A DNA stretch of 43,593 nucleotides from Rudanella lutea DSM 19387 (lineage in GTDB: Bacteria > Bacteroidota > Bacteroidia > Cytophagales > Spirosomataceae): contig NZ_KB913013.1 in the NCBI RefSeq assembly GCF_000383955.1, forward strand, positions 1 to 43,593, read 5' to 3'. The notes beneath the pieces are model-generated. The model had not been told where the DNA came from, made no database searches, and worked only from the letters and a program-made list of their open reading frames with translations. Each line of letters opens with the position of its first letter. Positions within the stretch are counted from its first letter, which is position 1. This document shows, in pieces, positions 1 to 43,593 of the stretch. Made by a program: the position numbers and the translations under genes.

Positions 1-86
1 TTACTACTCATCAAAAACGCCCAAAACACGCTGTTTTGGGCGTTTTATGACCTTCTAGTGGCTTCTTCGAGTCTCGCCTTCGGCAC
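1..86. repeat. Left copy of 86-bp terminal direct repeat (circular junction / probable att region)
   Basis: Bases 1-86 are identical to 43508-43593. Either the contig is a circle read once with an overlap, or the window is a prophage cut at attL and attR. The repeat lies between repressor and integrase, holds a perfect hairpin, and is flanked on both sides by TGGCAA repeats, so it is a good attP candidate. The exact crossover site cannot be seen. Confidence 0.9.
14..46. terminator. Perfect 15-bp hairpin inside the terminal repeat
   Basis: The arms AAAACGCCCAAAACA (14-28) and TGTTTTGGGCGTTTT (32-46) are perfectly complementary around a CGC loop. Runs of A and T on either side make it a bidirectional intrinsic terminator. 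In the circular form it ends the repressor transcript and separates it from the integrase. It could equally be a host gene terminator captured as the att core. Confidence 0.85.
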
Positions 87-91
87 TTTCC

Positions 92-124
92 AAACGCCTG
101 TAAGTCACGTACTTACAGGCGTTT
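92..124 (+). terminator. Second intrinsic terminator-like hairpin, just before integrase
   Basis: A 14-bp perfect stem (AAACGCCTGTAAGT, 92-105, with its complement at 111-124), a 5-nt loop and a T-rich tail. It sits 20 bp before the integrase ATG, which argues against the upstream GTG at 58 as start. It may stop read-through from the repressor side so that integrase is made only from a nearby promoter or from the integrated state. Confidence 0.75.
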
Positions 125-143
125 TGCTTGTTATCTCTGCCGT

Positions 144-162
144 AATGGCAAGAAAATGGCAA
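144..162 (+). other. Two AATGGCAA repeats, probable integrase arm-type sites (right arm)
   Basis: AATGGCAA occurs at 144-151 and 155-162 in the same orientation, overlapping the integrase start codon. Matching copies lie on the other side of the junction at 43477-43484 (AGTGGCAA) and 43498-43505 (AATGGCAA). Repeated short sites flanking a core are typical of attP arms bound by the integrase N-terminal domain. Assignment to integrase binding is an inference. Confidence 0.45.
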
Positions 163-1380
163 GTTCGGCTATCCAAACAGATCACCGCCGTTTCCGTGAA
201 ATATCCCTTTAAAGAGCCATTTATTTCGAAGCCTGCCGACGATGACCTAACCAAGCAATGGGTAGTTGAATACGGAATCTGGTCAGAGCGAGAACAAAAA
301 TTAAAGCGCAAGCGGGTTGTACTGAAAGGCGACACTGTGGCCCAGCGATTGGCTGACGGCCGTGAGGTTGTAGCTGAAGTCAAAAAGTTGCTCAAACAGG
401 GTGCCTGCGTCGACGCGCTTCAGAAAGCCCCAACCCGAGCCGTGGACGTTGATAGCGTCACCGTCAGTACGTCGATCAGGAAGGCCATAGACGTTTATCT
501 GGAGTACAAGAAGAAGACTACGAAGCACAACTCGTGGCGCACGTACCGATCAAGCCTAACCACCTTTAAGCAATACCTTACCGACACACCGGGGCTTAGG
601 AATGTTGCCTTAGGGAATTTCCACGCAGGAGACGCTATCGACTTCCTCGATCAAGTAATCATGAAGTATGGACTCTCGAACCGGGGGCATAATAACGTTA
701 AGGATAACGCGGGTATGTTCTTCCGGCATTGGTGTAAACGACTCAATCGCCCCAACGCCAGAGTACTGTTAGAAAACCCCTTTGAGGACATTCCGGATAA
801 GCGGACAACAACCGAAAAACACACCGCTTACACCGATGACCAACGAGCTGAATTCAAGGATGTAGCCAGGCGCGAGGGTGAACACCAACTGCTGCTGTTC
901 ATTCAATTCATGTACTACACCTTTTTACGCCCACGCATAGAGTTACGGCTGTTGCGTGTCGCTGACCTGAAGGAGCAAACGATTTACGTAAACGGCACCA
1001 ATGCGAAAGACAACACCGGCGAACACGTTCAAATCCCTCCACCACTGGAGCGTCTGATCGAGGGGCATAAGCTACGTTCGTACCCTCCCAATTTCTATGT
1101 CTTTTCGGCCACCGGTGTTCCGGGGCCTGAGCCAGTGGGCCCGGACTACTTCTACCAACACCACCGGCGCATTTTGGAACGGATGGGGCTCAAAGATGGC
1201 GGCTATGATATGTACAGCTGGAAACACACGGGCGTTATCTCGCTTTGGAACGCCACTCAGAATATCAGATTGATTCAGCAACAGTGCAGGCACTCAACGG
1301 CGGCACAAACGGAAGACTACTTACGCGACCTGGGTATTGTTGTTCGACATACTCAGATTCAAGACTTTCCTGAATTCTAG
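145..1380 (+). CDS. int: Tyrosine recombinase / phage integrase
   Basis: This 411-aa site-specific recombinase should integrate and excise the phage at the att site next to its start. The N-terminal half (about residues 110-220) looks like a SAM-like core-binding domain, and the C-terminal half is the catalytic domain. The first catalytic Arg lies in the segment TFLRPRIELR (about residue 262), the third box is CRHSTAAQ (His about 382), and the nucleophile is the Tyr of EDYL (about 391). The usual H-x-x-R box is replaced by Y-S-W-K-H-T (about 355), a variant I associate with Bacteroidota integrases. I chose ATG 145 because the reading frame upstream runs through a terminator hairpin from a GTG at 58. 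It is co-oriented with the repressor across the circular junction. Confidence 0.93.
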   Translation: MARKWQVRLSKQITAVSVKYPFKEPFISKPADDDLTKQWVVEYGIWSEREQKLKRKRVVLKGDTVAQRLADGREVVAEVKKLLKQGACVDALQKAPTRAVDVDSVTVSTSIRKAIDVYLEYKKKTTKHNSWRTYRSSLTTFKQYLTDTPGLRNVALGNFHAGDAIDFLDQVIMKYGLSNRGHNNVKDNAGMFFRHWCKRLNRPNARVLLENPFEDIPDKRTTTEKHTAYTDDQRAEFKDVARREGEHQLLLFIQFMYYTFLRPRIELRLLRVADLKEQTIYVNGTNAKDNTGEHVQIPPPLERLIEGHKLRSYPPNFYVFSATGVPGPEPVGPDYFYQHHRRILERMGLKDGGYDMYSWKHTGVISLWNATQNIRLIQQQCRHSTAAQTEDYLRDLGIVVRHTQIQDFPEF

Positions 1381-1434
1381 AACACCTGTTGAGCGTCTAT
1401 TTTGTTGGCCCGAAAACTCACTTTCCTCCAAATA

Positions 1435-1465
1435 TTTTGTAACCTATCCAACCCCAGTATTATTT
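1435..1465 (+). promoter_or_regulatory. Possible Bacteroidota-type promoter before the 1495 gene
   Basis: TTTTG at 1435-1439 and TATTATTT at 1458-1465, separated by 18 bp, resemble the -33 (TTTG) and -7 (TAnnTTTG) boxes of Bacteroidota, with mismatches in the -7 box. It lies about 30 bp before the ATG at 1495. Prediction by eye only. Confidence 0.35.
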
Positions 1466-1494
1466 AAGGCATATAAATCAGTGATATATGTGCC

Positions 1495-1755
1495 ATGTTA
1501 CTCAAACTTAAAATTCAGGATGGCTCAAAACGACCACGGCTATTTATTTGCCGACTTGAGAGTCTTGAAGGTGCACTCAGCTTAATTAATCACTTCTTCT
1601 CTTCTGGACATACAGTCGTCCACGCATCCTTGAAATATGAGGGGCGTTCAATTGACATCCCATTGGAGGCTTTTGACGGGGATAGTTTCGATTTGCCACT
1701 AAAGCAAATTAGAGAGCAATGGGAGCAGGCACTTAAAAATCCGGCTCCACCATAA
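1495..1755 (+). CDS. Small protein of unknown function, lysogeny side
   Basis: The product has 86 residues and I do not recognise it. Its sequence alternates short beta-strand-like hydrophobic stretches with polar turns (segment LFICRLESLEGALSLINHFF, then HASLKYEGRSIDIP) and ends in an amphipathic helix, so it looks like a small folded cytoplasmic protein. It follows integrase by 114 bp, has its own possible promoter and is closed by the terminator at 1857. Its position on the lysogeny strand suggests expression in the prophage, for example as a modulator or a moron, but this is only context. Confidence 0.6.
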   Translation: MLLKLKIQDGSKRPRLFICRLESLEGALSLINHFFSSGHTVVHASLKYEGRSIDIPLEAFDGDSFDLPLKQIREQWEQALKNPAPP

Positions 1756-1856
1756 TCATAAACGTTTGCACTTTTCCAAGCGGCCCAAATAGGCCACCCG
1801 GTTTTAGCACTTTGCTAACGTTTCTGAGAAAAGTCGAATAACATAAAATCATTTAT

Positions 1857-1898
1857 AAAACGACCCCGGAATAGTTCAACACGCCGGGGTCGTTTTTT
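1857..1898. terminator. Bidirectional terminator between the lysogeny and late transcripts
   Basis: A 13-bp perfect stem, AAAACGACCCCGG (1857-1869) with CCGGGGTCGTTTT (1884-1896), followed by Ts on the plus strand and Ts on the minus strand. It separates the plus-strand gene ending at 1755 from the last minus-strand tail gene ending at 1917. Confidence 0.88.
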
Positions 1899-1916
1899 CA
1901 TTGCACTTTTTTCAGA

Positions 1917-3329
1917 TTACACCCGCCACAGCTGCACCTCGGTCGGAATCGTCGGCCCCGTCGACCCGAGTACTGCCTTCATACTCCCGACCAGGTACGT
2001 TACCCCTTTGATGTGCACTTTCTTCCGGAAACTGAACAGGGCCAGATCGGCCGACGTCAGATACACCAGCTTCGTGATCGAAAACGTATTGGCCTTGAAC
2101 GACTCGAAGCCACTGTAGGCACCCGCCAGACTGTTCGCCCCGTGCCAGTACAGACTCCGCGCCCCATGGGCGGCCGTCGCGCGGGGCTCTCCCCCCACCA
2201 GCCCATTCCAGAACAGCAGCTTGGCCGTCGAGTCATTCTTACCTTCTTTGTTCAACGGACTTTGTCCGGCCTGACTCGTCACCGCGCGGCCCGAAACAGC
2301 ATTCGTGGCCAGCGTCGACACCCGTGCCTGAATCGGCAATACACTTCCTCCTTCGTTGGCGGCCGTTTCGAGGGTCGTGTACTTATCCATCGCGGCCGGC
2401 ACCGGCTTCAGCTGGGCATCGTTACTATCGAGGGCATAACTCAGCTCCAGCCGGTTTACCAGCTCCGGTGCTTTTACGTGCTCCGGATGCGCCTTCTCCG
2501 TCCAGTCCAGAATCTCCGAGCCGGCCAGCACGTCGGCCCCAAAATCCATCGTGCAGATGTTACGCCGTACATCGAACTCCAGATACAGGTTGAACAGCTT
2601 GCGCAAATCCATCGTCAGCTGCGGCAGCGTCAGAGCCGGTAAATGGTTGGCATAAACCAGAGCCGACGGCGCATCCAGGCTGTACGTATTATATAGGATC
2701 AACCGGGCCAGATCAGGGTCTTGCCAGAACCCACCCGTAAAGCTCCAGCCCGTCAGGTTGCCAAACTGCTGGTACACCCAGCGCAGAAACAACATCGGCA
2801 CCCGCGCATAGCCGTTGTACGCCACCCCGCTGTACTCATTCATCAGACCACCCCAACCGGCCACGGCCGCATTGCCGTAGAACGCGGGGTTCTCAATCGT
2901 CGGAAAACAGTAGCGGTCGGTCAGGTGGTTGGCCGCGGCCACCGGTGCAACCGGTACCGGCTCCTGGCCCAGCTCCAGCATCGAGGCCAGCGGCTGGTTT
3001 TGCCGGTCGCCAAAAATCTCGCCCAGGTTCTGCGTAAAATACAGACTAAAACCCGACGGCTTTACGTCCTGAATCATCACATACCCCTGCTCCTGCAGCT
3101 GGCCATACACGTACTTCTCGCAGCGGAATTTCCGGCTGGTGTAACCGACCTGCGGCTCGTAGAAATACCCCAGCAAGGCCCGGTTACGGGGCGTATTGGG
3201 CAAGTCGAAGCCGTACACCCGGCTGCCGGGCACCTTCTCAAATTCCAGTAGGGGGTTCCAACGCTCCAGCGTCAGGCTGGTATTGGGCGCCATGTCCACC
3301 GACTCCCCATCCAAACGAATATCGATCAT
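1917..3329 (-). CDS. Tail protein downstream of the tape measure (distal tail/baseplate-like)
   Basis: A 470-aa protein, last gene of the late minus-strand block. Its start overlaps the tape measure stop (ATGA), so the two are translationally coupled. In siphophages the gene after the tape measure usually encodes the distal tail protein or tail hub. The N-terminus (IRLDGESVDM, then a segment on FELPNTPRNRALLGYF-like sequence, here FDLPNTPRNRALLG) resembles Bacteroidota phage proteins of this position that start with a small beta-rich domain. No enzymatic motif is seen. The role comes mainly from position. Confidence 0.65.
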   Translation of the reverse strand: MIDIRLDGESVDMAPNTSLTLERWNPLLEFEKVPGSRVYGFDLPNTPRNRALLGYFYEPQVGYTSRKFRCEKYVYGQLQEQGYVMIQDVKPSGFSLYFTQNLGEIFGDRQNQPLASMLELGQEPVPVAPVAAANHLTDRYCFPTIENPAFYGNAAVAGWGGLMNEYSGVAYNGYARVPMLFLRWVYQQFGNLTGWSFTGGFWQDPDLARLILYNTYSLDAPSALVYANHLPALTLPQLTMDLRKLFNLYLEFDVRRNICTMDFGADVLAGSEILDWTEKAHPEHVKAPELVNRLELSYALDSNDAQLKPVPAAMDKYTTLETAANEGGSVLPIQARVSTLATNAVSGRAVTSQAGQSPLNKEGKNDSTAKLLFWNGLVGGEPRATAAHGARSLYWHGANSLAGAYSGFESFKANTFSITKLVYLTSADLALFSFRKKVHIKGVTYLVGSMKAVLGSTGPTIPTEVQLWRV

Positions 3330-6300
3330 TGAAAGTCTGATTTATTGGCAACCACGTCGATCTGGTTCACCACGTTCACGTATGTCTGTACACTTAAATC
3401 CTTGCTGGCAATCACACCCAGCGCCCCGCTCTGGTTACGCAGCTCGCCCAACAGACTCCCCGTCTGCCCATCCATCGACCCCTTCAGCGTACTCGTCTGG
3501 TTCTGGATGGCCGTCAGCTGCTCGGTTCCCTGCTGCCGTACCGTATCGCCCAGGTTCTTCATGTTCGTTTCCAGAGCCAGAATGAGCTGCTCGCCCTGTT
3601 GCCGCATTGTATCGGTCAGGTTCTTCATGTTCGTATCGAGCGAGGTGCGCAGCTCGTCGCCCTGCTGCCGGGCCTGATTGATCAGCGCCGTAAACGCAAT
3701 GTCCTGAGCGTTCATCTGCTGACCCGCCGTATCCCGCACCATGGTCGTAAACTCATTGGCCAGGTACGCACCCATTTTATCCACGGCCAATACGGTCTCG
3801 GCCGTATTCTTCATGATCGCATCCATTTGGGACTGCGACTTTTCGATCTGCTCGTTGGTGACGCTGGCTACCTGCTGGGCTTCATTCATGGCCGCATCGT
3901 TCTCCGGCGAGGCCGATTCTCCACCGTACGAGCCACCATCGCTACTACCACCCGACGTATCCACGTAATCGCTCATCCAGCCCCCGTTATCGAAACGGCG
4001 GCCACGGCCCACGTAATCGCTGTACGAGCCGCCATCCGTACCCATGATACCCCCATTCCGGAAAATCGGTGCGCCGTTACGGTGTAGCGACGAGTGCATC
4101 AGGGCATCTACCACCCGACGGTTGTTGGCATAGGTTCGCTGCGACAGCACCATGATCGGCTCGCCCCCTTCCATCTCGGCCACCTCTTCGCCGTTATCGC
4201 GCCGGGTCACACTCAACCCACTCGTACCATACCCGGCCCCGTGACGCGGGCCATCGGGCACGCCGGCGTTTCGGATCATACCACCCCGTGCCATTTGCGG
4301 GGGCTGTTGCCGCTTAATGAGGGCGATCTGAATAGCCGTGGCTGCTGCGGCACCGGCCACACCAATCAGGCCGAGCGGGAAACCCATTGTGGCCAGCGAC
4401 TTCAAAGCCGCCATTGCCCCGTGAATCACGGCCTGCGTGATGTCGAGAGCCTGCTGCCGTTTCCAGGCTTTCAGCTGCTGCTCCTTAATTTTAGCGTCAG
4501 CCTCTTTATTGATTTTGTCGGTACCCGCTTCGTACTCTTCCTTCGAAATTAACCCCTTATCGTACTGCTCCTTCCAGGCCGCCAGCTGGGTATCTTTCTC
4601 TTTCTTGATCTTGGCAATCTCCCGCTCCGAGGCAATCTGCGCGATTTTCGACATGGCCTGCGTTGCCAGCAGAAAGTACGAGCCTACCTGGTCAATCTTA
4701 TCCACATTGGCCTGCTGCGACTCGGTGAGCTGCTTTTTCTCCCCGGCCATCTTCTTCATCAACAGGTTGGAAAAGGTCGTAAAGTCCCCTTCCATCATTT
4801 TCTTGACGGCATCAAAAAACTCCTGCTGATTCTGCCGGCGGGCTTCGGTTTTGTCGCGGGTCAGCTGGGTCTTATCATTCTCGTACTGCACGTCATTGGC
4901 CTTCAGTTGCGACTTCAACCGGTCGTCGATGGCCTTATCCGCCTGCGCTCGGGTATCGTGGTCGGTAATGAGGGCCTGATTTTTGGCTTTTTCTTCGGCT
5001 GCTTCGCGCTCCAGCTTTTGACGGTTGTGCTCATACTCGGCATCGAGCCGCATCTTTTTGGCATCGTAGATCGCCTGCGCGTTGTTGCCCGCCAACACCA
5101 GCCGGGCGTTAGCGTCGGCCACCGTAGCCTGGTACAGATTATCCTGTAGGGCCTGCTCCTGTGCGGCTTTCTTCGCCCGGTAGTCGGCCTCCACGGCCTC
5201 TTTGTCCCGGATCAGGTTCTCGTTGATCTGCTTCAGCAACTGGGCCTTCTGGGTTTCGTCGGCCACATCTTTTTCCACCTGGGCGCGCTGAGCCGCAGCC
5301 ACGTCTTCCAGCTTTTGCAGCTTATCGGCCTTCTCATCACCGGATAGCCGAACCTTCAGATCGAGTATCCGTTTGGCCGTTTCAGCTTCCTCCTTTTCCT
5401 GCTTGGCGCGGTAGTCGGTTTCGGCCTTGTCTTTGTCGCGCTGGAGCTGATCGTGCAGGGCCTTTTCCCAAACGGCTTTGATGCTCTGGCTCGCTTTACT
5501 TTTCTCAATGGCGGCTAGCTCCTGCTGATATTTAAACTCCAGCTTCGCTTTTTCGCGCTCCAGGTCATTCGTGATCGCATTGATCCGGGCGGTTTCGATG
5601 GCCTTATTGGCTTCATCATTCGCCCGAATCTGGTCTTCTTTTTCCTTCTGGGCCTTATCAGCGGCTTTCTTCAGCTCCGACTCCCGGTGCTTATCATTCT
5701 GGGCGGCTTTGCGGTCAATCGCTTTCTGCTCCGACGTCGTGACGATATCCACCAGCTGACCCGCCGTTTTTTGCTCCGCCCCTTTTTTATCATCGAGGTG
5801 TTTCTGGTGCGCGGCCAGCTGCTTCGGCCGGTCTTCGTTCAGCTTATCGCCGTACCCTTTATTGAAGGCATCTCCGATCTTACCCGCTGCGGATTTTACC
5901 GTGTTGACCACATCGTCGACGTGCAAAAACGAAGCAATAGCCCCCCCGATCTGCTTGATCTTCGTAATGCCGGTATCGATCAGGCCCCAGAAGTTAGCCA
6001 GAGCCGTGCGCACCGGTGCCAGGCCTGCACTGATCCGGCCCAGACCATTACCCACCATATCCACAAAGGCCATGTGCAGGTCGTACACAAAACCGGCTCC
6101 GGCTTTAACCAGGTCCCAGATGTTCGACAACCACCCGCCCACCGTGGTCAACGCCGGTTGCAACGGCTCCAGGCCCTGCTTAATCCAATCCGCAAAACGG
6201 TTCGTCAGGTCGGCCACCAGGCTAACCCCTGTTTTCATAGCCTCCCACGTACCCGAAATAATCCCCCGTACCGTCGAGCTGTTGTTGTAAAGGGCCGTAA

Positions 6301-7990
6301 AGCCAGCCACCAGCAGCGCCACCGCAGCCACCACCACGCCAATGGGGTTGCTGGTCATGGCCACGTTGAGCGCCGTTTGGGCTACCGTGGCTGATTGCGT
6401 CCAGATCAGGCGCGCCTTTTCGGCCGCAGCATGCCCAATACTCGTGGCCGTGGCCGCAATCAGATGCCCGTTAAAGGCCAGCACAGCCAGACCCAACGCG
6501 GCAAAACTGGTGCGGTTCTCGCTCACAAACTCGGGTACCGCCCGGATGATATTCACAAATGCCACCAGCCCACGCGTACCCGTCGTGATGGCGGGCAGCA
6601 GGGCTTGCCCAATATTGGTAGCCAACAACGCCAGGGCCTTCTGCGATTTGTCGTACTCGGCTGCGGCATTGTTGTTCACGGTATTAAACTCTTTCTGCAA
6701 GCTGGTACCCTCGGCCATTGCCTTGTTAGCCAGGTCCTGCTTTTCCCGAACCATCTGGGTTTGGTCTTTCAGCAAGCTCATCACCTTGGTAGCCTCCTGC
6801 GACTTAATGCCCAGATCGTCGAGCCGGGTAGCCAGCTGATCAGCGGGCACATTCTTCAGCGACTCCGCCAGGCGCAACAGAAACTCGTTCGGATTGGTAT
6901 TGATGAGCTGCTTCATCTCATCGCGGGTAATGCCCAGCTGCTGCGCGAACGTGGCCGTGTCCTTAGCGGCCGTCAGCAGAATATTCGTCAGACCACCCGA
7001 AGCAATCTCGGCCGACAAACCCAACTCCTGAAAGGCAGCTCCGAGGCCCATCGTTTCGGCGATCTGTGGAGACAAATCGCCCAACTGACCCATGCGGGCC
7101 GTGAAGTCGGCCACCACTGGCCCGGTGGCGGAGCCTGCTGCCCCCAGCTCGTTAATGGCTGAGCCAATCTTTTCGATGGCCTCCCCGGCCTGGAGGTCTT
7201 TGGTCTCCTTGAACAGCTTCTGAAGCCCACCCAGTTTGGCGCTCACCTCTTCAGCTCCGCCCGAAAACTCGTCGCCCAGCGCCACGTTGGCCATATCGAC
7301 CGACTTCACAAAGCCCAGCAATTCCTCGTTGGCCACGCCCAGCTGCCCCCCGATCTGCGCAATGTCCATCAGGCTTTCTTTCGTCGAACGGGTGTCGATC
7401 TTGTCCAGCTCTCCCGACAACTCAGCCACGGCCTCGGTACTGAGGTTAGTCGCTTTGGCTACGCCAGACATCTGGTCAGTTAGCTCAAGGGCCTTTTTGA
7501 TGCCGTCCTGCACGAAGCTGAAGGCGCGCTCAAGCAGTTCGGTCGCACCAAAACCAGCCAGAAACCCCGTGGCTGTCGCTTTGGCCCGTTCCCACAGGCT
7601 GGGTTGCTTTTCAACCTCTTGATTAACGCCTTTGATGGTTTCGCGGTGGTTGGTCAGGAGGGTATTTACCTCCACCATTTCGGCCGCTTTTTTCTGATAA
7701 GCCTCGGTGCCGGGCGTCAGCTTCTGGATTTCGCGGTTCAGCTGATCGTAGTAGCCTTTCAGCTGCTGCACCGTCATGCCCGAAGCCCCCATTTCCTCAC
7801 GGACCTGTTTAATATCCGCTTCGAGCTGTTTCACCAGGGCTTTGTTTTCGGCCCATTCTTTGGTACCTCGTGTCAGCTCCGACTGGGCGACCTTGGCGTC
7901 CTTTAGCCGCTGTTCGAGTTCACCCAGCTGGTTGATGACCGGCTTACCGTCATACTTTAGGGTGAAAACGGCTTCTTCTTTGAGTTGCAT
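3326..7990 (-). CDS. Tail tape measure protein
   Basis: At 1554 aa this is the largest product of the window. It sets tail length and carries parts injected with DNA. The N-terminal 150 residues are coiled coil (LGELEQRLKDAKVAQ). Two hydrophobic stretches follow near residues 510-580 (SFAALGLAVLAF, VVVAAVALLVAGFTAL). A very long charged coiled coil rich in K, E, A and Q (about 720-1100) comes next, then another hydrophobic stretch (PLGLIGVAGAAAATA) and a glycine-rich C-terminus. The ATG at 7990 is preferred, because an upstream in-frame start at 8068 would lie in a terminator. At roughly 0.15 nm per residue it would specify a tail near 230 nm. The absence of a visible sheath gene fits a flexible non-contractile tail (inference). 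Confidence 0.93.
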   Translation of the reverse strand: MQLKEEAVFTLKYDGKPVINQLGELEQRLKDAKVAQSELTRGTKEWAENKALVKQLEADIKQVREEMGASGMTVQQLKGYYDQLNREIQKLTPGTEAYQKKAAEMVEVNTLLTNHRETIKGVNQEVEKQPSLWERAKATATGFLAGFGATELLERAFSFVQDGIKKALELTDQMSGVAKATNLSTEAVAELSGELDKIDTRSTKESLMDIAQIGGQLGVANEELLGFVKSVDMANVALGDEFSGGAEEVSAKLGGLQKLFKETKDLQAGEAIEKIGSAINELGAAGSATGPVVADFTARMGQLGDLSPQIAETMGLGAAFQELGLSAEIASGGLTNILLTAAKDTATFAQQLGITRDEMKQLINTNPNEFLLRLAESLKNVPADQLATRLDDLGIKSQEATKVMSLLKDQTQMVREKQDLANKAMAEGTSLQKEFNTVNNNAAAEYDKSQKALALLATNIGQALLPAITTGTRGLVAFVNIIRAVPEFVSENRTSFAALGLAVLAFNGHLIAATATSIGHAAAEKARLIWTQSATVAQTALNVAMTSNPIGVVVAAVALLVAGFTALYNNSSTVRGIISGTWEAMKTGVSLVADLTNRFADWIKQGLEPLQPALTTVGGWLSNIWDLVKAGAGFVYDLHMAFVDMVGNGLGRISAGLAPVRTALANFWGLIDTGITKIKQIGGAIASFLHVDDVVNTVKSAAGKIGDAFNKGYGDKLNEDRPKQLAAHQKHLDDKKGAEQKTAGQLVDIVTTSEQKAIDRKAAQNDKHRESELKKAADKAQKEKEDQIRANDEANKAIETARINAITNDLEREKAKLEFKYQQELAAIEKSKASQSIKAVWEKALHDQLQRDKDKAETDYRAKQEKEEAETAKRILDLKVRLSGDEKADKLQKLEDVAAAQRAQVEKDVADETQKAQLLKQINENLIRDKEAVEADYRAKKAAQEQALQDNLYQATVADANARLVLAGNNAQAIYDAKKMRLDAEYEHNRQKLEREAAEEKAKNQALITDHDTRAQADKAIDDRLKSQLKANDVQYENDKTQLTRDKTEARRQNQQEFFDAVKKMMEGDFTTFSNLLMKKMAGEKKQLTESQQANVDKIDQVGSYFLLATQAMSKIAQIASEREIAKIKKEKDTQLAAWKEQYDKGLISKEEYEAGTDKINKEADAKIKEQQLKAWKRQQALDITQAVIHGAMAALKSLATMGFPLGLIGVAGAAAATAIQIALIKRQQPPQMARGGMIRNAGVPDGPRHGAGYGTSGLSVTRRDNGEEVAEMEGGEPIMVLSQRTYANNRRVVDALMHSSLHRNGAPIFRNGGIMGTDGGSYSDYVGRGRRFDNGGWMSDYVDTSGGSSDGGSYGGESASPENDAAMNEAQQVASVTNEQIEKSQSQMDAIMKNTAETVLAVDKMGAYLANEFTTMVRDTAGQQMNAQDIAFTALINQARQQGDELRTSLDTNMKNLTDTMRQQGEQLILALETNMKNLGDTVRQQGTEQLTAIQNQTSTLKGSMDGQTGSLLGELRNQSGALGVIASKDLSVQTYVNVVNQIDVVANKSDFQ

Positions 7991-8043
7991 AATGCTGCTG
8001 GGATTTAACCAGCAGCGAAGGAATACCCCGAAAAAGCGGGTTT

Positions 8044-8050
8044 GTAGGAC
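8044..8050 (-). promoter_or_regulatory. GTCCTAC leader element of the tape measure gene
   Basis: On the minus strand GTCCTAC begins 60 nt before the ATG at 7990. Two small hairpins follow it (CCCG-CGGG and GCTGCTGG with its complement). It is the most divergent member of a set of five: after GTCCTAC it reads AAA instead of CGT. Confidence 0.4.
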
Positions 8051-8052
8051 AC

Positions 8053-8082
8053 AAAAAAAGCCCCTCACTCCTGAGGGGCTTT
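8053..8082 (-). terminator. Intrinsic terminator after the 8089-8475 gene
   Basis: An 11-bp stem AAGCCCCTC-type hairpin (8057-8067 with 8072-8082), followed on the minus strand by seven Ts. It isolates the small membrane-protein gene from the tape measure gene. Confidence 0.85.
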
Positions 8083-8088
8083 CGTGTA

Positions 8089-8475
8089 TTACTTACAACT
8101 CTCAAGGCCATATCCATTCACATACGTGCGAATCGAATCGGGCAAATTCTGTTTAACACAGTACTCCTTCCATTTCAGATCACGTACATCGTCGAGACGG
8201 TTTGATCGATCTACCACGTTCATCGACGGGTACTCCTTCTCAACTTGCGCGCGGGTTTCGGCTTCCATATCGCCTATCCACTTATAAACCTCGCATAACG
8301 ATAGCCCTTTTTCCTGTAAAAATGAGTCGATACCCTCTGCACTATTCAGGTTAACCGCCACAGCCTTGGGCGCATCCTGAGCAGATTCATTCGGGCCAAA
8401 CACATAGCCAATCAAGGCCAACATTAGCACTACACCAACGGCAAAGCCGGCAATTCTGGTCAACGTTTTCTTCAT
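8089..8475 (-). CDS. Small membrane-anchored or exported protein inserted in the tail block
   Basis: The product is 128 aa. The N-terminus is a basic start followed by one hydrophobic segment (IAGFAVGVVLMLALIGYVF, about residues 8-26). A polar extracytoplasmic domain of about 100 residues follows, with three cysteines (SLCEVYKW, EYCVKQ, ESCK at the end) that could form a disulfide. There is no lipobox. It sits between gp10-like and tape measure genes but has its own terminator, which is typical of morons. Envelope-located phage morons often block superinfection or alter adsorption, but I recognise no family and that role is an inference. Confidence 0.7.
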   Translation of the reverse strand: MKKTLTRIAGFAVGVVLMLALIGYVFGPNESAQDAPKAVAVNLNSAEGIDSFLQEKGLSLCEVYKWIGDMEAETRAQVEKEYPSMNVVDRSNRLDDVRDLKWKEYCVKQNLPDSIRTYVNGYGLESCK

Positions 8476-8512
8476 ATCATGACGTTTACTTAAACGCCGA
8501 CAATAACTGCAA

Positions 8513-9076
8513 TTACTCCGATGCTTCCAAACGTTGCTTCATGGCGCGCAGGATCGGCTCAGGCAGGGCCTCGAGCAGTTTATAGCTGGCTTCGTAGATC
8601 AGCTTACCCCGTGTCGGGTTGTAAAACGCATTCCGTTTATAGTGCCGGATTTTGGCCGTGAAAATCCGGCTCCGGGCTACCCCCCACGCAATCCGGTTAA
8701 TCGCCCTCGTGTTCGGGATCTCCACTCGGCGTTTGGCATCGGTCAGGTAACCCGGCACGTAATCGAACGAATCCAGGCCAATCCGCTTCACAAACTCTTC
8801 CATCACTTCCACCGGGGGCATTTTTTCGTACAGCAGTTGCCGCATATCCTTAAAGCGGCCGTACCCCCGAAAGCCCACGCTAAACTCAGCGTACATCTCG
8901 CTACTGACCAGCAGCATTTGGTGGCGGAGCGAGTTCGCCAGATCACCCGAAACCACGTAGCCAGCCGCTTTGATCTTGCGTTGCATCACTAGTGCGGCCT
9001 CGGCTACAATGCTGGCTACCACATCCGTGGCAACACGCTCAAATTGCTCCTGCGTAAGTTGAACCGGAAAGCCCAT
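8513..9076 (-). CDS. Probable tail or head-tail morphogenesis protein
   Basis: The 187-aa product starts with a helix (LTQEQFERVATDVVASIVAEAALVMQ) and a segment on SGDLANSLRHQM that recalls HK97 gp10-type tail completion proteins, which have a similar length and a similar place before the tape measure. The C-terminal half is basic and rich in Arg and Tyr. It is 4 bp from the 678-aa tail gene upstream. The family assignment is weak and position is the stronger argument. Confidence 0.6.
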   Translation of the reverse strand: MGFPVQLTQEQFERVATDVVASIVAEAALVMQRKIKAAGYVVSGDLANSLRHQMLLVSSEMYAEFSVGFRGYGRFKDMRQLLYEKMPPVEVMEEFVKRIGLDSFDYVPGYLTDAKRRVEIPNTRAINRIAWGVARSRIFTAKIRHYKRNAFYNPTRGKLIYEASYKLLEALPEPILRAMKQRLEASE

Positions 9077-9080
9077 ACAA

Positions 9081-11117
9081 TCAGAGGTCGGTTAGTTGAA
9101 CGTACAGCTTATCGCCACTTGCCATGCTCACGCCCGAGAACAACGCGTGATACCCGAACCCGTCCGAGTTGAATACAAACGTCTCGTCGCTGTACAAGGT
9201 GCCGTTCTTGTACAGCCGCAACCGGGCCGACCGGCCAGCCGTACCGTACGTAAACAACCGCCATTTGCTCGCATCGAAGCCCGCCGTCGGGAAATCCAGA
9301 TCATTGGTACCCGTCGCATAACAGTACGCGCCACGGCCCTGCATCGTCCAGGCGTTACCCATCCACGGAAAATCACTCGTCTCAATACCCAGTCGGGTCG
9401 GCAGGTTGCCCCGGTAATGGAACATGCCCGCCGGCACGCTGTAGGTGTACCCGGCCGGATTAGCCAGGCATGCCCCGTACAGATCGGCGTAGGCCTGCGT
9501 ATCCATCTCCTTCAAGGCCTGGTCGATCCGGCTCTGAAGCTGCTCCACTGTTTCGGCTCCGTAGGTACCAGCCGCAATAGTCAGTGTAGCCGGTCTGGCA
9601 TCCTGATCCGGGCTACAATTACTCCGTAGGTACGTACCCAACTGCTCAATAAACTCGTTCAGATACGGCGTTGTGGTGGGCGCGCAGGCAGCACTCAGTA
9701 CCGGCGGGGTGTACCCCTCGGTACCCGGTGTATTCGGCTTCACTTTACGCGGTTTTACCAGGCTCCCGTCATCGGCATACCGCAGCTCCAGACTGGCCGC
9801 CCCCATGTAGCCAGTACGAACCCCGTTCTCGTTCACCTGGCAAAAGGTGTTGATCGGGAGCCAACGCGTCGGCCGCGCGCGGGCCACCGGGGGTGCCGGC
9901 AACGCCGAATACCCGACCTCCGTTTTGCCGTAGCGGTAGGTGAGCACCCGGCCCGCCAGCTCTTCGTCGTCACTCTGGAGAGCCAACTGCGTATCCACGG
10001 GCAACAGCGCCACCAGCCCCTCTTTGGCCACCACGTAGATTTCCTCGGCCAACACCAGCTCGGATACCGCGTCCAGCCGGTCACCATCGAGCAAGCCCGT
10101 GGCCACCGTCAGGCTCCGGTCGGCCGCCCGATTGGCCGAAAACAGCTCCGCCGTCGACGGCAGATAATTGGGCTCCAGCGCGCGCTGAGCCGTCAGCCCG
10201 CGCGCGGTCAGCTGCCGACTGCTCTGGCCCGTGCACCGAAACGTATCAAAGCCGCCCAGGCTATTCGCGTACACCAGGTACAGCACATTGGCCTCGTAGT
10301 CGCGGTTCACGTAGTACGTCCGGGCCTGGCTCAGCCGGGCATTCGCTTCGTTGGCAATCCAGACCGTATAACTATGCACCCACTTCTCGGCCGTTTCGCG
10401 GCTCGCCAGACCCAACGCGGCAAAACCAACCGCAACACTGTACACGGTGTACTGGGTTACGCCGGTGGTCGTGGCCAGCGTCAGGGTTTCGCTCGTACCG
10501 TCGCTGTAGACCACCTCCACCCGTAAGCGGAGTTCAGTTGGTTTGGGCGTAAAGTTCACCAGGTAATACAACCATTCCGGCTGGGCCACATCCACCCACT
10601 TTTCGGCCGGTTGCCAGCTCAGAAATTGGCGACTCTGGGCCAGGTAGGTTGTAAAAAACTGATCGCCCCAGACCGCAAATTGCTCCACGCTCAACCGTCC
10701 CTTCAGGGCATACTCCAGCGCCAGCGTCTTATCGGTACCGGCTACCAGCGCCCCCCCATTTTCCACCCACTGCCGCACATAAAACGGGGTTGTCTGGCCC
10801 GAACAGGTCACAAAACCTACCTGACCCAACACCGGCGGGCTATGCACCAGCCTGTCGTCGAGAAACAACGCCAGATCGAACGAGGCTCCGGGGTAAACCG
10901 TTGCGCCAAATTCATCGCGCGGGGGGTACTCCCTTCCGGGCAACTTAATCAGCTCGGTGTATTCGCCCGAGCCAAAGCTGCGCGGCAAATTCAAGCCCAC
11001 GCAATACACCAGCTGAAGGCGGTCGCCAATGCTATCGGGCACGGCGTCGATGATATACGCCATCGGGTTGCCCGTCAGGCGCAGGGATAAATAATTTAGT
11101 GTAGCCAGAGCGTCCAT
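9081..11117 (-). CDS. Large tail-associated protein with a DUF5977-like module
   Basis: This 678-aa protein starts in a TGATG overlap with the preceding gene. It is rich in beta-strand-like Tyr, Thr and Val stretches. Around residues 480-550 it carries a segment with Asn-Cys, Gly-Thr-Tyr and a final Ala-Tyr-Ala-x-x-x-Gly-x-Cys pattern (TYLRSNCSPDQ ... TIAAGTYG ... AYADLYGACL), which matches the DUF5977 module common in Bacteroidota surface proteins. The remaining C-terminus looks like a beta-sandwich (FHYRGNLPTRL, ARLRLYKNGTLYS). A virion surface role, such as tail spike, tube decoration or adsorption, is likely but not proven. DUF5977 is usually repeated in large host surface proteins, so the module may have been picked up from a host. 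Confidence 0.72.
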   Translation of the reverse strand: MDALATLNYLSLRLTGNPMAYIIDAVPDSIGDRLQLVYCVGLNLPRSFGSGEYTELIKLPGREYPPRDEFGATVYPGASFDLALFLDDRLVHSPPVLGQVGFVTCSGQTTPFYVRQWVENGGALVAGTDKTLALEYALKGRLSVEQFAVWGDQFFTTYLAQSRQFLSWQPAEKWVDVAQPEWLYYLVNFTPKPTELRLRVEVVYSDGTSETLTLATTTGVTQYTVYSVAVGFAALGLASRETAEKWVHSYTVWIANEANARLSQARTYYVNRDYEANVLYLVYANSLGGFDTFRCTGQSSRQLTARGLTAQRALEPNYLPSTAELFSANRAADRSLTVATGLLDGDRLDAVSELVLAEEIYVVAKEGLVALLPVDTQLALQSDDEELAGRVLTYRYGKTEVGYSALPAPPVARARPTRWLPINTFCQVNENGVRTGYMGAASLELRYADDGSLVKPRKVKPNTPGTEGYTPPVLSAACAPTTTPYLNEFIEQLGTYLRSNCSPDQDARPATLTIAAGTYGAETVEQLQSRIDQALKEMDTQAYADLYGACLANPAGYTYSVPAGMFHYRGNLPTRLGIETSDFPWMGNAWTMQGRGAYCYATGTNDLDFPTAGFDASKWRLFTYGTAGRSARLRLYKNGTLYSDETFVFNSDGFGYHALFSGVSMASGDKLYVQLTDL

Positions 11118-11617
11118 CAGTCGGGAAATAGCAAATGATTAGCGGGTATCGTCACGTCGACGTCCATGTAGTGGCCATCCAGATCAACGTTGGCCAGCAG
11201 CCCGATCGGAAAAATCCGTTCCACCGGTTCAATCTTCATCTCGTAGCCCAACCCCTGTTCTTCTACCTCTTGCTGGCTCGTTTCAGCGGCCAGCTCCAGC
11301 AGGCCCAGCAGCCGCAGCATGAGTTTTAGGGTGTAGTCGCGTACCTCCAGGCCAGCGCGGGCACTGGCATCAGCCGGTTTGGCCGCAATCGAAAGCGAAC
11401 ACATAAACTTGAGCGTATCCAGCCCGGCCCCATTGGTCGCGCGCGGTACTTCAGCCACCTGAAAAAAGGCCGTGGTACCCCGGTAATCGTTGGTGTAATA
11501 GGCCTCAATTTCGTCGATTCCCTTCTCGCCATTGCTGATCGGCAGAAAGTAGACGTCCGGCAGCTGACCCACGAGCTGCTCAAAATAATCCGACAGTGAA
11601 ATCAGGTCAGTGATCAT
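11117..11617 (-). CDS. Probable tail terminator/completion protein
   Basis: A 166-aa protein beginning MITDLISLSDYFEQ. The open frame extends upstream, but that part lies inside the previous gene, so ATG 11617 (10-bp overlap) is preferred. A short alpha-beta protein of this size, with an N-terminal helix and repeated beta strands placed just upstream of the tail genes, resembles tail terminator proteins in layout. I do not recognise a family motif. It shares a TGATG junction with the next gene. Confidence 0.62.
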   Translation of the reverse strand: MITDLISLSDYFEQLVGQLPDVYFLPISNGEKGIDEIEAYYTNDYRGTTAFFQVAEVPRATNGAGLDTLKFMCSLSIAAKPADASARAGLEVRDYTLKLMLRLLGLLELAAETSQQEVEEQGLGYEMKIEPVERIFPIGLLANVDLDGHYMDVDVTIPANHLLFPD

Positions 11618-12473
11618 GGCGCATCGCTTGTTTATCGGCTTCTTTCTGCGCCTGCTGCTGGTCGAGCATATCGTCGAGCAATGCGGCAAACAACAGATGC
11701 GCCGGTTGTTGGCACACTTTATCAAAATCGCCAAAATGGCCTTGTTTGGCTACGTTCTTCAGCAACATCAACCACCCACGGCCATCGCCATACCGGGGCT
11801 GGCCATCGCTCCCGAACAACTCGCCGTACTCGTCGAGAAATTCGTTATTACTGCGCTCGAAATAGTCCAGCACCAACAGCTTATCCGCTAAGGGTAGCGT
11901 ACTGAGCATCTTCGCCCGCTCCAGCATCGAGGTTTCCCGAAACGGCTCCCGAATGTCGCCGTTCCACTCGCGCGACGCCTTAAACGCCCGCCAGTCGGCC
12001 CGGCGCGGGCGGCATAAGGTGGCCACCAGTCGGTCGAGTGCCTCATGCTTCGCTTTCACATCGTCCGGGCTATGCTCGTCGATGGGCTGCGCAAACTCGA
12101 TGTACGCCATATTGGCGACCGCCAGCTCGGCCGCCGTTGTATTCATGTAGTAGGCCTCAGGCAGAAAGTAGTTGCCACCCCGGTGGTTCAGCACATCAAT
12201 AGGCGGCTTTCCTTCCGGGCGCGTTGTAAAGAGCCAGTTAAACACCTGCCGCAGCTGACCCCATTGCCAATGGGCCAATTCCAGCCGCTGCCACACTTTG
12301 GGGCTCATACCCAGCCAGACCCGGCAGGCAGCCGCTTCGTTGTCCAGGGTTTCATACGACCCGTCGGCGGGCAACCGGGGGCACATAATCAGCTGCCGGT
12401 ACTGCTCAGGAGTCAGTTCGCTCCAGCACTCGGCTACCCGGTACCGTTTGGTACCCAATTCAATGGTTTTCAT
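11607..12473 (-). CDS. Conserved-looking phage protein of unknown function in the tail operon
   Basis: The product has 288 residues. The N-terminal part (ELGTKRYRVAECWSELTPEQYRQLI) looks like a beta hairpin followed by helices. The C-terminal part (GRGWLMLLKNVAKQGHFGDF, then FAALLDDMLDQQQAQKEADKQ) is helical. It overlaps both neighbours by 11-14 bp, so it belongs to a tightly coupled operon. A tail assembly role is suggested only by location. I saw no enzyme motif and no slippery frameshift arrangement. Confidence 0.65.
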   Translation of the reverse strand: MKTIELGTKRYRVAECWSELTPEQYRQLIMCPRLPADGSYETLDNEAAACRVWLGMSPKVWQRLELAHWQWGQLRQVFNWLFTTRPEGKPPIDVLNHRGGNYFLPEAYYMNTTAAELAVANMAYIEFAQPIDEHSPDDVKAKHEALDRLVATLCRPRRADWRAFKASREWNGDIREPFRETSMLERAKMLSTLPLADKLLVLDYFERSNNEFLDEYGELFGSDGQPRYGDGRGWLMLLKNVAKQGHFGDFDKVCQQPAHLLFAALLDDMLDQQQAQKEADKQAMRHDH

Positions 12474-12666
12474 GCGATACGGCTTTAGGGGTCAATTCCT
12501 TTCGGATTTCTTCGCGGGTTTCCATCCGGAATACCCGCCGATCCACGTCCACGTCGTCGATCTTTTCGAGTTTCTTCTGGATATACTGCCAAAAGAAAGC
12601 GGCCAGGCCGAAACTGACGACCTGACCGGCAATGGTTGTAATGACGTTAATGAGTGTCTGCGACAT
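12460..12666 (-). CDS. Small single-span membrane protein, holin-like candidate
   Basis: The product is 68 aa. One hydrophobic helix near the N-terminus (IAGQVVSFGLAAFFWQYI, about residues 12-30) is followed by a charged tail (KKLEKIDDVDVDRRVF). It starts in a TAATG overlap with the Tad2-like gene and overlaps the next gene by 14 bp. It could be a second holin or a holin antagonist in the lysis cluster, or an envelope-directed accessory protein. No family is recognised. Confidence 0.6.
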   Translation of the reverse strand: MSQTLINVITTIAGQVVSFGLAAFFWQYIQKKLEKIDDVDVDRRVFRMETREEIRKELTPKAVSHENH

Positions 12667-12962
12667 TAGTCAAGAATGGTCCAGTCGTCGGCTAACATAT
12701 CCGTTTGGGAGGCCAGCCACCCATTTACAATCGACCCATCAGCCGCGTACATGCATAAATAGGGCAGAAACAAAATGTCGCGCTCCTGAGCTACCAGAAA
12801 CGTTTTTACGCTATCAGGCAACGACTTCACGTTCGTGATTATGTTACAGGATAATGTGTCACCAGGGCGCTGAAATACAAACATTCCTTTACCGTTCCAG
12901 CCCGCACGGGCAATGCGCTTACCCACTTTGACGGCATCAAGAGCCACCGAATACGTATGCAT
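12666..12962 (-). CDS. tad2: Tad2 family (DUF2829) anti-Thoeris protein
   Basis: At 98 aa this is near the usual size of the DUF2829 family, now known as Tad2. The family signatures are visible in order: the N-terminal helix with [18 protein letters not shown] (about 11-28), the [10 protein letters not shown] strand (about 67-76), and the terminal [13 protein letters not shown] (about 82-94). Known Tad2 proteins are phage-encoded sponges that bind cyclic ADP-ribose signals (gcADPR) made by Thoeris TIR proteins, and some also bind cyclic nucleotides of CBASS. The central part is longer than in the shortest members. It sits between the glucosaminidase-like gene and a small membrane gene in the late operon, so expression may be late unless it has its own promoter. 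Ligand specificity cannot be read from sequence by eye. Confidence 0.85.
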
Positions 12963-12973
12963 CGTGTAGTTAA

Positions 12974-14005
12974 TTAAGTGGTTCGACCAATAGCGGCCAA
13001 TTTTTGAAAAGCCAAATCTAGCTGACGGCGGTAGCGCGGGTTAGGACAGAACCGCTGGCAGATATGCGCCAGATAAGCGCGTCTCGAGCAGAGCCCGTAC
13101 TTCTGAATAACCGCCTGCTCGTAAGCGCCATAATCATCCAGGCACGCCTGCCGACTGGCAAATACCACGTACCCCCCTTTCCCGACCGCTACGTAGTTGC
13201 GACGGCGGTTCGCTTTAAAGGCAAACAGGTTGTGGGCTTTCATCACGGCCGTTTGCTCCGACCAGTACCCCGTTTCAACCGCACTAATCGCCCAGGCCAC
13301 ATCCGGATACACGTACCCCTGCGCCCGGATCAGTTGCCACAAACGAGTACAGCGCGCAGCCTGAGCCCCAGCGCCACGGCTACCCCGACCCGCCACGCCC
13401 AGTTCTCCAACCTGGCTGCGCGCCGTTTCTGCCGGTTCGTTTCGTAATCCTGCTGGCAAGTCTGTAGCTGAGTACTGGTCGATTGCAGGGCTTTGTTCAA
13501 GCGGTAAACAGTCGAATCCATTTGCTTCAGGGCCGTAGCCTGCAACGATAATTGTCCCTCTTTCTGCGCTAATACTGCCACCGCTGTTTCGTATCGGCTT
13601 TTGTACTGGAGGGCCAGCCGCGCCCCGGCCTCGGTCAACCCGATGGGGCGCGGGTCGAGCCGGCGGAGCGAGTCCAGGGTTGTTAAACTGCCGGTCGATT
13701 TCGCGTTGCAGAGCGTCACCAGACAGCTCATCAACAGCCCGATCAATAGAATCCTGACGTTCATAAAGCTCTTTAATTAGTGCGTTGTGGTAGTTTATCT
13801 TCCGCTCCAGCTCGGCCGTCAGGCGGGTCTGCTGCTCCAGCTGCTTGTAGTAGGCCGTCGAGTCGATCCGGGCCGGTGCCGGAGCGGGCTTACTACACCG
13901 CTTATCCAGCAGGCCGGCGAGCACGATCACCAGCAGAATCGAAATCTGAACAGGAGAAAACACCGGCTTCAGCATCTGCTCCCACACGTAGCGTACCGTG
14001 TTCAT
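12974..14005 (-). CDS. Lysis ORF: N-terminal membrane/coiled-coil part joined in frame to a C-terminal glucosaminidase-like domain
   Basis: This 343-codon frame is open throughout. The first 100 residues look like an inner-membrane spanin: a hydrophobic helix ([16 protein letters not shown]), then a coiled coil ([19 protein letters not shown]). Residues 225-343 resemble a FlgJ-type glucosaminidase ([14 protein letters not shown] with the Glu typical of the active site, then [19 protein letters not shown]), probably the endolysin. The 100 residues between are Pro-, Gly- and Ala-rich and overlap a better-looking gene in another frame (13330-13764). So the enzyme may start internally (GTG near 13390 or TTG near 13345) or be made as a fusion. 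ATGA overlap with the holin gene. A sequencing frameshift is the main alternative. Confidence 0.7.
13330..13764 (-). CDS. Nested gene: exported coiled-coil protein, spanin-like
   Basis: The 144-aa product has a signal-peptide-like start ([19 protein letters not shown], about residues 3-21), a coiled coil ([17 protein letters not shown], then [20 protein letters not shown]) and a hydrophobic C-terminus ([13 protein letters not shown]). It lies entirely inside the 12974-14005 frame in a different reading frame. Nested spanin pairs (Rz/Rz1 type) are known in phages, and its place between holin and endolysin fits. The lipobox is imperfect (VTLC), so it may be an N- and C-anchored periplasmic coiled coil and not a lipoprotein. 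Confidence 0.6.
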   Translation of the reverse strand: MNVRILLIGLLMSCLVTLCNAKSTGSLTTLDSLRRLDPRPIGLTEAGARLALQYKSRYETAVAVLAQKEGQLSLQATALKQMDSTVYRLNKALQSTSTQLQTCQQDYETNRQKRRAARLENWAWRVGVAVALGLRLRAVLVCGN

Positions 14006-14337
14006 TTGAAATACCCCAGGCTACGTTGATGCGCTATTTCGCGTTGCTGGTGCAGTTTCTGCCAATCGACCTGCTCAAAGTCGACCGTCAGTTTCGAGAG
14101 CGTGGCCACTACCGTACCGGCTACCCCCACGATGGCGCACAGCCAGTCGAGCAGCGCCGGTACGGGCACCGAGTTATCAGCAAGCGCGTGGGCAATAGAC
14201 GCCAGTACTGCCGACAGAATGGCAATCCAGACTCCTGCTTTCTCCAGCGTCTGAAAGTATTTCGAGGTTGGCAGGTTCCAACGCTCCTGCGTGGTCAGTG
14301 ATTCCTTCAGCTCACTGATGGACGGGAATGATTTCAT
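14002..14337 (-). CDS. Holin
   Basis: The 111-aa product has two membrane helices (GVWIAILSAVLASIAHAL at about 42-59 and LLDWLCAIVGVAGTVVATL at about 70-88) joined by a short loop, with charged ends. This is the layout of class II holins, which open the inner membrane at the end of infection so that lytic enzymes reach the peptidoglycan. ATG 14337 is chosen; the frame upstream lies in the CHAP gene. It ends in an ATGA overlap with the spanin/endolysin ORF and follows the CHAP-like gene. Confidence 0.75.
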   Translation of the reverse strand: MKSFPSISELKESLTTQERWNLPTSKYFQTLEKAGVWIAILSAVLASIAHALADNSVPVPALLDWLCAIVGVAGTVVATLSKLTVDFEQVDWQKLHQQREIAHQRSLGYFK

Positions 14338-14362
14338 AAAAAATGTAAGTGAATTGGTACGA

Positions 14363-15013
14363 TTACTGGAGCGGAACAAGTCGGATCGTATTCCGCACAT
14401 ACGCTTTCGGGCGTGGCAAATCGACGTACACGCCCTGTTTACCACTACCTCCTGAGGTGTTACCCCCAACCGCCCGGAATACCCGCACCCGCGGATCGGT
14501 CGGCCAGCTCTTCACAAATTCGATATGCGACCAGGTGCGGTAGGTGACAATATCCCCCATCTGCGTAGTCGCGGCTGGCACAATCAATTTGCGCAAGGCA
14601 TCCCAGGCCCGCACCGAGGCCCAGCTGATGCGGGTCGGAATCACCCGTATCAGCCCACATTCGCGCACCACCCACGTCACAAAAGCCGCACACCAGGGCT
14701 TGGCACTACCGGCTATCTTTTCGGGGTTTTTCCAGCCGCAGGCCCGGAAATACACGTCGATTTGGGGGTGATCGTTGCGGTTCGTGCGCTCCTGCACGTG
14801 CACCTGACTCTCGGCCGTAGCCAACAGGCATTGGCGCAGCTTCAGCAGACTATCCGCCCGCGACTGGGCTACACATACAGGGCCTGATAGTAGCCCGCAA
14901 AGACAGACATAAACAAGGCCAGCAAGCCCAGCAAGCCGGCCAAAACGATACCAGCCGGAGCCTCCTGTAAAATGGTGTCGAGCGACCGCTCGGTTTCGAC
15001 GCGATTGTGCCAT
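14363..15013 (-). CDS. Secreted CHAP-like peptidoglycan endopeptidase/amidase (endolysin candidate)
   Basis: In the 216-aa product a basic N-terminus and hydrophobic segment (GLAGLVYVCLCGLLSGP) end in VCVA-QS, which looks like a Sec signal peptide with cleavage near residue 50. The mature part has the catalytic Cys in AKPWCAAFVTWV, the His in WSHIEFVKS and a GDIVTYR strand between them, the order seen in CHAP/NlpC-like hydrolases that cut peptide bridges of peptidoglycan. The ATG at 15013 is the best in-frame start after the region shared with the previous gene; the overlap of 145 bp is long, and a non-ATG start nearer 14900 is possible. A second lytic enzyme is encoded two genes on. Confidence 0.7.
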   Translation of the reverse strand: MAQSRRNRAVARHHFTGGSGWYRFGRLAGLAGLVYVCLCGLLSGPVCVAQSRADSLLKLRQCLLATAESQVHVQERTNRNDHPQIDVYFRACGWKNPEKIAGSAKPWCAAFVTWVVRECGLIRVIPTRISWASVRAWDALRKLIVPAATTQMGDIVTYRTWSHIEFVKSWPTDPRVRVFRAVGGNTSGGSGKQGVYVDLPRPKAYVRNTIRLVPLQ

Positions 15014-15666
15014 ATACGATAGATTTGGGGGAAAAACAGACGCAAAAACAGGAAGCCCACGAGCACCGTCAGGAAGGTGAGCGTAAAGGCCAGCATCACC
15101 CGCAGGGGCGAATTCATCACCATACTCTGCCCCATCGCGTTGGAGGGGTCCGCCATCACCGACATGGCCAGCCGAATCGTAATAGCCAGGCACAGCACAA
15201 ACAAGGCCCCCACAATACCGAGGGCTTTGTTCGACGAAAGCAGGTTGCTCGGCCGCGTAGGCGCATCGACCATGGGCGTACTCTCGCCAATACCCAGCTC
15301 AGTGGCCAGCTGCACCGCTTCGCGCTCAGCCTCCTTTGCCCGGCGTAAATACTCCCGTGCCTTATCCGGATCGGCATTGGTACGGGCCATTTCGCGCCAG
15401 TCGGCCGCGTCATCGAGCAGGGCCGACCGCTTCTCCACCTTTTCCTGCCGGGCCAGGGCAGCGGCCTGCGCTTTCTTGTCGGCCAGCTCCTTTTGCCGCT
15501 GGGTGATCCCATCTAACAGGGCCGACAGTTCGGTTTCTTCGTCGGCCACTTCCTGGCTCAGTTGTTCGGCTTCACTTTCGGGCGCTTCGGTGTGCACCAC
15601 GGTAAACGGCGTTTTGGCGGTCTCTTTACGGGCTACCATGTTTTGGGGTTTGTCGTTGGACTTCAT
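14869..15666 (-). CDS. Coiled-coil protein with three C-terminal membrane helices
   Basis: The 265-aa product starts with 130 charged residues predicted as coiled coil (ELADKKAQAAALARQEKVEK). A proline-containing linker and three hydrophobic helices follow (KALGIVGALFVLCLAITIRL, LRVMLAFTLTFLTVLVGFLF, AGIVLAGLLGLLALFMSVFA). No family is recognised. It lies between the head-tail connector and the CHAP-like gene. It could be part of the lysis apparatus (a large holin-like or anti-holin protein) or a DNA-ejection protein. The C-terminal 50 codons overlap the start of the next gene. Confidence 0.65.
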   Translation of the reverse strand: MKSNDKPQNMVARKETAKTPFTVVHTEAPESEAEQLSQEVADEETELSALLDGITQRQKELADKKAQAAALARQEKVEKRSALLDDAADWREMARTNADPDKAREYLRRAKEAEREAVQLATELGIGESTPMVDAPTRPSNLLSSNKALGIVGALFVLCLAITIRLAMSVMADPSNAMGQSMVMNSPLRVMLAFTLTFLTVLVGFLFLRLFFPQIYRIWHNRVETERSLDTILQEAPAGIVLAGLLGLLALFMSVFAGYYQALYV

Positions 15667-15681
15667 AAAAAAATCGGGGGG

Positions 15682-16674
15682 TTAGCGCATCCGGAAGATG
15701 CCTTTGTATTTCGAGTTGTCGGGGAACTGCTGGGGAGCCGGGGCCGAAGCCGCCGGGCTATCGCTGTAGAGCGGGTACTGGGCTGCGTTATCGTCCAGAA
15801 ACTCCTTCAGGCTATTGAGCGCACCGGCGGCTTCATTGTCAGATCGGCGCTGAGCCGCTTCCAGATCGGCCGACGAAACCGCTTTCTGGTTATAGATGCC
15901 GTCGAAATCCGACAGAATCCGTAACGCACCGCCGGGCGTCTGCACCACATTGAGGAAATACAGGGCTTTGGCGTACGCCACGCGGGCCACCGCATTTTTT
16001 ACGTACCGCAGCAAAGCCGCCGTCGGCGCGTCACCGGTTTCGTCTCCTACCAGCACGGCCTTTAGCCGGTCAAACTGCGCTTGCCCCACCACGGTCAGAA
16101 TATCCCGTTCGGCACCAGCCAGGTAGGCCCGCAACGACGTAAACAGCCGGTAGCTACCCCCAACCTGGGGCAAAAACAGGGTCAGTTCCGAGGCCGAATG
16201 CAGAAACAGCGACCGGGCCTCCCGGTACGCGTCGGAGCCCGTCCAGGTCGGGTAATCGTCCGGGTTCCGGTGCAGCTGGAGCAACACACGCTCCAGGGCG
16301 TTGGCGGCATTCTCGGCCGTTTCCCGACGGCGCATATCGAGCACACCCATCCGAACCGGCTTAGTGCTGTCGGTACCCTGCTCCTGCATGCCCTTATCGC
16401 CATCGCTACCGATGCTGTAGGGCAAATACTTCTGATAGGTGTAGAAGGCCAGTGCACGCTGCACCAGCGGGAGCAGCACCGCATTCGACTCCGTCAGGGT
16501 GTTTGGGCTAGCTGCCTGCTCTTCCAGTTCGGCCAGCATTTCCACGCCGAGTGCCGGCAGAATAAACTCATCCTGCGCCAGCTGGATATAGGGTTCGATA
16601 AACGCCAGCGTGGTCGATGCGTTGATGGCGCGGCCCAGGTACTTGCGCAGGGTCTCAAGGTCGTTGATAATCAT
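15682..16674 (-). CDS. DUF6712-like head-tail connector protein
   Basis: The 330-aa product begins with INDLETLRKYLGRAI and AFIEPYIQLAQDEFILPALG, a pattern I associate with the DUF6712 family found beside portal genes in Bacteroidota phages. The family looks like two connector-type helical repeats; here a second copy appears near residues 180-235 (LRAYLAGAERDILTVVGQAQF). It starts in an ATGA overlap with the portal gene. The likely role is to join capsid vertex and tail. Confidence 0.68.
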   Translation of the reverse strand: MIINDLETLRKYLGRAINASTTLAFIEPYIQLAQDEFILPALGVEMLAELEEQAASPNTLTESNAVLLPLVQRALAFYTYQKYLPYSIGSDGDKGMQEQGTDSTKPVRMGVLDMRRRETAENAANALERVLLQLHRNPDDYPTWTGSDAYREARSLFLHSASELTLFLPQVGGSYRLFTSLRAYLAGAERDILTVVGQAQFDRLKAVLVGDETGDAPTAALLRYVKNAVARVAYAKALYFLNVVQTPGGALRILSDFDGIYNQKAVSSADLEAAQRRSDNEAAGALNSLKEFLDDNAAQYPLYSDSPAASAPAPQQFPDNSKYKGIFRMR

Positions 16675-17972
16675 TTGGCCGTCTGTTTCGTCGATTCTGT
16701 TTTGCTATCCGTTGCCCCACCACCAGAGCCGGTTTGTTTCTGGCTGGAGCCCGCTTTATTCTTGTCGAGCGTTTCGAGCAAGATGTTATTGAAGCCAAAA
16801 AACACGTCGTCGGGCAGGCCCAACTCCGGCTTGATCTGCCGGTTCCAGTAGCTTTCGATAGCCTGCCGCTCGCGTGGGGTGCGGTAAAACTGCTGGTACT
16901 CGGCCGATACGCGCAGCTCTGAGCCAGAGCCACCGAGCATCTTGCCATCGCTCACGCCAGCCAGCCCACTCAGAATGCTCGAGGCATTGGCAAAAGCGGT
17001 CACGGCCATCTGATACAGCTCCGTGTACTCCTTACCGCTCAGTTGGGTTTTGATATCCACAAACTCAATGAAGGGCGTCATCTTGCCATCCGTCCCGATC
17101 TCGCACTCGTCGAACAGCACCCGCCGTTTACCTTCCCCGTTAAACAGCAGCTCGTCGACCTGGTCGTAAAACCGGTTCCGAAACTCGTCCTGACTCTCGG
17201 TCGTGTCGCCCCCGAACTTTTTGATAAAATCTGAGGCTACCCGGCAAATCCGGTTGGCGTTGTACTCGGTGTCCAACCCGTTGTTATGAAAGTCGGGGAC
17301 ACGGTTGGCGAGCTTAATCCACTTGGCCGCTGCCCACCAGATAGCAAAGCCGTAGTAAAACTGCCCGGTCTGCTTTTTCTTGATCTGAAACAGGGTCTCA
17401 GGGGCCTGCCGGTTGTCGGCCGTCAGGGCAGGAATCGCCACCGTGCCTTTGGGGGTACTCCAGTCTGGAGCCAGCAACCAGGTATCCACGTAGCCTTTGG
17501 TCGCCACCGCTGCGCGCACGGTCAGGCTGTCGCGCATCGACAGGATCAGGTTGCCCTTCTCCCGGCTGTGGTTCACAAACGCGTTCCCCGTCTCTACCAT
17601 ATAGGTCACCTGCGTGTTCACCAGCTCCTGCAAATCATTCAGCTCACCAAACCGCCGTATTTTATCGTCGAGATAAGGCTCCCGGATCAGGCCTTTTCCG
17701 GGTTCGGTGCGGTGTTTAAACCAGCCGCAGCCATCGCCAAACAGGAAGTCGGCCCGCGCCTGTACCAGATTCATCACGTCCCCGTTCGACTGGTACAGCT
17801 GGATCATCTCGTCGGGCAATTTGTTGTTGCTGCCCCAGGGATAAATCTTGTACGTCGTCCCCTGCACCGTGCGCTTTACGGTGCCTTTGGCCGAGTTGGC
17901 ATCCTGATTTCCTTCAGTAAAGCGTACAGCCGCCGACGGCGTCGAGCGGGTGCGCATTGGAATAGCGTCCAT
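16671..17972 (-). CDS. Portal protein
   Basis: This 433-aa protein should form the dodecameric ring at the capsid vertex through which DNA is packaged. It follows the terminase genes, and its sequence has portal-like parts: an N-terminal arm, a wing (YPWGSNNKLPDEMIQLYQSN), a central clip and stem with helix VTAFANASSILSGLAG, and a region on GSGSELRVSAEYQQFYRTP typical of the crown-side helices of Bacteroidota phage portals. Low-complexity Gly/Ser/Thr residues end it. It begins in a TAATG overlap with the previous gene. Confidence 0.82.
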   Translation of the reverse strand: MDAIPMRTRSTPSAAVRFTEGNQDANSAKGTVKRTVQGTTYKIYPWGSNNKLPDEMIQLYQSNGDVMNLVQARADFLFGDGCGWFKHRTEPGKGLIREPYLDDKIRRFGELNDLQELVNTQVTYMVETGNAFVNHSREKGNLILSMRDSLTVRAAVATKGYVDTWLLAPDWSTPKGTVAIPALTADNRQAPETLFQIKKKQTGQFYYGFAIWWAAAKWIKLANRVPDFHNNGLDTEYNANRICRVASDFIKKFGGDTTESQDEFRNRFYDQVDELLFNGEGKRRVLFDECEIGTDGKMTPFIEFVDIKTQLSGKEYTELYQMAVTAFANASSILSGLAGVSDGKMLGGSGSELRVSAEYQQFYRTPRERQAIESYWNRQIKPELGLPDDVFFGFNNILLETLDKNKAGSSQKQTGSGGGATDSKTESTKQTAK

Positions 17973-18268
17973 TAAAAGCTATGGTTGATTAATTGACCGT
18001 TGAAGCGCTCAAGCAGGCAGATAAACACCTCAAAAGGCCGGTTCTGAGCGTCGATCAGATACAGTTTTCCGGCGTGCTTTGTCTCGTGTTTGATCGAGGC
18101 TAAATCCTTCTTTGGGGGGAGTGCCACAGCACCCGCGCGACGACGCACACCCAACTTACTACCCCACGTACCATCGGCTTTGCGGTACGTAATCGAAAAA
18201 GGGGCCGACTGCGCTGTCATGCCCGATTCTCGGTACTGCTGAAGGACTTGTGAGATATAGATTGCCAT
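17972..18268 (-). CDS. Small protein before the portal
   Basis: The product has 98 residues starting MAIYISQVLQQYRESGMTAQ. An in-frame TTG at 18295 exists, but ATG 18268 is preferred. It has an N-terminal helix and a basic middle (SKLGVRRRAGAVALPPKKDL) that could contact DNA, and it ends in a beta-like segment (GKLYLIDAQNRPFEVFICLL). It shares a TAATG junction with the portal gene and has a GTCCTAC leader element 59 nt upstream. Function unknown. Confidence 0.6.
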   Translation of the reverse strand: MAIYISQVLQQYRESGMTAQSAPFSITYRKADGTWGSKLGVRRRAGAVALPPKKDLASIKHETKHAGKLYLIDAQNRPFEVFICLLERFNGQLINHSF

Positions 18269-18320
18269 ACGAACTGCCCTGTTTTGCTGGGACAATGTTC
18301 GTCTGGGGGGATTTGAAACG

Positions 18321-18327
18321 GTAGGAC
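18321..18327 (-). promoter_or_regulatory. GTCCTACCGT leader element before the portal operon
   Basis: On the minus strand GTCCTACCGT starts 59 nt before ATG 18268. The preceding bases (TAGTTCTG) resemble a Bacteroidota -7 box with one mismatch, so the element might mark a transcription start. Member of the five-copy set. Confidence 0.45.
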
Positions 18328-18524
18328 AGAACTATGTGGTATAAGATTTGGAGACTTTTCCGGTCTTCCCAACCACATCTGTTTTGGCAATCAGGAAATT
18401 AGCACGCCAAACCGGGGGTAAAATTCCGGTGAACGCGAGGTTAATCGCCCACGCTATAGCGAAAATGGCGGTCGCCAATTTTCATTTTTGAATATATGCC
18501 GAGTGGGCTGCGCAGCTGTAACAG

Positions 18525-18566
18525 TTCGGCCGAGCGCACTGACCAACGCCAGTACACTCGGCCGAA
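18525..18566 (-). other. Long hairpin in the 290-bp gene-free stretch after terminase large subunit
   Basis: Positions 18328-18584 hold no convincing gene. A 17-bp stem (18525-18541 with 18550-18566, G-U pairs allowed in the minus-strand RNA) has an 8-nt loop and begins 18 nt after the terL stop. No T-run follows on the minus strand, so it is not a classic terminator. Smaller inverted repeats lie further on (ACCGG-CCGGT near 18420). It could protect or process the mRNA, or be part of a packaging (cos/pac) site. Confidence 0.5.
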
Positions 18567-18584
18567 TGAATTTCTACACGGTTG

Positions 18585-20147
18585 CTACCGGATCACGATG
18601 CCGCCAGTCCGTACGCCTGAGCCGGTCACGTAAGCCGAGAACTTCTTAAATAAGATGTAATCGAAGCAGTCGCTTAAGTGCGTTGCATACTCTTGCGGCA
18701 ATGCCTTGTTACGCTCTGAGAGCTTGATCTTCTCGAAGGTTGTTCCGTCGATTGGTGCGCTTTGAAGTGATATAAGAAGCGACTTGCATGCGGTTTCGTT
18801 GATTCGAATCTTAGGCAAGCGTATGTTGGTCTCTTGCAATAAGCCATTGATAACACGATACCGAACATGATAAGCGGGATAGGCGGATTGAACCTGATCA
18901 ACGACTGTCCAACCAGCTTTCTTCAGTACGGCTTTGAGTAACTCGAAATAGGTCTTGTTACGTCCAGCATCCTTCTTATTCGCACCGTTATCCCCATAGA
19001 TGTGGATAACCTTACGCTTATGATCCTTGTACTTATCAGCAAAATCAGCCGCCAATTTCTCCACCATTGAGGTATCCTTAGCGGTCTTCACAAACAGCAC
19101 ATCGATAAAGCGGTATTCTGAACGGGCATCCTGACAGACGAGCATCGAGGTAAACTCAGCGTTGAAATCCCAACTCGACTCGATAGGCGCGTTGGGGTCG
19201 TAATCGGTACGCCGGTGTACGTATAGCCGCTTCAGGTCATCGTACTCATAGCTAAACGACTGGGGGTAAACATGGCGGGCGGTATCCAGGCTGTGGTAAA
19301 ATCCCGACCCTACACGTGTCAGGCGCTGATTCAGGATCTCCATGTTAAACGTCAGCTCATCACCGCAGGCCTCGCGCTGATCTTCGATAAATGACCCCGG
19401 CAAAAACTCCAGGTTATCGTAGGCCGTAGCCTCTTGAAAGTAGTAGCGCCCAGGCTTCTCTTTTTGCAGTTCCTCGGTTTTGAAAATCCAGTTTCCCTGG
19501 GGCGTCCACGGTACCGACGTAAAATCAGCGATTAGCCAGTGTAGGGGGTGGTTTAAGCCTTTGCGACCAGGCCGGGCATCTTTGTAGATGTGCTTATTGG
19601 CGCGCACCGTCGGACGGAGCACCTTATTGTAAAACTCTTCCTTGATCGTGGCCGACTCGTCGATGAGCAGCTGGTCAAAGTTGGCTCCCCGGATCGTTTC
19701 GGGCCGGTCGGCGGACACGAACTGCACCGTGTACCCGTTGGCGAACACCAGGCTGTTGTCGTAGGTGCGGATTGTGTTCCAGGCCGATTTCCAGTGCTCA
19801 GGCGGTCGCCGGTTGATGACGTAATGCCCAAAACCAGTTTTGGAGTTGTATTCGTGCAGGCCGTGCTCTTCGAAGACACTGCTCGACTGCGACAGAATGA
19901 TATCCTGCACCTGACGGAACGTCAAGCCAGCCAAACCGGCCTTCGCCCTGGGGAGCTGAAAGGCCGACTCGGCCAGTAGGTGTATGAGGGTTCGGGATTT
20001 ACCCGAACCCCTACCTCCCTGAAACGTTGCACGGAAACCGCCCTGATAGCCTACCCCTTCTTTTAGGTAATCGGCCTGGTTGGCCGTTACCGTTTGGTGG
20101 AATAGGAGCTGCTTGGGATTGAGCCGAATGATAGCCTCCTTACTCAT
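18585..20147 (-). CDS. terL: Terminase large subunit
   Basis: This 520-aa packaging motor cuts concatemers and pumps DNA into the prohead. The ATPase domain has Walker A GGRGSGKSRT (about residues 43-52) and Walker B LLIDESA (about 160). The RNase-H-like nuclease follows, with acidic motifs in SSWDFNAEF (about 325), YGDNGANKKD and HLSDCFDYI (about 490). An upstream in-frame start at 20165 exists, but ATG 20147 with an 8-bp overlap of the small subunit is preferred. Base composition is lower in GC in the last 600 bp (18585-19200) than elsewhere in the late region, suggesting mosaic origin of the nuclease half. Confidence 0.93.
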   Translation of the reverse strand: MSKEAIIRLNPKQLLFHQTVTANQADYLKEGVGYQGGFRATFQGGRGSGKSRTLIHLLAESAFQLPRAKAGLAGLTFRQVQDIILSQSSSVFEEHGLHEYNSKTGFGHYVINRRPPEHWKSAWNTIRTYDNSLVFANGYTVQFVSADRPETIRGANFDQLLIDESATIKEEFYNKVLRPTVRANKHIYKDARPGRKGLNHPLHWLIADFTSVPWTPQGNWIFKTEELQKEKPGRYYFQEATAYDNLEFLPGSFIEDQREACGDELTFNMEILNQRLTRVGSGFYHSLDTARHVYPQSFSYEYDDLKRLYVHRRTDYDPNAPIESSWDFNAEFTSMLVCQDARSEYRFIDVLFVKTAKDTSMVEKLAADFADKYKDHKRKVIHIYGDNGANKKDAGRNKTYFELLKAVLKKAGWTVVDQVQSAYPAYHVRYRVINGLLQETNIRLPKIRINETACKSLLISLQSAPIDGTTFEKIKLSERNKALPQEYATHLSDCFDYILFKKFSAYVTGSGVRTGGIVIR

Positions 20148-20664
20148 CAGGCTGGCCCTCCGCACCGGTATAGTTATTGACCACCACGTTATTCTGCACG
20201 TATTTGACCGTGCGCGCCGGCATCAGATCGTCGGCCGTGAGCGGAATCTGGTCATCCTTCAGGCGCAGGATATTGGCGATCTCACGAGTGGCCGAAATGA
20301 TGGCTTCGGCATTGCGGTCTTTGACGGCAATCGACATGGCCACGTACAGGTTTTCCACCAGAATTTTGGCGGTACCAACCTTGTCGATGTCTTCAACCTT
20401 CCCGTAGAGCTTCGTGCTCTCCAGCATGATCTGATACGCCTGCGAGTACTGAATATCGTACTCCTGCATGAGCATATTGACCACCTGCTGGGGTGAGAAC
20501 ATTTTGCACCGCCAGCCGAAGCACTTGCGGTATTTCTCCAGCATCTGCTGCTCAGACGGCTTGAGCGGAGTGCGGTGCAGCAGGTGATCCCGGAACTTGT
20601 CTAATTTTTCGGCCACTTTCTGCTGATTGGTTTTGGCAGGTGGCGTGGCGTTGCTGTCTGTCAT
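20140..20664 (-). CDS. terS: Terminase small subunit
   Basis: The product is 174 aa, immediately upstream of and overlapping terL. A helical region with MFSPQQVVNMLMQEYDIQYSQ (about 55-75) looks like a helix-turn-helix for DNA recognition, followed by helices for oligomerisation (LVENLYVAMSIAVKDRNAEA). The Asp/Pro/Thr-rich C-terminus would contact the large subunit. A terminator and a GTCCTAC element lie just upstream, so this seems to be the first gene of the packaging-head-tail transcript. Confidence 0.78.
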   Translation of the reverse strand: MTDSNATPPAKTNQQKVAEKLDKFRDHLLHRTPLKPSEQQMLEKYRKCFGWRCKMFSPQQVVNMLMQEYDIQYSQAYQIMLESTKLYGKVEDIDKVGTAKILVENLYVAMSIAVKDRNAEAIISATREIANILRLKDDQIPLTADDLMPARTVKYVQNNVVVNNYTGAEGQPDE

Positions 20665-20669
20665 GAATA

Positions 20670-20705
20670 AAAAAGCTACCCGGCAAGGTTACCAGGTAGC
20701 TTTTT
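20670..20705. terminator. Terminator hairpin between terS and the AbiGi-like gene
   Basis: An 11-bp stem AAAAAGCTACC (20670-20680) with GGTAGCTTTTT (20695-20705), with A and T runs on both sides. On the minus strand it falls between the GTCCTAC element and the terS ATG, so late transcription must read through it or start inside; this is a possible attenuator or antitermination point. Confidence 0.8.
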
Positions 20706-20711
20706 GTGATG

Positions 20712-20718
20712 GTAGGAC
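20712..20718 (-). promoter_or_regulatory. GTCCTACCAT leader element before terS
   Basis: Minus strand; begins 54 nt before the terS ATG, with a terminator hairpin between. It matches the five-copy consensus GTCCTACC(G/A)T. Confidence 0.45.
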
Positions 20719-20764
20719 GGAAGAGTTACATTTGATAACATTCATTTTTTAACCAATAAAAAAT

Positions 20765-21691
20765 ATGTCCGTACTAACCGCCAACACTTTATTCCATTTC
20801 ACCAAAAAGGATGCTTTGCTAGGAATCTTAAGTACAGGTTTCCGACCATCTTACAGTCCAGAATTTGGCGACCATAACTTTCCTACACTACCTGAGATGC
20901 ACATTCCTATGGTTTGTTTCTGCGACCTGCCATTATCAAGGTTGCAAAACCACATTCATGGGTACAAATGGAATTTCAATGGGGTTGATCGGCAATCGAA
21001 ACAGTACGGCAAATTTGGTTTAGGTATGAGCAAGGAGTGGGGTACCACGAAAAAGCTCAACCCTGTTACATACATTCAACCTGATTCACATCTACTCCAA
21101 TTTATTCGCTTAACCACTGGTGCTTTATACGATCTATACTTCCCATTAAAAGCCGAATGGGAGAATGATCCAAATGTCAGCCCAGTTGCTAGAAGCTATT
21201 ACTCTAATCCATTGACCAGATTCATGGCGGCAGGAATGCCTACACCACCTCTAAGCTATAAGAGATTCAATATCTCTGAACATGGATACTCCAATGCTGT
21301 CGCTATGTGCGCTTATCTAAAACCGTATCGAGACCCTCTAACAGGACAACAATATTATGACGAGCGAGAGTGGCGGTATGTTATTCCTTACACAAAAACG
21401 GAACCTGGAACTGTTCCTCCATTGACGGTATTTGAAGGTAAATTAGTCCCTGTTATCGGTCATGAAAAAGGTATAGAATGGGATATTGATATGTTTAAGA
21501 AAAACATAGAGCGTGATTACATGCTCACCTTCAACCCATCAGATGTAAAGTACATAATCGTTGAAAGTGATAGTGACATTCATGACATAATTACGCTGAT
21601 GAAAGGGTTACCCGACAAGTATACAAGCGACGATATAGACAGATTAGTCACTAGAATAATTACCTGCGAACAACTCAAGGAAGACTTCTAA
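20765..21691 (+). CDS. AbiGi-family abortive-infection protein (moron)
   Basis: This 308-aa protein is on the strand opposite to all its neighbours. The N-terminus LFHFTKKDALLGILSTGFRP (about 10-29), then MVCFCDLPLSRLQNH (about 55-69), YGKFGLGMSKEWG (about 81-93) and DEREWRYVIPY (about 198-208) match the AbiGi family (PF10899, described as the antitoxin half of a lactococcal abortive infection pair). The HFT..LL.IL..GF pattern is also like the start of ADP-ribosyltransferase-fold families such as DarT, so an enzymatic role is possible (inference). GC content is clearly lower than in flanking genes, and terminators bound it at 20670 and 21691, so it is an acquired, self-contained cargo gene. 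No partner gene (AbiGii-like) is visible next to it. Confidence 0.8.
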   Translation: MSVLTANTLFHFTKKDALLGILSTGFRPSYSPEFGDHNFPTLPEMHIPMVCFCDLPLSRLQNHIHGYKWNFNGVDRQSKQYGKFGLGMSKEWGTTKKLNPVTYIQPDSHLLQFIRLTTGALYDLYFPLKAEWENDPNVSPVARSYYSNPLTRFMAAGMPTPPLSYKRFNISEHGYSNAVAMCAYLKPYRDPLTGQQYYDEREWRYVIPYTKTEPGTVPPLTVFEGKLVPVIGHEKGIEWDIDMFKKNIERDYMLTFNPSDVKYIIVESDSDIHDIITLMKGLPDKYTSDDIDRLVTRIITCEQLKEDF

Positions 21692-21727
21692 ACAGAAAAG
21701 GCCCGGATGATCCGGGCCTTTTCTGTT
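21691..21727. terminator. Perfect 17-bp convergent terminator
   Basis: Arms 21691-21707 and 21711-21727 pair perfectly around a TGA loop, beginning at the last base of the AbiGi stop and ending at the stop of the minus-strand gene. It serves both convergent genes. Confidence 0.92.
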
Positions 21728-22299
21728 TACTCAAACAAACTCGTACCGCTGGGGTCGCTGATCGCCTTCATGGCTTGCCGTCGCATCTCCAGCTCACCCT
21801 CAATCTCGGCATGAGGGTGCAGCCGCGTACCCTCGTCGAAGAAGTGCGACCAGCTACGCTTGAGCTGTCGGCCGCGCTCGTTATGCTTGTCGAGCGCAAA
21901 GTCGGGAATCTCCAAGCGCCTGAAGGGATGGGTGAGCCACGCCCAGATCAGCGACCAGTCGATCATGCGCGACTTACGGGCCCGGCTCAACAACAGCACC
22001 GCGTGGGTCAGAAACAACCGCTGCGGCTCATTTTTATCTTCCTTCTTCTTAGCCTGCTCCTGATGCATCCGGTATAGGGCCCAAATCTGCGCGGGCATCG
22101 TTGGCTCAGCCAGGCCCACGTCTTCGCTGCTCATTATTCGGAGCCGCTTCCAGGCGTATTCCACATAGCCCGAATCGTACAGCTCCACCGCCCAGTACAG
22201 GGCCTCGGCTTCGCGGCCCCGCCGGATACACTTTTGCATGGCACTGCTGACCTCGTAGAAGTCGTAGCCTTTCTTGGTGCGTAGGTCATACTTGCTCAT
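21727..22299 (-). CDS. RarA/MgsA C-terminal-domain-like protein without the AAA ATPase
   Basis: The 190-aa product resembles the C-terminal oligomerisation region of RarA (MgsA), the replication-fork and recombination ATPase. It has YDFYEVSSAMQKCIRRG (about 13-29), AEALYWAVELYDSG (about 32-45) and YAWKRLRIMSSEDVGLAEP (about 49-67), the family's ED-[IV]-G-L-A signature. The N-terminal AAA domain is absent and no Walker motifs occur. It could act as a stand-alone partner or dominant interfering form on the host fork protein (inference). It is coupled by ATGA to the SymE-like gene upstream. ATG 22299 is chosen; the longer frame lies in that gene. Confidence 0.72.
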   Translation of the reverse strand: MSKYDLRTKKGYDFYEVSSAMQKCIRRGREAEALYWAVELYDSGYVEYAWKRLRIMSSEDVGLAEPTMPAQIWALYRMHQEQAKKKEDKNEPQRLFLTHAVLLLSRARKSRMIDWSLIWAWLTHPFRRLEIPDFALDKHNERGRQLKRSWSHFFDEGTRLHPHAEIEGELEMRRQAMKAISDPSGTSLFE

Positions 22300-22469
22300 G
22301 CCTCTATCGTGATTTTTCCGTTTTCGACTGTTACCCGTACCTGTTGCCCGATCTGAAACCCGGCCTCGGCCATCCACCGCCCGCCCAGGTTGAGTGCCGG
22401 CAGAAAACTGAATTGGCGGTAACGGTTTTTGCGGGCGCAGTAGCCCAGCTTTCGATTTTTCGCGTACAT
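22296..22469 (-). CDS. SymE-like small protein (AbrB-type fold)
   Basis: The product has 57 residues. The C-terminal two thirds, LPALNLGGRWMAEAGFQIGQ followed by QVRVTVENGKITI, is the signature of the SymE toxin family (PF08845), known from an SOS-induced type I toxin-antitoxin pair in E. coli. The N-terminus is basic and Tyr-rich. In phages this domain may instead be a small regulator. ATG 22469 is preferred over a longer frame that would run through a hairpin. A GGAATGTTC leader element begins 34 nt upstream. The stop overlaps the next start (ATGA). Confidence 0.75.
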   Translation of the reverse strand: MYAKNRKLGYCARKNRYRQFSFLPALNLGGRWMAEAGFQIGQQVRVTVENGKITIEA

Positions 22470-22494
22470 TCGCACTGTCGATTTATTAGTTATT

Positions 22495-22503
22495 GAACAT
22501 TCC
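22495..22503 (-). promoter_or_regulatory. GGAATGTTC leader element before the SymE-like gene
   Basis: The minus strand reads CAGGAATGTTCAATAACTAA and continues AATAAAT, ending 25 nt before ATG 22469. The motif itself contains a mini-ORF (Met-Phe-Asn-Asn-stop). One of five exact GGAATGTTC copies on this strand. Confidence 0.45.
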
Positions 22504-22516
22504 TGGTAATTGACAC

Positions 22517-22544
22517 GAAGGCCGGTGCTCCAACACCGGCCTTC
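22517..22544 (-). terminator. Hairpin after the 22550 gene
   Basis: An 11-bp perfect stem GAAGGCCGGTG (22517-22527) with CACCGGCCTTC (22534-22544), 6-nt loop, between the 22550 stop and the SymE leader element. No T-run on the minus strand, so termination is uncertain; on the plus strand it is followed by TTCGTTT. Confidence 0.5.
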
Positions 22545-22549
22545 TTCGT

Positions 22550-22756
22550 TTAGAATAGGCTCACCTGAGCCACATTGATCTGCTTCCGGCGCATCCCGCT
22601 CCGGATCGTCATCCAGGCATCGCGCAGGCACTCACCAAAAAACAACCAGACCTTCTTTCTCCAGAGTCGGTGGGCCTCCTGCATGACCAGGCGCAACAGG
22701 GTCTTCTTCTTTGTCATTTTCGGATTCTCGTAAGGGCGGGGCTTGCGGATATACAT
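22550..22756 (-). CDS. Small basic protein with a C-terminal clamp-binding-like motif
   Basis: The product is 68 aa. The middle segment (LLRLVMQEAHRLWRKK, then GECLRDAWMTIR) resembles short helical proteins of phages with an AH...ALxxAW pattern. The last six residues are AQVSLF, close to the beta-clamp-binding pentapeptide QL(S/D)LF. It starts in a TAATG overlap with the gene upstream and belongs to a string of tiny early genes. Function unknown; recruitment to the replication fork is an inference. Confidence 0.6.
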   Translation of the reverse strand: MYIRKPRPYENPKMTKKKTLLRLVMQEAHRLWRKKVWLFFGECLRDAWMTIRSGMRRKQINVAQVSLF

Positions 22757-22914
22757 TACTGTGGGCGGTTAAGGGTGAAGGTTACGAATTCGACCAGGCA
22801 GGCGGGGTACTCAACGGCAAACATGCCGAGGGCGGTGCCCATGCATAGGGCCTGAAACATGGCGCGGCCTTCCAAACCGCACGGTTCCGTGAAATGAATT
22901 GTGTACGTGAACAT
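22756..22914 (-). CDS. 52-aa protein of unknown function
   Basis: The product (MFTYTIHFTEPCGLEGRAMF at the start, ending FVTFTLNRPQ) is short. Its TAA overlaps the next ATG (TAATG), which supports translation. The start codon is the ATG inside a GGAATGTTC element, unlike the other copies where the element lies in the leader. No family is recognised. Confidence 0.5.
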   Translation of the reverse strand: MFTYTIHFTEPCGLEGRAMFQALCMGTALGMFAVEYPACLVEFVTFTLNRPQ

Positions 22915-22917
22915 TCC
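22909..22917 (-). promoter_or_regulatory. GGAATGTTC element used as a start site
   Basis: Minus strand TACAGGAATGTTCACG. Here the ATG in the motif is the probable start of the 52-aa gene, which suggests that the element is a ribosome-loading site as much as a promoter. Confidence 0.4.
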
Positions 22918-22939
22918 TGTACTTGTTTAAAGTGAACGA

Positions 22940-23161
22940 TTATGAATTGAGCAAGAAACTCCGTTGGTAGATCGCGAAATCAAGGTTCTCAAACGTCCCT
23001 AATCCCTCGATGTGGTAGTAAGACCGGCCATTAGCTCCGAAGTGGCTGTAACCCGCGAAATGGTCCATTGTGGCCGCCGTAACGGCTACTTTGCGGAGCG
23101 ATTCAATGCGGATTCCGTACTGGTTCAGGTGCTGCTGGGCTTTAATCTCGATGGCCTTCAT
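22940..23161 (-). CDS. Small early protein of unknown function
   Basis: The 73-aa product starts MKAIEIKAQQHLNQYGIRIE. It ends GTFENLDFAIYQRSFLLNS. The open frame extends to 23257 but that part is the 62-bp repeat, which I read as a leader, so ATG 23161 is chosen. Helical N-terminus, then a beta-rich half (AGYSHFGANGRSYYHIEGLG). No recognisable motif. Confidence 0.55.
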   Translation of the reverse strand: MKAIEIKAQQHLNQYGIRIESLRKVAVTAATMDHFAGYSHFGANGRSYYHIEGLGTFENLDFAIYQRSFLLNS

Positions 23162-23195
23162 GTCGTGTTGTGTTTGACTGACTACACTGTAAGTA

Positions 23196-23257
23196 TCTCC
23201 CGGCAAAACGGATAGACAACACGTCAATCCAAATAAATTTTTGTCATACATCGCCAT
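23196..23257 (-). repeat. 62-bp direct repeat, copy A (leader of the 23161 gene)
   Basis: Identical to 24777-24838. It ends 35 bp before ATG 23161. Both copies are followed on the minus strand by a TTACAG sequence. Likely a duplicated promoter or operator; the first codons it could encode differ after the repeat, so it is unlikely to be coding. Confidence 0.8.
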
Positions 23258-23269
23258 TTTTTTAGGCCC

Positions 23270-24058
23270 TCAAAACAGGCTTAATTGGCCATATTTGGCG
23301 GTTTTTGCGGCCGGTGGCTGGGGCGGTGGCAGGTCGGGCTGGTGCTTCTTTTTCTCGGCCCACTCGGCCTTTTCCCGCTGCCAGAGACGCCACGTGTGGC
23401 ACTGCTCTTTCTGGATCGGCACAATCGCCGGGATGCCCGTGTAGCGCAGGGTACGGTTTATGTCGTAGCCAAACCGCCAGTCGTCGGGGTTAAGTGAGTC
23501 CATGCACACAGCCTGCCCTACGCAGCCATGTAAGCACATATTCACGGCCGTCATCCGGGCGCAGATCGAGTCCAGGTCGGCCCCAAACTGGTAGTTGCCC
23601 GGAGCCACCGCGTGCGACGCAATCAGCATGCGGCCTGAGCCACTAGCTGGGTCATTGATCAGTAACCCTTTGCCCGTTTGCTCTGGAGTAGTTGTGATAC
23701 GGGTCATGAACTCGACCACGTGGGGCGGGGTGAAAAACTGACCGAGCACGTCGCGCTTACCCCGACCGCACAGAGTCTCGTAGAAAGTACCCAGGGCATC
23801 GTACCAGGCATGGTCGCCATCGCCAACCATCCGCTGCTGCAGCATCACCCACTCGCGGGTCATCCGGACGAACCAATCCAGGTCTTTGTGCTTTTTCTTC
23901 AGCCGCTCGTACTCGCCCTGACGGATGGGCATAAACGACTCCACCAGAAAGTCGACCCAGTCGCGGAACGAGTCAGCGTAATCCCACGAATAGTCTTTTT
24001 CGGAAAATATCTTGTTAAGTGCCCGCAGCTCGTGCGGCACGTCGGTGCTCTTCGGCAT
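23270..24058 (-). CDS. N6-adenine methylase-like protein lacking the NPPY motif
   Basis: The product is 262 aa. It resembles the HsdM class: GQFFTPPHVVEFMTRI (about 105-120) is the target/cofactor region that precedes motif I, and NDPASGSGRMLIASH (about 134-148) is the SAM-binding motif I. After VCMDSLNPDDW the catalytic NPP(Y/F) motif IV expected for an adenine methylase is missing, and the chain ends with a Pro-rich tail and the residues YGQLSLF, an exact beta-clamp-binding pentapeptide (QLSLF). So it may bind SAM but not methylate. It may be a decoy or regulator, or a subunit working with another protein. The terminator at 24071 lies just upstream. Confidence 0.72.
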   Translation of the reverse strand: MPKSTDVPHELRALNKIFSEKDYSWDYADSFRDWVDFLVESFMPIRQGEYERLKKKHKDLDWFVRMTREWVMLQQRMVGDGDHAWYDALGTFYETLCGRGKRDVLGQFFTPPHVVEFMTRITTTPEQTGKGLLINDPASGSGRMLIASHAVAPGNYQFGADLDSICARMTAVNMCLHGCVGQAVCMDSLNPDDWRFGYDINRTLRYTGIPAIVPIQKEQCHTWRLWQREKAEWAEKKKHQPDLPPPQPPAAKTAKYGQLSLF

Positions 24059-24070
24059 AGCTATAAAATG

Positions 24071-24096
24071 AAAAAGCCCCTCCGGTTGGAGGGGCT
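24071..24096 (-). terminator. Intrinsic terminator after the 24103 gene
   Basis: A 9-bp stem AGCCCCTCC (24075-24083) with GGAGGGGCT (24088-24096), 4-nt loop, followed on the minus strand by five Ts. Confidence 0.85.
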
Positions 24097-24102
24097 GAGT
24101 GA

Positions 24103-24738
24103 TCAGAATGGAACGGGGGTTTCTTCTTCCTGAGCCTGCTCGATCAGGCCCACCAACGCTTCGGCATATCGCTTCGAGAGCTTAAAGCCGAACAGCTCCA
24201 GCCAGCGTTTTTCCAGATCGTCCAGTTGACGACGGTGAACAGTTCGGTACTTACCCGGCTTCCACTGAATTACAAACTCGATCAGGTCGTTTTCGGTCAC
24301 CTCGCCATTGTAGTAGTCGCTGATCTCCATCGCCTGCACATCGAGCGGGGTACCTTCGGCATGAAACCAGCTCTTTGCTACATCTGTCAACCAGTTTTTG
24401 TCACCCCAACGCTCGAAGTTCTCTTTCGGGAATGGCCGCAGGTGCTCGTTGATAGCCCCCTCTTTGCTGAAGTCATTCCGTTCTTCAGCCAGCAGCTCCA
24501 GATAAATCGTGGCCAGCTCCATCGGGTTCTGGCTGCTGGTACGTACCAGGTCACCGGCCTCGTGAGGCTCAATAAAGGCCGGAATGATCGTGACCGGGAT
24601 AAACTGCATCGCAAAGCGTAGCAGCTGTTGGTGTTTGTGCGAATTGTCGATACGCTGCCCTACCTGAGACGCGAAGCGGTTATAATCTTCCTCGGTGGCA
24701 CCCTCGTTACGCTGAAAGAAATTTGACTTACTCGACAT
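24103..24738 (-). CDS. Protein of unknown function, early or accessory
   Basis: The 211-aa product is mostly helical and acidic, with FQRNEGATEEDYNRF at the start, a central KENFERWGDKNWLTD segment, and a C-terminal helix (KRWLELFGFKLSKRYAEALV). No motif is recognised. It is the only gene between the second 62-bp repeat and the terminator at 24071, so it is a separate transcription unit. An inverted repeat (24743-24773) and a variant of the early leader motif lie directly upstream. Confidence 0.6.
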   Translation of the reverse strand: MSSKSNFFQRNEGATEEDYNRFASQVGQRIDNSHKHQQLLRFAMQFIPVTIIPAFIEPHEAGDLVRTSSQNPMELATIYLELLAEERNDFSKEGAINEHLRPFPKENFERWGDKNWLTDVAKSWFHAEGTPLDVQAMEISDYYNGEVTENDLIEFVIQWKPGKYRTVHRRQLDDLEKRWLELFGFKLSKRYAEALVGLIEQAQEEETPVPF

Positions 24739-24742
24739 TGTG

Positions 24743-24773
24743 TTACAGAGTTATTAGTTATTGAACTCTGTAA
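24743..24773 (-). promoter_or_regulatory. Inverted repeat in the leader of the 24738 gene
   Basis: TTACAGAGTT (24743-24752) and AACTCTGTAA (24764-24773) are perfect complements around 11 nt that hold a variant of the early leader motif (TTCAATAACTAATAA on the minus strand). It begins 5 bp before the ATG and adjoins the second 62-bp repeat. A likely operator or RNA switch. Confidence 0.5.
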
Positions 24774-24776
24774 ACT

Positions 24777-24838
24777 TCTCCCGGCAAAACGGATAGACAA
24801 CACGTCAATCCAAATAAATTTTTGTCATACATCGCCAT
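24777..24838 (-). repeat. 62-bp direct repeat, copy B (leader of the 24738 gene)
   Basis: Exact copy of 23196-23257. Both copies lie in the same orientation upstream of a minus-strand gene, 39 bp before the ATG here and 35 bp in the other case. A further CTGTAA flank is shared with 3 mismatched bases between. Confidence 0.8.
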
Positions 24839-25043
24839 CTCCCGAGGCTCCAACGGTGCCCATATCTGCACAAAATTTTGCAGCCCAAAAAACTGCACAC
24901 CGCAGTTGTCGCAGCCCTAAAAACAAGCATCTCCCATCTTCAAAGCGGCAAAAATGGCACATATAGGTTCATTTGGCACAAATGGTCCCTAATGACCATC
25001 GCCTAAAAAAGCCTGCTGCAACTTGCCCCTAAACCAAAAAGTA

Positions 25044-25193
25044 ATGAAGATGCTTAACACCAAAAAGCGGATTAGAAAACGCTTGATAACCTACCGGAAT
25101 ACCCTCAAAGCAACCAGGCTCGTGGAGCGAGTAATTAAAATTATGAACGCTATTGTTGAGCTGTTGGAGAATGCAGGAGACAACCTTATCTAA
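25044..25193 (+). CDS. Possible small basic helical protein (plus strand)
   Basis: A 49-codon frame, MKMLNTKKRIRKRLITYRNT to the end ELLENAGDNLI, is strongly basic in its first half and amphipathic in the second. It converges on the terminator hairpin shared with the candidate RNA on the other strand. No Shine-Dalgarno and no clear promoter. It could be a small DNA- or RNA-binding regulator, or a chance frame; low confidence. The stretch 24839-25043 otherwise shows no gene. Confidence 0.35.
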   Translation: MKMLNTKKRIRKRLITYRNTLKATRLVERVIKIMNAIVELLENAGDNLI

Positions 25194-25194
25194 C

Positions 25195-25223
25195 GAAAAG
25201 CCCCCAACGATTTGTTGGGGGCT
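25195..25223. terminator. Terminator of the candidate RNA
   Basis: A 10-bp stem AGCCCCCAAC (25199-25208) with GTTGGGGGCT (25214-25223), loop of five. Four Ts follow on the minus strand. It can also stop plus-strand transcription from the 25044 frame, though less strongly. Confidence 0.82.
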
Positions 25224-25432
25224 ATGCCCTTTCGGGCGGGCGTGTATAGGCAACTTACCTGACTTCAACCGATCACTGGGTTCACCCGACGTATCAGGTA
25301 TCACAACCTGAAGGTACCAGCTCTTTCGTCCATCAGGCAGTACTGCCCTCTGTTGGTTGCTTGGCTCTTTCGAGCCGTGCCGGTTTCGCTTTGTTATCCG
25401 GCTATTAATAGAGAAATCAGCAGGCTGAAGTC
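25195..25432 (-). ncRNA. Candidate structured non-coding RNA (about 238 nt)
   Basis: The minus strand can fold into an ordered structure. A long-range 10-bp stem closes it: GACTTCAGCC (25432-25423) with GGTTGAAGTC (25270-25261), one G-U pair. Inside are GCCGG-CCGGC (25402-25379), GGCTC-GAAA-GAGCC (25376-25363, GNRA loop), GGCA-GTAC-TGCC (25347-25336) and TCAGGT-ACCTGA (25311-25294). After the closing stem come GCCC-GAAA-GGGC (25237-25226, GNRA loop) and a 10-bp terminator hairpin with four Ts. A promoter-like pair of boxes precedes the first stem directly. A poor 153-codon frame covers the region but spans the terminator. No known RNA family is recognised. Confidence 0.6.
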
Positions 25433-25433
25433 T

Positions 25434-25464
25434 CAAAAGAATCAACCCTATTAATACGCCAAAA
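25434..25464 (-). promoter_or_regulatory. Promoter-like boxes before the candidate RNA
   Basis: Minus strand TTTTG (25464-25460), 18 bp, then TTCTTTTG (25441-25434), one mismatch from the Bacteroidota -7 consensus TAnnTTTG. The closing stem of the RNA begins two bases later, in the position expected for a transcript 5' end. It falls in the 10 bp after the 25475 gene. Confidence 0.5.
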
Positions 25465-25474
25465 CTATTATCTG

Positions 25475-25708
25475 TTAGGCATCTGTACAAGACCGTAGCA
25501 GAGCAAACAGGAATAAAAGTAATCCGATAACAAAAAAACCAGAAAGCAACTCCGTTAACGACATGCCAGATTCTTCCTTCTTTTGTCCGGGTTGTTCTAG
25601 TACAAAACGATCAGGCGTTACCTCCAGACGGAACGGCTCACCAGATTGTAGCTTTCTATCTAAGCGGTTACGCAGCTCTTGGGGTAGTTTACCGTAGTCG
25701 AAGTCCAT
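25475..25708 (-). CDS. Small protein with a C-terminal membrane anchor
   Basis: The product is 77 aa. The N-terminal part (GKLPQELRNRLDRKLQSGEP, then FRLEVTPDRFVLE) is a small soluble domain; one hydrophobic helix (GFFVIGLLLFLFALL, about 57-71) ends the chain. Its ATG overlaps the glycosyltransferase stop (TGATG), so it is co-translated with it and with the ParB-like gene. Function unknown. Confidence 0.62.
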   Translation of the reverse strand: MDFDYGKLPQELRNRLDRKLQSGEPFRLEVTPDRFVLEQPGQKKEESGMSLTELLSGFFVIGLLLFLFALLRSCTDA

Positions 25709-26442
25709 CAGAAAGGCAGTTTTAGCGTTTTCTGAAACGGGTGACGAGGGTTTTTGCTCTTCTTAAGCGTTATCACCTCCGACCCGAATACGCCCTGAAG
25801 GTACGCAAAATCGCGTTCTTCCGCATCGAGGTTGCGGTGCTCGGCCTGCCCCCCACGGGCCACAAAGGTATCCACCTGATTAAAGTAGAAACGCATATCC
25901 AGATACGCCATTCGGTGCTTGTACGCGTTCAGGGCCGATATCCAGTAATCGCAGTTGCACGTGATGTTCGTGTCCCACCAGAGGCCAGAGCCGGCCAGCA
26001 AGCCAAACGCGCAGCCATTTACCCAACCCGTCAGCTGCACCGGCTTCATGGGGTTATAGGCAGTAGGGTTCGGCGTATCAGCAAAGCCAAACAGATAGAT
26101 ACCCATTTGGCGGGTAACGTCGGCCGAGTGCTGAATCAGGTCATAAACCTCTTTGGGTTGCATCATGATCGGCTCACCCCGGTCGGTGTAAATCCGCCTA
26201 ACGGCACTAATATCATCGTCGATCATGAACACACTCCCGAAGTGTTTATAAATCCAGTTACGCTTTTGCTGGAGCCCGATCACCGAATCCGGGTGCGTCA
26301 CCACCTCCACCAGCGGATTGCTTCGACGGTACATTTCGCCCTGGTTTTCGGGCACGCAGATAATCGCATTATCTACTACCTGCGTGGTGCGCAGGCTCGA
26401 CCACCGCTTATGGCTCGGTATTACGATCTTGACGTTTTCCAT
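25708..26442 (-). CDS. GT-A glycosyltransferase, similar to phage DNA-base glycosyltransferases (TAGT-like)
   Basis: The 244-aa product opens with VKIVIPSHKRWSSL (about 4-17), a nucleotide-sugar-binding start, and has the metal-binding acidic motif FMIDDDISAV (about 72-81). Downstream are NGCAFGLLAGSGLWWD and CNCDYWISALNAYKHR, typical acceptor-side features. This combination fits the TET-associated glycosyltransferase family that sugar-decorates modified bases in phage DNA. The gene overlaps the ParB-like gene by 22 bp. No enzyme that hydroxymethylates or oxidises bases is visible in the window, so the acceptor is unknown: another base modification, a protein or a glycan are all possible. Confidence 0.68.
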   Translation of the reverse strand: MENVKIVIPSHKRWSSLRTTQVVDNAIICVPENQGEMYRRSNPLVEVVTHPDSVIGLQQKRNWIYKHFGSVFMIDDDISAVRRIYTDRGEPIMMQPKEVYDLIQHSADVTRQMGIYLFGFADTPNPTAYNPMKPVQLTGWVNGCAFGLLAGSGLWWDTNITCNCDYWISALNAYKHRMAYLDMRFYFNQVDTFVARGGQAEHRNLDAEERDFAYLQGVFGSEVITLKKSKNPRHPFQKTLKLPF

Positions 26443-27041
26443 CGCTCAATGAATTTAGTGCCGTCAATAACCCGCGTCATACCCATCGTCTCACTCTTGT
26501 ACGATTTCTCCCGGTCGCAACCCAGCAGCTCCGCAATATGATTAGCGTCGATCTCATTACGGGCCACAATCACAAAGGCGTCGTATTTCTCCGAAAACTT
26601 AGCCACAATAGGCATTTCGGGCGTTTCGGTCTTCTCCGTGGCTTTCTGATGCAGCTCTTCCATTTCGGCCAGGCTAATGCCAAAATCAGCCAGGTCCACA
26701 TCACTAAAGTGCTCGCGCAGGATCTCGTCCACCCAATCGCCCTTAATGGCGTTACTGGCAATGTTGTACTCCTTAAACTCCGCATCGGTCAGCAGGCGGT
26801 TTGGCACCCGCACGTCCACCAGCTCATCGCCTTTGCCCAGCTGCACCATGGCCTTACACCGTTGGTGGCCGGCCAGTAGCGTACCGTCAAAATTGATCAC
26901 TGGTATCTCAACCAGGCCAAACCGTTCGAGCGATTCGCGCAGCTTTTTGCTCTGCTGCGCGGTCATCTTACGAGGGTTGTACTCGTAAGGCAATAGGTCA
27001 ACAACTTTGCGCTGCTGCGTACTCCAGACTAACTTCTCCAT
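26421..27041 (-). CDS. ParB/Srx-like nuclease-domain protein
   Basis: The 206-aa product starts with a ParB-like N-terminal domain: VVDLLPYEYNPRKMTAQQS (about 13-31), SLERFGLVEIPVINFDG (about 37-53), and GHQRCKAMVQLGKGDEL (about 57-73), which replaces the GERR/GHRR motif. The second half (DEILREHFSDVDLADFGISL) is the usual extension in phage ParB-like proteins that are found with DNA-modification enzymes. There is no ParA gene, so plasmid-type partition is unlikely. Close coupling with the glycosyltransferase suggests a joint DNA-modification or DNA-marking task (inference). Confidence 0.8.
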   Translation of the reverse strand: MEKLVWSTQQRKVVDLLPYEYNPRKMTAQQSKKLRESLERFGLVEIPVINFDGTLLAGHQRCKAMVQLGKGDELVDVRVPNRLLTDAEFKEYNIASNAIKGDWVDEILREHFSDVDLADFGISLAEMEELHQKATEKTETPEMPIVAKFSEKYDAFVIVARNEIDANHIAELLGCDREKSYKSETMGMTRVIDGTKFIERWKTSRS

Positions 27042-27064
27042 TCGGGTTTTCCGCTCGCGCGGTG

Positions 27065-27709
27065 CTAACTACTCAGTTGAACGTCTATTTCCCGAATCTT
27101 CAGTTCGCATTGCGCCAGCTCCGTTTCCCATTCGGCACGCTTCGAGGGCCGGGCCTTGGGGTTCTCCAGTTTACCCTTCAGTTTCGACCGCTTATCTATC
27201 AACCGCCGTTTCTCGTAAGCCAGCTGGTACCGGCCTTCGTCGTTACCCGGCAATGCCGACAGGCTGCTGGTTTGGGCAATCGGGTCGGGGGGCAACCGGT
27301 GGTTTCGCTCCAGATAGCGTTTCTTATCCCACAAGGCTTCGATCTGTGCCGTCAGGTCCAGAATACTACGCGTCAGCTCCGGGCACGGTACCGACTCCGG
27401 AACCAGGTGTAGCTGGTTGCTCTGGTCGGCACGCCGGCGGCTGAGCGTATCCAGCTCGCGCGACAGATCGGCCTGCAACCGGGCATACTCATCGCCCTCG
27501 AGCACGGGGCCCGTGGCCCGCTCCTGCAGCGGCTCCGGCACTGCCTGGGTGCGCACAGCCGTCGGCTTAAAATCCACTTGCCCCTTCAGATCAGCTAACC
27601 GACGCTGAGCCTGTACCAGATCGGCCGACGTCGCCCGCTTGGTGGCCACCAATTTTTCGAGCATTCGAACAGTTGACTGTTGCTGGAGTATTTGCGCCTG
27701 AAGATTCAT
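27065..27709 (-). CDS. Coiled-coil protein upstream of the ParB-like gene
   Basis: The 214-aa product is nearly all helical coiled coil (ILQQQSTVRMLEKLVATK, LQADLSRELDTLSRRRADQS, LTAQIEALWDKKRYLERNH, EWETELAQCELKIREIDVQL). ATG 27709 is chosen; the longer frame runs through a terminator. It is the first gene after a terminator and has a GTCCTACCGT element 40 nt upstream. Possibly an adaptor for the ParB-like and glycosyltransferase proteins, or a virion-internal protein; no family is seen. Confidence 0.62.
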   Translation of the reverse strand: MNLQAQILQQQSTVRMLEKLVATKRATSADLVQAQRRLADLKGQVDFKPTAVRTQAVPEPLQERATGPVLEGDEYARLQADLSRELDTLSRRRADQSNQLHLVPESVPCPELTRSILDLTAQIEALWDKKRYLERNHRLPPDPIAQTSSLSALPGNDEGRYQLAYEKRRLIDKRSKLKGKLENPKARPSKRAEWETELAQCELKIREIDVQLSS

Positions 27710-27715
27710 AGGCAC

Positions 27716-27738
27716 AAAAAAACCGGCACGTAGCCGGT
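27716..27738 (-). terminator. Terminator in the leader of the 27709 gene
   Basis: ACCGGC (27722-27727) with GCCGGT (27733-27738), then seven Ts on the minus strand. It overlaps the stop of the 28007 gene and lies between the GTCCTACCGT element and ATG 27709. Confidence 0.78.
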
Positions 27739-28007
27739 CACGGTAGGACGTTCGTATCGTCTTCGGGCTCTTCCCCATTCCCTTCATCGGGTTTAGCCTC
27801 GATCATCTGCCGGAACGAGCTGACTATATCCCGGTACGCCCAGGCCTGATGGTCTTCGAGCGGGTCCTGATACCATTCGTCGAGGGGCATATTTTGGGGT
27901 AGGCTCAAATAATGCTCCAGCACAAACGAGAGGTGTGCCGCATCAATCCTGGCAGCGTGAAGGTGAGCGCGTAGGTCGGTGAATCGCGCGGGCGCAGGGA
28001 AAGGCAT
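27738..28007 (-). CDS. Small acidic protein of unknown function
   Basis: The 89-aa product starts MPFPAPARFTDLRAHLHAAR and ends with an acidic tail (GNGEEPEDDTNVLP). An in-frame ATG at 28040 would place the start inside the nested inverted repeat; ATG 28007 avoids this. The helical middle (LSFVLEHYLSLPQNMPL) is not recognised. Position after the capsid genes suggests a head accessory or chaperone, without proof. Confidence 0.55.
   Translation of the reverse strand: MPFPAPARFTDLRAHLHAARIDAAHLSFVLEHYLSLPQNMPLDEWYQDPLEDHQAWAYRDIVSSFRQMIEAKPDEGNGEEPEDDTNVLP
27743..27749 (-). promoter_or_regulatory. GTCCTACCGT element overlapping a stop codon
   Basis: Minus strand; the last codons Val-Leu-Pro-stop of the 28007 gene are part of GTCCTACCGTGA. 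It begins 40 nt before ATG 27709. Element of the five-copy set. Confidence 0.45.
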
Positions 28008-28027
28008 ATATGGAGCCGGTTGGTCAC

Positions 28028-28137
28028 TGCTAACTATCATCCTTCCAGACGACCGTGTCGTACTTACAACGACGTGCCAACCGGCATGTCTTATGGCACG
28101 CCGGTTGGTCGTCTGGACTCGATACTGATAGTTAGCA
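28028..28137 (-). promoter_or_regulatory. 110-bp nested inverted repeat in the leader of the 28007 gene
   Basis: Three nested stems: TGCTAACTATCA (28028-28039) with its complement at 28126-28137; CCAGACGACC (28045-28054) with 28107-28116; and CCAACCGGC (28077-28085) with 28100-28108. An alternative inner stem uses GGCACG/CGTGCC. Located between the terminator at 28150 and ATG 28007, it would form a long structured 5' leader or a cruciform. No riboswitch family is recognised. Confidence 0.6.
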
Positions 28138-28149
28138 TCACAAACATAC

Positions 28150-28183
28150 AAAAAAGCCGACAGCATTGTCTGCTGTCGGCTTT
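28150..28183 (-). terminator. Intrinsic terminator after the 28583 gene
   Basis: A 13-bp perfect stem AAAGCCGACAGCA (28153-28165) with TGCTGTCGGCTTT (28171-28183), 5-nt loop, six Ts on the minus strand. Confidence 0.9.
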
Positions 28184-28199
28184 GGCTACCCCGGACTAT

Positions 28200-28583
28200 C
28201 TACGCTTCCGTGTCGGTGCCGGTCGCGTCCGGGTCAGGCTCCGAGCCATCATAGGGCTCTTCCTGCACCGGTTTCCGGCGGCTGGCCAACCGCTGCTGAA
28301 AGCTCGCCGTAATCGACTCGCGGGCGGCTTCCCGTTCGGCCTCCTGAGCCGCACTGATTTCCTCGGCCGACATACCCGCGTACTTCGAGTTAGCAGCGGC
28401 CCGCTCCTGCGCGTTCTGCAACGTCCGCACAATCAGGCCGATGTTCCCGAGCGGGTCTTTTTCCAGCTGCGAGCCCACAAACTCGTTATTCGTCATCTCG
28501 TTCAACGCCCGTACCGAACCTTTGGCTGCGTTCTCCAGCGACTTGAGGGCCGTTACAATTTTCTTCGTTTCCAGCTTATACAT
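28200..28583 (-). CDS. Helical protein of unknown function, capsid operon
   Basis: The 127-aa product has long helices (TALKSLENAAKGSVRALNEM; VRTLQNAQERAAANSKY; SAAQEAEREAARESITASF) and an acidic, repetitive tail (PDPDATGTDTEA). It is 2 bp from the preceding small gene and ends at a strong terminator, so it closes the capsid transcript. A role in head assembly or tail assembly (chaperone-like) is suggested by position only. Confidence 0.58.
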   Translation of the reverse strand: MYKLETKKIVTALKSLENAAKGSVRALNEMTNNEFVGSQLEKDPLGNIGLIVRTLQNAQERAAANSKYAGMSAEEISAAQEAEREAARESITASFQQRLASRRKPVQEEPYDGSEPDPDATGTDTEA

Positions 28584-28585
28584 GC

Positions 28586-28780
28586 TTACTGAGGTTTGGG
28601 TGCCTTCTCCGGCACCAGTTCGATAAATCCTTTTCCTAATACCGTCTCGTAGAGTTGAGCCAGTACCGCCTGGGGAGTTGTCGCATCCAACACAATGCGC
28701 GTGGTGGCCGATTCCAGGCGTACCCGGCCCACGTACTCCTTCTTGACCCGATAGGCCGTTTTACGTCTTGTCGTCGACAT
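28586..28780 (-). CDS. Small basic protein after the capsid genes
   Basis: The 64-aa product has a basic N-terminus (TTRRKTAYRVKKEYVGRVRL) and a helix-strand C-terminal half (AVLAQLYETVLGKGFIELV). It follows the terminator at 28786 and is 2 bp before the next gene. Unrecognised. Confidence 0.55.
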   Translation of the reverse strand: MSTTRRKTAYRVKKEYVGRVRLESATTRIVLDATTPQAVLAQLYETVLGKGFIELVPEKAPKPQ

Positions 28781-28785
28781 AGCTT

Positions 28786-28817
28786 AAAAAAAAGGCCCCT
28801 CTCAGTCGAGAGAGGCC
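28786..28817 (-). terminator. Terminator after the 29511 gene
   Basis: Stem 28794-28803 with 28808-28817 (one mismatch), eight Ts on the minus strand. Confidence 0.8.
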
Positions 28818-28839
28818 GTTGAGCTGAAACCAGTACGCA

Positions 28840-29511
28840 CTACGCCGGCATCGGGATCACCACCGCAGCCTCGAGCACGGGCGGATGAAACGCATACCCC
28901 TTGCCCATAAACTTCAAATCCATCTGAAGCTTATCGTCGGCCTTCGTACCCGAATCCGTTTCGTCTTCAAACGTCAGCGGCTCATAGCTGGTACCATACA
29001 CCACCCGCGTACCGTCTTTGTAGGTAGCAATGGCCACCCCGCCTTCGTTGATGGTCTTATCCAGGGCGGCAATCTGATCGGCCTCGTAACCGGCAAATTT
29101 GGCCACGCCCGATACGTCTACGTTCTGGTAACCCAGTTCACCCTTCCGGGTCGACTTCACCTGGCACGTATTGAGGTCAAACGTCAGCGGTGCGCCCACA
29201 ACTCCATTCTTGAGCGGAGGAACTTCAGACAACTTACCAGCTGCTATATCATCGGCCTTCGGCCAGTCGTCGGTAAAATCGCTGGCCGAAAACAGTACCA
29301 GCTTCATAATACCGCCCAAATTGGACTTTTGGCGCTCCTTGCGCTTTATGGGCGTAAAGCTCACCGTAGCAGCCAGCGTGACCCCTTCGGGCCCAAACAT
29401 AAAATCGTGCATCGACGGCGGCACCAGCGCCCCCACCTCGGCCGGAGCCAGCACACTCGCCAGCAGTACCAGGCCAAACAACACCGAACTGATTACACGG
29501 AAACGATTCAT
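28840..29511 (-). CDS. Secreted or membrane-anchored protein next to the major capsid gene, structural candidate
   Basis: The product has 223 residues. The N-terminus looks like a signal peptide or anchor (FRVISSVLFGLVLLASVLA, about 4-22, cleavage possible after VGA). The rest is beta-rich (VTLAATVSFTPIKRKER, GVAIATYKDGTRVVYGTS) and resembles tail-tube or decoration proteins of Bacteroidota phages in general composition. A virion protein with a signal peptide is unusual; alternatively the real start is internal (Met at about residue 34 or 38). A GGAATGTTC element lies 45 nt upstream. Confidence 0.55.
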   Translation of the reverse strand: MNRFRVISSVLFGLVLLASVLAPAEVGALVPPSMHDFMFGPEGVTLAATVSFTPIKRKERQKSNLGGIMKLVLFSASDFTDDWPKADDIAAGKLSEVPPLKNGVVGAPLTFDLNTCQVKSTRKGELGYQNVDVSGVAKFAGYEADQIAALDKTINEGGVAIATYKDGTRVVYGTSYEPLTFEDETDSGTKADDKLQMDLKFMGKGYAFHPPVLEAAVVIPMPA

Positions 29512-29547
29512 GGAAAAACAGTAAAAAAGTGAATGATGAGATTAAAC

Positions 29548-29556
29548 GAACATTCC
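29548..29556 (-). promoter_or_regulatory. GGAATGTTC element before the 29511 gene
   Basis: Minus strand TCAGGAATGTTCGTTTAATC; begins 45 nt before ATG 29511. It contains the mini-ORF Met-Phe-Val-stop. Confidence 0.4.
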
Positions 29557-29611
29557 TGATAACCACCCGACAAACCGAACTGCGCCAGGCCCGCAGGCCC
29601 GGCGCAATACG

Positions 29612-30598
29612 CTACTTATCGTTCATAAACAGCACGCGGCCGTCGCAGTAGTTGATACCCATTTCACCGTCGAGGAACAGCTTGATCGTCCGCTCCGACT
29701 GCTCAACCTTGATACTCGGAATGTCCTCCGTCGTATCCTCGGGGCCCAACACGGCCAGGTTACCCTCTACCGTCAGTAGCTGCTTGTCAGTGCCCTTCAG
29801 CCACGAGCGGGGCTCAATCGTAACATTCGGCAGCATGGCCAGCCGCAGTACGCCATTCTCCCGGTACACGATCTGCGCGTTGTTCGACAGCTGCGCGTCC
29901 AGTGCCTGCGTGATGTAGACAATGTGCATCGGGTCGAGTGCCAAAATGCCGTTCTCTTCGAGGGGCTCATCCATCGTCTCGAAAAACGCCATACCCAGTT
30001 TTTGCAGCTCTGAGAGCACGTTGCTGGCGTTGATCGTAGCCGCAGCAGCCACCACGTTACCAGCCGGAATATCGCCCACCGCACCGGCTACCGAGCCCGC
30101 CGGCGCAATGCCCTGCTCAAACAGGATCTCCAGACCGTCCACAATGTCCACGTGGCTGTCGCCCTGGGCATCGTGCACGCCTTTGTAGATCGCCCCGTGC
30201 ACGTCTTTGGCGCACTGCCGGAACACCTGCTCCATGTACCAGTTCATGGCCTCGAACGAGTAGATATCGCTCGAATCGGTCGGCCGACGCTTAGCCAGGT
30301 ACGTTTTACTCCAGGCGTAGAGCTGCTTCTCGTCCAGCTTCAGGTTAGCCTGAAACGGCAACAGGCCAGCCTCGCGGTTAGCCAGTGCCACACCGCCCTT
30401 GTAATTAGGTGCACCACCCTTGCGGCCAGGCTGCAACATGGGATCGGTCGACGAGCGAATGAGGGGCACCTTATCGCGCACCTGAAACCCCGTAAACAGC
30501 CGGTCTTTCTTCACGTTGAAGCCGTTCGACTGTTTGAGAAAAAAAATCTTTGAATAATCGGCGACATTCTCTTTGAGCTTATCGGCCAGCTTACTCAT
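29612..30598 (-). CDS. Major capsid protein
   Basis: The 328-aa product is the likely HK97-fold capsid subunit. The order protease, scaffold, capsid is classic, and the sequence contains the P-domain spine helix region (YSFEAMNWYMEQVFRQCAKD, about 105-125), an Ala-rich helix (AAAATINASNVLSELQKLG) and the C-terminal strand pair (GVLRLAMLPNVTIEPRSW; GEMGINYCDGRVLFMNDK). ATG 30598 is taken as start; a GTG at 30619 would add 7 residues. No delta domain is fused, so the scaffold is a separate gene. Confidence 0.85.
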   Translation of the reverse strand: MSKLADKLKENVADYSKIFFLKQSNGFNVKKDRLFTGFQVRDKVPLIRSSTDPMLQPGRKGGAPNYKGGVALANREAGLLPFQANLKLDEKQLYAWSKTYLAKRRPTDSSDIYSFEAMNWYMEQVFRQCAKDVHGAIYKGVHDAQGDSHVDIVDGLEILFEQGIAPAGSVAGAVGDIPAGNVVAAAATINASNVLSELQKLGMAFFETMDEPLEENGILALDPMHIVYITQALDAQLSNNAQIVYRENGVLRLAMLPNVTIEPRSWLKGTDKQLLTVEGNLAVLGPEDTTEDIPSIKVEQSERTIKLFLDGEMGINYCDGRVLFMNDK

Positions 30599-30681
30599 GT
30601 CGAGTGATGACGTTGCCACTTCGATATACAGTTTTGAGTTGAAAAAAAACGCGTGAATGATGGGTCTGACGGGCCGACGGG

Positions 30682-31290
30682 CTACTCCTGCTCAGCGGCC
30701 GGAATATCCAGATCGGCCATCAGGCCGGGGTACTTAGCGGCCAGCCGCTGCTTATCGGCCAGAGCCGACGCATCCTTATCGGTGAGTGAGCTTGCCTGAG
30801 TTGTCGCACCGGTCTTGTTGGTGGTATCACCGCTGACGGCGGCACCCTTCAGAGCGGCCTGTTGCGCATCCCAGGCAGCGGCCTTTGGGCTCAGGGTTGT
30901 TATCTGCGCCTTTACCGTGGCCAGTTCAGCCTTTACCGTGGTCAGCTCCGTCTCGGCCTTGGTAGCCCGGTCGGTCATGGCCGTCAGCTGAGCCGCTACA
31001 TCGGCCGGAGCCGCTTCGGGTTCGGTCGTCGAGGCCGACGGGGTCACTGCCGTAGCAGGAGCCGTAACCAGTACGGCCTCTACCGCCGTAGCCGGCGCGG
31101 TGGGCGTAGCTGGTTGAACCGTTACCGCAGCAGGGGTAGGTACCTCCAGAGCCTGAATCTGCTGATGAATAATAGCCGCTTCCTGCTCGGCCGAATTGAA
31201 GACTTCCTGAGACGCATTCTCAGATAAATACTTGAACGCAGAGGGGAACATCCTAGCCAGGAAGCTACCCGAAACCGTGGTTTTTGCCAT
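30682..31290 (-). CDS. Scaffold-like protein
   Basis: The 202-aa product is Ala-, Thr- and Val-rich and helical, with a coiled coil around residues 100-150 (ATKAETELTTVKAELATVK) and charged ends. It lies between protease and capsid, as phage scaffolds do. Such proteins guide prohead assembly and are cleaved by the protease. The low-complexity central section (about 45-90) looks disordered. Confidence 0.72.
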   Translation of the reverse strand: MAKTTVSGSFLARMFPSAFKYLSENASQEVFNSAEQEAAIIHQQIQALEVPTPAAVTVQPATPTAPATAVEAVLVTAPATAVTPSASTTEPEAAPADVAAQLTAMTDRATKAETELTTVKAELATVKAQITTLSPKAAAWDAQQAALKGAAVSGDTTNKTGATTQASSLTDKDASALADKQRLAAKYPGLMADLDIPAAEQE

Positions 31291-31295
31291 TTGAT

Positions 31296-32138
31296 TTATG
31301 AAAGTTGAATTACTCGCTTGTAAGCCGCATTGAGATCGCCCTGGCTATCGGCCAGTCCTAACCGAATTGCATCTTTAGGCCCATACACCTTGCCGGTATA
31401 GATTTCGTCGGAGGCCAACTTGGCACCCCGGCCCGCGCGCAGGCCCGATTTGAACGCCTTAGCCGACGCATCTAGATCGCGCTGAATTTCCCCGATCGTA
31501 TCCTCGTCGAGCGGTTCGATACTGTTCAGCTTCGCTTTGTGAATAGCGCCCGTCGACCGGAAAATCTGGGGTTCCATCCCCTGCTGCTCCAGCGCCTTAG
31601 CCACATTCATGTGAATGTAGATCGTGCCAATAGAGCCGATCTTAGCCAGGGGGCTAGTCCCCATCATGATTTCGGTTGAGGGAGCCGCCGACCACAGGGC
31701 CGCACTAGCGCAGAGCGTCACGTGCGCCACCACCGGCTTTTTGCTGGCCAGGTAGGCCACGGCCGCAGCCAGCTCGTCGGTCGAGTCCACGGTACCACCA
31801 CCCGAATTGTAGCGCAGAATCACGCCGGTCTTGCTGTCATCGTCGGCCGCTTTGTAGATCAGCGCCATCAGAAAGGTGTTGCTGAAATAGTTGTCGTAGG
31901 TGTACCCGCGCGACATGGTGCCCTGAATCGGAATGACCGGCACATGGCCGTTCATCGACAGATAATCAATCCAGGCTTTTTCGTAGGAGTAGTCGGCCGC
32001 TTCAATCAGATGCTGCGGCAGCCCGTTCATAAAGCCCAGCGTATTGAGCTTAAACAGATCGGCCTTCAGCGCGGCCTTGATTACATTTTCGTGGAGTGGC
32101 GAAACTGCCCACGCGCAGGAATACAGATTGCCGGTCAT
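31296..32138 (-). CDS. S49/ClpP-type prohead protease
   Basis: The 280-aa product has the ClpP/crotonase-like serine protease core: GVILRYNSGGGTVDSTDELA (about 105-124) as the substrate-binding strand region, VVAHVTLCASAALWSAA (about 135-151) with the nucleophile Ser in CASAAL, then MGTSPLAKIGSIGT (about 158-171). A Lys-based dyad as in S49 is likely. It should cleave scaffold and capsid arms during maturation. It is the first gene of the capsid operon and precedes the scaffold by 6 bp. A transcription terminator separates it from the gene upstream. Confidence 0.85.
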   Translation of the reverse strand: MTGNLYSCAWAVSPLHENVIKAALKADLFKLNTLGFMNGLPQHLIEAADYSYEKAWIDYLSMNGHVPVIPIQGTMSRGYTYDNYFSNTFLMALIYKAADDDSKTGVILRYNSGGGTVDSTDELAAAVAYLASKKPVVAHVTLCASAALWSAAPSTEIMMGTSPLAKIGSIGTIYIHMNVAKALEQQGMEPQIFRSTGAIHKAKLNSIEPLDEDTIGEIQRDLDASAKAFKSGLRAGRGAKLASDEIYTGKVYGPKDAIRLGLADSQGDLNAAYKRVIQLS

Positions 32139-32211
32139 TCCGATTCAGGTGATAAGACCCTACAAACATGCTCGACTCGCTCAGGCTATAACAGGACAAA
32201 ACCCCGCCAAC

Positions 32212-32244
32212 AAAAAACCCGGCCCTCAACGCGGAGCCGGGTTT
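32212..32244 (-). terminator. Terminator between DUF1353 gene and protease
   Basis: AAACCCGGC (32215-32223) with GCCGGGTTT (32236-32244), followed by a T-run on the minus strand. Confidence 0.82.
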
Positions 32245-32289
32245 CATCCCACCGTAACTTAACTTGTATCGTACCGGCTCTGGGCCAGC

Positions 32290-32667
32290 CTAATTTCTCC
32301 ACCAGCTGCGGCCGAACAACCGGCAGGCCGCATACATACACCAATTGCGGAGCCACTTTCGAGGCTCTACTGCCTTCAGACGTTCATAAAGCTCCCGATC
32401 TGCCAGGTAGCGTGCTCGCGTTTCGCCCAGCTCGGCCTCAAACAACCGGTTGTCGTACCAATAGTCATGCAGCACGCAGGCCCGACAATGCCGCCCGATT
32501 GGCGGGAAAAAGCCCCAGAGAATCATGGGCACACTGGCAAAGTCGGTCTTGTAACCAACTGGTACAACCACCTGCCCAACCAGGGTACTGAAGGTCAGTG
32601 GCTGTACCAGTCGCCAGCGGTCGGCTTTGGGGTCATCTTCTAAATATTCCACTACAATAGCCTGCAT
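32290..32667 (-). CDS. DUF1353 protein
   Basis: The 125-aa product matches DUF1353 (PF07087) by VVPVGYKTDFASVPMILWGF (about 34-53) and CVLHDYWYDNRLF (about 64-76), which are the family's TDxAS and HD motifs. This family is common in phages near tail-fibre and lysis genes; its biochemical function is unknown to me. It follows the 33150 gene by 33 bp and ends at a terminator. Confidence 0.8.
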   Translation of the reverse strand: MQAIVVEYLEDDPKADRWRLVQPLTFSTLVGQVVVPVGYKTDFASVPMILWGFFPPIGRHCRACVLHDYWYDNRLFEAELGETRARYLADRELYERLKAVEPRKWLRNWCMYAACRLFGRSWWRN

Positions 32668-32700
32668 GTTACCACCAGTTACAATTCATGTTACCAGTAG

Positions 32701-33150
32701 TTACAATTGCCCCCGCGCGTCCATAGTCGCGATCTCACTCGCCAGCAGTGTGTACAGTATCTGCGCGAAGGAGGTGTTATCGTCAATCACCATCCGCTGC
32801 CGCAGCTGACCAATCGTGATGCTCTGAAAAAAGTCCACCTGGCTAATGGCCCCCTCGGTATCCGCAGGTACTATCTGACCCGTAGCCGGCATGATGTAAG
32901 CCCCCCGCGTTTCGCGTTGCACCACGCGGTCGGCATATCGAGTCATGAGTACCTGGCGCTGTTCAGCTGTCAGTGTCGGGTCAGCGGCAATCTGCTCCAG
33001 CATCGGCACGCCCTGCGCATCCACGTACAGAATGCTGACCTGCTGGCACATTTCGAGATCGTCAAAAACGACAAATGACTTTAGCCGGGCAGCCCGTTGA
33101 AAGCCCGTAAACGGTTCGGGCGAAATAGCAATCTGAATAGGGTTTTCCAT
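32701..33150 (-). CDS. Protein of unknown function downstream of the tail fibre gene
   Basis: The 149-aa product (start MENPIQIAISPEPFTGFQRA) is 5 bp downstream of the fibre gene. ATG 33150 is preferred over a longer frame. The sequence mixes strands and helices (SFVVFDDLEMCQQVSILYVD; ITIGQLRQRMVIDDNTSFAQ). Such short genes after fibre genes are often fibre chaperones or virion accessory proteins. Family not recognised. Confidence 0.58.
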   Translation of the reverse strand: MENPIQIAISPEPFTGFQRAARLKSFVVFDDLEMCQQVSILYVDAQGVPMLEQIAADPTLTAEQRQVLMTRYADRVVQRETRGAYIMPATGQIVPADTEGAISQVDFFQSITIGQLRQRMVIDDNTSFAQILYTLLASEIATMDARGQL

Positions 33151-33155
33151 AATTA

Positions 33156-34127
33156 TCAACTCATTAGAAGGATAGACTTCATTGTGCCCCCATCGTTCGC
33201 CCATAGCCGCAATTCGTTGTTGCTGCTGTTTTTATAAATCACCGACCTGCCAGCAGGTATATCGGCGGTGGTGGGGTTTCCGGCTTTTGTGCGCCAGCCA
33301 GAGAGAACCCCACCGGGTGCCCACCATTCACCATTACCCTTGATACGGCCAACTTCATTACTGGTACTCGCACTGGTTCCAGCATAAAACACGAAATCAT
33401 CCGACGTACTGGGTACTTGCTGCCGATAGGTGTTACCATTCACCCCGGACCCATAGTACTGATGATCATTACCACCAACCTCATACATCACTACCTTGCG
33501 GTTTCTCAGGGAGCCGTTAAACCGCACTTCGTCACTAACCTCCAGCCTGGGTACATACAAATCATAGCATACCCACGGTCCCCAAGCATTGTTCCCCCAG
33601 CGTTGCCGACGGTACGCATAATTCGTATTGTTATCTACGTACGTCTGAATTCGGTTTCCGAAGTGCGAAACCTGATTGATCAACGTGCCGAAGGTGAATA
33701 TGCCCGGAAACGTACCAGCAGGCCCATTGCCAGCCGGATTCCAGGATGAGCCACCTACCCCAAACACACCCAGATTCAACATCGCATTAAAGTCGAGCGT
33801 CTCAGGTATAAGCATTGCCGTAGCTTCTTCGTAAATCACCCCGCCAATGGTCACTTTGCCATGAGTCTGAAGTACTGCCCCAGAGCCATCGTCGTAAGAG
33901 CGCCCAAAAATGGTTTTGCCGGTCCTATAGGCGGCATCCGTGTTGGCCCCGGCCACGCCCCCGCCTACTTTGAACCAGGTACTGAGGTTAGTATTAATAC
34001 TGGTAGTCACCCAGTCCACCACACTTTTGAGCACCGTGATTACCGTCGCAATCCGAATGCCCCGGTAACCCTTGTTCCCCAGATTATTGTCGATATCGTT
34101 TTTGATCGACGAGCCGTCTGATGCCAT
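33156..34127 (-). CDS. Tail fibre / receptor-binding protein candidate
   Basis: The 323-aa product is Gly-, Asn- and Thr-rich. A helical N-terminal attachment part (IKNDIDNNLGNKGYRGIRIA, about 8-27) is followed by beta-strand repeats ending in short Asn/Gly turns (NTYRQQVPSTSDDFVFYAGT; WNPAGNGPAGTFPG; NNYAYRRQRWGNNAWGPWV). The last pattern is common in phage fibre C-termini with a pyocin-knob fold. It would bind the host surface. It ends 5 bp before the next gene and begins 4 bp after the previous one. Confidence 0.72.
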   Translation of the reverse strand: MASDGSSIKNDIDNNLGNKGYRGIRIATVITVLKSVVDWVTTSINTNLSTWFKVGGGVAGANTDAAYRTGKTIFGRSYDDGSGAVLQTHGKVTIGGVIYEEATAMLIPETLDFNAMLNLGVFGVGGSSWNPAGNGPAGTFPGIFTFGTLINQVSHFGNRIQTYVDNNTNYAYRRQRWGNNAWGPWVCYDLYVPRLEVSDEVRFNGSLRNRKVVMYEVGGNDHQYYGSGVNGNTYRQQVPSTSDDFVFYAGTSASTSNEVGRIKGNGEWWAPGGVLSGWRTKAGNPTTADIPAGRSVIYKNSSNNELRLWANDGGTMKSILLMS

Positions 34128-34130
34128 TGC

Positions 34131-34706
34131 TTAAGAATAAAAATCGTAGGAAAAACCGTAAGAGAACTCTGCATCGAGCAGCCACCGCCCGGGCTGCTCG
34201 GCCAAATGATAGGCAGGCCACCGGGTGTCGGTGGTCCAGCTGCACATATACCCGTTGGGAGCGGCCTTGAACTCGGCGCTGAAACGCAGCGGCTGGCTGG
34301 GCGTTCCCACAAGTTTGTACAAACCGTTGCCATCCTGATACACCGCTACCCATTTGCGGCCGGTCATCCGGGCTACAAATAGGGTTGTCTGAGCATGATC
34401 ACGCGGTATCTCCAGTACCAGCGCCTGCGCGTAGGCAATACCGTGCACGCTATTGGTCGCTTTTTGGGAGTAGCCGCTTCGATCACGCAAAAAGCGCAGG
34501 TTGATCACCTGAGCATCTTCGGAAAGCTGGAGCCCGTTTTCGGGCAGGGTCCAGCCCGTTAGGTCGGTCGGCAGCGTACGGGGGTCGGTCAACCCCAGCA
34601 AATGCCGAGCCTCGATCAGCCAGAGCTGACGGAGACCCGGCACATTTGCCTGACCGCCCTGGTTCGGTAGTGCAGGAACAGCAGTGGTTCGGTCAAAGGG
34701 ATTCAT
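34131..34706 (-). CDS. Tail or baseplate-related protein before the fibre gene
   Basis: The 191-aa product is beta-rich with several Trp and Tyr residues (MTGRKWVAVYQDGNGLYKLV; GYMCSWTTDTRWPAYHLAEQ). It starts the fibre transcript after a strong terminator, with a GTCCTACCGT element 39 nt upstream. Most likely an adaptor or carbohydrate-binding virion protein; no family is recognised. Confidence 0.58.
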   Translation of the reverse strand: MNPFDRTTAVPALPNQGGQANVPGLRQLWLIEARHLLGLTDPRTLPTDLTGWTLPENGLQLSEDAQVINLRFLRDRSGYSQKATNSVHGIAYAQALVLEIPRDHAQTTLFVARMTGRKWVAVYQDGNGLYKLVGTPSQPLRFSAEFKAAPNGYMCSWTTDTRWPAYHLAEQPGRWLLDAEFSYGFSYDFYS

Positions 34707-34738
34707 TTGGCAAAACTGCGCCTTTACCGGGCCGAACG

Positions 34739-34745
34739 GTAGGAC
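34739..34745 (-). promoter_or_regulatory. GTCCTACCGT element before the fibre operon
   Basis: Minus strand; begins 39 nt before ATG 34706, overlapping a small inverted repeat ACCG-CGGT. Element of the five-copy set. Confidence 0.45.
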
Positions 34746-34767
34746 GTAAAAACGGGGGGTCTAAAAA

Positions 34768-34806
34768 CCAAAAACCGCCTTCCTGAGCCAGAAAGGCGGT
34801 TTTTGG
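34768..34806. terminator. Perfect 14-bp terminator upstream of the fibre operon
   Basis: CCAAAAACCGCCTT (34768-34781) with AAGGCGGTTTTTGG (34793-34806). It ends the transcript of the 34900 gene on the minus strand. Confidence 0.88.
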
Positions 34807-34899
34807 CCGTGAACAACTCGCCAAACGAGTGAACAACCCCGAATATTGGTGAATAGGTAGCCCAAACTGACGAGTAACTACCCCTACTTTATTTCACGT

Positions 34900-35385
34900 T
34901 TACGCCACTTGCCGCGGATAAATCATCTGCTCCGTTTTGTACATCATGTACCGCTGGTGGTCGCGCCACTTCTTCCGGAGCGTGTCGCTCGCAATCATGT
35001 CTTCAGTGATCCCGTACCGCTCCATGAACAGCTGCACGGCCTCGTAGTCGGTAATGCCCAGAGCCAGGCTCGTCTCGCAGCACTCCAGAAACGCCTGCGT
35101 AAACAAATAGCCAAAAAACTGGGCCACGGCCTGCACCTTCGAGGGGTGAATAAAGTTGTTGCGCAGTGAGTCGGGCAACAGGAGCGTGATGTACTGCTCC
35201 GGGTGCAGGTCTTGCGCAGATCGGGGTAATACGTGCCGGAAACCTACCTTCTCCGACGCCAGTACGCACAAAATACCGAGCATCGTTTTACGGTTGATAT
35301 CAACCGTGTTGGTATTGTTCCCGTAGCGAGCCATAATGAACTGCCGAACGTGAGCCTCAGGCACAGGAATGCGCGATTTTAACAT
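34900..35385 (-). CDS. Protein of unknown function beside the candidate origin region
   Basis: The 161-aa product (start MLKSRIPVPEAHVRQFIMAR) has a C-terminal segment (AVQLFMERYGITEDMIASD, then LRKKWRDHQRYM) of helix-turn-helix flavour: an I-T-E-D loop between two basic helices. I have seen this I-T-E-D pattern in Bacteroidota phage proteins but know no function. ATG 35385 is chosen over a TTG-type start further upstream. A GTCCTAT sequence, one base off the late element, lies 64 nt upstream at 35443-35449. A regulator or replication initiator is possible. Confidence 0.6.
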   Translation of the reverse strand: MLKSRIPVPEAHVRQFIMARYGNNTNTVDINRKTMLGILCVLASEKVGFRHVLPRSAQDLHPEQYITLLLPDSLRNNFIHPSKVQAVAQFFGYLFTQAFLECCETSLALGITDYEAVQLFMERYGITEDMIASDTLRKKWRDHQRYMMYKTEQMIYPRQVA

Positions 35386-35442
35386 TGTGGGAATGATGGG
35401 GGGTAGATGTTGGGCAAAGGTTCCAAACGTGGCCAACTGCTA

Positions 35443-35449
35443 ATAGGAC
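35443..35449 (-). promoter_or_regulatory. GTCCTAT, a variant of the GTCCTAC leader element
   Basis: Minus strand, beginning 64 nt before ATG 35385. It differs by one base from the other five. Included because of matching distance to the start codon. Confidence 0.3.
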
Positions 35450-35668
35450 TTAAGCGAAATATAAGTAGAACAGTCCATATGTTTTACACGACATAGAGCA
35501 AATGTAACCGGCTGGGTATTCCTGTTCTGCTAAGGCCTATTGCGGGCTTCTAACGCGACTATCGTTCAACTCTGTATTTTTTTTGTAATTCTGTAGCAGC
35601 TGTATCGCCAGTGGTCAATTTCCTTTTTATCAGCACTTTAGCCCAATACAAGTAGTTTGAATCACTTG

Positions 35669-35698
35669 AAACAGCCTCAAAAACAGGCTGTTTTTTTT
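35669..35698 (+). terminator. Plus-strand terminator inside the gene-free region
   Basis: AAACAGCCT (35669-35677) with AGGCTGTTT (35685-35693), followed by eight Ts in total on the plus strand. No plus-strand gene lies upstream, so it may end a short RNA or antisense transcript. Confidence 0.65.
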
Positions 35699-35851
35699 GT
35701 AACAGCGACCTACTATCTGAATCTGAGGGGGTTAACTGTTACAAACTTTTGTATCAATTGTAATTTTGTTACAACTCCAAAATAGATTTTGTATCAAGAT
35801 AATAACTTGACCCACAGGCTAATTAGCCCGATTTTACCCCCACTTGTTACA
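35698..35851. other. Iteron-like repeats in the AT-rich region, candidate origin or operator
   Basis: The region 35450-35920 has no gene. Within it TGTTACA occurs at 35737, 35767 and 35845, its complement TGTAACA at 35698, and TTTTGTATCAA at 35747 and 35787 with the near-copy TTTTGTTACAA at 35764. The stretch is much more AT-rich than its surroundings. Clustered short repeats in an AT-rich, gene-free stretch in the early region suit a replication origin or a repressor-like operator array. No dedicated initiator is identified. Confidence 0.45.
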
Positions 35852-35920
35852 GAATTACAAAATTTACGCAGTTATTATAAAAAGGGTCGAAGGGAAAGGG
35901 CAGCCAGAGCAGGCGGGCAC

Positions 35921-35943
35921 AAAAAAAGCCCCGCAAGCGGGGC
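35921..35943 (-). terminator. Intrinsic terminator after the 36267 gene
   Basis: GCCCCG (35928-35933) with CGGGGC (35938-35943), loop CAAG, seven Ts on the minus strand. Confidence 0.85.
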
Positions 35944-35967
35944 CAAAAGAATAGGATTTGTAGCGTT

Positions 35968-36267
35968 TTATATGTTCTCCAGTATCAAGCCATCCAGCTC
36001 AAAGGCAGCCAGCGTGAACATGAAGCTAGCCACCTCCACTACGTCCTCATCCATGTTTATCGCAGCTGCATTCTTAAGGTTATCAATCAGCTGACATGCA
36101 ACATCCACATGGCTGGTTTTGTGCTCCGAGGCCCTCTGCGCGAGTTCCTTTTTGTAGGAGCTGAGGTTTTCTTCAAACTGCGCAGGCCCGTATGCGTCCA
36201 ATAGAATGGTCCGCATCATTTTCATCAGTAGGATATCCTTCCGAAGCTCGTCGTCGATAGTTTGCAT
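35968..36267 (-). CDS. Small helical early protein
   Basis: The 99-aa product is acidic and helical (start MQTIDDELRKDILLMKMMRT). The C-terminal segment (VVEVASFMFTLAAFELDGLI) is hydrophobic and amphipathic. Last gene of the early operon before its terminator. Family unknown. Confidence 0.6.
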   Translation of the reverse strand: MQTIDDELRKDILLMKMMRTILLDAYGPAQFEENLSSYKKELAQRASEHKTSHVDVACQLIDNLKNAAAINMDEDVVEVASFMFTLAAFELDGLILENI

Positions 36268-36278
36268 AGTAAAGGAAG

Positions 36279-36584
36279 TTAAGCCCCGTGAACTGGGTTA
36301 GCCGAGGGGCGAGGGGAGTCAATCTGTGTCGTTAAAATTTGCGTGTGTTGGGCCTCCCATTGTTCGCATTCATAGCGCAGGCGGCCAATGAGTTTTCTCT
36401 GCTGTCGGCTCTCTAAATCCCGTTGGGCGTAAAACGGGTCTTGCTGTTGAAATGAGCGTTGATCCCAGTGGAAGCACATACGAAGATGAACACGATAAGC
36501 TCGGTCTTCTAAATCACCTTTACCCTGGCGTCTGAAACTGTAGTAAAGGCGGGTTATACGTGCACAATGTTTTGATCTGGTCAT
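36279..36584 (-). CDS. Small basic early protein
   Basis: The 101-aa product (start MTRSKHCARITRLYYSFRRQ) is basic with many Arg, Gln, Tyr and Trp residues and long helices (RDLESRQQRKLIGRLRYECE). It could bind nucleic acid. It starts by ATGA overlap with the preceding stop at 36581. ATG 36584 is taken; the longer frame overlaps the upstream gene. Confidence 0.58.
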   Translation of the reverse strand: MTRSKHCARITRLYYSFRRQGKGDLEDRAYRVHLRMCFHWDQRSFQQQDPFYAQRDLESRQQRKLIGRLRYECEQWEAQHTQILTTQIDSPRPSANPVHGA

Positions 36585-36832
36585 TCGTAGCGTAGCAGTT
36601 GTTTGTCCTGAATCAGTTTCAGAATCTCCTTTGTCGGCCGCCACAGCTCTTCCTCCGTGCGGAAGTCCATCAGCATGACGTATTCACGTTTGCCGTGCCA
36701 GGCATCGACCACGATAAAGATTCGGCGCTTATCGGCCGATATCCACTTACTGTACTGGCGCAGAACCAGCTCCGGAGGAACCGTGCTGATCAGGGGCGTT
36801 TTGGCTTGTATGGGGGTGTTTGGTTGGTTCAT
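36581..36832 (-). CDS. Small early protein overlapping the HNH-like gene
   Basis: The 83-aa product (start MNQPNTPIQAKTPLISTVPP) has a proline-containing N-terminus and an alpha-beta C-terminal part (KRRIFIVVDAWHGKREYVML). Its first 86 bp overlap the HNH-like gene in another frame. Unknown function. Confidence 0.55.
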   Translation of the reverse strand: MNQPNTPIQAKTPLISTVPPELVLRQYSKWISADKRRIFIVVDAWHGKREYVMLMDFRTEEELWRPTKEILKLIQDKQLLRYE

Positions 36833-37136
36833 CGGGGAATAATCGTAATTGGTTGTAATGACGGCCGTGGGGGCCGTATCGTCGGCGGTCGGCATTATCG
36901 GGCCGGTCATGGTCGAGGTGGCACCACTGGCACAAGGATGCCAGGTTGGAAAATCGGTTGTTGCGTTCATCATGATCGAGGTGTGCACAGGCCAGCCACA
37001 CAATCCAGCCATCGCCTTTAGGGTGCGGCTGGCCATGCTCAGCCTCGCAATGAACACAGCGGTCATTATCCCGCTTTCGAACCAGGCGCTTTATCAGTGA
37101 CCATTTAGGATGGTAGCGTTTGCGCTTGAAAGGCAT
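36747..37136 (-). CDS. HNH-endonuclease-like protein with a QLRLF clamp-binding-like motif
   Basis: The 129-aa product has a basic N-terminus (MPFKRKRYHPKWSLIKRLVR), a Cys pair CVHC (about 27-30), CAHLDHDERNNRFSNLASLC (about 50-69) with the His-Asp/Asn core, and CQWCHLDHD (about 69-77). This is the zinc-ribbon HNH fold, in which the H-D-x-x-x-x-N arrangement fits a nuclease of the phage or mobile type. After the domain comes YNQLRLFPDE (about 94-103), close to the beta-clamp pentapeptide. Probably a nicking or DNA-processing enzyme that acts at the replication fork; it lies far from terminase, so a packaging role is less likely. Confidence 0.72.
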   Translation of the reverse strand: MPFKRKRYHPKWSLIKRLVRKRDNDRCVHCEAEHGQPHPKGDGWIVWLACAHLDHDERNNRFSNLASLCQWCHLDHDRPDNADRRRYGPHGRHYNQLRLFPDEPTKHPHTSQNAPDQHGSSGAGSAPVQ

Positions 37137-37139
37137 AGC

Positions 37140-37484
37140 CTATAACTCTCTCACCTCAACCAGCTCTCTCTCCAGATACCACTCATCTATCGCCGTCAGC
37201 TCAATACCCTTTGTACCATCGAGCTTCATACAGTAGCCTTCTTTTTTGGTAAACACGTAATCCCGAACCCACTCCAGGGTGCTGTTCGGTGATTCGATCA
37301 CCAGCTCCGGCCCGATGTAGTGGCAAAAGGCTTTTGCATAGTCTCCATTATGAGTAGCCAGCACACTCTCCCAATCGTCGCGGTACTCCACCACTTCCTT
37401 AAGCTCGTTAGCGGCCAGCTCATCGTCAATAATCAACGTGGCATACCACCATTCGTAGCAGAGTTCAAACGTGCGCTTAGCCAT
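37140..37484 (-). CDS. Small acidic protein, possibly DUF2528-like
   Basis: The 114-aa product (start MAKRTFELCYEWWYATLIID) is acidic with beta-rich ends and resembles DUF2528 proteins of mobile elements in its N-terminal FELxxxWxxxxxID stretch; I hold this loosely. The start has a strong AGGAGGG-type ribosome binding site, rare in this genome. A GGAATGTTC element lies 56-64 nt upstream. Confidence 0.55.
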   Translation of the reverse strand: MAKRTFELCYEWWYATLIIDDELAANELKEVVEYRDDWESVLATHNGDYAKAFCHYIGPELVIESPNSTLEWVRDYVFTKKEGYCMKLDGTKGIELTAIDEWYLERELVEVREL

Positions 37485-37526
37485 TCCTCAGCCCTCCTTT
37501 CTTAGCATTCGAAATCATACAGTAGT

Positions 37527-37667
37527 CTATTTATTAGTTGAACATTCCTTTTTCATTACACCAAACCAGTCGACAATCGTCGGCCGAATCATCACCACAA
37601 TCACCGCTATGGCCATCCCGATCACCAGGGTTATCGAGGCCAGAGGTAAGTACAGCACCCACTTCAT
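37527..37667 (-). CDS. 46-aa single-span membrane protein
   Basis: The product is MKWVLYLPLASITLVIGMAI followed by AVIVVMIRPTIVDWFGVMKKE to the stop at 37527. One hydrophobic helix covers about residues 4-28. The start overlaps the previous stop (ATGA at 37664-37667), which supports translation. A GGAATGTTC copy lies inside its last codons. Function unknown; short membrane proteins of early phage operons often act on host envelope or defence proteins. Confidence 0.58.
   Translation of the reverse strand: MKWVLYLPLASITLVIGMAIAVIVVMIRPTIVDWFGVMKKECSTNK
37540..37548 (-). promoter_or_regulatory. GGAATGTTC element inside the end of the 46-aa gene
   Basis: Minus strand AAGGAATGTTCAACTAATAA; the motif codes for the end of the 46-aa protein and precedes the 37484 gene. 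It contains the mini-ORF Met-Phe-Asn-stop. Confidence 0.4.
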
Positions 37668-38278
37668 TTTCGCATCCGGATTACGGCCAGTGACCCAGCC
37701 CGGCCCAACCCCGGCTTGATATGCACAACCCCATCGATCAGCACGATCAGCGCCGACGTCGTGCGCACCCGTAGCCGATCAGCCAGGTACAGCTCCTTTT
37801 CCCGCTTCAGCCGCTCGTAGAATTCCTCGATTGTCTGGATTCTCGTTTCCGACCGGCCTTCTACCCAGGCCCGCGCGACCTTCAGCAGATGCCCTTCCAT
37901 CGGGTTTTTTACGGCCACGTGCGTGCGTTCCATCTCAAACAGGCAGGCATCGGCCAGGCGCGTACCAACGAGCACATACGGATCGGGGTACTCCACCAGG
38001 TTCCAGCCGTCACGTTCGAGCGAGTTCACCGTTATTTGGTACAGCACCGTAGTTTGATCGCTCAGCTGACCCACACACTCCCATACCGCTACCCCGTGGC
38101 CGTCGAGGCCTGCCGGCGGAGCGCTGCACCCGAGCAAAATCATTTCCTGCTCCGCATTGAGCGCGTAGCGAATCATCGGAATACCATGCACACGGCCCAT
38201 TTCGTCCGCGTAGGCAAGCATCGAAATTCGGTTATACTCCAGAGGGCCATTGCCCTGATCTGCTGTGTTGGTTGTCAT
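37664..38278 (-). CDS. Protein of unknown function after the primase-helicase
   Basis: The 204-aa product has a beta-rich first half (RVHGIPMIRYALNAEQEMIL; GVAVWECVGQLSDQTTVLYQ) and a helical stretch (TIEEFYERLKREKELYLADR). Its stop overlaps the next ATG. It follows the primase gene by 15 bp, so it belongs to the replication operon. No motif is recognised. Confidence 0.62.
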   Translation of the reverse strand: MTTNTADQGNGPLEYNRISMLAYADEMGRVHGIPMIRYALNAEQEMILLGCSAPPAGLDGHGVAVWECVGQLSDQTTVLYQITVNSLERDGWNLVEYPDPYVLVGTRLADACLFEMERTHVAVKNPMEGHLLKVARAWVEGRSETRIQTIEEFYERLKREKELYLADRLRVRTTSALIVLIDGVVHIKPGLGRAGSLAVIRMRK

Positions 38279-38293
38279 TGTGATAGAGGGGGG

Positions 38294-41242
38294 TTAAAAC
38301 GGTAGAGGGGTCACAGGGACGGCACCCGGATCGTCATCCCAAAACCGGCGCTCAGGTTGCGTATCGGCATTGGTCTGGATATAGAGCATTTCCTTCGTCT
38401 CGCTTTTGCCGGTTTTGGTCCACTCGCCCCGGTTGTTCGAATAGGTAGCATGGCGCTCCATAATCCGCTTATCGGCATTCTGCAATTCCACCGGGTTGAG
38501 CGTGTAGCCCTTAAATCGGCACCAGGCTTGCAGCTTCTGTAAAAAGCCCTGAGGGCTCAGGCCCGGCTGCATAGGCTTGTAGGTTTCCTGCGCCATGTAG
38601 CGAGGCACGTAATGATCCAGCCGCTGCTCATCGAGCCGGAAATAGCTATCCGCCCAGGCATGGAACGTGGGGCCCATTTGTGCCTTGTAGGTGTTCAGCA
38701 TCACGTTCTTCATGGGCGGCTCCACTTTGCCCCAGGTGAGCCAGGCCTGCACGCTGCGGCCCATCACATTCATGAAGCAATTCCATTCGGCCGAGTTGAA
38801 ATCGGTAAACAGAGCCTTACCAAACTCGCTCAGCGGTAAGCGTTCTTCCCGATAATCGCCCGTCGGGTTTTTGTGGTAGTAGTCGCTGAAGGTCGTGAAC
38901 CAGAGCCGGCGCATGGTCGACTTATCGGTATCACTGGGCGGAAAGTTGGACGTTATACACAGCTTGGGCGACTGCTCGAACGGAATCGAGTACGACGACA
39001 TACCCTTCGGGTTGACCGTCGTAAACGACGTAATCATGCTGAAGAAGTACTGAAAATCCAGGTACTTATTCGCATCGTCGACGAGTATCATGTCGGTGTG
39101 TTCCGATACCCCTTCGAGCACGTGCGCGTTTTCGGTCAGGCGTGTATCCCGGCCACCCAGCAGCTTGGTCTGCATCATCCGGACGAGGCTCGTGTAGGCC
39201 ATCGACTTACCCGTACCACCGTGGCTTTCGTCGGCCGTCGTGATTTCGTAGTCCATCGCCCAAATACAGTAGGCGTGGGCCGGGTCTTTATAGCGGTGCA
39301 GCAGGTAGCCGAAACTGATTAGCTTGTTAATCAGATGCTGCTTCTGCTCCCGGATCTCCTCCTCGGTCAGCAACGGCCCGTCGATGGCCCACCGGTACTT
39401 TTCGAGGTATTCTTCCTGCTCCTGACGGGGGCGCTCGTCGAGCCGCTCTTCCAGCTCCGGGCGCCAGTATACGCGACTGGCATTGATCAGGTAACGCAGA
39501 AACAGGCAATCGGTCGAGTGAATCTGAATATCCCAATCGCCCAGCTCCGTTTTGCTGATGGTAAACGGGGCATCGATCACCTTCACGTCGTGGGGCAGTA
39601 CTTCGGCTTCCCACACAAAGCGGTCGCAGGTATCGCGCTCATACACCTTGATTCCCTCTTTGGTCACGCACCAGGTCTCGTTCTGGAAAAACAGGTACTG
39701 ATGATCGCGCCCAAAGTCTTCGAAGCTCACCTCCACCGCCGACAGGTTGCTCATCGAGTCTTTGCTGAAGTTCTTCGACCGGTGAAACGCATTGAGCAGC
39801 TCAATGGGTGAATAGCGCCGTTTCAGAAACTCCTTTACAAACCGGTTAATGTGGCTGAACTCCATCGGCCGAACCACATTCCCATCGATGCGCACCAGAA
39901 TCTCACCCCGCTTATCATTGGGCAGCTCCAGCAACCCGAAACCATTGCGGTGCAGGAAGTTGTAAATAAGCTCGTTGTTGGGCTTGTACTCATACAACAC
40001 CCGGCCACCTTTTATTAGCAGATCGCCGTTGCGGTCTCGCTTCGGTTCTTCATCCCAAAACCGCAGTGGGTAGGCCATCCGCAGTAAATTGTCGAAATCC
40101 TTACCGGTGTAGTAGGTAAAGAAATCCCGAACGTCTTTGCAGGGGTTACCACGCAGGTCATACCGTTTGCGCAGCTCATCGGGCAAAAAGATCGTGTGCA
40201 GGTCCAGGTACTCGGTGGCCAGCTTATGGGCCTCCCGTCTGCCGGTTTCGTCAATGTCGGGGAGGTTGTACACCCGCTCGGCCATCCCCCTGATCCGGGC
40301 GTAGTGGTCGCTGGCCAGCTCGGCCGTTTCTGAGTTTTGCCAGATCACTGAGTAGCCCAGAGCCGCTACATTGAGCGCATCCGAGCCACCGGTACACAGA
40401 ATGATCTCCGGCAACTTTACGTCGTGGCGCTTGGCTTTGGTGGTTACTACCTCGCCATCTTCGCCGGTGGCAGCGGTATCGGGTGTAGGGCCCTGCAAAT
40501 CGTTTAGCCGCTCCTGAGCCTGCATCAGCCCAAACAGGTAGCGTTCGGGCTTACGGCCGGCCGAAAAGAACCGGCGGCTTTTATCTTTCTCCTTCGGCTT
40601 ATAGTACTTCTGCCACGTACCCTCGTCGAACATGAACTGGGGGTACGTGTCCGTCGAGCCGAAGGTTAAGGCTTTACGGTTTTTGATGTAGGTGTAGCTG
40701 GCCAGGGCATACAAATGGTACTGCTTGCACAGCTCCTTCGCATTCCGCATCGCTACCTCGTCGCCCGCCTGCTCACCATCTTTTAGGTTACGCTTAGACA
40801 GAAACACCCAAATCTGCTTCGAGAAAATAGCCTTCAGATCGGTCACCGAAAACTCTTTAACCTCCGGGTAGTAGTGGCCTTCTTCCTCCTCAGGCGTGGC
40901 TGGGCGCTCCGAAAACGTGTAGGCGGGTTTGGTCGATTTGCCATCTTCGCCCGCAATCTCAAACCGCTCAGCAATGAGCTTCATGGCCTCGGCAAAGTCC
41001 AGCCGTTCCTCGCGCATCACGACGTCGATGGGCGACATGGCTTTCTCTCCAGAGCCAAAATCTTTTACCCACCATACCCCGTTATGCTCGGTCAGGGTAC
41101 AGCTGGCCGTGGCTTCTTCGCGAATCTTGAACTTGAAACGCTTACTCTGGCTTGCCTTCTCGGCCTGAGGGTAGTAGTGGAGAATGATAAGCAAGCCCCC
41201 CTGGGTTTGCTCATATACGTGTTGTGGGGTAATCCGGGTCAT
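38294..41242 (-). CDS. Primase-helicase (Toprim + SF3/D5-like ATPase)
   Basis: The product is 982 aa. The N-terminus (KDFGSGEKAMSPIDVVMREE, about 60-80) resembles the zinc-binding start of DnaG-type primases without its cysteines. A Toprim-like segment follows: EIILCTGGSDALNVAALGY (about 276-295), then NLPDIDETGRREAHKLA (about 322-338) with the DxD acidic pair. The C-terminal half carries a helicase: ESHGGTGKSMAY (Walker A, about 672-683), MILVDDANK (Walker B) and LCITSNFPPSD (sensor 1), the SF3/D5-like arrangement. It should prime and unwind the phage genome. No DNA polymerase is visible, so the phage depends on the host replisome. Confidence 0.85.
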   Translation of the reverse strand: MTRITPQHVYEQTQGGLLIILHYYPQAEKASQSKRFKFKIREEATASCTLTEHNGVWWVKDFGSGEKAMSPIDVVMREERLDFAEAMKLIAERFEIAGEDGKSTKPAYTFSERPATPEEEEGHYYPEVKEFSVTDLKAIFSKQIWVFLSKRNLKDGEQAGDEVAMRNAKELCKQYHLYALASYTYIKNRKALTFGSTDTYPQFMFDEGTWQKYYKPKEKDKSRRFFSAGRKPERYLFGLMQAQERLNDLQGPTPDTAATGEDGEVVTTKAKRHDVKLPEIILCTGGSDALNVAALGYSVIWQNSETAELASDHYARIRGMAERVYNLPDIDETGRREAHKLATEYLDLHTIFLPDELRKRYDLRGNPCKDVRDFFTYYTGKDFDNLLRMAYPLRFWDEEPKRDRNGDLLIKGGRVLYEYKPNNELIYNFLHRNGFGLLELPNDKRGEILVRIDGNVVRPMEFSHINRFVKEFLKRRYSPIELLNAFHRSKNFSKDSMSNLSAVEVSFEDFGRDHQYLFFQNETWCVTKEGIKVYERDTCDRFVWEAEVLPHDVKVIDAPFTISKTELGDWDIQIHSTDCLFLRYLINASRVYWRPELEERLDERPRQEQEEYLEKYRWAIDGPLLTEEEIREQKQHLINKLISFGYLLHRYKDPAHAYCIWAMDYEITTADESHGGTGKSMAYTSLVRMMQTKLLGGRDTRLTENAHVLEGVSEHTDMILVDDANKYLDFQYFFSMITSFTTVNPKGMSSYSIPFEQSPKLCITSNFPPSDTDKSTMRRLWFTTFSDYYHKNPTGDYREERLPLSEFGKALFTDFNSAEWNCFMNVMGRSVQAWLTWGKVEPPMKNVMLNTYKAQMGPTFHAWADSYFRLDEQRLDHYVPRYMAQETYKPMQPGLSPQGFLQKLQAWCRFKGYTLNPVELQNADKRIMERHATYSNNRGEWTKTGKSETKEMLYIQTNADTQPERRFWDDDPGAVPVTPLPF

Positions 41243-41312
41243 GGCGGAAAGTTGACGGAAGTGGGTTTAGTAGAAAAGGACCGGCAGGCGGGCCCACCGG
41301 TCTGGCTTGCAT

Positions 41313-41621
41313 CTAGCTACTAACCACTTCATTCTCAATCACCGGCCACCGGTTTATATCCTTCAGAAACTGCACCACATCGGCCTGAGCTGCGGCCTGA
41401 TCGTGGCGGGCACGCACACTAAACGGCTCTTGGGTCGCACCCGTGTAGGCAAAGGATTGGTACAGCGGGTTGACCGTACCTACGGCCGTCACGTAGCCGA
41501 GCACCACCGTCGACAGCTTGGCAATACCATCTGCACGGGGTTCTTCGATGGGCATGACCAGTAGGCAGGTCACGTCATTGGCCTGTTGCCAGAAGGGCGC
41601 TTTGGTAGGCTGTTGGTTCAT
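41313..41621 (-). CDS. Small early protein of unknown function
   Basis: The 102-aa product (start MNQQPTKAPFWQQANDVTCL) is beta-rich in its first part (LSTVVLGYVTAVGTVNPLY). It is followed by 70 bp before the primase start and preceded by a gene 8 bp away. No motif is recognised. Confidence 0.55.
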   Translation of the reverse strand: MNQQPTKAPFWQQANDVTCLLVMPIEEPRADGIAKLSTVVLGYVTAVGTVNPLYQSFAYTGATQEPFSVRARHDQAAAQADVVQFLKDINRWPVIENEVVSS

Positions 41622-41628
41622 AAAAGTT

Positions 41629-41862
41629 CTATGGTAAAAAGTTCTCTAACGATTCGGCAACCCGGTGCTCAATAGCCTGGAGCACCGAGGGGGTTATGGG
41701 TTGAATCATGGTGCCTACCTGAAAGCTGGGGAGCGCATGACGCGCCATGAAGGCGTTCATATCGGTTACGGTTTCGAGGCAATTGCGTAGGTTCTGCTCC
41801 GACTGGAGGTGGTAGGTATTGGCGTTGTGAATCGCCAATACCTGGTTCATGGACAAAATCAT
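41629..41862 (-). CDS. Small helical early protein
   Basis: The 77-aa product starts by ATGA overlap with the previous gene. The helical sequence (MNAFMARHALPSFQVGTMIQ; SVLQAIEHRVAESLENFL) has no recognisable motif. Confidence 0.52.
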   Translation of the reverse strand: MILSMNQVLAIHNANTYHLQSEQNLRNCLETVTDMNAFMARHALPSFQVGTMIQPITPSVLQAIEHRVAESLENFLP

Positions 41863-42098
41863 ACAGCGACAAAAAGCGAAACGTAGTGGGTGGTCTGGTC
41901 CTGCTTTACTTCGCTCACGAAGGGCTTCAGGGGCATTTTCTGGTATAGCGTGGGTACGTCCGGCTCATTCAGGCGGCTACGCACCTGCTCCGCCGTCACA
42001 CCGACGAGCGTTTCCAGGTACGAGGTAAAGCCGCGCTGACGGCTGATAGTAAGGGTCATGTTGCCACATCCCTGGGGGGCGTTGTTAGGCGTCGACAT
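41859..42098 (-). CDS. Small early protein of unknown function
   Basis: The 79-aa product starts MSTPNNAPQGCGNMTLTISR; an in-frame ATG at 42128 inside a GGAATGTTC element could add 10 residues. Beta-strand-rich C-terminus (TTHYVSLFVAV). Coupled to the next gene by ATGA. Confidence 0.52.
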   Translation of the reverse strand: MSTPNNAPQGCGNMTLTISRQRGFTSYLETLVGVTAEQVRSRLNEPDVPTLYQKMPLKPFVSEVKQDQTTHYVSLFVAV

Positions 42099-42122
42099 GG
42101 TTTTGCTTGGATTTATTGGTTT

Positions 42123-42131
42123 GAACATTCC
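42123..42131 (-). promoter_or_regulatory. GGAATGTTC element before (or at) the start of the 42098 gene
   Basis: Minus strand CAGGAATGTTCAAACCAATA. Begins 33 nt before ATG 42098 and is in frame with it. Confidence 0.4.
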
Positions 42132-42144
42132 TGTAGTAAGGCAC

Positions 42145-42222
42145 TCAAGGCAATAGAAAGGGGCTTCCGGGAGCCAGTAGGTAGCTGATCAGGATCAGCA
42201 GGAGAATCAGTAGCTCTTTCAT
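42145..42222 (-). CDS. Possible 25-aa hydrophobic peptide
   Basis: MKELLILLLILISYLLAPGS and five more residues form a short frame with one membrane-length hydrophobic stretch. It stands alone between the 42553 and 42098 genes. Small membrane peptides exist in phages, but the frame is short enough to be chance. Confidence 0.3.
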   Translation of the reverse strand: MKELLILLLILISYLLAPGSPFLLP

Positions 42223-42253
42223 TGTGATCAGATTTATAGGATTTGAAAATTCA

Positions 42254-42553
42254 CTATTTGGGGCGGGTCAATCCTTGCCGTCTAAGTCGATTAGCAGTCT
42301 GTTTATGTTGGGCTTTAAAGTGCTCAGCGGCCTTTTCAACAGCCATTGTAAATTCTGGATCAGCAACTCGACCAACCCAGGCGTTACGCCACCTCGTAGC
42401 GTAGGTCAGCCGATTCAACTCTGGATTAGTCTCGCAGACAAAAACAATGACGTCCTGTTGTCCAACACTTTGAGGTAGTGACTCTCGTGCTACCCTCATA
42501 CGGTCTCGCCATTCACTCGAAGCCGTGACCGTCTGTACTCGATTATTTGCCAT
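42254..42553 (-). CDS. First lytic-side gene, unknown function
   Basis: The 99-aa product (start MANNRVQTVTASSEWRDRMR) is divergent from the repressor gene across the operator region, the position of Cro-like or early regulators. A helix-turn-helix is not obvious, but the basic C-terminal helices (VEKAAEHFKAQHKQTANRLR) could bind DNA. Unknown family. Confidence 0.55.
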   Translation of the reverse strand: MANNRVQTVTASSEWRDRMRVARESLPQSVGQQDVIVFVCETNPELNRLTYATRWRNAWVGRVADPEFTMAVEKAAEHFKAQHKQTANRLRRQGLTRPK

Positions 42554-42615
42554 CAGGAAAAGAGATTGTTCGTTTGTGCATTAGCTGGTTGTGTGTAAAG
42601 CAGGTAGGCTTATAT

Positions 42616-42699
42616 TAGCACTACCAAAGACGGTAATGCAACTTTTGGTAGTGCTAAATAACACAACCCAAAATAGTAATGCAAATTTTAGTTGCATTA
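42616..42699. promoter_or_regulatory. Operator cluster between repressor and early genes
   Basis: A perfect 13-bp inverted repeat TAGCACTACCAAA (42616-42628) with TTTGGTAGTGCTA (42644-42656). TAATGCAA occurs at 42634-42641 and 42677-42684, and its complement TTGCATTA at 42692-42699, so that the last two form a second inverted repeat. These are probable repressor-binding sites controlling both divergent transcripts, analogous to lambda OL/OR. Confidence 0.7.
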
Positions 42700-42709
42700 T
42701 ATTTTCATC

Positions 42710-43417
42710 GTGAACTCAACTGCCCAAATGATCAGAGAATTACGCAGACGGAATGGTCTGACACAAAAGGAATTAGCCCAAAAACTTGGTCTAACCTATC
42801 AGTCAATCCAGAAGTGGGAACGGGGTGACGGCCTGCCTACGTCAAAGCAACTTCCAGTTGTGTCAAGCATTTTGGGTGTCAGTGTTGAAGAGCTTTTGAG
42901 CGGAAACCAAAATCCTGTTGCAGATGACGAGCCAGGGGTATATGTAAAGGGAAATATCCGCTCAGTCAAAACAAGTATCAAGGAACTCTATACGCAGGTA
43001 CCATTCATTAGTGTACGAGCACAGGCAGGCATTTCTAAAATATCACATGAGTATTGCGATTTGCGCTGGATAGAAGAGACCTACCCCGTTTTTCTGCCTA
43101 TAACCGTGCTTAATCATGAGAGCGTGGCTATTGAGATCGAGGGGGATAGTATGGAGCCATCGATTCGAGATCGCGCAATAGTACTGGCCAACAACATCCA
43201 CGGAAATGACTGGCAGTATGAGTCTGGAGGGGTTTACGCAGTACTTTTTGGTCCAGGTAAATTCGTTGTCAAGAGAATCCGAACCAATGATATTCGTTCA
43301 GAAGGAATTCTTCGGCTGCACTCAGATAATGACATGCATGGCTCTATTACTGTACCAGCAAACGAGATACACTGTATGTGGAAGGTTATCAGCAAAATTT
43401 ACGAGCCTGTTCGTTAA
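42710..43417 (+). CDS. CI/LexA-like repressor (HTH_3 + S24 peptidase)
   Basis: A 235-aa prophage repressor. Residues about 7-62 are a Cro/CI helix-turn-helix (LRRRNGLTQKELAQKLGLTY, then QSIQKWERGDGLPTSKQL). The C-terminal S24 autoprotease has a likely cleavage site in VRAQAGISK (Ala-Gly, about 105), catalytic Ser in EGDSMEPSIRD (about 146) and catalytic Lys in FVVKRIR (about 188). RecA-dependent self-cleavage would induce the phage after DNA damage. The track of possible starts includes TTG 42692 inside an operator; GTG 42710 or ATG 42728 is more likely. The gene is lower in GC than the late genes. Confidence 0.88.
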   Translation: MNSTAQMIRELRRRNGLTQKELAQKLGLTYQSIQKWERGDGLPTSKQLPVVSSILGVSVEELLSGNQNPVADDEPGVYVKGNIRSVKTSIKELYTQVPFISVRAQAGISKISHEYCDLRWIEETYPVFLPITVLNHESVAIEIEGDSMEPSIRDRAIVLANNIHGNDWQYESGGVYAVLFGPGKFVVKRIRTNDIRSEGILRLHSDNDMHGSITVPANEIHCMWKVISKIYEPVR

Positions 43418-43476
43418 TAACCCTTTGCAGGAGAAGATCTGCATAACACATTGAACCAGATTAATCGTGGCCAAAA

Positions 43477-43505
43477 AGTGGCAAACTAGTTCTACAAAAT
43501 GGCAA
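43477..43505 (+). other. TGGCAA repeats left of the junction (probable integrase arm sites)
   Basis: AGTGGCAA (43477-43484) and AATGGCAA (43498-43505) match the two copies at 144-162 on the other side of the 86-bp repeat. Together they flank the core like attP arms. An imperfect third copy (CGTGGCCA) lies at 43466. Confidence 0.45.
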
Positions 43506-43507
43506 CA

Positions 43508-43593
43508 TTACTACTCATCAAAAACGCCCAAAACACGCTGTTTTGGGCGTTTTATGACCTTCTAGTGGCTTCTTCGAGTCTCGCCTTCGGCAC
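43508..43593. repeat. Right copy of the 86-bp terminal direct repeat
   Basis: Identical to 1-86; see the left copy. It begins 90 bp after the repressor stop. Confidence 0.9.
43521..43553. terminator. Second copy of the perfect hairpin, terminating the repressor gene
   Basis: Same 15-bp stem as 14-46. Located about 100 bp after the repressor stop, it would end that transcript. Confidence 0.8.

Follow-up and report, generated by a model that had tools for sequence, protein, structure and literature searches.

Small RNAs encoded by prophages are an already known class, and DicF of the Qin prophage is reportedly one of its trans-acting members. A recent example is svsR, a trans-acting small RNA of the E. 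coli prophage NC-SV that has been linked to phage resistance (PMC12803456). P2-like and P4-like elements contain prophage accessory hotspots that house anti-phage systems (PMC9122126). The locus described here, a 238 nt stretch on the minus strand (25195–25432) of a 43,593 nt piece of DNA (the window), shares features with both. Our preferred reading, to which we assign a probability of about 0.5, is that an integrase-type prophage of the Bacteroidota carries here, as accessory cargo in a hypervariable slot, an orphan gene for a free-standing small RNA.

The stretch is encoded inside the prophage and outside its protein-coding genes, and would resemble svsR and DicF as a free-standing small RNA gene that plausibly serves the lysogen. 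Expression data, phenotypes and Enterobacteriaceae hosts are on record for svsR and DicF, whereas the present RNA is known from sequence alone; svsR also has homologues across the Enterobacteriaceae (PMC12803456), while our searches found none for this RNA. It probably constitutes no new class and is instead a one-off among regulatory small RNAs of a generally familiar kind; a new RNA class is not demonstrated. Its surroundings recall the P2-like and P4-like hotspots in being a small high-turnover locus, flanked by conserved phage genes on both sides, where relatives carry defence-like cargo; the slot differs in holding a non-coding unit, the terms 'non-coding' and 'sRNA' being absent from the main text of that report (PMC9122126). 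Limited title-level searching of the literature, a weak guide, gave no small RNA from a Bacteroidota prophage.

The window begins and ends with identical 86 nt direct repeats (1–86 and 43508–43593) and opens with an integrase gene (58–1380); the repeat pair and the integrase gene at its left end probably mark attL and attR of a prophage. The presence of tape-measure, terminase and head protease genes, together with the integrase and the end repeats, identifies the window as an integrase-type tailed prophage, located at the start of a 6.3 Mb contig. The adjoining host genes include one for a T9SS type B sorting domain protein and one for AlaRS, for which the nearest records in the plasmid collection are from Bacteroidales (54–56%), indicating that the host is a member of the Bacteroidota. 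A minus-strand module (21727–27787) common to related prophages encodes a 240-residue protein, ParB-like and glycosyltransferase-like (phrog_842) proteins, the product of a gene termed X, and N6-methylase-like and MgsA-C-like proteins; it may be part of a DNA modification pathway.

The RNA lies between two conserved minus-strand genes, the glycosyltransferase-like gene (25708–26442; phrog_842, E = 1.5e-20) and gene X (24103–24738; no Pfam or PHROG match). Of the 222 genomes searched from the host family, 27, own genome included, contain matches to the glycosyltransferase-like protein, some of them fragments, and the order glycosyltransferase–slot–X is kept in 19 of 20 relatives' stretches (L076 ends early). 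The 20 slots, from 19 relatives, are 420 to 2288 nt long, and by eye their frames largely differ, though the last frame of L080 resembles that of L081. PADLOC models of anti-phage defence matched five of eight chosen cargo proteins of the relatives at E values up to 0.01, weakly for L063 and L072 (2e-6 and 4e-5) and strongly for L066, L069 and L078, with no match for the other three. Pfam gave matches above the curated cut-off for five of ten chosen proteins [Abi_alpha (L063), AAA_21 (L066), Trypsin_2 (L069), RadC (L075) and Peptidase_S74 (L073)], below it for two and none for three. The differing frames and the partly defence-like cargo characterize this position as a cargo slot. In L062, a glycosyltransferase fragment (residues 155–244) and an X fragment (residues 1–48) lie between two slots; the border of the slot is duplicated here, and the cargo genes of the two slots differ.

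In the window, the slot contains a 77-residue gene, the RNA, a possible convergent 49-residue frame and a 74 nt duplicate. The start codon of the 77-residue gene (25475–25708, minus strand) overlaps the glycosyltransferase stop by one base; its product has a C-terminal segment that appears hydrophobic by eye, and no significant relative of it was found. The RNA follows ParB-like, glycosyltransferase-like and small membrane genes, the position that the first-pass annotation had assigned to it. The duplicate belongs to a 74 nt direct repeat (95%; 23184–23257 and 24765–24838) in which the 5' end of a 105-residue frame (22940–23257) has been copied upstream of gene X, and is a sign of cassette rearrangement. 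A plus-strand tile of the slot near the start of gene X (about 24730–24930) folds with a z-score of −5.0 (40 shuffles).

In the minimum-energy fold of the RNA, a 10 bp closing helix (5' arm 25423–25432, 3' arm 25261–25270, minus strand; pair probability 0.97–1.00) encloses four hairpins and is followed by a short region and a 10 bp terminator. Hairpin 1 (25379–25402) pairs GCCGG with CCGGC around a 14 nt A-rich loop (pair probability 0.95–0.96), hairpin 2 (25363–25376) is the GAAA tetraloop GGCTCGAAAGAGCC with a GGCTC/GAGCC stem (1.00), hairpin 3 (25331–25352) contains the 12 nt palindrome GGCAGTACTGCC (0.51–0.75) and hairpin 4 (25275–25321) is a long imperfect arm (0.61–0.74), all on the minus strand. 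The long-range helix and the minimum of four enclosed hairpins proposed in the first-pass annotation are both present. Of its two GAAA hairpins, the inner one is firmly predicted; the outer one, GCCCGAAAGGGC (25226–25237, minus strand), exists as sequence, but its pairing is ambiguous, an alternative being predicted with a probability of 0.52.

The minus strand of the 238 nt stretch folds at −93.5 kcal/mol, with z-scores of −4.98 (0 of 200 shuffles as stable) and −5.3 (0 of 500), so that the comparison with shuffled controls that had been suggested comes out at about −5 in favour of a structured RNA. The plus strand of the same stretch gives −2.67 (0 of 500). When the terminator is left out, the minus strand scores −3.55 (2 of 500) and the plus strand −0.6 (133 of 500); the 172 nt core scores −3.68 (0 of 500) and −2.13 (11 of 500), respectively. 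Neither of the two flanking stretches tested has a folding signal on the minus strand (1.7 and 0.8). The z-score is sensitive to the choice of ends, with eleven choices giving −3.0 to −5.7 (300 shuffles each). In a scan of 240 nt tiles, 724 in all with 25 shuffles for each, the one containing half of the RNA (25321–25560) ranks 21st, while that containing nearly all of it (25201–25440; z = −3.99 with 300 shuffles) is outside the best 30 listed, as are the RNA's tiles among the 656 in a scan of the slots. The folding strength is therefore not unique in the window, where other tiles are equal or better.

The non-coding RNAs of retrons have a long-range end-to-end helix that encloses hairpins. 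The present RNA is similar in this respect and differs in the terminator that follows the helix and in its neighbourhood, where no reverse transcriptase was detected among ten neighbouring proteins scanned by Pfam and ten by PHROGs. GOLLD and ROOL (PMC12286853) are likewise structured phage or prophage RNAs with possible self-association, but they are conserved and much larger, are frequently located near tRNA islands and are represented in Rfam; the RNA described here has no Rfam match, and no tRNA gene was found in the window.

Bacteroidota promoters possess a −33 TTTG element with its own spacing. The second box, TAnnTTTG, is placed at −12 to −5 relative to the start (PMC9723704), and the starts given here were positioned by that box-to-start distance. 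Two minus-strand candidates of this type, each with one mismatch, precede the fold: TTTG-N18-TTCTTTTG (25434–25463; predicted start 25429) and CTTG-N20-TAGTTTTG (25460–25491; predicted start 25455). The promoter-like boxes of the first-pass annotation are of the Bacteroidota type rather than sigma-70, for which no promoter is listed at the site; they end at 25434, one base ahead of the first paired base. The whole 43.6 kb contains five minus-strand matches with at most one mismatch, including these two. Start 25429 is three bases inside the helix edge; the chance of a promoter start within 3 nt of that edge, computed post hoc, is about 8e-4, or about 0.01 if two mismatches are allowed. A looser pattern (TTTGN17-20TWNNTTTG) occurs three times in the window versus 0.77 expected (8 of 100 shuffles have as many) and the strict pattern once versus 0.35; on these counts, the pattern alone is weak evidence. 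Beginning the RNA at 25429 removes the first three helix bases and lowers the z-score to −3.92, while beginning it at 25455 gives −5.27 (300 shuffles). At the other end, the claimed 10 bp terminator hairpin is present at 25199–25223 on the minus strand, with seven G–C pairs, a short T tail and pair probabilities of 0.86–1.00. What the first-pass annotation had described as an RNA with its own promoter and terminator stands as a structured non-coding unit with a promoter-like motif and a terminator, a view that draws support from the folding, the strand asymmetry, the promoter position, the tetraloop content and the missing coding signal; its independent transcription is something we infer.

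These boundaries bear on the main rival explanation, which we regard as possible but doubtful, namely that the stretch is the structured 3' untranslated region of the ParB–glycosyltransferase–membrane protein operon, with a fold that protects the end of the message or yields a 3'-UTR-derived RNA. The RNA is on the same strand as the operon, no terminator-like site is listed between the stop of the 77-residue gene (25475) and 25223, and a terminator was predicted in 12 of the 20 relatives' slots, indicating that cargo there often ends with a terminator. In eight of these 12 (L064, L069, L073, L074, L075, L077, L078 and L079), however, the terminator begins 22–85 nt past the stop of the preceding predicted frame, compared with about 250 nt here, and the 172 nt gap of L071 is unstructured (z = +0.16). 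The two promoter candidates at the start of the fold also argue against an untranslated region.

L071 had itself been considered as a case of the same layout: it encodes a 47-residue membrane protein, has a promoter motif of full consensus (TAACTTTG) and a similar A-rich hairpin, and reaches its terminator after 172 nt. It was rejected, as the z-score quoted above (200 shuffles) gives no sign of structure, the stretch matched only itself among 99 stretches downstream of glycosyltransferase relatives and the RNA query missed it; full promoter motifs such as that of L071 occur in six of the 99.

No frame of the RNA appears to be coding. Neither Pfam nor the phage records gave a match for the 153-residue frame that crosses it, and the codon scores of all six frames of 25195–25474 are below those of all 27 trusted prophage genes, the closest being minus-strand frame 0 at −0.092, just under the weakest trusted gene (−0.082). 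This agrees with the earlier dismissal of the open frame as implausible; the 77-residue gene also scores poorly (−0.225), so the codon score is a weak criterion for short genes. The same data weigh on the idea that the stretch is a recombination scar or a decayed cargo gene that folds well by chance and has kept the terminator of the old cargo. We consider this unlikely. It would account for the debris in the slot, where a 74 nt copy of a downstream gene's 5' end occupies 24765–24838 (95%), for a 77-residue gene and a 49-residue frame that lack relatives and have poor codon scores, and for folding that is within the best few percent of tiles without being unique. A decayed gene, though, would not be expected to show strand-biased folding and two C(GAAA)G hairpins, and neither the unmatched 153-residue frame nor any other is coding-like. 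The fold, the tetraloop content, the position of the promoter, the terminator and the missing coding signal are most simply explained together by a free-standing prophage small RNA gene.

The convergent 49-residue frame (25044–25193, plus strand), the reality of which is uncertain, ends beside the terminator. A transcript of this frame could run antisense to part of the RNA, which would make the RNA the partner of a small-peptide toxin in the style of type I toxin–antitoxin systems; this is the least probable of the readings considered. The convergent layout, with the stop at 25193 next to the hairpin at 25199–25223, and the lack of a T run past the hairpin on the plus strand are compatible with it. 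Against it, no plus-strand promoter match with two or fewer mismatches has a start at 24700–25100, the peptide is basic and by eye without a clear membrane segment, and the frame has no relative at E values below 0.02 and a codon score of −0.07, which is at the weak edge.

Relatives of the RNA were sought at several levels. An Rfam search of the whole window gave no match above the gathering threshold, in keeping with the first-pass annotation, which recognized no RNA class in it; with E values up to 10, the region 25000–25600 gave one chance-level match (InvR, E = 2.4, 25030–25114) outside the RNA. A covariance model built from the single sequence (two identical rows) was run against sets of 22, 16 and 82 sources, two of which include the window, and beyond the window gave only E values of 0.59 to 5.1, which we read as chance; in 222 genomes of the family, with stricter filters and up to 12 candidates per genome, it matched its own genome only. 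DNA searches found no relative of the RNA in 99 related genomes (up to seven candidates scored per genome), 390 genomes of the order and 395 of the class (two candidates each) or 218 of the phylum (three each). At E values up to 10, the order search returned short matches in 370 genomes, the best outside the own genome having E = 0.002 over 26–27 bases. One class match (G739; 33 bases, 88%) was set aside as it is located in the 77-residue gene, outside the RNA.

Phage records gave one 25-base match (E = 0.3) and plasmid records none. Two of four exact patterns were absent from IMG/VR and the other two matched 16 loci that we attribute to chance, while one exact pattern was absent from GTDB contigs. 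The 99 stretches that lie downstream of relatives of the glycosyltransferase, drawn from genomes and IMG/VR and representing 96 of 101 loci with some redundancy, yielded no relative of the RNA; the best match spans 28 bases (82%, E = 0.2) over the terminator and is found in L121 and L141. The homologues in related phages that the first-pass annotation had hoped to align were therefore not found, and a conserved structured RNA class is not indicated by the genome, phage, plasmid, IMG/VR and GTDB searches, the sensitivity of which is limited: with few candidates scored per genome, overlapping genome sets and a model based on one sequence, a diverged relative could be missed. Strongly folding tiles do occur in the relatives' slots (seven stretches, six loci); a long inverted repeat or hairpins resembling terminators dominate these, and we took none of them for the same kind of RNA. 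In L067, a very long, near-perfect inverted repeat follows the glycosyltransferase gene between convergent frames, with tile z-scores of −11.9 to −16.0. The RNA was not detected in the same slot of related prophages, which speaks against a conserved partnership with the ParB/glycosyltransferase cluster and argues against the packaging role that had been suggested as well as against other core phage functions.

The RNA contains four CGAAA motifs, compared with 0.33 in shuffled sequences (0 of 1000 with as many). C(GAAA)G hairpins with four or more Watson–Crick pairs number just two in the window, both strands counted, and both are inside the RNA. These loops and the palindromic segments CUAUUAAUAG and GGCAGUACUGCC might allow a self-associating RNA to act as a scaffold or decoy, the palindromes enabling a dimer and the repeated CGAAA loops binding a protein, although we judge this to be very unlikely. 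The predicted gain on dimerization is −16.0 kcal/mol, a value that 3 of 120 shuffles attain and that compares with −10.6 for the average shuffle; part of the gain is domain swapping because the closing helix is exchanged between the copies; the 12 nt palindrome arises in only 2 of 120 shuffles and the CGAAA enrichment in 0 of 1000. These statistics were picked after the sequence was known and are correspondingly weak, a 10 nt palindrome arises in 17 of 120 shuffles, and no homologues were found. One palindrome, CTATTAATAG (25402–25411), lies for the most part in the 5' segment that is predicted to be unpaired in the RNA and has a near-copy, GTATTAATAG (25448–25457), inside the promoter spacer. 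The pair was considered as an operator and discarded, with six matches (three sites) versus 2.3 expected and as many in 7 of 100 shuffles, which is not significant over the window.

The fold, the sequence boundaries, the absent coding signal and the position in a cargo slot are established by computation; from these we infer transcription, action in trans, a target and a benefit. For a free-standing prophage small RNA, transcription would begin at or just before 25429 from a phylum-type promoter, as the motif suggests, and would end at the intrinsic terminator near 25195. The transcript is predicted to fold into a closed multi-branch domain with a short 3' region. Its anatomy would best suit a trans-acting regulator, which might base-pair through its unpaired stretches, the 20 nt 5' segment and the A-rich loop of hairpin 1, or alternatively bind a protein through the CGAAA loops, presumably serving the lysogen or the prophage. 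None of seven segments was more complementary to phage translation starts than shuffled sequences were (0.13 to 0.92 of the shuffles were as good).

A more specific proposal, which we regard as distinctly unlikely, is that a non-coding RNA serves as cargo of a defence-type hotspot in a Bacteroidota prophage, self-folding and perhaps self-associating, its CGAAA loops binding a protein of the host or of a competing phage to the advantage of the lysogen. If the RNA is transcribed and active, then cargo slots that in relatives are filled with protein genes, some of them defence-like, can also hold RNA genes, and such slots would deserve screening for non-coding cargo.

Two further features of the window were observed. 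An AbiGi-like gene (20765–21691, plus strand; Pfam PF10899, E = 1.5e-21; PADLOC AbiGi, E = 1.4e-37) is on the strand opposite to its neighbours, and the sole full Bacteroidota promoter match of the window (0.35 expected by chance) is situated just upstream of it. The strongest fold in the window scan belongs to the tile 27961–28200, with z-scores of −8.4 on the minus strand and −6.5 on the plus strand (25 shuffles).
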